Below are positions 1 to 39,489 of a stretch of 39,489 bases of DNA, in pieces. Source of the stretch: Rhodospirillaceae bacterium (lineage in GTDB: Bacteria > Pseudomonadota > Alphaproteobacteria > UBA7887); the NCBI GenBank assembly GCA_002728255.1, contig PBWV01000015.1, positions 1-39,489 on the forward strand, given 5' to 3'. The number at the start of each line of letters is the position of its first letter. Within the stretch, counting starts at the first letter, position 1. Position numbers and translations under genes: made by a program. Under the pieces are notes generated by a model. It ran no database searches. It was not told the origin of the DNA and saw only the letters and a program-made list of their open reading frames with translations.

Positions 1-651
1 GCCGTTCGAGCCCGTCCACATCAAAACTTCTTCGCCAATAAAACCTCCTTCCCCAGCCAAACCTAAGCCATACTGATCGATGGTGCCGTCGCCATCCGTA
101 TCAACAGTTAATTTCTTTAATTGGACCAGCCACTCATCCCAGGTCCTTGGGGCAACCGCATCGTCTAAACCAGATTGGCGGTACAAATCTTTTCTATAAA
201 CGATAGCATCAGCCCCAATGCAGTGCGGCAATCCGTAGTAACGTCCCTCATCATTTCTACTGACCCGTTGTACAATTTCGAAAAGATTTTCTTCGCCAAT
301 CGAATCAACCACCGCATCTAATGGACGCAGAAGACCAACCTCTGAGAGCGACAGTATTAGACCGGTATAGCCATGAGCCGCATCAGGAGGTGCGCCCGCC
401 GCCAGCGCTGCCTGCAATTTTTGAAGCAGGGAACCCCAGCCAATTGCCTCTTGCTCGATCCGAATACCGGGGTTGAGCCGCTCATAATCGGCAATAATGT
501 CCCGCATAGCCGAAAGTGTTCTATTATTGGGTTCGGTATGCCAAATTCTAACAATCTTGTCATCAGCAGATGAATGCGTCACGCTAGCGATAAGCAGAAC
601 AAGCAAACTTGCTAAACTCAAACCTATTTTACAAATACGCTGTTGTATCAC
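1..651 (-). CDS. Sugar-type ABC transporter substrate-binding protein (family 1), C-terminus cut by window edge
   Basis: This is the N-terminal 217 codons of an extracellular solute-binding protein, the periplasmic component of an ABC importer, most likely for a sugar or polyol. The reading frame is open from the edge to a GTG start at 651, which has a GGAG-rich Shine-Dalgarno just upstream. The first ~30 residues form a signal peptide: basic start, hydrophobic core SLASLLVLLIAS, then an Ala-containing cleavage region. The mature part begins KIVRIWHTEP and contains LQAALAAGAPPDAA, YYGLPHCIGADAIVYRKDL and TWDEWL, all typical of family 1 sugar-binding proteins. An acidic DTDGDGTID stretch looks like a calcium-type loop seen in some of these proteins. 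Permease and ATPase genes would lie beyond position 1. Substrate is not readable from sequence. Confidence 0.88.
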   Translation of the reverse strand, partial: MIQQRICKIGLSLASLLVLLIASVTHSSADDKIVRIWHTEPNNRTLSAMRDIIADYERLNPGIRIEQEAIGWGSLLQKLQAALAAGAPPDAAHGYTGLILSLSEVGLLRPLDAVVDSIGEENLFEIVQRVSRNDEGRYYGLPHCIGADAIVYRKDLYRQSGLDDAVAPRTWDEWLVQLKKLTVDTDGDGTIDQYGLGLAGEGGFIGEEVLMWTGSNG

Positions 652-835
652 CCCGCCTCTCCAAAAATTTAATATCCCCCATTTCTCTGAAACAATCGTA
701 TGACGCCCCCTACTTTGGGTCAACATAACAAAAGCCATAACTTAATTGCTCGATTTAGTTAAAAATTTTTCGCGTAGGCGCGGCAACATTGTTCCGACCA
801 ACTTCTTCGAATTTTAGCCGCATTTCGCGATGGGT

Positions 836-1165
836 TTAGTTTGTATAAGTCTCGCGAACCACATACCGGCCATCTTCCTTGTGTGTGAAAAACTCACCCA
901 CACGAGGATGAGAAACTGGCTTCCCTGTCTCATCCATTAGCAAGTTCTGCTCAGACACATATGCTATATAACTCGTCTCTTCATTCTCTGCTAACAGGTG
1001 ATAGAATGGTTGATCTTTGCGGGGCCTTACATCCTCTGGGATCGACTCCCACCATTCATCGGTATTCGAAAACTCCGGATCCACGTCGAAAACAACCCCC
1101 CGAAAAGGAAAAAGCCGGTGGCGCACGATCGCCCCGAGCTGAAATTTAGCCGTCCTGATAGTCAT
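836..1165 (-). CDS. hspQ: Heat shock protein HspQ
   Basis: A protein of about 109 residues matching the HspQ/YccV family, small cytoplasmic proteins known to bind hemimethylated DNA and, in enterobacteria, to modulate Lon-dependent proteolysis. Family hallmarks visible are KFQLGAIVRHRLFPFRGVVFD near the N-terminus (quoted only in part: LGAIVRHRLFPFRG), DVDPEFSNTDEWW, RKDQPFYHLL, and YVSEQNLL followed by PVSHP near the C-terminus. The methionine of MTIRTAKF (1165) is preferred over the one five codons upstream because family members start just before the KF-x-GAIVRH block; neither start has a clear Shine-Dalgarno. It stands alone, 184 bp from the binding-protein gene on the same strand and divergent from the TIM-barrel gene. 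Confidence 0.9.
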   Translation of the reverse strand: MTIRTAKFQLGAIVRHRLFPFRGVVFDVDPEFSNTDEWWESIPEDVRPRKDQPFYHLLAENEETSYIAYVSEQNLLMDETGKPVSHPRVGEFFTHKEDGRYVVRETYTN

Positions 1166-1295
1166 ACTGTATGGTAACATGAACGACGACGAATAAATAT
1201 GGAAAAATTGGCCAAGTTGACCAAAAGAAAAGACTACGTTGAACGACTTTTAAGGCTACACTCAACGGAATTAGCTCTCCGAGGCACCTTAATTG

Positions 1296-2285
1296 ATGAC
1301 TAAAGAACTACTATTCGGCATACAAACGAATGGCATAAGACATACAGAGGCTGATGGCCTGCCAGCCATTGATGACCGATTTCGTATGGTGAAAGCTGCT
1401 GGCGTGCACGACTATGTCGACAAAACACCAGCAACCCACGAAATAGATGATTTTGCCGCTGCCAGCCAAAAATATAATCTCCCCATATTAGCTGGGGGGT
1501 GGTACTACACTCTCGGAAGTGACGAGGAGTTGTTCAAAGAAAATATCAAACTGGCGAAACAGCTAGGTTCCCTTGTCCACAATACTCAAATCCGGGCGAA
1601 CCACTCCGATGGCACCCCAGTGTCTAACACCGAGGTTGTGCAGGCCTACCTAGACTTCCAAGAGATCGGAGATAAATACGGAGTATCACCTTGCTTTGAA
1701 GTTCACGTCAACATGTGGTCAGAAGACTTTAGAAGAGTTGAAAAAGTTGGCCTAGCTGTAGAATCTTATGGAGTGGAATTCAACATCACTCTGGATCACA
1801 GTCATGTGATTTTCAAAATAAACAACCCACTAGAGCAAGAAATTGGTGGAATACGCCAAGACGTAGAAAATGGCTCCCTCATTCTGGACCCATTCAATCC
1901 CAAGAACATTAGCAAACAATGGATAGATGCCTCGTGGGTGAAACACTGCCATGCACGTGCAGTCATCCCCAATAACCCAAAAAACCTTGATGCCATTGAC
2001 GAAAATAAGAATCCAGGCCGAGGTATTCAGTTTCCTTTTAAGGAACCAGCGGAAGGCACATACCATACTGAGTGGCGAGAAGAATCTCTTGAGCCATGGA
2101 AGGAAACAATTCGCGCATTAATGCGCCATCACCTCACCGATGATACAAACAAATTGGGGCAAATATCCACCGAATTTATACCCGCGTTCGACTATGGACA
2201 GGGGTGTAAATATTCTCTGTTTGAACAAAGCATTGCGTGTGTTAAGTGGATGCGATCTGCTTGGAAGAACGTTCAAAAAATCTGA
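1296..2285 (+). CDS. Sugar phosphate isomerase/epimerase-like TIM barrel protein
   Basis: A 329-residue protein that resembles the xylose-isomerase-like (AP-endonuclease 2) TIM-barrel superfamily. Acidic and histidine residues sit where the family binds its divalent metal: a Glu in CFEVHVNMW, an Asp/His in NITLDHSHV, a His pair in WVKHCHARAV, and a late Glu in ISTEFIP. No signal peptide, so it is cytoplasmic. A TTG lies one codon before the ATG at 1296; the ATG is chosen, with GAGG about 11 nt upstream. The exact reaction (isomerase, epimerase or dehydratase) cannot be told. A nearby but divergently arranged sugar-ABC binding protein is consistent with carbohydrate use but does not prove a link. 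Confidence 0.75.
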   Translation: MTKELLFGIQTNGIRHTEADGLPAIDDRFRMVKAAGVHDYVDKTPATHEIDDFAAASQKYNLPILAGGWYYTLGSDEELFKENIKLAKQLGSLVHNTQIRANHSDGTPVSNTEVVQAYLDFQEIGDKYGVSPCFEVHVNMWSEDFRRVEKVGLAVESYGVEFNITLDHSHVIFKINNPLEQEIGGIRQDVENGSLILDPFNPKNISKQWIDASWVKHCHARAVIPNNPKNLDAIDENKNPGRGIQFPFKEPAEGTYHTEWREESLEPWKETIRALMRHHLTDDTNKLGQISTEFIPAFDYGQGCKYSLFEQSIACVKWMRSAWKNVQKI

Positions 2286-2296
2286 GCGGCAAATAG

Positions 2297-3058
2297 TTAG
2301 AGGCCTGCAGAAATATTGGGCTTAGCTACTAGCAACTTCCCTTCCATTCCATGCTTTTTAATCAACCTCTCAACCAAGCCGCTCGTTTTGGCCTCTTCAA
2401 CAAAGGAAGCTAACTCCTGTGAAAGGGCTTCATTGCCTCTACAGCTTCCCATAGCTTGCTGCACGGTAGTAAAACGTCCAGCAAGAACATTGCCTTGCAG
2501 ACGCGCTGCGTCCGCAATTAACCCGGGTCTTAACCCCGCCAGCACGTCTACCTTCCCCTCCGCAAAGAGCTCGACCGCGCCCCCCAGACCTTCTCCTCTC
2601 ACCAAACCCGCGTTCTCTATGGTTCGGGTAAGGTATAGGTCATAAGCACTTCTTCCAGCTACACCAATTTTTATTCCATTCTGGTCAACTTCATCAATTT
2701 GTTTGAGATCCAAACCTCGCCGTATCATGTAGGTTGCTTCTATCTCAACATAGGCGGCGCTGAATTTTATAGTCTCCGCCCTAGCTGGTTCTGCAGCAAT
2801 TAAGCCTATATCCCACACATCTTCCGAAGCGGCATCGGCCAAAACACCTGGGCTTGGAAATGGCACTAATTCAACTTCGCATCCCCACGACTTGCCTACA
2901 GCTTCAGCCATATCAGGAGCTACTCCAAATGGCAGCCCCTCGCTATCAACTCCACTTACAAGAAGGAAATTGGAAAGGTTAATCCCCGCCCGCAGCTTCC
3001 CCAAAAGGCCCAATTCGGAAGCTATATTTTTAGGGGTATTATTCAATGTTCTGCCCAC
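2297..3058 (-). CDS. Solute-binding protein domain (SBP_bac_3-like) without a signal peptide
   Basis: A 253-residue protein with the fold signature of amino-acid-type periplasmic binding proteins: KLRAGINLSNFLLV, then EGLPFGVAPDMAEAV, VELVPFPSPGVLADA, WDIGLIAAEPARAETIKFS and AYVEIEATYMIRRG. The binding protein starts almost directly, after only about 20 polar residues, and nothing resembling a hydrophobic export signal is present. An in-frame stop lies four codons upstream of the GTG start (3058), so no signal peptide is being missed. It may be a cytoplasmic solute sensor or an enzyme-like derivative; related leaderless proteins are common in Proteobacteria. No permease or ATPase gene is adjacent. 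It ends 11 bp from the convergent TIM-barrel gene. Confidence 0.72.
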   Translation of the reverse strand: MGRTLNNTPKNIASELGLLGKLRAGINLSNFLLVSGVDSEGLPFGVAPDMAEAVGKSWGCEVELVPFPSPGVLADAASEDVWDIGLIAAEPARAETIKFSAAYVEIEATYMIRRGLDLKQIDEVDQNGIKIGVAGRSAYDLYLTRTIENAGLVRGEGLGGAVELFAEGKVDVLAGLRPGLIADAARLQGNVLAGRFTTVQQAMGSCRGNEALSQELASFVEEAKTSGLVERLIKKHGMEGKLLVAKPNISAGL

Positions 3059-3150
3059 AGTTGTGTCTCATGTTAATGAACACACCCCCAAATCGATTTG
3101 TGGAGCGCCACCCAGGGACCTATTGGACACAACTAAGACAAATCGCCCGC

Positions 3151-3510
3151 CTATTTTGCGGCCCATTTACCTTCAGAGTATCTCTGATCCTCGCCACCAC
3201 CTATCTTAACCGCAGGTTGATAGCTCACTTTTGGCTGCGCCGCATTTCCCGAAATGCGGACAGTTACCTCTTGTCCTGGCTCTACGTCCACAGATACGAC
3301 GGACCCTCCCTCACCAGAACCGAACAACATTTCATCCAAAGTCATCTGGTAAACTCGAGCTAACTCTATAGCTTGGCTCACTGATGGCTCAGTTTCATTT
3401 CGTTCCCAACGCCGGTACGCTCCTGCCTTTACGCCACAGGCGCCCGCTAATAACTCAGCATTGAAATGTCGCTCTTTTCTCAACACTCTTAATCTCTCAC
3501 CTAACCGCAT
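3151..3510 (-). CDS. XRE-family helix-turn-helix transcriptional regulator
   Basis: A 119-residue protein with an N-terminal Cro/CI-type helix-turn-helix: RLGERLRVLRKERHFNAELLA, then GACGVKAGAYRRWERNETEPS as the recognition region (shown in pieces of the first 45 residues). The next segment, AIELARVYQMTLDEMLFG, is the usual end of the domain. The last ~50 residues (SVVSVDVEPGQEVTVRISG and a Lys-rich end) look like a small beta-rich tail of unknown role. The start at 3510 is chosen because GAGGAGG lies about 7 nt upstream; a start ten codons earlier lacks such a site. The ATG overlaps the end of the upstream orphan gene by 10 nt, so the two are probably translated together. Confidence 0.82.
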   Translation of the reverse strand: MRLGERLRVLRKERHFNAELLAGACGVKAGAYRRWERNETEPSVSQAIELARVYQMTLDEMLFGSGEGGSVVSVDVEPGQEVTVRISGNAAQPKVSYQPAVKIGGGEDQRYSEGKWAAK

Positions 3511-4163
3511 GACGGCGCCTCCTCTTCGAATGGTGGCCAATGGGCCATTTTAGTTGAAAATGCAGGTCCACTAAATTTCTTAATCAACGGAGCCATTGTG
3601 CCAAACAACCAAACCACCTGTTCAACAGCTCGATACAACAGTATTCGGCATGGCAAAATACTGCCACCTGGTTGGATGCTGACCAAACCACCATCAACTA
3701 ATTTAGGAATTATTTTCTCAAAATTAGAATCCGGCATTAGTCTTTCAAGCAGAGCTTGATCAACATACCGATCAAATAACCAAGCACCCACAATAATATT
3801 GGTCACTCTCATCTCCCAAACCCCAAGCCTATATCGGAAGGCATCCACCTTTTGACTAGCCTCGGTGGCTGGAGAACGAATCATATGGCACGGAACCTTC
3901 AACCCAAGCTCCCCTGCCTCCTCCTCTGATAACCCCTCTACCGCCTCAAGATGTCTACGATAGCACTCCACATCCGCTGGAAAAATCACCTTCTCCCCCG
4001 CCGTGAACCATGACCGCAATAAATCCAGTACTTCCGGATCTTTAAGCGGATCATACCTAAAGCTAGGCACTTGAGGAAACTCGAGGATGTTATCAAATTC
4101 CGAAAGCTCATTATCCGCTACTCGAGATTCTTTCTCGCCCACATTCCTTATATCTTTTTCCAT
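3501..4163 (-). CDS. Hypothetical protein coupled to an XRE regulator
   Basis: I do not recognise this 220-residue protein. It is soluble, with an acidic N-terminus (MEKDIRNVGEKESRV), a segment YDPLKDPEVLDLLRSWF, an ADVECYRRHLEAVEGLSEEE helix, and a central block FRYRLGVWEMRVTNIIVGAW. The final third has VDGGLVSIQPGGSILPCRI and VEQVVWLFGTMAPLI, which is hydrophobic but short of a clear membrane segment. The start at 4163 is chosen from an AGGAGGG site about 8 nt upstream. It is the first gene of a two-gene unit with the XRE regulator downstream (10-nt overlap). Arrangement suggests the regulator controls, or acts with, this protein. Toxin, effector and prophage-remnant origins are all possible, with no direct support. 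Confidence 0.7.
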   Translation of the reverse strand: MEKDIRNVGEKESRVADNELSEFDNILEFPQVPSFRYDPLKDPEVLDLLRSWFTAGEKVIFPADVECYRRHLEAVEGLSEEEAGELGLKVPCHMIRSPATEASQKVDAFRYRLGVWEMRVTNIIVGAWLFDRYVDQALLERLMPDSNFEKIIPKLVDGGLVSIQPGGSILPCRILLYRAVEQVVWLFGTMAPLIKKFSGPAFSTKMAHWPPFEEEAPSCG

Positions 4164-4310
4164 AATTACCGCCCTCCTAAACTCCGGTAAAAATGCCATT
4201 TGCATAAACTTTTTGTGTCCTTAGATTCCATCTATAAACCTTTATGGCGACTAGACAAGCAACATAGGCTATGGTGCCCTAAATTCAACAGAAAGAGAAG
4301 CATTTTAACT

Positions 4311-5093
4311 ATGCGTAATTCCTACGAAGACATTATTGTATCCCTAAAAGGGAATGTTGGATTAATTGAGATTAATCGTCCCCCCCACAACTTTTTTGAT
4401 CACACTTTGATCCGGCAAATCGCTGATTCCTTAGACGAATTTGATCAGCATGTGCCTTGTCGATCAGTGGTACTGGCGGCCAAAGGTAAGTCCTTTTGTG
4501 CCGGCGCCCAATTCTCTCAATCATCTGATGGTGAAGCCCAATACGAGCTGGGCAGCCCAGCGCCCCTCTATGTTGAAGCGGTACGCATCTTTGGCGCAAA
4601 AAAGCCTATAGTGGCCGCTATACAAGGTGCCGCCGTGGGTGGTGGGCTCGGCTTAGCGCTAACGGCGGATTTTAGGGTAGGATGTGCCGAATCGCGTTTC
4701 GCAGCAAATTTTACTAAATTGGGATTTCACCCAGGCTTTGGCCTTACCGTTACCCTACCAAAGCTAATTGGCCAAAATAGTGCTGAGCTCATGTTTTACA
4801 CTAGCCGAAGAATAAAAGGTGAAGAGGCCTTTAATATGGGGCTAATCAACGAGATAGTCCCCCAATCAGAAGTACTCGAGGCAAGTATTCGTTTGGCAAC
4901 GGAAATAGCAGAATGCGCACCTCTCGGCCTACTCTCAACGAGAGAAACGCTCCGAGGAGACCTAGCCGAACGGATTCGGATAGCAACAAAAAGGGAACTC
5001 CAAGAACAAACTTGGTTACGAGATACTCATGACTTTGCTGAGGGAGTTAAAGCCGTCTCTGAACGACGTCCAGCTCGTTTTATTGGAAAATGA
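4311..5093 (+). CDS. Enoyl-CoA hydratase/isomerase family (crotonase) protein lacking the usual catalytic glutamates
   Basis: A 260-residue crotonase-fold protein. The family's CoA-binding and oxyanion-hole regions are present: SFCAGAQF (about residues 61-68) and GAAVGGGLGLALTADF (about residues 105-120). Compared with rat mitochondrial enoyl-CoA hydratase, the position of Glu144 is Gly (GGGLG instead of GGGCE) and that of Glu164 is Phe (RFAANFTKLGFHPG), so simple hydratase chemistry is unlikely. It may be an isomerase, a hydrolase or a C-C lyase using other residues. The start at 4311 fits the family's N-terminal length and has GAGAAG upstream; an open frame extends 37 codons further back but encodes no family sequence. 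The stop overlaps the next gene's ATG (ATGA), so it is the first gene of an acyl-CoA operon. Confidence 0.88.
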   Translation: MRNSYEDIIVSLKGNVGLIEINRPPHNFFDHTLIRQIADSLDEFDQHVPCRSVVLAAKGKSFCAGAQFSQSSDGEAQYELGSPAPLYVEAVRIFGAKKPIVAAIQGAAVGGGLGLALTADFRVGCAESRFAANFTKLGFHPGFGLTVTLPKLIGQNSAELMFYTSRRIKGEEAFNMGLINEIVPQSEVLEASIRLATEIAECAPLGLLSTRETLRGDLAERIRIATKRELQEQTWLRDTHDFAEGVKAVSERRPARFIGK

Positions 5094-6145
5094 ATACTGA
5101 TCCACAACTCATAGATGCAACCCGACGCATATACACGGAACTCGGTTCACCCTGGCCTCCGACAGAAAAACGCAATAATAAGCTTTGGAAGACATTAGAG
5201 GACTCAGGACTTACCCTAGCTTGGTGCCCAGAAGCACTTGGAGGCGCTGGAGGTGCGGTTGGAGATGGCTTGACAATAATTGGGATTACTGGCGAATTTT
5301 GGGATCCTGCTCCAGTAACAGAAACACTGCTAGCTGGTTGGCTCTTAAGCAAAGCAGCAATAACAATACCCAAGGGACCCCTAAGCCTCCTAGTCTCCCA
5401 ACCCGCCAGCAAGATAAAGGTTGATGAGAATGGTAAGATTAGCGGCCGTGCCGAGAAAGTTCCGTTTGCGGCAAGCTCCAAACATCTGGCAGCTTTAGTG
5501 GAACCACCTTCTGGAACTGGTCATCAAGTTGCTATCCTAAAGACAGCTGATGCCTCGATTCTTCCTGGACACAATGTCGCAGCGGAACCACGGGATAGCG
5601 TATCACTTAGCGAAGTCGAACCTCTGGCCCTTGTCGATCCACTCCCCGCACTAAATCCTTCCAGTGTTCTTCTACTTGGCGCTCTCGCACGTTCTATCCA
5701 AATGACCCACGCAATTAGTGCAGTGTTAAACATGTGCATCGAGTACGCACAACAGCGGCCGGCTTTCGGTCGACCCATTTCTAAATTCCAAAGCATCCAA
5801 CACTACCTGGCCGTCATTGCTGGCGAGTATGCAAGTGCGCTGGCCATAACGGCTGCTGCGGAAGAATCTTTTATCCAAGATTCTCAAATAGGGAAAACAA
5901 ACATAATATCCCTTGCTTCTGCAAAGGTTAGAGTAGGTGAAGCAGCAAATAGGGTCTGCGCATTGTCTCATCAGATTCACGGGGCAATGGGATTTACAGA
6001 AGAATATACCCTCCACCTTTTCACCCACCGACTATGGTCATGGCGCAATGACTTTGGCAATGAAGCGACGTGGGCAACGGAGATCGGAAAACTGGTTGCT
6101 AAATTGGGACCGGAAGGTCTCTGGCACAAACTGACAACCTACTAA
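5090..6145 (+). CDS. Acyl-CoA dehydrogenase family protein, probable subunit of a hetero-oligomer
   Basis: A 351-residue acyl-CoA dehydrogenase-type flavoprotein, slightly short for the family. Recognisable parts are WCPEALGGAGGAVGDGL near the N-terminus, YAQQRPAFGRPISKFQSIQH (the FAD-binding R-x-x-FG-x-P-I block), and HQIHGAMGFTEEYTLHLF near the C-terminus. The region that carries the catalytic Glu in medium-chain enzymes (usually EGT) is RNDFGNEAT here, and the middle beta domain is poorly conserved. This resembles the weaker subunit of alpha2-beta2 acyl-CoA dehydrogenases known from actinobacterial steroid degradation. The ATG overlaps the crotonase stop by 4 nt, and a second dehydrogenase follows after 33 bp, supporting joint action. 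Confidence 0.87.
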   Translation: MNTDPQLIDATRRIYTELGSPWPPTEKRNNKLWKTLEDSGLTLAWCPEALGGAGGAVGDGLTIIGITGEFWDPAPVTETLLAGWLLSKAAITIPKGPLSLLVSQPASKIKVDENGKISGRAEKVPFAASSKHLAALVEPPSGTGHQVAILKTADASILPGHNVAAEPRDSVSLSEVEPLALVDPLPALNPSSVLLLGALARSIQMTHAISAVLNMCIEYAQQRPAFGRPISKFQSIQHYLAVIAGEYASALAITAAAEESFIQDSQIGKTNIISLASAKVRVGEAANRVCALSHQIHGAMGFTEEYTLHLFTHRLWSWRNDFGNEATWATEIGKLVAKLGPEGLWHKLTTY

Positions 6146-6178
6146 TGGAATAACTCCCTTTCGAAGAAGATAAATCCG

Positions 6179-7336
6179 ATGGAAACAAAAATCAATTTTC
6201 CCTACACCAAGCTACCCGTCGAAGTGCAAGAATTGAGGCAGAAGGTTCGTACCTTTCTAACCGAGGAAATTCAAAAGGGCACATTTAAGCCACACTCTGG
6301 GACTGGGTTTAATCGTGAATTCAGTCGGAAAGTTGGCTATCAAGGTTGGATTGGAATGACTTGGCCAAAAAAATACGGCGGTAAAGAAATGTCGCAATTT
6401 GAACGATTCGTTGTGACAGAAGAAATGCTCTTTTCGGGCGCGCCTACATGGGCACACTTCATTGCAGATCGACAAAGCGGCCCAATATTACTTAGATACG
6501 CCTCAGAAGAGCTCAAGGAGAAAATTCTGCCCAGAATAGCTAGAGGTGACTGCACTTTCGCTATTGGAATGAGCGAACCCAACTCTGGCTCTGATCTATT
6601 TGCTGCTCAAACCCGTGCCGAATACTCTGAAAATGGCTGGCGTATTAACGGCCGTAAGACATGGACAAGCTTCGCGCATGAATCGCATTATATGATTGGT
6701 CTTTTCAGGACGTCAAAAGCTACGAAAGACAATAGACGACATGGCCTCACCCAATTCTTGGTCGACATGAAAACACCCGGCATCACCGTCAAGCCTATTA
6801 GAAATTCAGCTAAACAGCATGATTTTAACGATGTGATTTTCGATGACGTTCTTATTCCTGCAGACCACCTCCTGGGTGAAGTAGACATGGCCTGGAAGCA
6901 AGCCACCGCGGAACTTGCCTTTGAGAGAAGTGGTCCCGAGAGATTCCTTCAAAATATTAATATTCTTTCTGAGCTTATTAGAATAATAGGAGCAAACCCG
7001 GATGCACACAGCGCGGCGCAAATGGGGCGATTAGTTGCCCAACTACAGTCATTACGCCAAATGTCTATTTCTGTGGCAGGAATGCTGAGCGCAGGCAGGG
7101 AACCTGTCCTAGAAGCCTCTATAGTCAAAGACGTGGGGACAAATTGGGAGCAAGAACTTCCAAATGCGGCCCGCGACATATGTTCCTTAATTGAAACCAA
7201 TACAACCCCAACTAATGCGGGTTCCTTCGAAGAGCTTGTTCAAGAGGCTGTTATAATGTCTCCTAAATACACCATTCAAGGTGGAACCCGTGAAATATTG
7301 CGAGGAATAATAGCCCGGGGGTTAGGGGTCAGATAA
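6179..7336 (+). CDS. Acyl-CoA dehydrogenase, probable partner subunit
   Basis: A 385-residue acyl-CoA dehydrogenase with a full domain set: N-terminal helical domain with WIGMTWPKKYGGKEMS, middle beta domain with FAIGMSEPNSGSDLFAAQTR and WRINGRKTWTS, and a C-terminal helical domain ending IQGGTREILRGIIARGLG. The medium-chain-type catalytic Glu position is Gly (QGGT rather than YEGT). An alternative Glu, as in isovaleryl-CoA-type enzymes, could come from ELAFERSGPERF. It is the last gene of the operon with the preceding crotonase and dehydrogenase, and a GAAGAAG ribosome site lies upstream. The substrate is not readable; an unusual or branched acyl-CoA, or a sterol/ring-derived one, would fit the paired arrangement. 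Confidence 0.9.
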   Translation: METKINFPYTKLPVEVQELRQKVRTFLTEEIQKGTFKPHSGTGFNREFSRKVGYQGWIGMTWPKKYGGKEMSQFERFVVTEEMLFSGAPTWAHFIADRQSGPILLRYASEELKEKILPRIARGDCTFAIGMSEPNSGSDLFAAQTRAEYSENGWRINGRKTWTSFAHESHYMIGLFRTSKATKDNRRHGLTQFLVDMKTPGITVKPIRNSAKQHDFNDVIFDDVLIPADHLLGEVDMAWKQATAELAFERSGPERFLQNINILSELIRIIGANPDAHSAAQMGRLVAQLQSLRQMSISVAGMLSAGREPVLEASIVKDVGTNWEQELPNAARDICSLIETNTTPTNAGSFEELVQEAVIMSPKYTIQGGTREILRGIIARGLGVR

Positions 7337-7350
7337 CTGATTGCAGCTGG

Positions 7351-8115
7351 CTAGGCCTGAATAGAAAATCCCCCGTCCACTGTTATAGCTGCACCGGTAA
7401 TAAAGTCTGATCCCTTCCCCGACAAGAAAATAGCTACTCCAGCATGATCATCAGGGTCACCCCAACGACCAGCCGGGGTCCGAGCCAACACTCTCTCATG
7501 CAAACCACTCACCTCTTTCCGGCCGCGTCGCGTAAGATCTGTATCAATCCATCCAGGCAAAACCGCATTTACTTGAATATTATCTTTTGCCCATGCACTC
7601 GCGCATGCTTTCGTAAATTGCACGATACCACCCTTGCTCGCCGCGTATGCCGACGCAAAAGGCGCTCCAAAGATAGACATCATCGATCCAATATTTATGA
7701 TCTTACCAGCGCCCTGCCTAACCATGACCTGATGGGCATATTTACTGCATAGCATGGCGCTAGTTAAATTCGTTTCAAGAACGGTGTTCCAAGAATCAAT
7801 ATCATACTCTTCAGGTTGCAAACGCACGTTCATGCCGGCGTTGTTTATCAAGATGTCAACAGTGCCAAATGCCTGCGCAGCCTTCCTGAATAAGGTCTGA
7901 CAAGATTCAGTCTGCCTTACATCAGTTTCTACAGCCAGAACCTTCGCAGACAGGGCTTCTAACTCCCTAACCGCTGCTTTGTTTTTCTTTGGGTCCCGAG
8001 CTGCCACTACTATTGATGCGCCTGCTCGAGCTAAGCCTTTTGCCATCCCAAGTCCAATTCCCCCATTACCACCAGTCACAACGGCCACGCGCCCGTGAAG
8101 TGCGAATAAATCCAT
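7351..8115 (-). CDS. Short-chain dehydrogenase/reductase
   Basis: A 254-residue classical SDR oxidoreductase. The Rossmann motif TGGNGGIGLGMA lies at about residues 15-26, the NNAG motif at about 90-93, the catalytic Ser in IINIGSMMS, and YAASK carries the Tyr/Lys pair. It ends with the usual GAAITVDGGFSI. The AARDP stretch after the second beta strand, with Arg following the fold's acidic position, hints at NADP(H) preference, which is inference. It resembles gluconate 5-dehydrogenase or glucose 1-dehydrogenase-type enzymes, but the substrate is not determined. A GGGAG ribosome site precedes the start. It is convergent with the dehydrogenase operon (14 bp apart) and divergent from the alpha/beta hydrolase. 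Confidence 0.9.
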   Translation of the reverse strand: MDLFALHGRVAVVTGGNGGIGLGMAKGLARAGASIVVAARDPKKNKAAVRELEALSAKVLAVETDVRQTESCQTLFRKAAQAFGTVDILINNAGMNVRLQPEEYDIDSWNTVLETNLTSAMLCSKYAHQVMVRQGAGKIINIGSMMSIFGAPFASAYAASKGGIVQFTKACASAWAKDNIQVNAVLPGWIDTDLTRRGRKEVSGLHERVLARTPAGRWGDPDDHAGVAIFLSGKGSDFITGAAITVDGGFSIQA

Positions 8116-8275
8116 AAGCAGTCTCCCTCTATCAGAGATAGGCTAAATACCTATCACCATGGAACCCACAATATATGGCGAATAATTAATCTCCACACCA
8201 TTATTTATTTCGATATTGTTATAGTACCCGCTCTTCTCTACATTAGCGTCGTATTCTCTAATTAATATTCTTAAA

Positions 8276-9145
8276 ATGTCGGGCCCCACTTCTCATACTT
8301 TTTTTTCTCAACGACTACGTCTTCATTACGTAGATTGGGGTAATCCCGGGGCTGAACCATTACTAATGGTCCATGGAGGTCGAGACCATTGCCGTAGCTG
8401 GGACTGGCTGGCCCAATCACTAAAGGAAAAATATCACATTATTGCGCCGGACTTACGAGGGCACGGGGACTCACAATGGTTGGTTGGGGGGAGCTACGTA
8501 TTACCTGATTATGTATATGATCTAGCTCAGTTGGTTCATCAAACTGACGTCGCCCCAGTGACCATTATTGGGCACTCCCTTGGAGGCATGATATCACTCC
8601 AGTATGCTGGTCTTTACCCTAAAAATGTAAGAAAGATAGTAGCAATCGAAGGACTGGGTATTCCTCCTGAAAAGATAAAGTCGGATAACGAGCTAAGTGT
8701 AGATACCCGTCTTGTAAAATGGGTGGAGTATCTGCGAAAGCTGTCTGGTCGCCAGCCTCATAGGTACAAAAATATTCCGGACGCTGTTGCTCGAATGAGA
8801 GAAGCCAATGAGCGGTTAACGGCCGACCAAGCCCACCACCTCACAATCCATGGGGTTAATCAAAATGAAGATGGCACGTTTAGTTGGAAATTTGATAATT
8901 ATGTCCGTGTATTCCCTCCGTACGGCTTGAGTCCAGAGGAGCAACAAAATATGTGGGGTCGGATCGCATGCCCAACGTTACTACTTCGAGGAACTGAGAG
9001 TTGGGATAGTAACCCGGTGGAAGATGGTAGAGCTTCCTGTTTTTCCAATGCCACAATCATCGATGTGAAGAAAGCTGGCCACTGGGTTCACCACGATAAA
9101 CTGAATGAACTTATTCAGCATTTGGAACAATTCTTACCCAACTAA
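8276..9145 (+). CDS. Alpha/beta hydrolase
   Basis: A 289-residue cytoplasmic alpha/beta-hydrolase-fold protein. Visible features in order are LLMVHGGRDHCRSWDWL (oxyanion-hole loop with HGG), APDLRGHGDS, the nucleophile elbow IIGHSLGGMISL with the serine at about residue 103, a cap domain in the middle, CPTLLLRGTESWD and the catalytic His in AGHWVHHD near residue 269. The acid of the triad is probably the Asp in TESWDSN. No signal peptide. The substrate could be an ester, an epoxide or a C-C bond; nothing local decides. It is 34 bp ahead of the cupredoxin-like gene on the same strand, so co-transcription is possible. Confidence 0.9.
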   Translation: MSGPTSHTFFSQRLRLHYVDWGNPGAEPLLMVHGGRDHCRSWDWLAQSLKEKYHIIAPDLRGHGDSQWLVGGSYVLPDYVYDLAQLVHQTDVAPVTIIGHSLGGMISLQYAGLYPKNVRKIVAIEGLGIPPEKIKSDNELSVDTRLVKWVEYLRKLSGRQPHRYKNIPDAVARMREANERLTADQAHHLTIHGVNQNEDGTFSWKFDNYVRVFPPYGLSPEEQQNMWGRIACPTLLLRGTESWDSNPVEDGRASCFSNATIIDVKKAGHWVHHDKLNELIQHLEQFLPN

Positions 9146-9179
9146 AAGCTCAACAATGAAAAGGAACTAGGTATTTGAG

Positions 9180-9575
9180 TTGAAGAAAAATTTTCTACTT
9201 ATAACTGTATGCATAACGGCTTGCCTATTGCTTCTTAATCAAGGATTTATTAAAGCGGGAACTACACCTTCACCCCTAGAAAAGACCATTAATATCCAAA
9301 TTAGAAGCGGAGAGGTATCCGAAACCTCCAAAGTTATTAAGATACTTGAAGGAACAGACTTAACCCTAATCCTAAAAAGTGATCAAACAGTCGCCTTACA
9401 TCTACACGGATACGATATTGTTGCAAAGGTGCCCAAATTTGGCAAAGCATTGATGAAGTTAAATACCTTCGCCACCGGCCGATTCCCTATTAAGATACAT
9501 TCTTCTGCGAAGGATCATCAAGGCAACTCCCATCATGAACGAACCCTCCTTTATCTCGAGGTACACCCTAACTAG
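9180..9575 (+). CDS. Secreted cupredoxin-like protein
   Basis: A 131-residue exported protein with a TTG start at 9180; an in-frame TAG lies four codons upstream and AAGGA about 14 nt upstream, so no other start fits. The first 27 residues form a signal peptide (MKKNFLLITVCITACLLLLN). An ITAC string looks like a lipobox but sits inside the hydrophobic core, so ordinary signal peptidase cleavage is equally likely. The mature part is beta-rich, with VALHLHGYDIVAKVPKFG, FATGRFPIKIH and LLYLEVHP. The clustered histidines (HLHGYD, HSSAKDHQG, SHHE) fit a cupredoxin-type fold that might bind copper or another metal. No classical blue-copper Cys ligand is seen. The 3' end overlaps the next gene by 41 nt. 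Confidence 0.7.
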   Translation: MKKNFLLITVCITACLLLLNQGFIKAGTTPSPLEKTINIQIRSGEVSETSKVIKILEGTDLTLILKSDQTVALHLHGYDIVAKVPKFGKALMKLNTFATGRFPIKIHSSAKDHQGNSHHERTLLYLEVHPN

Positions 9576-11058
9576 CTTGGATTGCGTGAGAAATTTCGGC
9601 GTATTAATTAACACAGGAATTTTTTTGGCTATTTTGTTTGCCTCGAATCCTGTTTTAGCCCATGGTTTTGCATACAAATATGATCTGCCCTTACCACTTA
9701 ATCTTTATGTGTTTGGTTCCTCTTCTATTGTCTTTGTAAGCTTCCTAATGCTTCTTTTCTGGCGAAAAGGGACAAAAGAACTCCTTGACCTGAAATTAAG
9801 TTATACATTTAAGAACCCTAATTTTTACAAAATACAAAGGATGGCTGAAGCGACCCTAGGAACCTTATCCATCATGCTATCAACCATCATTTTATGCGCT
9901 GGTTTTTTTGGTAACTCAAATACTTTGAGTAATCCTCTCCCAGTAACAATTTGGGTATTATGGTGGGTAGGATTTTTTTATTTTACAGCCCTTTGCGTGA
10001 ATATCTGGAATAGTATCAACCCGTGGGCCTTTTCATTCCAGCTAGCAGAAGTTGCCATTGGAAAAAGGATCCAACTTACCTCTTATCCGACTTGGCTGGG
10101 TTATTGGCCCTCTTTCATGTTTTTCCTATCCTTTGTCTGGATTGAATTGGTTTGGCCGCACAAAGAAGTCCCAGCCACTCTGGCAACAGTAATAACTTTA
10201 TACACCCTGATAACTTGGACAGGAATGACAATCTATGGCAAACAGTCCTGGCTTAAATATGGTGAATGTTTTTCAGTAATATTTACCCTGATAGGAAACT
10301 TCTCACCAATCCAATTTTGTAAAACAAAAAAAACTCTCCATATCCAGCCACCCGCCCTTGGTATTCTTAAAATGCAAGAACCTTCTATGGGTCTCGTCTT
10401 TATTACAATACTATTACTGGCTGGGCTTAGCTTTGATGGTTTTATGGCGACCAAGAACTGGTTACAGCTCAAGACGTATTTACTTAATATCAACACCCTT
10501 CATTCAATTTTCAGAGAGCTCCACCAGACCTTCGGCAGTCTGCAACCAATATTGACGACACTCGGACTAGCTTCAACCTTATTACTTTTTCTTTTCACCT
10601 ATATTTTTATATCTTTCCTTACAAAAGTCTTGATCAACTGGACGAGTACGCCGCCAAAATTAAAAGTATCGCTCCCAAAGATAGTAAAACATTTTGTTAT
10701 GACCCTACTTCCCATTGCTATTGGCTATCATATTGCACACTACTTATCCTACCTCTTACTTGCCGGGCAACTAATCATACCTTTGGCATCCGACCCGTAT
10801 GCGTTGGGCTGGGATCTTTTTAACACAAATGATTACCGTATAGACATTGGTATAATTAATGCAAAAAATATGTGGGGCATTACCCTTGTTTCGGTAATAA
10901 TCGGGCATATTCTCAGTATGTTTCTGTCCCATGTTCGGGCGAGTCAATTATGTCTCTCCACCAACAGAATTTTAATTCAATTACCACTTGTTACCCTGAT
11001 GATTTTATACACCGGGGTGAGTCTTTGGATCTTGGCTCAACCTATTGTTGAACTGTGA
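9535..11058 (+). CDS. Large polytopic membrane protein, FedA-like (often annotated fenitrothion hydrolase family)
   Basis: A 507-residue inner-membrane protein with roughly a dozen hydrophobic segments. After a leader-like first segment (FLAILFASNPVLAHG) comes FAYKYDLPLPLNLYVFG. This LAHG...DLP-P-LYV block and the Trp-rich pattern (IWVLWWVGFFYF, NIWNSINPWAF, YPTWLGYWP) resemble the family named after FedA, a fenitrothion hydrolase; that name is a weak guide to function for distant members. C-terminal half has LLPIAIGYHIAHYLSYLL and a GWDLF motif. Conserved His residues in membrane segments could serve metal or heme binding (inference). The start at 9535 overlaps the cupredoxin-like gene in another frame, implying coupled expression. 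Transport or maturation of a metal is a possible role. Confidence 0.68.
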   Translation: MNEPSFISRYTLTSLDCVRNFGVLINTGIFLAILFASNPVLAHGFAYKYDLPLPLNLYVFGSSSIVFVSFLMLLFWRKGTKELLDLKLSYTFKNPNFYKIQRMAEATLGTLSIMLSTIILCAGFFGNSNTLSNPLPVTIWVLWWVGFFYFTALCVNIWNSINPWAFSFQLAEVAIGKRIQLTSYPTWLGYWPSFMFFLSFVWIELVWPHKEVPATLATVITLYTLITWTGMTIYGKQSWLKYGECFSVIFTLIGNFSPIQFCKTKKTLHIQPPALGILKMQEPSMGLVFITILLLAGLSFDGFMATKNWLQLKTYLLNINTLHSIFRELHQTFGSLQPILTTLGLASTLLLFLFTYIFISFLTKVLINWTSTPPKLKVSLPKIVKHFVMTLLPIAIGYHIAHYLSYLLLAGQLIIPLASDPYALGWDLFNTNDYRIDIGIINAKNMWGITLVSVIIGHILSMFLSHVRASQLCLSTNRILIQLPLVTLMILYTGVSLWILAQPIVEL

Positions 11059-11198
11059 AACTTCTCTGGCCTCCTTTTCCTCAAACCATAATTAAGCTCA
11101 GAATCTGATATGTCTCTTTTCAAACTAAAAACATTTTTGTTTTTTCTTCTTAACCCATTAAGGTTAACCTAGTGATACAGAGAATTGTGGAATCCTAA

Positions 11199-12275
11199 AT
11201 GCCAGAAACGAGCTGGTCCTTTGACGTCGATATTGTTGGCCGTTGTAATTTATCTTGCCCCTCCTGCCCAGTAGGGAATATGGCTGGAACACCCCTCCAA
11301 TCCGGGTATATGAGCCCCAAACTTCTTGATCAAATAGTGGGCAAGGCTGTATCAGAATGTAATGTTACAAATTTTGCTCTTTATAATTGGACTGAGCCGT
11401 TTATTCATCCAAAACTTCCGGAGATGATAAGTGTCGTAAAAGCGCATAATATAGGCTGCGACATCAGCACAAATCTCAATTTGGCAAAGCAGATTGACGC
11501 GGTGGTATCAGCGAAGCCGGATACAATCAAAATTTCTGTTTCGGGATTTAATCAAAAAAGCTATGGGACAACACATCGAGGCGGGAACATAGAATTAGTA
11601 AAACAAAACATGCAAATGTTAGCAGACGCTAAAAAATCCTATGACTCTCCAACACGCATACTCGTAATTTTTCATAGGTATCTAGATAATCAAGATGAAG
11701 AGAGCTCTATGCGAAAATTTGCCTTATCCTTAGATTTTGATTTTACGACATATTGGGCTTACCTGATGCCTTTGGAAAAGAATCTTGCCTTTCTCAAATT
11801 AAAGCCTTCGGTAACCCAATTTACAAAACAAGATAAAGCCTTAGTTAATCAGTTAGCCTTTCCCTTGGAAAAGGCATTGTCTGTAGCACGAGATGAGAAC
11901 GTCTCTCAATGTAGGCTGCGTGATAACCAAATGGCAATTAATTCAGAGGGAAAAGTGATGTTATGTTGTTCTGTATTTGACCAAAGCAAGTACCTGTTGG
12001 CCGATTACCTTGATACACCCATTCAAGATTTACAAAAAATGAAACATTCTCACGAGATGTGCACCAAATGCATGCAAGCAGGCCTGCACGTCATGATGAC
12101 CTTTGGCGATAATAAACTACCAAGGTTTGCACTCCGCTTAGAAAAAATGATTCGTCAGAATATCCAAGATAATAATCCTGAACTCGATGTAAAAAAAGCC
12201 TATGGTCCTTACTTTGCAAGGGAAAGCCATCTTATCGGGCTTAAAAGAAAATTCCGTAATTTATTTTTTGGGTAA
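11199..12275 (+). CDS. Radical SAM protein with SPASM-type C-terminal cysteines
   Basis: A 358-residue enzyme. The radical-SAM [4Fe-4S] motif is C16-x3-C20-x2-C23 (GRCNLSCPSC), followed by the ALYNWTEPFIHP segment that matches the GGEP-like region in this subgroup. C-terminal cysteines (QCRL, MLCCSVFD, MCTKCM) are arranged as in SPASM/twitch auxiliary cluster domains, with the usual NSEGKVMLCC before them. SPASM enzymes modify peptides, proteins or small molecules such as cell-wall sugars. No cysteine- or motif-rich precursor peptide is evident next to it, so substrate is unknown. It lies 140 bp after the membrane protein on the same strand. A basic C-terminus ends LIGLKRKFRNLFFG. Confidence 0.85.
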   Translation: MPETSWSFDVDIVGRCNLSCPSCPVGNMAGTPLQSGYMSPKLLDQIVGKAVSECNVTNFALYNWTEPFIHPKLPEMISVVKAHNIGCDISTNLNLAKQIDAVVSAKPDTIKISVSGFNQKSYGTTHRGGNIELVKQNMQMLADAKKSYDSPTRILVIFHRYLDNQDEESSMRKFALSLDFDFTTYWAYLMPLEKNLAFLKLKPSVTQFTKQDKALVNQLAFPLEKALSVARDENVSQCRLRDNQMAINSEGKVMLCCSVFDQSKYLLADYLDTPIQDLQKMKHSHEMCTKCMQAGLHVMMTFGDNKLPRFALRLEKMIRQNIQDNNPELDVKKAYGPYFARESHLIGLKRKFRNLFFG

Positions 12276-12353
12276 AGTTTTTCTCAAATACGGCTAACGC
12301 AGACTTTTCTAATTTAGGGCCTGTTAACTGAACGCCGACACGATTAAAATACC

Positions 12354-13619
12354 TCAATCAGGATAAGGACCATTATTGAAATGGCCGGCAGGATGATACC
12401 ACTTAGGTAGCATAGTTATGGAATTTGGGGCTAGCCCAAGGTCCTTTAACGTATCGATATTACCCTCCACCTCCAGAGATTCTAAATTAATTACAGTGAT
12501 AGAGCCATCATTCATCCCAGGCAGATTAAGCAAGGAATTTTGGACATATGCTTTTTCTTCAGAAGGTGAAAACGCAACGTGATGAGATCCTCCAGCAGTT
12601 GGCAAAGAAGTTATTAAAGACGGGCTCTCTATCCCATTGGATATATCAAAAATATGAAACATTCCAGGATCCGCTGTCGTCACGTAAAGCCTATCTACTT
12701 TTTTATTAAAATAAATTTCTAATGGCATGTGGGCCCCTAATGATCCAAAATCAAAAGCTTTATGCGCAACAAACCTTTCATCTGAAGCGGTCCACACGAG
12801 TACCCATAAGGTATCCTCCATCATATTGGTTACATAAGCAGCAGGGGGGGTTGAGTTAGGTATAAAAACTGCCTCGACTGGAGCGCTATCCCGGTTTTCT
12901 CCGACTACAATAGACCTTATATGCCTGTGAGTGCTGGCTTCAATCACTTCTATGGTATTCCCAACACCACTAAAATCCGGCGCCACACAATTGGCCACGA
13001 TAAGTCGATCAATTTCCTCATTCAAAGCAATTCCATGAGGATAGGTCTTAGGAATTTTTATTATATCTGTTACCAGGTCATTGGCCGCATCGCCTATAAT
13101 AACGTTCTCCGAGCCCATGCAGGTAACATACCAGGTCATATTATCGTCTGAAAAAATAATATTTTCTTGTACTTTACAATCGGGCATAGGAATCGATTTT
13201 AAACGATAGGGAAATTTTTCTAGATCAATTACATACATATCCTTGGAAGACAGGGCCGTAATATACGCTTTGGTCAAATCTCTATTGTAAAAAATATGAT
13301 GCAAAACCAATTCCGGTGAAACTGGAATGTCGATCAAAATATTTCCATAATCTAAGGAAAGAGGGTCTAACTCAATAATTGCTATCCCCTCTCTTCGACC
13401 CTCCCCACCTACTTGCAATTGGAGGGCTTCTAAAGACTCTGGAGCCTTTGACTCATAATTAAGGATAGCCAACATTTCAGCTGAAGCGAAAGGAATAATT
13501 TTGTAAAAACAAATATTTAACACAAACAAAAATATACAGCAAAGCATCTTCCCACGGACTTTGATTTTGTTTGAAAAACCTAAATCCGGAACCAGAATAT
13601 TAGTGGTGCTATTATGCAT
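12354..13619 (-). CDS. Exported YncE-like beta-propeller protein
   Basis: A 421-residue protein made mostly of repeated beta-propeller blades of the YVTN/YncE/SMP-30 kind. Examples are KAYITALSSKDMYVIDLEKF, DRLIVANCVAP, AAYVTNMMEDTLWVLV, DRLYVTTADPGMFHIFDI and KAYVQNSLLNLPGM followed by SITVINLESLEVEG. A hydrophobic stretch at residues 26-46 ends in FASAEM, as expected for a signal peptide with an unusually long basic lead. An alternative start at Met25 (13547) would give a shorter leader but no positive charge; neither has a good Shine-Dalgarno. Function of these propellers is usually unknown; some sit with metal or PQQ systems. It is convergent with the radical SAM gene. Confidence 0.75.
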   Translation of the reverse strand: MHNSTTNILVPDLGFSNKIKVRGKMLCCIFLFVLNICFYKIIPFASAEMLAILNYESKAPESLEALQLQVGGEGRREGIAIIELDPLSLDYGNILIDIPVSPELVLHHIFYNRDLTKAYITALSSKDMYVIDLEKFPYRLKSIPMPDCKVQENIIFSDDNMTWYVTCMGSENVIIGDAANDLVTDIIKIPKTYPHGIALNEEIDRLIVANCVAPDFSGVGNTIEVIEASTHRHIRSIVVGENRDSAPVEAVFIPNSTPPAAYVTNMMEDTLWVLVWTASDERFVAHKAFDFGSLGAHMPLEIYFNKKVDRLYVTTADPGMFHIFDISNGIESPSLITSLPTAGGSHHVAFSPSEEKAYVQNSLLNLPGMNDGSITVINLESLEVEGNIDTLKDLGLAPNSITMLPKWYHPAGHFNNGPYPD

Positions 13620-13808
13620 TATTTAGAACTTATGTAGCCCTTCGCCCTTCAATAATGTTAAACATAGGCCAACTTAAATACAATATGCCTATTACCGAAT
13701 AATGCTGGGACCACTTACCAAAAGCAATTCATCGAAAATAAGACATGCAAACAAACTATACCTGACACTATATGCTTTCCCTCTAGGAACAAAAAAGTAG
13801 GACGAAAA

Positions 13809-14570
13809 ATGCCCAAATTAGAAGGTAAATGCGCTGTAATCACTGGTGGTGGAACAGGTATAGGACGCTCTACTGCGCTGGCCTTTGCTCGGGAAGGAGC
13901 CAACATAGCCATACTTGATTGGGACAAAGAAACCAGCGAGCGCACTATCGCCGAAATTAGAGCGATTGGAGTTTCAGGACTTTTTTTTGAGACTGACGTT
14001 AGCGAAGCTGAAGAAATGGAACGTTCCATAAAAGGAGCTGCTTCCGAGCTTGGAGGCTTGCACATATTGCACAACAATGCGGGGGGCTCCTCCGCAAAAG
14101 ATGGGGCTGTCGAAACCCTGCCTCTTGAAGAGTGGTGGAGAACCATAAAAACGGATCTTTTCGGAACTTTCCTTGGGTGTAGATTTGGTATCCCCGAATT
14201 AGCAAAATCTGGGGGTGGTTCCATTATCAATATGACATCTATCAGAGCTCTGGTTGGAAGTGAGGGCGCTGCTGCATATTCTACGGCCAAAGGTGGTGTC
14301 ATCGCATTGACACAGGCACTGACTCCGGAGTGCGCAAAAAAGAATATTCGCATAAACGCCATAGCCCCTGGCGTCATAAAGACTGACCGAGTAAAAAAAC
14401 TTCTAGAGGCAGGGGAGGAAACTGGGAACGATGCCATAGTAAGTCGGCATCTTTTGGGCCTTGGCGAACCGAATGACATAGCTAATTTAGCATTGTTCCT
14501 AGCATCTCATGACTCCCGCCTGATTACGGGAACGATTCTTCCCGTTGACAGTGGGACGAGTGCTACTTAA
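13809..14570 (+). CDS. Short-chain dehydrogenase/reductase
   Basis: A 253-residue classical SDR. Motifs: TGGGTGIGRSTA (about residues 12-23), an Asp-containing LDWDKE after the second strand, HNNAGG, the catalytic Ser in MTSIRAL, and YSTAK with Tyr and Lys; the end is TGTILPVDSGTSAT. The Asp at the NAD-binding position suggests NAD rather than NADP (inference). It is not an obvious family member with a known substrate. TAGGA lies just upstream of the ATG. It is separated by 189 bp from the divergent beta-propeller gene and followed by a possible tiny membrane peptide. Confidence 0.9.
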   Translation: MPKLEGKCAVITGGGTGIGRSTALAFAREGANIAILDWDKETSERTIAEIRAIGVSGLFFETDVSEAEEMERSIKGAASELGGLHILHNNAGGSSAKDGAVETLPLEEWWRTIKTDLFGTFLGCRFGIPELAKSGGGSIINMTSIRALVGSEGAAAYSTAKGGVIALTQALTPECAKKNIRINAIAPGVIKTDRVKKLLEAGEETGNDAIVSRHLLGLGEPNDIANLALFLASHDSRLITGTILPVDSGTSAT

Positions 14571-14581
14571 GAAAATAAGTT

Positions 14582-14707
14582 ATGAAAATTGATCGTGACC
14601 TACCTGCCAAGCAACTTTCCCCTTGGATCCCTCTGATGTTAAGTGGAGTGGGCTTAGCCTATTTAGCATATGAGCTATACAGCCATGGGCTAGCCCTGCT
14701 GCACTGA
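14582..14707 (+). CDS. Possible 41-residue single-pass membrane peptide
   Basis: A short open frame of 41 codons starts 12 bp after the SDR stop. It has a polar N-terminus (MKIDRDLPAKQLSPW) and a hydrophobic run PLMLSGVGLAYLAYELYSHG long enough to span a membrane, ending ALLH. The upstream region (AAGAAAATAAG) is a weak ribosome site. Its position and membrane-like composition favour a real peptide, but length alone could arise by chance. No function can be named. Confidence 0.35.
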   Translation: MKIDRDLPAKQLSPWIPLMLSGVGLAYLAYELYSHGLALLH

Positions 14708-14719
14708 TCCACTCCAAGT

Positions 14720-15574
14720 TTAAGGGTTCTTAGCGCTTACAATCCAAGTACTAAACTTCATATCGATCCCACGGCTAGTCTTAAATGGCTCTAAGGCTTG
14801 TTCAACAGCGGTAATGCATTTGCTTCTTAGAGCTGGGCTTGCATTGCCAAAAGGCTCAGACATAGGACCCATTTGGCATATAAAACCTGCAGCATCACTA
14901 ACGTTCTTCCCCATATTATGCTCCATCTCAAACTTTTCGACACTTACCTCAGACCATCCAGCCCTTCCCAGCACATCAAAGATACGCGCTTCCCGTTCCA
15001 TAGCGAACTGTCCTGGTGCGTCATCCGGAGGTGCTGGCGGAATATCAAGAAACTGCCGAGCTGCTCCTGTAGGTATTCCTATCCATGGATTATCCTTCCT
15101 GGAGGCCCAACAGACATATGCCAAGCGACCACCAGGTTTGATTGCTGTTCGAATATTGCCCAACGCCGCTACTGGATCATCAAAAAACATGACACCGAAT
15201 CGACTAAAGACCGCATCAAAGTAGTTTGGAACAAACTGTTGAACTTCAGCATCACCCTCCTTAAAACTCAACACCCCCTGCGGAGCGCTAACCGCCTCCG
15301 CTCTCGCCCTCTCCAACATAGGTCGGGAAAAATCAATGCCCTGGACTTTGCCCCCCGGACCGACGAGTTTTGCCAACTCAACACTCGTTTCCCCTGTTCC
15401 ACAACCCACATCAAGAATACGTTCGCCCTTAGCCGCACTCAAAGCATTAAGCGCCGCTACACCAAATGGTGAAAGTAGCGGGTCAATCCTTGGCTTCAAA
15501 GTTACCCAAAAATCCCCTTTGACCTCATTCCAAAATTGTTGTTGATCCACGTTTACGACCAATTCACTTACCAT
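14720..15574 (-). CDS. Class I SAM-dependent methyltransferase
   Basis: A 284-residue methyltransferase of the Rossmann-like UbiE/Methyltransf_11 kind. Motif I is ILDVGCGTGETS (about residues 55-66), followed by VQGIDFSRPMLE as the acidic motif binding the ribose of S-adenosylmethionine, KEGDAEV (motif II region) and FDAVFSRFGVMFF. The C-terminal part with IFDVLGRAGWSEVSVEKFE is a typical substrate-recognition cap. The ATG at 15574 is chosen over a TTG three codons earlier. Substrate is not readable. It is the only protein-coding gene between the tRNA and the SDR. Confidence 0.88.
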   Translation of the reverse strand: MVSELVVNVDQQQFWNEVKGDFWVTLKPRIDPLLSPFGVAALNALSAAKGERILDVGCGTGETSVELAKLVGPGGKVQGIDFSRPMLERARAEAVSAPQGVLSFKEGDAEVQQFVPNYFDAVFSRFGVMFFDDPVAALGNIRTAIKPGGRLAYVCWASRKDNPWIGIPTGAARQFLDIPPAPPDDAPGQFAMEREARIFDVLGRAGWSEVSVEKFEMEHNMGKNVSDAAGFICQMGPMSEPFGNASPALRSKCITAVEQALEPFKTSRGIDMKFSTWIVSAKNP

Positions 15575-15664
15575 TTCGCGCAACCATCCCGGTTGATTTT
15601 ATCCGTGTTTTGCCCATTTCTGAGATTACGAAGGACCGATATCCCGAGCTCTAGGAGCAAAAAA

Positions 15665-15742
15665 TGGGGCGAGTGAGCGGATTTGAACCGCCGACTTCTT
15701 GATCCACAATCAAGCGCTCTAACCAACTGAGCTACACCCGCC
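15665..15742 (-). tRNA. tRNA-His (GTG anticodon) with encoded CCA
   Basis: The complement folds into a full cloverleaf. The anticodon stem CTTGA/TCAAG encloses the loop TTGTGGA, so the anticodon is GTG (His). The T arm contains GGTTCAAATCC. The acceptor 5' end is G-1 G1 C2 G3 G4 and the 3' end is C73 followed by encoded CCA, so the extra G-1 can pair with C73. One G-U pair occurs at 4-69 and another at 49-65. A run of six T follows the CCA, which could end transcription. This canonical tRNA-His form differs from the A73, G-1-lacking form reported for Rhizobiales, Rhodobacterales and Caulobacterales. Confidence 0.96.
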
Positions 15743-15877
15743 GTATTTCAGCCTTGTATTCTTTGGGGAGCTATACACCTCCCTGTACTCTTATAAAAAT
15801 ACTTTCTATCACCACATAGTAAAAAAAAAGCGATTTTATAGAAAATTTGGGCTTGGCCCACTTTATCAAAGACGATA

Positions 15878-15893
15878 TGGCCACATTTTTGCT
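15878..15893 (+). promoter_or_regulatory. Candidate sigma-54 promoter for glnBA (overlaps an extended -10 box)
   Basis: The sequence TGGCCACATTTTTGCT has GG and GC separated by exactly 10 bases, matching the TGGCAC-N5-TTGCW consensus of sigma-54 except for two swapped positions (CA for AC). It lies about 110 bp before the glnB start, in the expected direction. The same GC is followed by TATAAA, so TGCTATAAA could instead act as an extended -10 for sigma-70. A perfect inverted repeat TGGGC-TTG-GCCCA (15848-15860) lies 18 bp upstream; it is not an NtrC consensus. No clear NtrC site is seen. Confidence 0.5.
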
Positions 15894-15991
15894 ATAAAAA
15901 GCTAGATTTCCCTAAAAACCGATGGGATAACGGTACATCAATCATTAAAAATAGTTTATTGTTGGCTGAGAAATTTGGACCTTTTAACTAG

Positions 15992-16342
<351 letters not shown>

Positions 16343-16513
16343 CTTTTCAACAGCCGACATCGGATTTTGGAAAGAGCATCCGAAGGCTAGCTATAAGGTG
16401 AAGGGAAAAACTGTCAGAATTTAACATTACAGAGGCAGGTTATTTCCGGGGAAAGTAGTGCAAGGCGGTTTGAACATAGTGTTAGGACAGTAAGCAAAAC
16501 TGGAGTCAAAGTA

Positions 16514-17926
16514 ATGGACGACGCGGTAAAAAAAGTATTTGAGATGATAAAAGATAATGATGTTGCTTTTGTGGACTTTAGATTCACTGATCCACGTGGG
16601 AAATGGCAGCATACGGCTCAAACGGTCAATACGGTAGAAGAGGAAGTATTCGAAGAAGGTATAATGTTTGATGGCTCATCTATCGCCGGATGGCGCGGAA
16701 TCCAAGAATCGGACATGACCTTAGTTCCTGATCCCACCACGGCCACCTTAGACCCATTTACCGCCCAACCATCTCTAGTGCTTTTTTGCGATGTTCGGGA
16801 ACCTGTTTCGGGTCAATCTTATAGCAGGGACCCTAGATCAACCGCGAAAAAAGCTGAAGCATATTTGCAATCATCTGGAGTTGGCGACACCGCCTTTTTT
16901 GGCCCTGAACCAGAGTTTTTTGTATTTGATGATGTTAGATGGAACGTATCAATGAACAATACCTTCTACCGCGTCGACTCTGATGAAGGGCCATATAACA
17001 CTGGCAATCAATTAGAGGGCGGGAATCCTGGGCACCGCCCAGGTATTAAGGGCGGATATTTTCCTGTCCCACCTGTCGATACCATGACGGACTTGCGAGC
17101 TGAAATGGTCAGCACCCTCATGGAATTGGGAGTAGAGATGGAAAAACACCATCATGAAGTTGCCCCATCCCAAAACGAGTTAGGCATAAAATTTGCTAGC
17201 TTGGTTAGGTGTGCAGACAACGTCCAATTGTATAAATATGTGGTTCACCAAGTAGCCCACTCCTATGGTAAAACAGCGACCTTTCTACCTAAGCCGATAA
17301 TAGACGACAACGGCTCAGGTATGCATGTCCACCAATCTATTTTCAAAGATGGCAAATCAAGCTTTGCTGGAAATGGATATGCTGATTTATCAGAAACAGC
17401 TCTGTACTATATTGGAGGGATTATAAAACATGCTCAGTCGATTAACGCTTTTACAAATCCCACTACAAATAGTTACAAGCGTTTAGTCCCGGGATTCGAG
17501 GCTCCGGTTCTTTTAGCATACTCTGCCCGCAACCGGTCGGCTAGTTGCCGTATTCCCTTTGCCTCTAGCCCAAACGGCAAACGCGTAGAGGTCCGTTTTC
17601 CTGACGCATCTTCTAATCCATACCTCGCGTTTACGTCCATGTTAATGGCTGGATTAGATGGCATTCAGAATAGAATCCATCCAGGAGAAGCGATGGATAA
17701 GAATCTGTACGACCTGCCTCCCGAGGAATTGGGAGATATCCCTACAGTTTGCGCGAGCCTCCGAGAAGCCGTGACGGCTCTCGATAAGGATCGAGAATTC
17801 CTTGTTAAAGGGGATGTGTTTACTGATGAGCAGATCTCTGCCTACATCGAATTGAAATGGGAGGAAATTTATCGATTTGAACATACTCCTCACCCTGTCG
17901 AGTTTGATATGTATTACAGTGTGTAA
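16514..17926 (+). CDS. glnA: Glutamine synthetase, type I
   Basis: A 470-residue type I glutamine synthetase (glutamate + NH3 + ATP to glutamine), dodecameric and cytoplasmic. Signature segments: [24 protein letters not shown], the metal site [12 protein letters not shown], the [12 protein letters not shown] loop, and the [11 protein letters not shown] nucleotide-binding region. Tyr399 in [10 protein letters not shown] is the adenylylation site used by GlnE, so the enzyme is probably covalently regulated. Length is standard. It starts 171 bp after glnB, with TGGAG upstream; glnBA co-transcription is the usual alphaproteobacterial arrangement, and the gap leaves room for a second promoter that I could not identify. 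Confidence 0.98.
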
Positions 17927-18200
17927 TTATTGGGTGATAATCGAGGTTCGTGAGAAAGAACTCAACTGAAGTCGAAAAAATGCGACCTATCGCGCTCCTA
18001 CGTAATATAGTGGCATCGCTACCTGTCTGACAAAGGAATTTACCCATAGTCATGCAAATGGGATAACCAACCGGCCGCGTCTCAAGTGAGGTTATTTTTT
18101 CAGCAGCCTTTGACTATTATCTAGATCTTGATCCTAATTTGATATTATTGTCTATATCTAGGCATATGGATAATTGATCCTCAAGTATAAGGCAATCACG

Positions 18201-20165
18201 ATGAGCACGCTTTTCGAATCCCAAAGGCCCCGCCACCCAAAAGAGTATACGGCAAAAGATATCGAGGTCCTTGAGGGCCTCGAGCCAGTCAGACGTCGCC
18301 CAGCCATGTATATCGGTGGAACTGATGATAGGGCCTTGCATCATCTGGTTGCCGAGTTATTGGACAACGCTATGGATGAAGGAGTAGCAGGGCATGCTTC
18401 CACTATAGAAATAGCTCTCCTCGAGGATGGGGGCATAAATGTTGTCGATAATGGACGCGGCATCCCGGTGGATAAGCATCCTAAACACAAAAAGAAATCG
18501 GCCTTAGAAGTAATTTTGACAACATTACACGCTGGCGGAAAATTTTCCAATAAGGTCTACTCTACTGCTGGAGGTCTCCACGGGGTGGGATTATCAGTTG
18601 TTAACGCGCTATCGGAGAAATTAGTCGTTGAAGTTGTTCGGGAAAAAGTATTGTGGCGTCAGGAATACCGCAAGGGAACACCAACCAGCCCCTTAAGAAA
18701 GGTGGAAAGCGCTAAGACTAAAAAGGGAACAAGTGTAACCTTTTATCCGGACAAAATGATTTTTCATGATAAAGCAAAATTTAACCCAACTCTTCTTTAC
18801 CAAATGGCTAACTCAAAGGCTTACCTTTGTAGTGGAATAGAAATACGCTGGAAGTGCCACGAAAAGTGGCTGCAGAAAGATAAAAGCGTCCCTCCCAAAC
18901 AAACCCTAAAATTCTCAGGAGGAATAAGGGACTACCTTCAATTAAAGACCCAAGGCACAAAAACGGTCACACCGGACGGCTTTTCTGGAGATATTCAAAC
19001 AAAAAATGGTGAGAAGTTGGAATGGGCGCTCTCATGGCTCCATGATACCAACCAACTATTTTTTAAATCTTATTGCAACACGATTCCTACCCCTGATGGC
19101 GGCAGTCATGAAAGTGGACTGAAGACCGCTTTACTTCGTGGACTAAAGTCCTACGGTGAGTTAGCCAAGGTAAAACGTGCAGCCCAACTCACTGCAGAGG
19201 ATATTTTTTCCCATATCTGCGGAGTACTCTCGGTGTTCATATCTGAACCCCAATTTCAAGGCCAGACCAAAGAAAAGCTGAACACACCGGAGGTCTCTAA
19301 ACTAGTTGAAGGAATCGTGAAGGACCACTTTGAACATTGGCTAACCAACGACCCTCAACTTGCGGATAAGTTATTGCAATTTGCGTTAGAGAATATGGAA
19401 CACCGCTTGCTCAAACGCAAGCAGAGAGAGGTGAAACGACAGACCGCGACCCGCAGGCTTCGCCTTCCTGGAAAGTTAGCAGATTGTGCCCAAACCGAGG
19501 CTGGTGGAACAGAAATATTTTTGGTAGAGGGTGACTCTGCGGGTGGGTCAGCCAAAGCTGCAAGAGAAAGAAAAACACAAGCGGTTTTTGCTTTGAGAGG
19601 TAAAATACTAAATGTAGCCAGTGCTACAAAAGAAAAATTGATGGCTAATAAAGAACTTTCTGATCTGACTCTTGCCTTAGGATGTGGCACAGGAGCCCAA
19701 TATAGCCCCCAGGACCTTCGCTATGAAAGAGTTGTAATAATGACCGATGCGGATGTAGATGGGGCCCATATTGCCGCCTTGCTGATGACTTTTTTTTGGA
19801 GGGAAATGCCTCAATTAATAACTGATGGTCATCTTTTCCTAGCACAGCCGCCACTCTATAGGTTAACCCGTGGAGGCAATATTGAATATGCACGAGACGA
19901 CAATCATCTCGAAGAAATCCAGAAAAGAAATGCCAAGGGTAAGACCGAAATCAGTCGTTTTAAGGGGCTAGGGGAAATGCCTCCAAAACAACTTAAAATA
20001 ACTACCATGGCTCCAGAGACCCGAACTTTGTTGCAAATAGTTGCCAGTCCAAGAAAGAAATCAATCGATAGTGCCACCGTTGAATCACTCATGGGGAGAA
20101 AACCAGAACTCAGGTTAAGTTTTCTTCAAGAAAACGCACCAATATTTGATAGTCTGGATATTTAA
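18201..20165 (+). CDS. parE: DNA topoisomerase IV subunit B
   Basis: A 654-residue type II topoisomerase ATPase subunit that pairs with ParC to decatenate chromosomes. Order: LEGLEPVRRRPAMYIGG, the GHKL ATP site ELLDNAMDEGVAGHAS, VDNGRGIPVDKHPK and GGLHGVGLSVVNALS; then the transducer domain; and a TOPRIM domain with EGDSAGGSAK and DADVDGAHI. The C-terminus ends with the RKPELRLSFLQENA tail. It has ParE rather than GyrB length, lacking the long insertion of proteobacterial GyrB. The start at 18201 has AAGG nine bases upstream and the standard N-terminus; a TTG nine codons earlier is less likely. Confidence 0.96.
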   Translation: MSTLFESQRPRHPKEYTAKDIEVLEGLEPVRRRPAMYIGGTDDRALHHLVAELLDNAMDEGVAGHASTIEIALLEDGGINVVDNGRGIPVDKHPKHKKKSALEVILTTLHAGGKFSNKVYSTAGGLHGVGLSVVNALSEKLVVEVVREKVLWRQEYRKGTPTSPLRKVESAKTKKGTSVTFYPDKMIFHDKAKFNPTLLYQMANSKAYLCSGIEIRWKCHEKWLQKDKSVPPKQTLKFSGGIRDYLQLKTQGTKTVTPDGFSGDIQTKNGEKLEWALSWLHDTNQLFFKSYCNTIPTPDGGSHESGLKTALLRGLKSYGELAKVKRAAQLTAEDIFSHICGVLSVFISEPQFQGQTKEKLNTPEVSKLVEGIVKDHFEHWLTNDPQLADKLLQFALENMEHRLLKRKQREVKRQTATRRLRLPGKLADCAQTEAGGTEIFLVEGDSAGGSAKAARERKTQAVFALRGKILNVASATKEKLMANKELSDLTLALGCGTGAQYSPQDLRYERVVIMTDADVDGAHIAALLMTFFWREMPQLITDGHLFLAQPPLYRLTRGGNIEYARDDNHLEEIQKRNAKGKTEISRFKGLGEMPPKQLKITTMAPETRTLLQIVASPRKKSIDSATVESLMGRKPELRLSFLQENAPIFDSLDI

Positions 20166-20172
20166 TACGAAA

Positions 20173-20188
20173 TAGCCTCGCTAGGCTA
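20173..20188 (+). terminator. Small hairpin after parE, possible weak terminator
   Basis: TAGCCT and AGGCTA form a perfect six-base stem around a four-base loop, 8 bp after the parE stop. It is followed by ATTTAATG rather than a clean T-run, so it is at best a weak intrinsic terminator or an RNA-stabilising hairpin. Confidence 0.25.
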
Positions 20189-20346
20189 ATTTAATGTATG
20201 TTCACCTTATCAAAATTCGGCAAATCTGCGTTCCTCATTGACATCTGCAACGCCTAACGCTATATGCGTGAGACACCCCAACAATGGAGCCAAGGTATCT
20301 CAACATTTGTTTGTCGTCTACGATCTCTAGTTGATCAGCGATTAAT

Positions 20347-21708
20347 ATGTCTTTCAATAATCTAGGCTTGGGCGCAAATATCCTAAATGCTATTAAGGAT
20401 GCAGGATATACGGAGCCTACCCCTATTCAATCACAGGCAATTCCCGCCGTCTTAAACGGCACCGACGTCTTGGGTTGCGCTCAGACTGGCACTGGCAAGA
20501 CAGCTTCATTCACTTTACCCATAATAGAGCGTCTTTCGAAGGGCCGCGGCCGAGCGCGCATGCCACGATCTCTTATTCTTACGCCAACTCGGGAATTAGC
20601 AACACAGATCTCCGAAAATTTTGTCACCTATGGTAAATACGAAAAATTAAGCATGGCACTTCTAATTGGAGGCGTCTCTGCTGAAGAACAACAGAAGAGG
20701 TTAACCAGAGGAGTAGATGTTCTTATTGCTACCCCTGGACGACTTCTAGACCTCTTTGATCGCGGATCTCTCTTACTAAATGATGTAAAATTTCTAGTTA
20801 TCGATGAAGCAGATAGAATGTTGGACATGGGTTTTATTCCTGATGTAGAAAAAATCGTTGGCTGCCTTCCCAAAGAACGACAAACCATGATGTTCTCAGC
20901 AACAATGCCCGACGAAATTCGAAAATTAACTAAAACTTTCTTGACTAATCCAACTGAAATTACTGTTGCACCCCCGGCAACTATTGCGTCAACAGTCACA
21001 GAATCTCTTATCGAGGTTACTCCTCGCTCTAAAAATAAAGCTCTCAGGGAACTTTTAAAACGGGAAGGTTTGCTAAACGCCCTTATTTTTTGCAATAGAA
21101 AAAAGGATGTGGATGTCCTAAATCGATCGCTTAGGAGATATGGGTTTCTTAGTGCACCTCTTCACGGAGATATGGCTCAAAGCGCAAGAGAAACAACTCT
21201 ACAAAAGTTCAAAACTGGTGATATCAAATTATTAGTAGCTACAGACGTTGCCGGGAGGGGAATTGATGTAGAAAGTCTTACTCATGTATTTAACTATGAC
21301 GTTCCCCTTCATGCAGAGGACTATGTCCACCGAATAGGAAGAACCGGGAGGGCTGGCAAACATGGTTTCGCATTCATGTTAGTCTGCCCGGAGGATTCAC
21401 GATATGTAGAAGCAATCAATAAACTGATAGGACATGAAATCAGAAGTGAATCAAAAGCAACGCAACAAAAAATAAATAAGCCACAATCAACCACCAGACA
21501 AGGGAAAGCGAACAGTGTGACTGGGTCTTCCTTGACGTCTCAACCGAAAACAGTGCCGCGGCCGAAAATTGGAAAAGCGACACCATCCGAGCCTGAACCC
21601 AGAAACGTTCGACCATCCCCGAGTAACCTAAGGGACAACAGTATTTCTGAAACCAAATGGGGTGGTCCAGTGCCAGCATTCTTACTCAAAAAGACCTTAA
21701 TTCCATAA
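20347..21708 (+). CDS. DEAD-box ATP-dependent RNA helicase, RhlE-like
   Basis: A 453-residue RNA helicase that remodels RNA or ribosome-assembly intermediates. All family motifs are present: Q motif GYTEPTPIQSQAIP, Walker A AQTGTGKT (residues 45-52), PTRELATQI, TPGRLLD, VIDEADRMLDMGF (DEAD), FSATMP (SAT), and the second-domain motifs TDVAGRGID and HRIGRTGRAG. After about residue 375 the tail is low-complexity and rich in Gln, Ser, Pro, Lys and Arg, probably disordered. RhlE-type order is suggested by overall similarity, not by a decisive motif. Such helicases are often induced by cold. The gene is preceded by a 181-bp gap with no evident regulatory element and followed after 27 bp by pyrC. 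Confidence 0.93.
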   Translation: MSFNNLGLGANILNAIKDAGYTEPTPIQSQAIPAVLNGTDVLGCAQTGTGKTASFTLPIIERLSKGRGRARMPRSLILTPTRELATQISENFVTYGKYEKLSMALLIGGVSAEEQQKRLTRGVDVLIATPGRLLDLFDRGSLLLNDVKFLVIDEADRMLDMGFIPDVEKIVGCLPKERQTMMFSATMPDEIRKLTKTFLTNPTEITVAPPATIASTVTESLIEVTPRSKNKALRELLKREGLLNALIFCNRKKDVDVLNRSLRRYGFLSAPLHGDMAQSARETTLQKFKTGDIKLLVATDVAGRGIDVESLTHVFNYDVPLHAEDYVHRIGRTGRAGKHGFAFMLVCPEDSRYVEAINKLIGHEIRSESKATQQKINKPQSTTRQGKANSVTGSSLTSQPKTVPRPKIGKATPSEPEPRNVRPSPSNLRDNSISETKWGGPVPAFLLKKTLIP

Positions 21709-21735
21709 AACTAAACTTAGAAGTGGGCTTTTCCA

Positions 21736-23076
21736 ATGTCAGATAATGACGATAAAAACCAAAAATTTGATCTTCTTATAAAAGGGGGAATAGTTGCGAC
21801 CCCGGATATAGTGGAGGAGTGTGATGTCGGTATAAAGGACGGAAAGATTGCATCCCTAGGCACCCTGCCCAATACAAATTGCGCAGATTTAATTGATGCA
21901 AAAGGGCTCCATATACTGCCCGGCATTATCGACAGTCAGGTGCACTTTAGAGAGCCTGGCAACGAACACAAAGAAGATATGGAAAGTGGAAGCAGGGCTG
22001 CAATACTCGGCGGGGTAACCACTGTTTTTGAAATGCCTAACACCTCTCCCCCAACCACAACAGAATCTGCCTTTCAAGATAAATTGGACCGGGCTCAGAA
22101 CCGATACCACTGCGATTACGGATTTTTTGTAGGAGCGTGCCCAGAAAATATTGAATCACTACCTTCACTTGAACAGATGCCCGGATGTTCTGGTGTAAAA
22201 ATATTTATGGGATCTTCCACAGGTTCGTTACTCATACCTAATGACGAGCTGTTATTACAAGTTCTGCAATCAGGCGTTCGAAGGGCTGCAGTACATTCTG
22301 AAGATGAGGAGCGTTTGAACGCTCGCATGGGTATAAGAGACTCGGGAGGCGGGGTTGAACTTCATCCAATTTGGCGAGATGAAGAAACTGCCATCCGTTC
22401 TACAAAGCGCCTTCTGGCCCTAGCAAAATCTACTAACCGACGCGTTCATGTACTACACATAACAACAAAGGAAGAAATTGACCTTCTTGAACAGGCTAAA
22501 GACTTTGCAACAGTAGAATGCACCCCCCAACACCTCACGCTATCCGCCCCCGAGTGCTACGAACGTTTGGGAACTTATGCTCAAATGAATCCTCCGATTC
22601 GAAACCAAGAACATCAACAAGGGCTCTGGCGTGGCATAGCTGACGGAATAGTTAATGCAATTGGCTCAGATCACGCTCCTCACACCCATGAAGAAAAATC
22701 CTTAGACTATCCCAAAACACCTTCTGGCATGCCCGGGGTACAGACCTTATTGCCAATAATGCTAGATCACATGAATTCCGGACGCCTCACCTTGCAACGT
22801 CTTATAGATTTAACAAGCGCCGGCCCTGCCCGCCTTTATGGTTTGCTCAATAAAGGTTTTATCCACACAGGATTTGATGCGGACCTTACTTTGGTAGACC
22901 TGAAAGCCAAACGGACAATTTCCCGTGACTGGCTCGCGAGTAAATGTGACTGGAGCCCCTTTTTAGATAAAGAAGTTACTGGCTGGCCAGTTACTACTAT
23001 TCTTCGAGGGAATCCGGTCGTTAGAGATTGCAAAGTAGTTGGCTCCCAAACTGGGAAAGCCGTTAGCTTTAACTAA
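21736..23076 (+). CDS. pyrC: Dihydroorotase
   Basis: A 446-residue zinc amidohydrolase that cyclises carbamoyl-aspartate to dihydroorotate in pyrimidine synthesis. Metal and substrate motifs are visible in order: IDSQVHFREPG (HxH-type start), MPNTSP, GVKIFMGSSTG with the carbamylated Lys, AVHSEDE, VLHITT, and GSDHAPHT with the catalytic Asp. This is the long form with HFREPG, of the class I/multifunctional type, and all residues are intact, so it is likely active rather than an inactive PyrC-prime. It lies 27 bp after the helicase gene; co-transcription is possible but functionally unrelated. A single-gene pyr locus is normal in Proteobacteria. Confidence 0.94.
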   Translation: MSDNDDKNQKFDLLIKGGIVATPDIVEECDVGIKDGKIASLGTLPNTNCADLIDAKGLHILPGIIDSQVHFREPGNEHKEDMESGSRAAILGGVTTVFEMPNTSPPTTTESAFQDKLDRAQNRYHCDYGFFVGACPENIESLPSLEQMPGCSGVKIFMGSSTGSLLIPNDELLLQVLQSGVRRAAVHSEDEERLNARMGIRDSGGGVELHPIWRDEETAIRSTKRLLALAKSTNRRVHVLHITTKEEIDLLEQAKDFATVECTPQHLTLSAPECYERLGTYAQMNPPIRNQEHQQGLWRGIADGIVNAIGSDHAPHTHEEKSLDYPKTPSGMPGVQTLLPIMLDHMNSGRLTLQRLIDLTSAGPARLYGLLNKGFIHTGFDADLTLVDLKAKRTISRDWLASKCDWSPFLDKEVTGWPVTTILRGNPVVRDCKVVGSQTGKAVSFN

Positions 23077-23227
23077 AATCTTGAGCTATGCCCTGTATGG
23101 GTAAATCGCCAACCTACGTATTTTTATTAATTTTAAGCACTATGGAACCTAATTATTGTTATTGGTAAATAAAACAGCCAAAACATATACTAAGTAGATT
23201 AGTGGCAATATTTTTGGAGCGTTAGAA

Positions 23228-24442
23228 ATGCCTGTTTCAGCGAAGAATAGAACGTCAAACAATCAATTGGCTCCAAGGTTCGATTGGGCAGATCCCTTCT
23301 CAATTAATGACCAATTAAGCCAAGATGAACGACTTATTCGGGACACGACTAAATCATTTGCAAAAGACCGATTAATGCCAGAAGTTTTGCAAGGCAATCG
23401 TGAACAAACCTTTGATCGCCAAATAATGGAAGAAATGGGCCAACTGGGAATTCTGGGTTGCACTATTCATGGATATGGATGTGCTGGCACTAGTTCCGTG
23501 GCATACGGATTGATAGCGAGAGAAATTGAATACGTTGATTCTGCCTACAGGTCCTGTCTAAGCGTTCAGTCTAGCTTGGTTATGTGGCCGATTTACTCTT
23601 ATGGAACAGAGGAACAAAAATTAAAATATCTACCACCACTCGCCTCGGGAAAAATGATCGGCTCCTTTGGTCTTACTGAACCGGATCACGGATCCGATCC
23701 CGGTAGTATGAATACCCGCGCTAAGAAAGTTGCCGATGGCTTTGTACTAAATGGTACCAAAACCTGGATAACTAATAGTCCCATAGCCGATATCATGGTT
23801 GTTTGGGCTAAAGATGACGAAGGAAATATCCGAGGATACATTGTAGAGAGATCCTTTGAAGGATTAAACACTCCAAAGTTAGACGGAAAATTTTCGCTTC
23901 GTGCCGCTCCCACTGGACAAATCATACTAGAAGACGTCTTTGTCCCCGAAGCCAACGTCTTTCCAGATATCCGCGGACTCAAAGGACCTTTTGGATGCCT
24001 CAACAACGCCCGTTATGGGATAGGTTGGGGCGCCCTCGGGGCGGCTGAATTTTGTTGGCATGCAGCACGACAATATACCCTAGACCGCAATCAATTTGGC
24101 CGACCTTTAGCGGCAAACCAGTTGATTCAAAAAAAACTAGCTGACATGCAAACGGAGATATCCCTTGGCCTACAGGCCTGCCTTCGAGTAGGACGATTGA
24201 AGGATGAGAATCTCGCGACGCCTGAAATGATCTCCATTATTAAACGAAATTCTGCTGGGAAGGCACTGGAAATTGCTCGAAATGCCCGGGACATGCATGG
24301 TGGAAATGGAATATCTGATGAATATCACGTTATTAGGCATGTGATGAATCTCGAAGCGGTAAATACCTATGAAGGTACTCATGACGTGCATGCTCTAATT
24401 CTTGGAAGAGCTCAGACTGGACTACAAGCTTTTAGTGGATAA
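23228..24442 (+). CDS. gcdH: Glutaryl-CoA dehydrogenase
   Basis: A 404-residue flavoenzyme that oxidatively decarboxylates glutaryl-CoA to crotonyl-CoA, in lysine and tryptophan degradation. Distinguishing segments are [57 protein letters not shown], and the active-site region [17 protein letters not shown], whose Glu is the catalytic base. The YRS and EGTHDVH strings separate it from ordinary short-chain dehydrogenases. GGAG lies nine bases before the ATG. Family members often sit beside a class III CoA-transferase; here one occurs at 30115, about 6 kb away on the same strand, with unrelated genes between. Confidence 0.95.
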
Positions 24443-24482
24443 TTTTCTAAAACCACAGCCGTTAAGGCTTTCTATGCAAATC

Positions 24483-25379
24483 CTACTTTGAAAATGCCTT
24501 TTGCTGAATCAAATTAATGATTGCTGAATAGTCTAAATGGCCACTACCACCCTTTTCAAACTCCGTGTACATGGTCGACGCAAGAATTCCCAAATCGGTT
24601 TGCAAATCTACTGACTTTGCTGCCGATTCAGCTAGCCTAAGATCTTTAGCCATCATTGCCACGGCAAAACCAGGGGAAAATGATCGATTGGCTGCCGAAG
24701 TCTCTACTATTCCCGCTATCGGCAAATGATTGCGCAATGCCCAACAATCACCTGTAGCAGAGGACATGATATCAAAAAGTATCTTAGGGTCTAATCCAAG
24801 CCGATCCGCTAATGTAAAAGATTCAGAAATTCCTATCATAGAAACGCCAAGCAACATATTATTACAAACTTTTGCCGCTTGTCCCATACCACTTGCACCA
24901 GCGTGCACAATGTTTTTGCCCATAACTTGCAAAACCGGCATCACCTTTTCAAGCGCAATTCCTTCGCCTCCGACCATAAAAGTTAGCGAACCGGATTCTG
25001 CCCCTGAGACACCCCCGGAAACCGGCGCATCCAGCATATCCAGATTTCTGCTTTTCGCTTCATCGGCAAGAGTACGGCTTGTATTCACATCAATTGTTGA
25101 GCAATCAACCAAAATAGTAGACTGGGAAACCCGATCAAGAATGCCTTCCTTCCCAATATATACCTCAGCCACGTGATCGTCCGCCGGCAGCATAGTAATT
25201 ATGATATTTTCTGCCTTAGAAAATTCATTCATAGTTGAGGCCACTCGTAACCCCCGTTTCTGCCCTAACAAACATGCCTGTTCCGATTTATCAAAAGCTG
25301 TGACCTCGTAACCAAAACGAGCTAAGTTGAATGCCATGGGCAATCCCATATTACCAATACCAATAAATCCAATTTTCAT
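24483..25379 (-). CDS. mmsB: 3-Hydroxyisobutyrate dehydrogenase
   Basis: A 298-residue NAD-dependent dehydrogenase that oxidises 3-hydroxyisobutyrate to methylmalonate semialdehyde in valine breakdown. The Rossmann motif is GFIGIGNMGLPMA, followed by DCSTIDVNTSR, DAPVSGGVSGAESG (substrate-binding block) and GMGQAAKVCNNML, whose Lys is the catalytic residue of the family. The start at 25379 is chosen because AGAGAG lies about 8 nt before it; a longer open frame adds eight residues with no family match. It is the last gene of the valine operon, 38 bp after the hydrolase, and all three steps are in reaction order 2-4 of the pathway. Confidence 0.93.
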   Translation of the reverse strand: MKIGFIGIGNMGLPMAFNLARFGYEVTAFDKSEQACLLGQKRGLRVASTMNEFSKAENIIITMLPADDHVAEVYIGKEGILDRVSQSTILVDCSTIDVNTSRTLADEAKSRNLDMLDAPVSGGVSGAESGSLTFMVGGEGIALEKVMPVLQVMGKNIVHAGASGMGQAAKVCNNMLLGVSMIGISESFTLADRLGLDPKILFDIMSSATGDCWALRNHLPIAGIVETSAANRSFSPGFAVAMMAKDLRLAESAAKSVDLQTDLGILASTMYTEFEKGGSGHLDYSAIINLIQQKAFSK

Positions 25380-25417
25380 TGTCATCTCTCTATAAACGAA
25401 CATTGATCATTTTTAGA

Positions 25418-26485
25418 TTAGGAAAAATTTAAATCCCCATCACTTAAAGGCTGGAAAAACTTCTCCACCTCCTCATCCTCTATCTCATTGAGCCTCAGTG
25501 GTCGCCAATCGGGTCTGAAGTCCTTATCCACAAGCATAGCCCGCACGCCCTCATAAAAGTCGTGCTCCTTCATGAATCGTAATGCAAGCCTCAGTTCCAT
25601 GATCATGCAATTGTCAAAATCGAGTGTTCTTCCTTCGGTCAATTGGCGCAAGGTCACCTTCAGGCTTCGTGGGCATTTTCTCCGCAAAGAGTCCAATATA
25701 TGCTCCGCCCACTCACTACCGGCCTGTTCCAACGCGGTAAAAATATCCTCCACAGAATTTTTAGAAAAACATTGTTTAATTACTTCTTCGTGTTCTGTAA
25801 CAAGATCTCCTTTCTCTTTTAAGGAAAATTTTTCAAGTAAATCACAGATATATTCTTTGTTTCCCTCACCTGACGGCAGTGCTCGTAACCCTAGCAAAAC
25901 CGCATCGATATTTTTCGAATGAATATAATGGCTTGCAATTCCAAGCTCCAACATATCCCGTCCATTTAGACGGGCCCCAGTCAACCCAAGAAAGGTCCCG
26001 ATTTCAGATGGAAGTCTAGAAAGAAAATAACTTGCACCAACATCAGGAAAATACCCAATGCCAGTTTCAGGCATTGCAAATATTGTTCTTTCGGTTGCAA
26101 TTTGAAACCTTCCATGGACTGACAATCCAACTCCGCCACCCATCGTGATTCCGTCTACAATTGCAATCCATGGCTTTTCCAATTTATGAATATTTCTATT
26201 CAGAAGAAATTCCGTGCTAAAGAACTCTCGGCAATATGCTAGCTCCCCACGCCTGGCACTTTCCGCTAGGCGTTTAATATCGCCTCCCGCACAAAAAGAT
26301 TTCTCTCCCCTCCCCTGAACTACAATACCTCCAATTTTTGGGTTTTCATTCCACTCATTCAACTTCTCTTGGATTTCCTTCACCATACCAAGGTTCAACG
26401 CGTTCAGAAACTCCGGTCTGTTCAATACAATTCTTCCTAAGCTCCCTATCTGCGAAAACACTACTTCACTAGGAGTTTTAGACAT
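25418..26485 (-). CDS. 3-Hydroxyisobutyryl-CoA hydrolase
   Basis: A 355-residue crotonase-fold thioesterase that frees 3-hydroxyisobutyrate from its CoA ester in valine degradation. Typical family pieces are LNRPEFLNALNLGMV, SFCAGGDIKRL, GITMGGGVGLSVHGRF, and MPETGIGYFPDVGASYFLSR, where the Glu and Asp fit the catalytic acids of HIBCH. The C-terminal ECH_2 part ends with a conserved EGVRAMLVDKDFRPDWRP, which distinguishes it from normal enoyl-CoA hydratases. Length is as expected. The ATG overlaps the stop of the upstream isobutyryl-CoA dehydrogenase by 8 nt, implying coupled translation. Confidence 0.95.
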   Translation of the reverse strand: MSKTPSEVVFSQIGSLGRIVLNRPEFLNALNLGMVKEIQEKLNEWNENPKIGGIVVQGRGEKSFCAGGDIKRLAESARRGELAYCREFFSTEFLLNRNIHKLEKPWIAIVDGITMGGGVGLSVHGRFQIATERTIFAMPETGIGYFPDVGASYFLSRLPSEIGTFLGLTGARLNGRDMLELGIASHYIHSKNIDAVLLGLRALPSGEGNKEYICDLLEKFSLKEKGDLVTEHEEVIKQCFSKNSVEDIFTALEQAGSEWAEHILDSLRRKCPRSLKVTLRQLTEGRTLDFDNCMIMELRLALRFMKEHDFYEGVRAMLVDKDFRPDWRPLRLNEIEDEEVEKFFQPLSDGDLNFS

Positions 26486-27626
26486 TGAATTCGGACCTCA
26501 AAATATGCCGAGCAATAATCACGCGCATTATCTCGTTAGTTCCTTCAAGAATTTGATGTACTCGTAAATCTCGAAGAATTCGCTCAACTCCATATTCATG
26601 CAGATATCCATAGCCTCCATGCAATTGCAATGCCTCATTACAAACCTTGAAAGCCACATCAGTGGAAAATCGTTTTGCCATGGCGCAATAGGCGGCAGCA
26701 TCGGTCTCCCCTAAATCCAACTTCAACGAACTTTGTCGAATTAACAGTCGTGCAGCCTCCAACTCAGTTACCATATCTGCTAGCTTAAATTGGAGGGCTT
26801 GAAAACTAACTAAGGGTGCTCCGAACTGAGTTCTCAACTGCACATGATCTTTAGCAGCCTCATAGGCTGTGCGGGCCCCACCAATAGAGCAAGCTCCAAT
26901 GTTTAACCTACCTCCGTCCAGACCTTTCATGGCGATTTTGAAGCCATCCCCTTCGTTACCAATCAAGTTGGTGACCGGAACGCGGCAGTCTTCAAAAATA
27001 ACTGCCGAAGTAGGTTGAGAGTGCCAACCCATCTTTTTTTCCTGCTTACCAAATCCTAACCCTTTAGTTCCCTTTTCTACGACCAGACACGAGATTCCAT
27101 TCTCACCTTCCCCAGTTCGAACCATACAGACATAGATGTCTGAAACTGATCCCCCTGATATAAAGGCCTTTGAGCCATTGATCACATAATCAGAACCGTC
27201 TCGCCTAGCTTTGGTTTGAAGACTAGCTGCATCAGACCCCGCATTGGGTTCAGTTAAACAGTAGCTACTGATCAATTCCATACTACAAAGATTAGAAACC
27301 CACTCCCGCCGTTGCTTATCGTTCCCAAACTGATCAAGCATCCAGGTAGCCATGTTGTGAATCGAGAGGTAGGCCGCGGTAGAAGGACAGGCAGCAGCCA
27401 GCTCTTCAAAAATTATTGTTGCTTCAAGCCGCCCTAGACCTGCCCCACCCTGATCCTCAGAGCAGTAAACTCCACCAAAGCCAAGGGCAGCTGCCTTCTT
27501 TAGCATTTGCAATGGAAAGGTGCATTTATCATCCCATTCAGCCGCAAATGGTGCCATTTCTCTAGAGGAAAATGAACGAGCCAACATTTGAATTTCTGTC
27601 TGCTCATCCGTTAGTTTAAAGTCCAC
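26478..27626 (-). CDS. Isobutyryl-CoA dehydrogenase
   Basis: A 382-residue acyl-CoA dehydrogenase most like ACAD8, which oxidises isobutyryl-CoA to methacrylyl-CoA. Features: FKLTDEQTEIQMLARSF at the N-terminus, SSYCLTEPNAGSDAASLQT, LDGGRLNIGACSIGGA, RTQFGAPLVSFQALQF and the C-terminal QILEGTNEIMRVIIARHIL, with the catalytic Glu in EGT. The GTG at 27626 is chosen as start because TAGGA lies about 9 nt upstream; a TTG seven codons earlier has no such site. First gene of the valine operon. A separate methacrylyl-CoA hydratase and MmsA are absent here. Confidence 0.92.
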   Translation of the reverse strand: MDFKLTDEQTEIQMLARSFSSREMAPFAAEWDDKCTFPLQMLKKAAALGFGGVYCSEDQGGAGLGRLEATIIFEELAAACPSTAAYLSIHNMATWMLDQFGNDKQRREWVSNLCSMELISSYCLTEPNAGSDAASLQTKARRDGSDYVINGSKAFISGGSVSDIYVCMVRTGEGENGISCLVVEKGTKGLGFGKQEKKMGWHSQPTSAVIFEDCRVPVTNLIGNEGDGFKIAMKGLDGGRLNIGACSIGGARTAYEAAKDHVQLRTQFGAPLVSFQALQFKLADMVTELEAARLLIRQSSLKLDLGETDAAAYCAMAKRFSTDVAFKVCNEALQLHGGYGYLHEYGVERILRDLRVHQILEGTNEIMRVIIARHILRSEFNV

Positions 27627-27803
27627 AGTAAGTATTCCTACAACCAATTCACTCTATAGGTATATGCTCAAGTGCATCTAATGCTAATATGTTGATTAAG
27701 ACCTCCTATGGCCCATATGTCAACGCAGGCCACTTAAAATGAGGCAAGACCTTGTCCGCAAACGCTATGCCTCCTAGTATTCACAAAACTTTGGAGAATT
27801 CAA

Positions 27804-28823
27804 ATGGCTGTCTTTCCTATCAATAATGGGGTGGGTCAATTTCCCACAACGCGAATGCGCCGAAATAGGCAAACAGACTGGTCACGGCGCTTAGTGAGCG
27901 AGAACACCGTAACCGCTAATGATTTAATCTGGCCTATCTTTGTACAAGAAGGAGATAAGAGGGCTACAGCACCAGTGGACAGCATGCCTGGGGTTTCCCG
28001 TCTATCAATAGCAGTGTTAGAGGAATCTGTCCGAGAAGCCGTGGATATGGGGATCCCAGCTATTGCGATTTTCCCTGTCATTGAGCAGAAATATAAAGAT
28101 TCCAATGGGACCGAAGCCCGCAATCCTGATAACCTAGTCTGCCGAGCAATACGTGCTGTCTCTGAACAAGACCTTAATATTGGAATTATTTGCGACGTCG
28201 CTCTCGACCCTTTTACTGACCATGGTCATGACGGTATCATAAAAGATGGGTATGTCGTTAACGATGAAAGCGTGGAAATATTAACACAGCAGGCAATAAT
28301 TCAAGCAAAAGCTGGCTGCTCAATAATAGCCCCTTCTGACATGATGGATGGCCGTGTAGGTAAAATCAGAAAGGCATTGGATGAAGAAGATTTGACCCAT
28401 ACCCAAATTCTCTCATATGCAACAAAGTACGCATCCGCATTTTATGGACCATTTCGCGACGCCATAGGATCTACTTTAAATCTTTCTGGTGGAGACAAGA
28501 AAACATATCAGATGGACGCACTCAATACAGATGAGGCGCTTCGAGAAGCAGCCCTAGATATAAACGAAGGGTCTGATATGATAATGATCAAGCCTGGAAT
28601 GCCATACTTAGACATCCTTCATCGTATTAAAGAAAGTTTTTTGGTGCCGACCTATGCCTATCAGGTAAGTGGCGAGTATTCGATGATAACCGCAGCGGTA
28701 TCCAATGGTTGGCTTGATGAGGAATTGGCAGTTATGGAGCCCATGAAATGTTTTAAGCGCGCCGGCGCGGATGGAATACTAACCTATTTTGCACCAAAAA
28801 TTGCTAAATTGCTTTCGAAATAA
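27804..28823 (+). CDS. hemB: Delta-aminolevulinic acid dehydratase (porphobilinogen synthase), Mg-type
   Basis: A 339-residue enzyme that condenses two 5-aminolevulinates into porphobilinogen in heme synthesis. The two Schiff-base lysines lie in APSDMMDGRVGKIRKAL-adjacent and MIMIKPGMPYLD regions, the second being the best known. In the metal region the sequence is DVALDPFTDHGHDG: Asp/Ala replace the three zinc-binding Cys found in E. coli-type enzymes, so it is the Mg-dependent kind known from Pseudomonas and Bradyrhizobium. GGAG lies close upstream of the ATG. It is divergent from the valine operon across 177 bp that should hold both promoters; I could not pick them out. Confidence 0.97.
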   Translation: MAVFPINNGVGQFPTTRMRRNRQTDWSRRLVSENTVTANDLIWPIFVQEGDKRATAPVDSMPGVSRLSIAVLEESVREAVDMGIPAIAIFPVIEQKYKDSNGTEARNPDNLVCRAIRAVSEQDLNIGIICDVALDPFTDHGHDGIIKDGYVVNDESVEILTQQAIIQAKAGCSIIAPSDMMDGRVGKIRKALDEEDLTHTQILSYATKYASAFYGPFRDAIGSTLNLSGGDKKTYQMDALNTDEALREAALDINEGSDMIMIKPGMPYLDILHRIKESFLVPTYAYQVSGEYSMITAAVSNGWLDEELAVMEPMKCFKRAGADGILTYFAPKIAKLLSK

Positions 28824-28894
28824 TGTTGGGTCCCAAGGGCCTTATAGGCTCAAAGGCAGTTGATAGAGTCAGAACACAAGATTGACTAAGGCCA

Positions 28895-30040
28895 TTAACA
28901 CAGACTTACCACGGCCTCCACACCGAACCCATTGAATCCACTGCTAAGTGCCAAGCTATAGGCCCCCATATTGCCAAACTCTATCCAATCCCCTTCACGG
29001 ATATCATTCGGAAGCTCCAATTTTCCAGGCAGCACGTCATTGCCATCACAAGTCGCACCAAACACTTCAAAAGATTTTATGTTTTGTGAAAAACCAGAGC
29101 CCGGACGAATGGCCCGGTTAGGGGGTTGAAAGCCGTGAAGGTATGTTTCTAGAAAATGTCCAAAAATTCCATCATTGATATACAACTTATTTTTCTTCCT
29201 CAGACACACTCTGGCAACCACCGACATCCCTTCGGCCACCAAACTCCTACCAGGCTCACAAAATAGTTCGACATCTTGATCTAGTGACAAAGAGTTCAAG
29301 CCCGCATCTATCTCCTTCATGAACACTTCCAACGGAGCCACGAGATCTCCCGCATAAGTAACAGGAAATCCTCCCCCCAGATTTAAGCACCGTATTGGTA
29401 TCGCTGAAATATTCAGAACTTCCTTTACCAAGGCTAGAGCAACTCTATAAGCTTCTGGTCGATAACATTGGGAACCAACATGAAAAGAAAGTGCCGGACT
29501 AAGACCACCACCGTAAATACATTTTAAGAGTTTGCTTGCCTCCTCGGCATTAGCCCCAAATTTATTTGACAGATCTTCCTTTGCGCCTAGTTCGGGGGTT
29601 GCCAACCGGACATACACTACAATCTCTGGGTTAGTTGGAAGCTCTTCAAAGATTTTGTTCAACTCATCCCTGTGATCTATCGAAAAGTGCCTAACGCCAT
29701 GCTTTTGATAGGCCAAATTAATTGCTGATCGAGATTTTACTGGATGCTGAAAGTAGAGTGTCGAATCTTGATTCCAGGTTTTAATGAATTCAATTTCTCC
29801 AATGGAGGCCACATCAAAGTTATTGATTCCCCCCTGTTTCAGAGCCTCTAATATCGTGGGATCAGGATTACATTTGACTGCATAAACAACATTTCCCGAA
29901 AATAAACGCTGGAAATGCTGTGCGTTTTTCTTTATTCGCCGGGGCCAAATCACTCTAATTGGTCCATCACCCTCATAGTTTGATAGAATAGCATCGATTG
30001 TTGAATGCATTTCTCCTAAGTTACGTATTAGAATAGTCAT
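28895..30040 (-). CDS. PLP-dependent ornithine/lysine decarboxylase-like protein (alanine-racemase fold)
   Basis: A 381-residue fold type III PLP decarboxylase, most like ornithine decarboxylase. The PLP Lys is Lys56 in VYAVKCNPDP, the glycine loop is LNLGGGFPVTY, the ring-binding segment FHVGSQC, and EPGRSLVAE. The active-site Cys331 in FGATCDGNDVLPG corresponds to the Cys of GPTCDG in eukaryotic ornithine decarboxylases. The role would be putrescine (or cadaverine) synthesis; substrate choice cannot be read. The first ATG (30040) is used; ATG at 30010 has AGGAG directly before it, though very close. It faces the CoA-transferase across 74 bp. Confidence 0.9.
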   Translation of the reverse strand: MTILIRNLGEMHSTIDAILSNYEGDGPIRVIWPRRIKKNAQHFQRLFSGNVVYAVKCNPDPTILEALKQGGINNFDVASIGEIEFIKTWNQDSTLYFQHPVKSRSAINLAYQKHGVRHFSIDHRDELNKIFEELPTNPEIVVYVRLATPELGAKEDLSNKFGANAEEASKLLKCIYGGGLSPALSFHVGSQCYRPEAYRVALALVKEVLNISAIPIRCLNLGGGFPVTYAGDLVAPLEVFMKEIDAGLNSLSLDQDVELFCEPGRSLVAEGMSVVARVCLRKKNKLYINDGIFGHFLETYLHGFQPPNRAIRPGSGFSQNIKSFEVFGATCDGNDVLPGKLELPNDIREGDWIEFGNMGAYSLALSSGFNGFGVEAVVSLC

Positions 30041-30114
30041 AATGGCACCACATCACTTCGTTTAGAGTTTTTAGTAACTCTCCACTGAAATTTTGGAACA
30101 AAAGGATCTCTAAG

Positions 30115-31311
30115 TTGACCAATACAAATACTCCCTTACACCCTTCTGGCAAACCCGAAAAGACAGAACGAGAAGGGCCCCTGAGTGGAATCACAATCCT
30201 CGACCTAACCCGGGTATTGGCAGGCCCCTACTGCACCATGATATTAAGCGACCTTGGAGCAAGAATAATCAAGGTAGAGCCCCCTGGGGGCGATGACTCC
30301 CGCGGCTACGGGCCATGGCTGGATGAGCAATCTGCGTACTTTATCTCATTAAATAGAGGCAAAGAAAGTATTGTTCTAAACCTCAAATCTCACGAAGACA
30401 AAAAAGTATTTGATAAACTCCTTTCTAGCTCGGATGTTCTGATTGAGAATTATCGCCCAAAGACTATGGATAAGCTTGGATACGGTTGGACGACCTTACA
30501 TAAAAAATATCCAACATTGATTTATGCCGCCTGCTCCGGATTTGGACAAACTGGACCAGACTCCAGGCGACCGGCCTATGACATGGTTGTACAAGGAATT
30601 GGCGGACTAATGAGCCTCACAGGACATCCTGGTGGCCCCCCAACCAGAGTTGGCACAGCTATTGGAGACATCACGGCCGGGCTCTTCACAGCAATAGGCA
30701 TAAATGCAGCTTTATATGACAGAAGCATGACCGGAAAAGGTAAATTCGTTGACGTCTCAATGCTGGACTGCCAGTTAGCGATTTTGGAAAATGCTATTGC
30801 CAGATTCTACGCTACGGGGGAGAATCCAGGCCCATCTGCGGCCCGCCACCCTTCAATCGCCCCATTTGAGTGCTACCAAAGCCTAGATGGCCACATCATC
30901 ATTGCCGCTGGCAACGACTCCCTCTTTAACCGTTTATGCGAAGCAATAGCTGCTCCCGAAATTTCGAAAAACCCGAAGTTTACAAGTAATCGCCTCCGTA
31001 TGAAAAACGTAGTCGCGTTGAAAAAAGAATTAGAAGCCATCCTAACTACGGAGCCAACCAGCTTTTGGCTGCAAAAGTTAAGCGATTCTGGAGTGCCATC
31101 AGGTCCCCTGAATACAGTTAAGGAGGCAGTAGAAAATCCCCAAATCTTAGCCCGCAACATGATAGTCGATGTACTGAAGCCAGGATCCTCAGAGGGGCTA
31201 CTGAAAATAGCAGGCAATCCGATAAAATTGTCGGATTATGCGGACCCCCAAGTCAGAGGTCCAGCTCCCGGACTAAATGAACACTATGATAAAATTACCA
31301 ACGAGCATTAA
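30115..31311 (+). CDS. Class III CoA-transferase (CaiB/BaiF type)
   Basis: A 398-residue family III CoA-transferase. Hallmarks are GITILDLTRVLAGPYCTMIL, LGARIIKVEPPGGDDSRGYGP, RGKESIVLNLK, VLIENYRPKTMDKLGYG, and RRPAYDMVVQGIGGLMS, whose Asp is the catalytic residue that forms the aspartyl-CoA intermediate. The C-terminal domain has GVPSGPLNTVKEAVE. The start is TTG at 30115 with AAGGA about 9 nt upstream. Donor and acceptor acids are unknown; glutarate is one candidate given gcdH in the window, but it is not adjacent. It is 24 bp ahead of the penicillin-acylase-family gene on the same strand, suggesting a two-gene operon. Confidence 0.9.
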   Translation: MTNTNTPLHPSGKPEKTEREGPLSGITILDLTRVLAGPYCTMILSDLGARIIKVEPPGGDDSRGYGPWLDEQSAYFISLNRGKESIVLNLKSHEDKKVFDKLLSSSDVLIENYRPKTMDKLGYGWTTLHKKYPTLIYAACSGFGQTGPDSRRPAYDMVVQGIGGLMSLTGHPGGPPTRVGTAIGDITAGLFTAIGINAALYDRSMTGKGKFVDVSMLDCQLAILENAIARFYATGENPGPSAARHPSIAPFECYQSLDGHIIIAAGNDSLFNRLCEAIAAPEISKNPKFTSNRLRMKNVVALKKELEAILTTEPTSFWLQKLSDSGVPSGPLNTVKEAVENPQILARNMIVDVLKPGSSEGLLKIAGNPIKLSDYADPQVRGPAPGLNEHYDKITNEH

Positions 31312-31335
31312 GAAGCAAAAATAAAATATTGTAAT

Positions 31336-33684
31336 ATGATCTTTTTCCGATACTTATCGTATATTTCAATAGTGTTGAGCCTGGTGATTATTTCCGGGAT
31401 GACCTGGCTACGGACCTCGCTGCCAAAAACAGCTGGCACTGTGTCGGTTACGGGTCTCTCTGCTGAGGTCATTATTCGGCGCGATCTGGTGGGCATTCCG
31501 CACATAGAATCAGAGACAGAATCTGACGCATATTTTGGACTTGGCTACGCCCACGCTCAAGATCGTTTATGGCAAATGGAAGTTTCTCGCAGAGCAGGGG
31601 CCGGACGCCTATCAGAAATTTTTGGCGATCGGACCCTAAATGCTGATAAGTATCTCAGAGGTCTAGGAATCTATAAATCTTCCGAAGAGAGTCTTTTAAG
31701 CTTTTCTGAGACTTCTCTCTCTCTCTTGCAATCATACAGCGATGGAATAAATGCTTATCTCAGTTCTCACAAGGGAGCCTGGCCACTAGAATTCATAATT
31801 CTTAATCATCAACCAGAGGTATGGAAACCCGCGGATTCTATTGCTTGTGCAAAAATGATGGCTCATCAATTAAGTGGAAACGCTGGAGATGAATTTCTCC
31901 GATATCAACTTCTAAACATCTTAAACATAAATCAGGTGAACGAACTTTGGGGTATTCCATCTCTTCGTAATGGAATTACGGACCAAAATATTTTCCCAAC
32001 TCTTTTGCCGTTAATGGGGGAGTTTCCAAAGCCAGGCAAACGAATTTTGCTCGGGTCGAATAACTGGGTTATTGATGGCCGACACACTATTAACAAAAAG
32101 CCTATACTGGCCAGTGATCCGCACCTTGGACTCACCGCCCCATCCCCCTGGTATTTGGCTCATTTATCAAGTCCGACATTCCAGGTAGCCGGCGGAACCC
32201 TTCCAGGAATCCCTGTTGTTATAATTGGAAGAAATAGAACTATGGCATGGGGAGTTACCAATACAGGACCCGACGTTCAGGATCTATTTATCGAAAAAAG
32301 ATCCGATCTTGATCCAGATTATTATGTAACCGACACTGGCGTCGAGAAATTCCAAAACCGAACGGAAACCATTAAAATAAAAGATAAAGAAGATTTTCAG
32401 TATATCGTCCGAACGACCCGACATGGTCCTATTATCTCTGACTTTAGCACCCTATATAACCCAACTGACGAAACTGGAACGGCAATATCGTTTTCTTGGA
32501 CTGCACTAGCCAAAAACGACACCACCCTTCAAGCAGGGTTCAATCTGGCAAGGGCTGCTTCCTGGAATGAATTCACTACAGCTCTGTCCGGCTTTATTGC
32601 CCCGCAGCAGAATTTTATTGCAGCACATATCAACGGAGATATTGGATTCATAGCGCCTGGAAGAATCCCCATAAGACGTATGGGTACCGGATGGCTTCCA
32701 GCACCTGGTTGGAGTAGAGAAGGAGATTGGGTTGGGGTGATTCCCCCAAAAGCACTGCCCCAAAACTTGAATCCAGAGCGGGGTATAATTGTAACGGCTA
32801 ATCAAGATATCACCCCGAACAATTATCCTTATTTTTTAAGCCATGATTGGGCTACCGATTATCGGTTTGACCGGATAAACGAACTTCTCCTTAAGCCAAA
32901 GAATCATTCCGTAGATGGCTTTAAGAGTATTCAAATTGATATAGTTTCTCTTATGGCTCTTGATTTTAAAGATTGGATCCTGAGAGCTGGATTTGAGCAA
33001 GATTTACATGAAAAGCTAAAAGATTGGGATGGTTCTATGGATATGAATGCTTTTGAACCTCTACTCTTTCATACTTGGTATCGCGAACTTACTAGACTCA
33101 TATACGCTGATGAGCTTGGACCTCATTTTATAAAAGCCTGGCAACGGCGACCAAAATTTCTGCGTCATACGCTCAGGCATAATAGTAAATGGTGCGATAA
33201 TGTGACGACTGCTGCATTAGAAAACTGTGAAGATATGATCCAGATCGCAGCTGATCAGGCAATAAAATGGTTAGAAGCCAATTATGGGGCAAATCCAGAA
33301 AAATGGAAGTGGAAGAATAGCCACATTGCACATCACAAGCACAGTGCTTTTTCGGACATTCCAGTACTTGGTGACTTATTTGACATAAAACATCCTCATA
33401 GTGGCGGCCCCTATACTGTAATGCAGGCCAACACTACTTTGCGAGATGATGAGAGCCCCTTTAAGGAAAATCATGGTGCGGCATTGCGAGCTATCTTTGA
33501 CTTAAGCCATCTTGATAATAGTTCTGTGATTATTAGCACGGGCCAATCAGGAAATCGGCTCTCAAAGCACTACGCATCTCTCAACAGATTATGGGATAAC
33601 GGAGAATATGTAAATCTTCCTCTCACCCTAGAGAAAATTGAAAAAATTACCCGCCAAAAACTGTTTTTAGTACCCCTGCAGTAG
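31336..33684 (+). CDS. Penicillin acylase family protein (N-terminal-nucleophile amidase)
   Basis: A 782-residue precursor of the penicillin amidase family, which self-cleaves into two chains. An N-terminal hydrophobic segment (YISIVLSLVIISGMTWL) acts as signal or anchor, placing it in the periplasm. The small chain has IRRDLVGIPHIES and GYAHAQDRLWQMEVSRR. Ser241 in LLGSNNWVIDG is the expected new N-terminal nucleophile after cleavage, followed by ASDPHLG and a WGVTNTGPDVQDLF block. Late in the large chain SGQSGNRLSKHY is conserved. Natural substrates may be acyl-homoserine lactones or other amides; nothing here decides. A terminator-like hairpin follows 80 bp downstream. Confidence 0.93.
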   Translation: MIFFRYLSYISIVLSLVIISGMTWLRTSLPKTAGTVSVTGLSAEVIIRRDLVGIPHIESETESDAYFGLGYAHAQDRLWQMEVSRRAGAGRLSEIFGDRTLNADKYLRGLGIYKSSEESLLSFSETSLSLLQSYSDGINAYLSSHKGAWPLEFIILNHQPEVWKPADSIACAKMMAHQLSGNAGDEFLRYQLLNILNINQVNELWGIPSLRNGITDQNIFPTLLPLMGEFPKPGKRILLGSNNWVIDGRHTINKKPILASDPHLGLTAPSPWYLAHLSSPTFQVAGGTLPGIPVVIIGRNRTMAWGVTNTGPDVQDLFIEKRSDLDPDYYVTDTGVEKFQNRTETIKIKDKEDFQYIVRTTRHGPIISDFSTLYNPTDETGTAISFSWTALAKNDTTLQAGFNLARAASWNEFTTALSGFIAPQQNFIAAHINGDIGFIAPGRIPIRRMGTGWLPAPGWSREGDWVGVIPPKALPQNLNPERGIIVTANQDITPNNYPYFLSHDWATDYRFDRINELLLKPKNHSVDGFKSIQIDIVSLMALDFKDWILRAGFEQDLHEKLKDWDGSMDMNAFEPLLFHTWYRELTRLIYADELGPHFIKAWQRRPKFLRHTLRHNSKWCDNVTTAALENCEDMIQIAADQAIKWLEANYGANPEKWKWKNSHIAHHKHSAFSDIPVLGDLFDIKHPHSGGPYTVMQANTTLRDDESPFKENHGAALRAIFDLSHLDNSSVIISTGQSGNRLSKHYASLNRLWDNGEYVNLPLTLEKIEKITRQKLFLVPLQ

Positions 33685-33764
33685 GACTGCACAATTTGTT
33701 TTAACCTAGTCCAACTTACTCAAAATAATCGTGATACATATATGTGGCATGAAACAGATTCCGC

Positions 33765-33790
33765 ATTGGGATAAACTGTCCCAATTCTTT
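33765..33790 (+). terminator. Hairpin terminator candidate after the penicillin-acylase gene
   Basis: ATTGGGA and TCCCAAT form a perfect seven-base stem around the seven-base loop TAAACTG, followed by TCTTTATATT. The stem has three G-C pairs and the tail is T-rich but not a pure run, so a moderate Rho-independent terminator is likely. It lies 81 bp after the stop codon. Confidence 0.45.
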
Positions 33791-34097
33791 ATATTCTGAT
33801 TTCCATTACATTATGATTAGTCAATAAACTTAAAATAGAAAATAATGATGTAAACCACTCCTTAAGCCCTATTTTCAACAGTTAACTTTAACGAAAACAC
33901 ATAAGACTATTCAATACAAAGCAAGTTAGAAGCAAAATACCTTTTTGTGACCTTAAAATATAAAAAATTCCTAAAATAAACCCAAATAGGAGTATAAATA
34001 ACCAATGATTCCGCAACATGCATTTTCTAAATACTTTTTTTAATGAAAATTGATATTAATATTTCTGTTTAATAGACGCTAATATTAAATAAATACT

Positions 34098-34106
34098 TGC
34101 TATAAT
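34098..34106 (+). promoter_or_regulatory. Extended -10 promoter candidate for the thioesterase-transporter operon
   Basis: TGCTATAAT matches the extended -10 motif TGN-TATAAT exactly and lies 24 bases before the thioesterase ATG. No good -35 hexamer is found at 16-18 bp, which is acceptable for extended -10 promoters. The surrounding DNA is very AT-rich, so chance matches are possible. Confidence 0.45.
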
Positions 34107-34129
34107 TAAATAGAAGGTAATACCCAAAT

Positions 34130-34558
34130 ATGGATGGCATGGTTGGTAAAGAAAATTATGTTTTTTGGTGGAAGGAAAACATACGTTGGGGCGACCAAGA
34201 TGCAATGGGCCACGTAAATAATGTTCAATTTGCCCGCTATATAGAAGCCAGCAGAATTCCCTTTCTGCGCACTTTGCTAGTTGGAGGGAACGGCAAATCA
34301 GCCGATTTCATCCTTGCCCATTTAGAGGTGGATTACCTGCTTGAGATGCATTTTCCCGGGCATGTCCTTATTGGAACCAACGTGGAAGAAATAGGAAATA
34401 CATCTGTTACACTGTCCCACGGGCTGTTTAAGGATAACCATCAAACAGGCAGAGGCAAGAGTATTGTGGTCCATATCAACTCTAAAGATCGGCGCCCCAA
34501 AAGTATATCCCAGGATTTACGTGACGAACTTCTGCAACTCAAGGGCCAAGATAACTAA
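34130..34558 (+). CDS. Hotdog-fold acyl-CoA thioesterase (4HBT/YbgC-like)
   Basis: A 142-residue 4-hydroxybenzoyl-CoA-thioesterase-type hotdog protein. The active-site block RWGDQDAMGHVNNVQFARYIE (here split as RWGDQDAMGHVNN and FARYIE) begins near residue 19, with an Asp in the nucleophile/base position. A beta-rich remainder includes AHLEVDYLLEMHFPG and GHVLIGTNVEEIGN. It probably hydrolyses a short or medium acyl-CoA. The stop and the next gene's ATG share one base (TAATG), so it is translationally coupled to the transporter. A second ATG at 34139 could also be the start. Confidence 0.9.
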   Translation: MDGMVGKENYVFWWKENIRWGDQDAMGHVNNVQFARYIEASRIPFLRTLLVGGNGKSADFILAHLEVDYLLEMHFPGHVLIGTNVEEIGNTSVTLSHGLFKDNHQTGRGKSIVVHINSKDRRPKSISQDLRDELLQLKGQDN

Positions 34559-36453
34559 TGCTGTATGAAAATCTCGACCTGCAGATGTGGATCACTCTAG
34601 GCCTGGTCTTTCTCACTATCGTAGGATTTGCTACCGAGCGACTACCCATAGAAGTTGTGTCTGCATCTTTGATCGCTCTTTTAATGATTGTATTCCATTT
34701 TCTTCCAGTACCTGACCTTGAGGGACAAAACCAACTTAATGCGGCACGGATACTTGGAGGGTTTGCCAACCCTGGCCTTATTACAGTTATATCTCTGCTA
34801 ATTGTAGGTGAAGCAATGGTTCGGACAGGGGCCTTAGAGGGCGTCGCATCAACCCTTTATCGCTTAAGCGGAGGAAGCATCCTTAGGGGTTTATTTATAT
34901 CCCTTATACCCGTAGCTGCCGTATCCAGTGTCTTAAATAACACACCGGTAGTAATTATATTTATTCCAATAATAGGCGCTTTCGCAGAACGAATGGGAAT
35001 ATCAGTTAGTCGACTATTAATTCCTTTAAGCTTTGCATCTATCCTAGGAGGGATGACTACTTTAATAGGTTCATCTACCAACCTTCTTGTAGCGGGCGTA
35101 GTTTCAGAATTACGTTTACCCGCCATACAATTCTTTGATTTTTTTGTTCCTGGCATAATTCTGGCCTCTCTCGGCCTATTGTATGTTCTATTTATAGCAC
35201 CGAGAATAATACCAGATCGCGCACCTATGGCATCACAACTCACATCCGAAGATCGTCAATTTATTGCACAAATAGAGGTGCTTCCTGGTTCACCGTTAAT
35301 TGGCCAAAACTTATCTGATGGAATTCCAGAAGTACTTTCAGAAATGACGGTCCGAATGATCCAGAGATCTGAACACGCATTCCTGCCTCCTTTAGACTGG
35401 GTAGAATTGAAGGAGGGCGACGTAATTGTAGTGGCCGCGACTCGAAAAGCCTTGATAGAAAGTATTGCCACTTTACCCGGAGCCCTACATCCAAGCCCAA
35501 CACGAAGGCAATTATCCTTAAGGGAAACCAGTAATGAACCTTATAATTCTACTGACCAAGTAGCTGACGCTTGGCAGGAAGGGGATCAAGTGCTTGCGGA
35601 AGCTATGGTAGCACCTGCATCAAATATCGCGGGACGCAATCTGGAGACAATAGGATTCAGGCGCGCCTATGACTGTATTGTCTTAGGAATTCAAAGAAGA
35701 TCACAAATGATGCGTCAGCGCTTGACCGAAATCACACTGGAGGAAGGGGACGTGCTGCTTATACAGGGTCCGCCCCAAAACGTTCGCGAACTTCAAAATA
35801 GCCATGATGTGATCCTAATGGAACTTTCACAACACCTGCTCCCCCGTTATTTTCACGCCCAACGCGCTGCCCTTATATTTGCCAGCGTCCTACTTGCCGC
35901 CGCATCTGGACTTATTCCAATAGTGGTAGCCGCCTTGACTGGAGCGGCCGCAATGATAGTGACAGGGTGCTTGGATATCCGAGATGCGGTGCGAGCAATT
36001 GATAGTAGAATCGTTCTTACAGTTGCTGCCACACTTGGGCTCGGAACAGCTCTCCAAATCACTGGTGGTGCGGAGTTCGTAGCTCTTTCTCTTATTGGAG
36101 CACTGCATGGTCTTGGACCTGGCGCGATAATTTCGGTGTTCTTTATAATAATAGCTCTGCTTACTAATATTCTGAGCAACAATGCCTCCGCCGTCCTCTT
36201 TACACCCATTGCGATTAACATCGCAGCCGCCTTGGGCACCGACCCCACTCCATTCATTTTTGCAGTGATTTTCGGAGCAAGTTGCTCATTTGCCTCACCA
36301 ATTGGCTATCAGACTAATTTAATTATCATGGCCCCTGGACATTATCGTTTTATGGATTTTGTAAAAACCGGTACGCCTCTTATAATAATTTTATGGGTTG
36401 GTTTCTCCATTCTCTTTCCCTGGTACTATGACCTCCCACTGATTATTAACTAA
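34558..36453 (+). CDS. SLC13/DASS-type anion transporter with two RCK_C (TrkA-C) domains
   Basis: A 631-residue inner-membrane permease. The N-terminal half has five to six membrane segments, including RLLIPLSFASILGGMTTLIG and SSTNLLVAGVV, where the SSTNL is the family's substrate/Na+-binding signature. The middle cytoplasmic part contains two TrkA-C-like domains: AQIEVLPGSPLIGQNL...GDVIVVAA and AMVAPASNIAGRNLETIGFR...GDVLLIQGP. The C-terminal half repeats membrane segments with LLTNILSNNASAVLFTPIA and SCSFASPIGYQTNLI. Such permeases carry sulfate or dicarboxylates, and RCK_C domains are thought to sense ligands. Substrate is not settled. bpt follows after 17 bp. Confidence 0.92.
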   Translation: MLYENLDLQMWITLGLVFLTIVGFATERLPIEVVSASLIALLMIVFHFLPVPDLEGQNQLNAARILGGFANPGLITVISLLIVGEAMVRTGALEGVASTLYRLSGGSILRGLFISLIPVAAVSSVLNNTPVVIIFIPIIGAFAERMGISVSRLLIPLSFASILGGMTTLIGSSTNLLVAGVVSELRLPAIQFFDFFVPGIILASLGLLYVLFIAPRIIPDRAPMASQLTSEDRQFIAQIEVLPGSPLIGQNLSDGIPEVLSEMTVRMIQRSEHAFLPPLDWVELKEGDVIVVAATRKALIESIATLPGALHPSPTRRQLSLRETSNEPYNSTDQVADAWQEGDQVLAEAMVAPASNIAGRNLETIGFRRAYDCIVLGIQRRSQMMRQRLTEITLEEGDVLLIQGPPQNVRELQNSHDVILMELSQHLLPRYFHAQRAALIFASVLLAAASGLIPIVVAALTGAAAMIVTGCLDIRDAVRAIDSRIVLTVAATLGLGTALQITGGAEFVALSLIGALHGLGPGAIISVFFIIIALLTNILSNNASAVLFTPIAINIAAALGTDPTPFIFAVIFGASCSFASPIGYQTNLIIMAPGHYRFMDFVKTGTPLIIILWVGFSILFPWYYDLPLIIN

Positions 36454-36470
36454 AGGATTTACCTAGTTAT

Positions 36471-37208
36471 ATGATTAATGTGGACCCAGACCGCTTAAAA
36501 TTTTTCTATGGAACCACCCCTCAGGCATGCCCATATCTTCCTGGAAAGACTGAAACCAAGGCAATTACCGAACTTGCTGGTCCAGACCCTAGCAATTTTC
36601 ACGACCTGCTCAGCCAAGCGGGTTTTCGCCGAAGTCATTCCCTTGCATATAAACCCGCCTGTCCTAGCTGCAGAGCATGTGTTCCCGCCAGGGTGAGGGT
36701 ATCAGACTTTAAAGCAAGCAAATCTATGCGCAGAATACTTCGGAAAAATATTGGTCTCGCAGGTCTTGAAACCCCGCCCATTGCGACAGCGGAACAATTT
36801 CTACTGTTCCAAAAATATGAGAAAGCTCGCCACAGTAACGGTGAAATGGCGAGGATGAACTTTGATGACTTTAAAGCAATGGTCGAAGAATCCCCAGTAC
36901 AGACGAAACTTGTGGAATATCGTACGTCACAGGGTGAGTTGCAAGGGGCAGCCTTAACAGACACTCTGTCCGATGGGATTTCGGGGGTTTACACTTTTTT
37001 CTCCCCTAATTACCCAACTCGGAGCCTCGGAACCTTTCTAATTTTGTCTCAAATTTTCCGAACTCAAAAACTGTGTCTCCCTTATTTTTACCTAGGATAC
37101 TGGGTGCAACAATCTCCAAAAATGTCTTACAAACAAAGATTTATTCCCATGGAAATTCTTACTGAATCAGGATGGTCTGAGTATAATCCCCTAAAAAACA
37201 TCCAATAA
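36471..37208 (+). CDS. bpt: Aspartate/glutamate leucyltransferase (arginyl-tRNA-protein transferase family)
   Basis: A 245-residue aminoacyl-tRNA-protein transferase that adds Leu to N-terminal Asp or Glu of proteins in the bacterial N-end rule. Bpt signatures are FFYGTTPQACPYLPGKTETK, the AGFRRSHSLAYKPACPSCRAC segment (read as AGFRRSHSLAY plus PACPSCRACVPARV), and late blocks FFSPNYPTRSLGTFLILSQI, YFYLGYWVQQSPKMSYK. Cysteine-rich ACPSCRAC is family-defining. AAGGA is upstream of the ATG. It is downstream of the transporter gene on the same strand; the usual ClpS/ClpA partners are not in the window. Confidence 0.95.
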   Translation: MINVDPDRLKFFYGTTPQACPYLPGKTETKAITELAGPDPSNFHDLLSQAGFRRSHSLAYKPACPSCRACVPARVRVSDFKASKSMRRILRKNIGLAGLETPPIATAEQFLLFQKYEKARHSNGEMARMNFDDFKAMVEESPVQTKLVEYRTSQGELQGAALTDTLSDGISGVYTFFSPNYPTRSLGTFLILSQIFRTQKLCLPYFYLGYWVQQSPKMSYKQRFIPMEILTESGWSEYNPLKNIQ

Positions 37209-37291
37209 GACCTTCTATTTTTCTGGTTTTGGCCCTGCTCACCTTACATGCTACAATGGCGAAAGTTGCCATCAACGCGTAAGGGAATCTC

Positions 37292-38389
37292 ATGTTAAAA
37301 TCCAAGGCTATAAACCGAAGAAGCTTCGTCAAAAGTGCCGCTGCCGGCGCGACCCTAGGTGCGACTGCGCTGACCTCTCCAGCGGTCTCTTCTGATACTT
37401 TTAGTTGGAAAATGGTTACCACGTGGCCTAAAAACTTCCCTGGCCTTGGAACCGGTGCACAACGCATAGCGGATTCAATAACGAAGATGTCTGATGGACG
37501 GTTAACAGTAAAGCTATATGCCGCGGGAGAATTAGTGCCTCCATTTGAAGCATTTGATGCGGTGCGTGAGGGCAAAGCGGAGATGACTCACGATGCCTCA
37601 TATTATTGGGTTGCCAAACACAAGGCATTTCCATTCTTCTGCACAGTTCCTGGAGGGCTAACAGTCCAAGAACATAATGCATGGATTTATTATGGAGGCG
37701 GACAAGAACTTTGGGACGAGCTATGTCATGGTTTTGGAATGAGGTCTTTTTTAGCCGGGGGTAGCGGGATACAAATGGGCGGTTGGTTTCAAAAAGAACT
37801 TACCTCTGCTGATGATATGAAGGGCATTAAAATGAGAATGCCTGGATATGGCGCGGAAGTAATTAACCGGATGGGGGCAACGGCTGTTAATCTACCTGGA
37901 GGGGAAATCATGCCCGCCCTCCAGTCTGGGGTAATTGATGCCACAGAGTGGGTTGGCCCATGGAACGATTTGGCCTTTGGCTTCCATAAAGTAGCAAAGT
38001 ATTACTATGGCCCCGGATTTCATGAACCAAGTTCCGCCTTGGAGTGCCTTGTAAACCTGGAAGCTTACAACAAGCTACCCGGAGACCTGCAATTAATAGT
38101 ACAACAGGCCTGCCAAGCTGAAAATGTGGGCATGCTCTCCGAGTTTACTGCGCGAAATGCCGCCTCCCAAACGGTTCTTGTTGAGAAACACGGCGTTAGT
38201 ATTCGCCATTTCCCTGACGATCTAGTCAAAAAGGCTTTCTCTATTTCTGAAGAAGTCGTTGCAGAGACCCAAAATTTTGATTCGCTAACAAAGCGAATTT
38301 ATGAGAGTTGGTCACACTTTCGACAGGAATCTATACAACGGGGGCCATATGCAGAGCAAGGCTATATGAATAATCGAGCTTTGAAATGA
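37292..38389 (+). CDS. TRAP transporter solute-binding protein (DctP family), Tat-exported
   Basis: A 365-residue periplasmic binding protein of a tripartite (TRAP) importer. The leader has a twin-arginine motif, NRRSFVKS, before an Ala-rich hydrophobic stretch (AAAGATLGATALTSPAVSS), so export by the Tat pathway is likely. The mature protein has WPKNFPGLGTGAQRIAD, AFDAVREGKAEM, RMPGYGAEVINRMGATAVNL, and PALQSGVIDATEWVGPWND, resembling the SmoM/TakP-type group that binds oxo- or hydroxy-acids. AAGGGA precedes the ATG by 7 nt. It is convergent with a TRAP large permease, only 2 bp between the stop codons, rather than in the usual operon order. Confidence 0.94.
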   Translation: MLKSKAINRRSFVKSAAAGATLGATALTSPAVSSDTFSWKMVTTWPKNFPGLGTGAQRIADSITKMSDGRLTVKLYAAGELVPPFEAFDAVREGKAEMTHDASYYWVAKHKAFPFFCTVPGGLTVQEHNAWIYYGGGQELWDELCHGFGMRSFLAGGSGIQMGGWFQKELTSADDMKGIKMRMPGYGAEVINRMGATAVNLPGGEIMPALQSGVIDATEWVGPWNDLAFGFHKVAKYYYGPGFHEPSSALECLVNLEAYNKLPGDLQLIVQQACQAENVGMLSEFTARNAASQTVLVEKHGVSIRHFPDDLVKKAFSISEEVVAETQNFDSLTKRIYESWSHFRQESIQRGPYAEQGYMNNRALK

Positions 38390-38391
38390 TA

Positions 38392-39489
38392 TTACCCATA
38401 AACGACCTTGGGTAACCATGTAGCAAGTTCTGGCAGGAGTGAGAGTATAACAAGCATAAAAAGCTGAATTAAAACAAATGGAGCAACCCCCCGATATATA
38501 TCCATGGTCGCGACCTCCTTGGGTGCAACTCCTCTTAAGTAAAAAAGGGAAAAACCAAATGGAGGGGTAAGAAAAGATGTTTGGACATTGACAGCAACCA
38601 TAATAGCAAACCACACTGGATTTACGTCCATCATCAAAACTGCCGGACCCACGATTGGTATCACCACAAAACATATTTCTATAAAATCTAAGAAAAATCC
38701 CAAAAGAAACATTAAAGCCATGGTTAGAAACATTGCCGTGAAAACGCCACCTGGTAGTGATGCAAGAAAATCCGCAACCATGTCATCACCACCAAAACCA
38801 CGAAACACTAAACTAAATAGTTGCGCCCCAATTAGTATAACAAAAACCATTGCAGTTACCTGAGCAGTGGATCTCATTACCGCAGTCAAATTTTTCCTAG
38901 TAAGTTGTCCGCGGCTTGCCGCTAAGAGTATGGCTCCCATTGCGCCCACACCTGCAGCTTCAGTTGGTGTGGCTATACCTATTAGTATGGAACCAAGAAC
39001 GAGCACTATCAAAGACAAGGTGGGCAACAAGACCTTTACCACTCGACCTGTTAGCTCTGATCGGGAGATGGCGGCACGCTCCGATTCTGGTATAGGTGGC
39101 ATTCTATCTGGATACAAACTCGCATAAATGATCTGCCAAATTATATATAACACGACGAGAGCCAACCCTGGTAGCAAGGCTCCAACAAATAAATCTGCAA
39201 CAGATACAGGATCAGGAGAAAAATTTCCTTGAGCAAGTTGTGCTTGCTGATAAGCCGCTGATATTTGGTCACCAAGAAGGATCAATACTATTGAAGGTGG
39301 AATAATCTGACCCAGTGTCCCTGCCGCACATATCGAACCACAAGAAACAGTGGCTGCATACCCGCGTTTCAGCATGGTGGGAAGTGATAATAATCCCATG
39401 GTAACTACCGTAGCACCAACAATGCCTGTGGAAGCAGCCAACAAACCACCCACTAAACTTACCGCTATCCCCAGGCCTGCCCTCACTCC
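38392..39489 (-). CDS. TRAP transporter large permease (DctM family), N-terminus cut by window edge
   Basis: The C-terminal ~365 residues of the large membrane subunit of a TRAP importer; the frame is open to the last base, so the start lies beyond the window. Multiple membrane segments are seen, with DctM landmarks: LPTMLKRGYAATVSCGSICAAG, the TLGQIIPPSIVLILLG substrate-path motif, IATPTEAAGVGAMGA, and GFFLDFIEICFVVIPIVGP, then NVQTSFLTPPFGFSLFYLRG. The matching small subunit (DctQ) would be upstream off the edge. It may work with the neighbouring binding protein although the two are on opposite strands. Confidence 0.93.
   Translation of the reverse strand, partial: GVRAGLGIAVSLVGGLLAASTGIVGATVVTMGLLSLPTMLKRGYAATVSCGSICAAGTLGQIIPPSIVLILLGDQISAAYQQAQLAQGNFSPDPVSVADLFVGALLPGLALVVLYIIWQIIYASLYPDRMPPIPESERAAISRSELTGRVVKVLLPTLSLIVLVLGSILIGIATPTEAAGVGAMGAILLAASRGQLTRKNLTAVMRSTAQVTAMVFVILIGAQLFSLVFRGFGGDDMVADFLASLPGGVFTAMFLTMALMFLLGFFLDFIEICFVVIPIVGPAVLMMDVNPVWFAIMVAVNVQTSFLTPPFGFSLFYLRGVAPKEVATMDIYRGVAPFVLIQLFMLVILSLLPELATWLPKVVYG

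Follow-up and report, generated by a model that had tools for sequence, protein, structure and literature searches.

A recurrent cupredoxin–membrane protein pair and its beta-propeller partner: a proposed copper-supply module at the cell envelope

Introduction

Our picture of how bacteria provide exported and membrane enzymes with copper is incomplete; the monooxygenases that oxidize hydrocarbons and ammonia are among these enzymes. Subunit B of pMMO carries cupredoxin domains. Several of the proteins involved in copper handling or copper chemistry begin, in the mature form, with a histidine: an N-terminal His is a hallmark of CopC, LPMOs and site B of pMMO (PMC10952591) as well as of YcnI (PMC12362106). 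Among the SBP56-type propellers, a pair of adjacent histidines has been reported to provide copper ligands, namely, His89/His90 in the methanethiol oxidase (MTO) of Hyphomicrobium (PMC5739008) and His73/His74 in human SELENBP1 (PMC10362175). The MTO gene is accompanied by a putative copper-delivery gene, SCO1/senC, and by mauG (PMC5739008).

Here we describe a block of four genes in a 39,489-nucleotide stretch of DNA from an alphaproteobacterial assembly, hereafter the window. The block encodes an exported cupredoxin-like protein (cup), a polytopic membrane protein (mem), a radical SAM protein (rSAM) and an exported beta-propeller. Elements of each of the systems mentioned above can be recognized in it, in a combination of its own.

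Results

Organization of the block

All four ORFs of the original prediction are real, and the coordinates assigned to them hold (Table 1). The 41-nt overlap between cup and mem stands if translation of mem starts at ATG 9535 and disappears if the in-frame TTG 9577 or GTG 9586 is used instead; from either of these two codons, a leader of 25-28 residues would remain before His43. The usual cup/mem junction in relatives is a 4-nt overlap or a short gap. The rSAM gene is located 140 bp downstream of mem, on the same strand.

Table 1 Features of the block in the window
Feature	Position	Strand	Length	Description
cup	9180-9575	+	131 aa, TTG start	exported cupredoxin-like protein
mem	9535-11058	+	507 aa	polytopic membrane protein; start 9535, 9577 or 9586
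His43 codon of mem	9661-9663	+		predicted mature N-terminus, H directly after VLA; invariant in 70- and 72-member alignments
rSAM	11199-12275	+	358 aa	radical SAM/SPASM protein between mem and propeller; judged a passenger
propeller	12354-13619	-	421 aa	exported beta-propeller, predicted seven-bladed; remote SBP56/methanethiol-oxidase relative

The mem gene is present in a single copy in the 2.5-Mb assembly of 53 contigs, where the window makes up the first part of a 92,805-base contig. Close relatives of this mem come from two MAGs (L113 and L114) that are labelled Alphaproteobacteria and Rhodospirillaceae. The GC content of the whole block is 39.4%, compared to 46-47% in the flanks, a drop that the relatives do not show, and in the mem tree the protein of the window sits on a long branch. 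Thus, this copy appears to have had an unusual recent history.

Recurrence of cup, mem and the propeller

When 85,000 species genomes were scanned with a profile, at least 435 matches to mem were obtained, of which 80 were kept for locus analysis; the relatives were retrieved with an alignment as the query, whereas a scan with the single window protein found no match. In at least 56 of the 80 loci, from several phyla, cup lies directly upstream of mem on the same strand (a minimum count, with cup masked by over-long ORF starts at two further loci). The propeller is adjacent to mem, on the opposite strand, in 20 loci, and 15 loci combine both neighbors. About a quarter of the 80 loci have no cup beside mem and most have no propeller, which counts against the reading that we favor below.

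Among 385 genomes of the class, mem is matched in 36. One of these matches, a 28-residue putative remnant in a genome of the same family (G125), was put down to chance, since that genome has neither cup nor the propeller nor the syntenic alpha/beta hydrolase. The propeller is matched in 11 of the 385 genomes, 9 of which also have mem (Fisher p = 7e-9). Recurrence of the radical SAM and propeller genes next to the pair had been singled out beforehand as one point on which the original prediction could fail; for the propeller, both the adjacency at 20 of 80 loci and the co-occurrence bear it out. On the mem tree, the association with the propeller takes 9 changes, at least 4 of them forced by well-supported branches; shuffled propeller labels take 15.7 changes, and 0 of 500 shuffles were as low as 9. 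Given how few changes are needed compared to the shuffles, the link between the propeller and mem recurs. The core therefore consists of cup and mem; the propeller joins them repeatedly, having been gained or lost several times. A search of plasmids for the propeller produced no match. The mem family is common to bacteria and haloarchaea, and the cup-mem pair is widespread yet undescribed.

The radical SAM gene is a different case, and for it the original prediction fails on this point. The window protein had been labelled a SPASM-type radical SAM enzyme; the radical SAM domain (PF04055) scores above the cut-off, and SPASM falls just below it. Weak similarity connects the protein to tungsten-cofactor and peptide maturases. 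Within ~10 kb of mem, a radical SAM gene was found in 0 of the 80 loci, and of the nine genomes among the 385 that match rSAM, only this one also has mem (Fisher p = 0.58). In four genomes of the family (G229, G313, G387, G389) and in the two near relatives L113 and L114, mem and the propeller face each other at a distance of 15-21 bp, with no radical SAM gene in between. In most cases, the better relatives of the window protein (34-51% identity) are encoded in the company of glycosyltransferases, polysaccharide exporters and nucleotide-sugar genes. Given the lack of recurrence, the six loci without it, its independence of mem and the relatives in glycan clusters, rSAM is best seen as a local insertion, a chance neighbor outside the module.

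A membrane protein without a fold match

No Pfam family is consistently matched by mem (0 of 70 members), and the window protein has no match in NCBIfam or in a sequence search of the PDB. An AlphaFold2 model built from 70 sequences is confident (pLDDT 94.2, pTM 0.92), and Foldseek found no match for it in the PDB (best E 0.21, probabilities at most 0.12). Two known membrane families were considered and rejected, CopD (PF05425) and CtaG (PF09678): neither is matched by any of the 70 members in Pfam, and hhalign comparison with one CopD domain sequence and one CtaG sequence gave probabilities of 0.15 and 0.14, respectively. Helix positions in the model and positive-inside loop charges are the basis of the proposed topology, ten TM helices with both the N-terminus and the C-terminus outside.

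His43 of mem is invariant (70/70) and directly follows a signal-peptidase-like site of the AxA type; in the window protein, cleavage is predicted between VLA and HGFAYKYD, and the -3/-1 rule is obeyed by 93 of 93 motif-bearing sequences. The exported protein probably starts with a histidine, after a signal-peptidase cut before His43. In mycobacterial mem proteins, the conserved His is preceded by only ~7-10 residues; a classical signal peptide would need more, which makes cleavage doubtful there. Not every member of the wider family would therefore have a free N-terminal His, and this counts against the reading favored below.

Conservation extends well beyond this residue. Y398, H402, D301, S419, P421, W447 and H458 are found in 70 of 70 members, H466, D420, Q412 and W426 in 69, and H399 in 60. 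In the model, H399 and H402 fall in TM9, and H458 and H466 in TM10. The invariant histidines include candidates for the second His that a histidine-brace copper site would require. The GH...AH motif of TM10 is kept in the mycobacterial and haloarchaeal proteins, at ~25% identity.

The cupredoxin-like protein

The window cup has no Pfam match by itself. At the level of the family, the cupredoxin-like label is borne out: a profile of 32 members aligns with cytochrome oxidase subunit II (E 3e-6), small laccases and nitrosocyanin in the PDB, and 15 of the 32 members match Pfam Cupredoxin_1. By this family profile, cup can be assigned to the cupredoxins. Its His clusters, in which the original prediction suggested looking for metal ligands, do not vary freely: H74 (66/67), H76 (66/68) and Y78 (67/68), which together form an HLHGY motif, are near-invariant, as is H107 (65/67). 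The alignment contains no conserved Cys column, and a type-1 blue copper protein was ruled out for want of this ligand.

The propeller

The AlphaFold2 model of the propeller (pLDDT 88.9) matches many beta-propellers, with Sulfolobus SBP56 (2ece) as the best Foldseek match in the PDB (E 6.7e-15, TMq 0.76). An hhalign comparison with the methanethiol oxidases (E 2e-10) places H107-H108 on their HH pair. The MtoX/methanethiol-oxidase model (NF052453) is weakly matched by all 17 propeller members, Pfam SBP56 weakly (E <= 0.01) by 13 of the 17, the window protein excepted, and a lactonase-type NosZ model by six of the 17. With its predicted seven-bladed fold and the HH pair, the propeller fits the SBP56 superfamily, as a remote relative. 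It was rejected as a methanethiol oxidase proper on score and ligand set: the window protein reaches 25.9 bits compared to the equivalog cut-off of 650 bits for NF052453, and of the Hyphomicrobium ligands His89, His90, His140 and His412, the HH pair is kept and Glu152 occupies the His140 region.

H107, H195, H322, C148 and C167 are invariant among the propellers, and H108, H346, H347, H413, E152, E249 and E301 nearly so. To judge by strand positions in the model, the HH pair, E152, H195, E249, E301 and H346/H347 lie at or near the starts of the innermost strands of successive blades and would form a ring of likely ligands in the channel. In one divergent member (L140), three of the four paired histidines are gone, namely, H108 and both H346 and H347, as would fit a site that can be lost. 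Both this loss and the Glu near the place of His140, the third methanethiol-oxidase ligand, count against the reading favored below.

Genomic contexts in relatives

Several mem loci are associated with copper genes. On plasmids of Mycobacterium dioxanotrophicus and M. chubuense, cup and mem, overlapping by 4 nt, are close to an operon for a copper membrane monooxygenase of the pmo/amoCAB type. In M. gallinarum, the pair is accompanied by genes for CopC and oxidase subunit III, by an oxidase assembly gene and by a metal-sensitive regulator. In Sulfitobacter, an annotated PCu(A)C gene (PF04314 above the cut-off) is divergent from mem, and in other loci PCuAC-related domains are found near cup or fused to it. 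An exported, weakly YtkA-like protein is encoded at 11 mem loci, mostly in Chloroflexota. Other neighborhoods include catabolic genes (acyl-CoA dehydrogenases, SDRs, alpha/beta hydrolase). Several contexts have no obvious connection to copper: at some loci, molybdenum hydroxylases occur together with LIV-type ABC transporters, and elsewhere an aldehyde ferredoxin oxidoreductase is encoded nearby; these count against a copper role.

Discussion

The original prediction envisaged a metal-handling system at the cell envelope, comprising all four genes. For cup, mem and the propeller, this idea gains from the recurrence, the conserved histidines and the copper-related neighbors, and it fails for rSAM. 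Our preferred reading, to which we give a probability of roughly one half, is that cup and mem capture copper and pass it on at the outer face of the inner membrane. The computations show the genes, their co-occurrence, the invariant residues, the predicted cleavage site and folds, and the remote tie to SBP56; the identity of the metal as copper, contact between cup and mem, the direction in which copper moves and a role of the propeller as copper enzyme are inferred. Under this scheme, the N-terminal His of mem, together with periplasmic loops (D301, S419-D420-P421, W426), would hold copper, the histidines of TM9 (H399/H402) and TM10 (H458/H466) would conduct it or retain it within the membrane, and cup would take up or present copper via its HxH motif and H107. 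The client here, and in many proteobacteria, is probably the neighboring propeller, which would be loaded with copper; other lineages would have other clients, such as the copper membrane monooxygenase of mycobacteria.

A quinone-linked redox relay appears rather unlikely. Here, H402/H458/H466 of mem would bind haem or copper and exchange electrons with the quinone pool, and cup would pass electrons between mem and an exported or membrane enzyme, in either direction. Such a relay would account for the redox enzymes encoded near mem (molybdenum hydroxylase with 6-hydroxynicotinate reductase, nicotinate dehydrogenase, aldehyde ferredoxin oxidoreductase, the copper membrane monooxygenase), invariant histidines in two neighboring helices would suit a bis-His cofactor, and the cup profile does resemble cytochrome oxidase subunit II and nitrosocyanin. 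However, neither fold nor sequence searches gave a convincing haem-protein match for mem, the lack of a conserved Cys in cup argues against a classical type-1 or CuA electron-transfer site, and a place beside PCu(A)C and CopC speaks rather for trafficking. Quite unlikely, in our view, is a role of the cup-mem complex as a membrane-bound enzyme in its own right, a copper-dependent oxygenase or hydrolase with a histidine-brace-like site at the mem N-terminus. The predicted N-terminal His that mem has in common with LPMOs and pMMO site B (PMC10952591), the apparently new membrane fold with invariant His, Asp and Trp, and the catabolic neighborhoods all point in this direction, but the pair often stands beside another candidate copper enzyme, which suggests an accessory role, and the chemistry at such a site lies beyond inference from sequence.

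Copper resistance or export, with cup and mem removing or sequestering periplasmic copper, seems improbable to much the same degree. One member does reside in a plasmid island that carries CopC as well as further metal and sulfur genes and a metal-sensitive regulator; nevertheless, most mem neighborhoods are metabolic and not resistance operons, and the linkage to the propeller or to monooxygenases points to supply. The proposal that rSAM matures the propeller or the cupredoxin, as part of peptide or cofactor maturation, draws on its position on the same strand 140 bp after mem and on the weak likeness to tungsten-cofactor and peptide maturases, but is highly improbable; as a conserved feature, it is refuted by its 0/80 recurrence, the six loci that lack it, its relatives in glycan clusters and its distribution independent of mem in the 385 genomes (p = 0.58).

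If cup and mem indeed supply copper, they would add to a copper-supply pathway a new component that belongs to no named family or known fold, with a candidate N-terminal His copper site, and the propeller would extend the copper-binding SBP56/methanethiol-oxidase group by a new branch. Cultured strains of Bradyrhizobium, Rhizobium, Variovorax or environmental Mycobacterium would allow the question to be addressed by experiment. A bolder proposal, possible but on the whole doubtful, is that mem represents a new kind of membrane copper protein, with an unsolved fold and its own N-terminal His at the outer face, above an invariant cluster of intramembrane histidines. A single polypeptide common to bacteria and haloarchaea would then unite a histidine-brace-like site and either a conduit for copper or a redox center, and a dedicated cupredoxin would be its partner.

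Each of the described systems resembles the locus in part. Nitrosocyanin and cytochrome oxidase subunit II align with the cup profile, from which cup differs by an HxH motif plus a third His and by the absence of a conserved Cys ligand. In pMMO/AMO, the counterpart of the predicted mem N-terminus is the N-terminal-His copper site of pMMO (PMC10952591), but mem is no PmoA/B/C homolog by Pfam and its model has no fold match in the PDB. SBP56 and MTO, like the propeller, are exported and seven-bladed, with an HH pair and acidic residues in the channel; the propeller differs in having no recognized equivalent of His140, and its recurring neighbors are cup and mem rather than SCO1/senC and mauG. 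CopC/CopD and the copper-uptake pair YcnI-YcnJ of B. subtilis differ from the pair described here in that mem is unrelated to CopD in sequence and bears the N-terminal His itself, without a CopC domain. Nonetheless, these systems, like cup-mem, join a periplasmic copper-binding beta-barrel partner to a polytopic membrane protein, CopC and YcnI display a mature N-terminal His on the outer face, as predicted for mem, and YcnI-YcnJ has neighbors of the YtkA/PCuAC type, as does cup-mem in some lineages.

Variation in gene content around the locus

The four genes of the block (window 9180-13619) have a GC content of 39.4%, compared with 46-47% in the flanks, and this drop is absent from relatives that share the same gene order. 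In the mem tree, the window copy of this polytopic membrane protein is carried on a long branch. The window contains neither the cupin-like gene found in close relatives nor the exported protein of 102-106 aa that, in L113 and L051, is encoded by an additional gene between the alpha/beta hydrolase gene and cup, the gene for the small cupredoxin-like protein.

Features of the window and of related loci (L-numbers, own coordinates)
Feature	Position	Similar loci	Remark
Cupin-like gene (131-134 aa), plus exported-protein gene (102-106 aa) in L113 and L051	L113:4961-5790; L114:6680-7075; L051:8118-8950		between alpha/beta hydrolase and cup
mem with extra C-terminal domain	L126:11384-12583	L125, L152, L160, L145, L177	fusion
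Kelch-type exported propeller	L191:11411-12382	L166, L168, L176, L179	adjoins mem
Divergent propeller homologue	L140:8188-9342
mem homologue and neighbours	L096:6010-9418		Haladaptatus plasmid
tRNA-His, GTG anticodon	window 15665-15741		single gene, ~2 kb past block

The domain fused to mem, about 400 residues long and unannotated, occurs in Rhizobiales, Acetobacteraceae and Rokubacteria; a LIV-type ABC transporter is encoded near the fused gene at most of these Rhizobiales loci and at some of the Acetobacteraceae ones. On the haloarchaeal plasmid, the mem homologue has a gene for aldehyde ferredoxin oxidoreductase on one side and, on the other, a small gene, the product of which resembles a zinc finger with one membrane helix.

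The Kelch-type propellers, which differ from the window propeller, are encoded beside mem in genomes labelled Rhizobiaceae and Asaia, where cup is mostly present as well. The L140 homologue of the window propeller has lost H108, of the first His pair, and both histidines of the second; it is possibly a non-metal paralogue.
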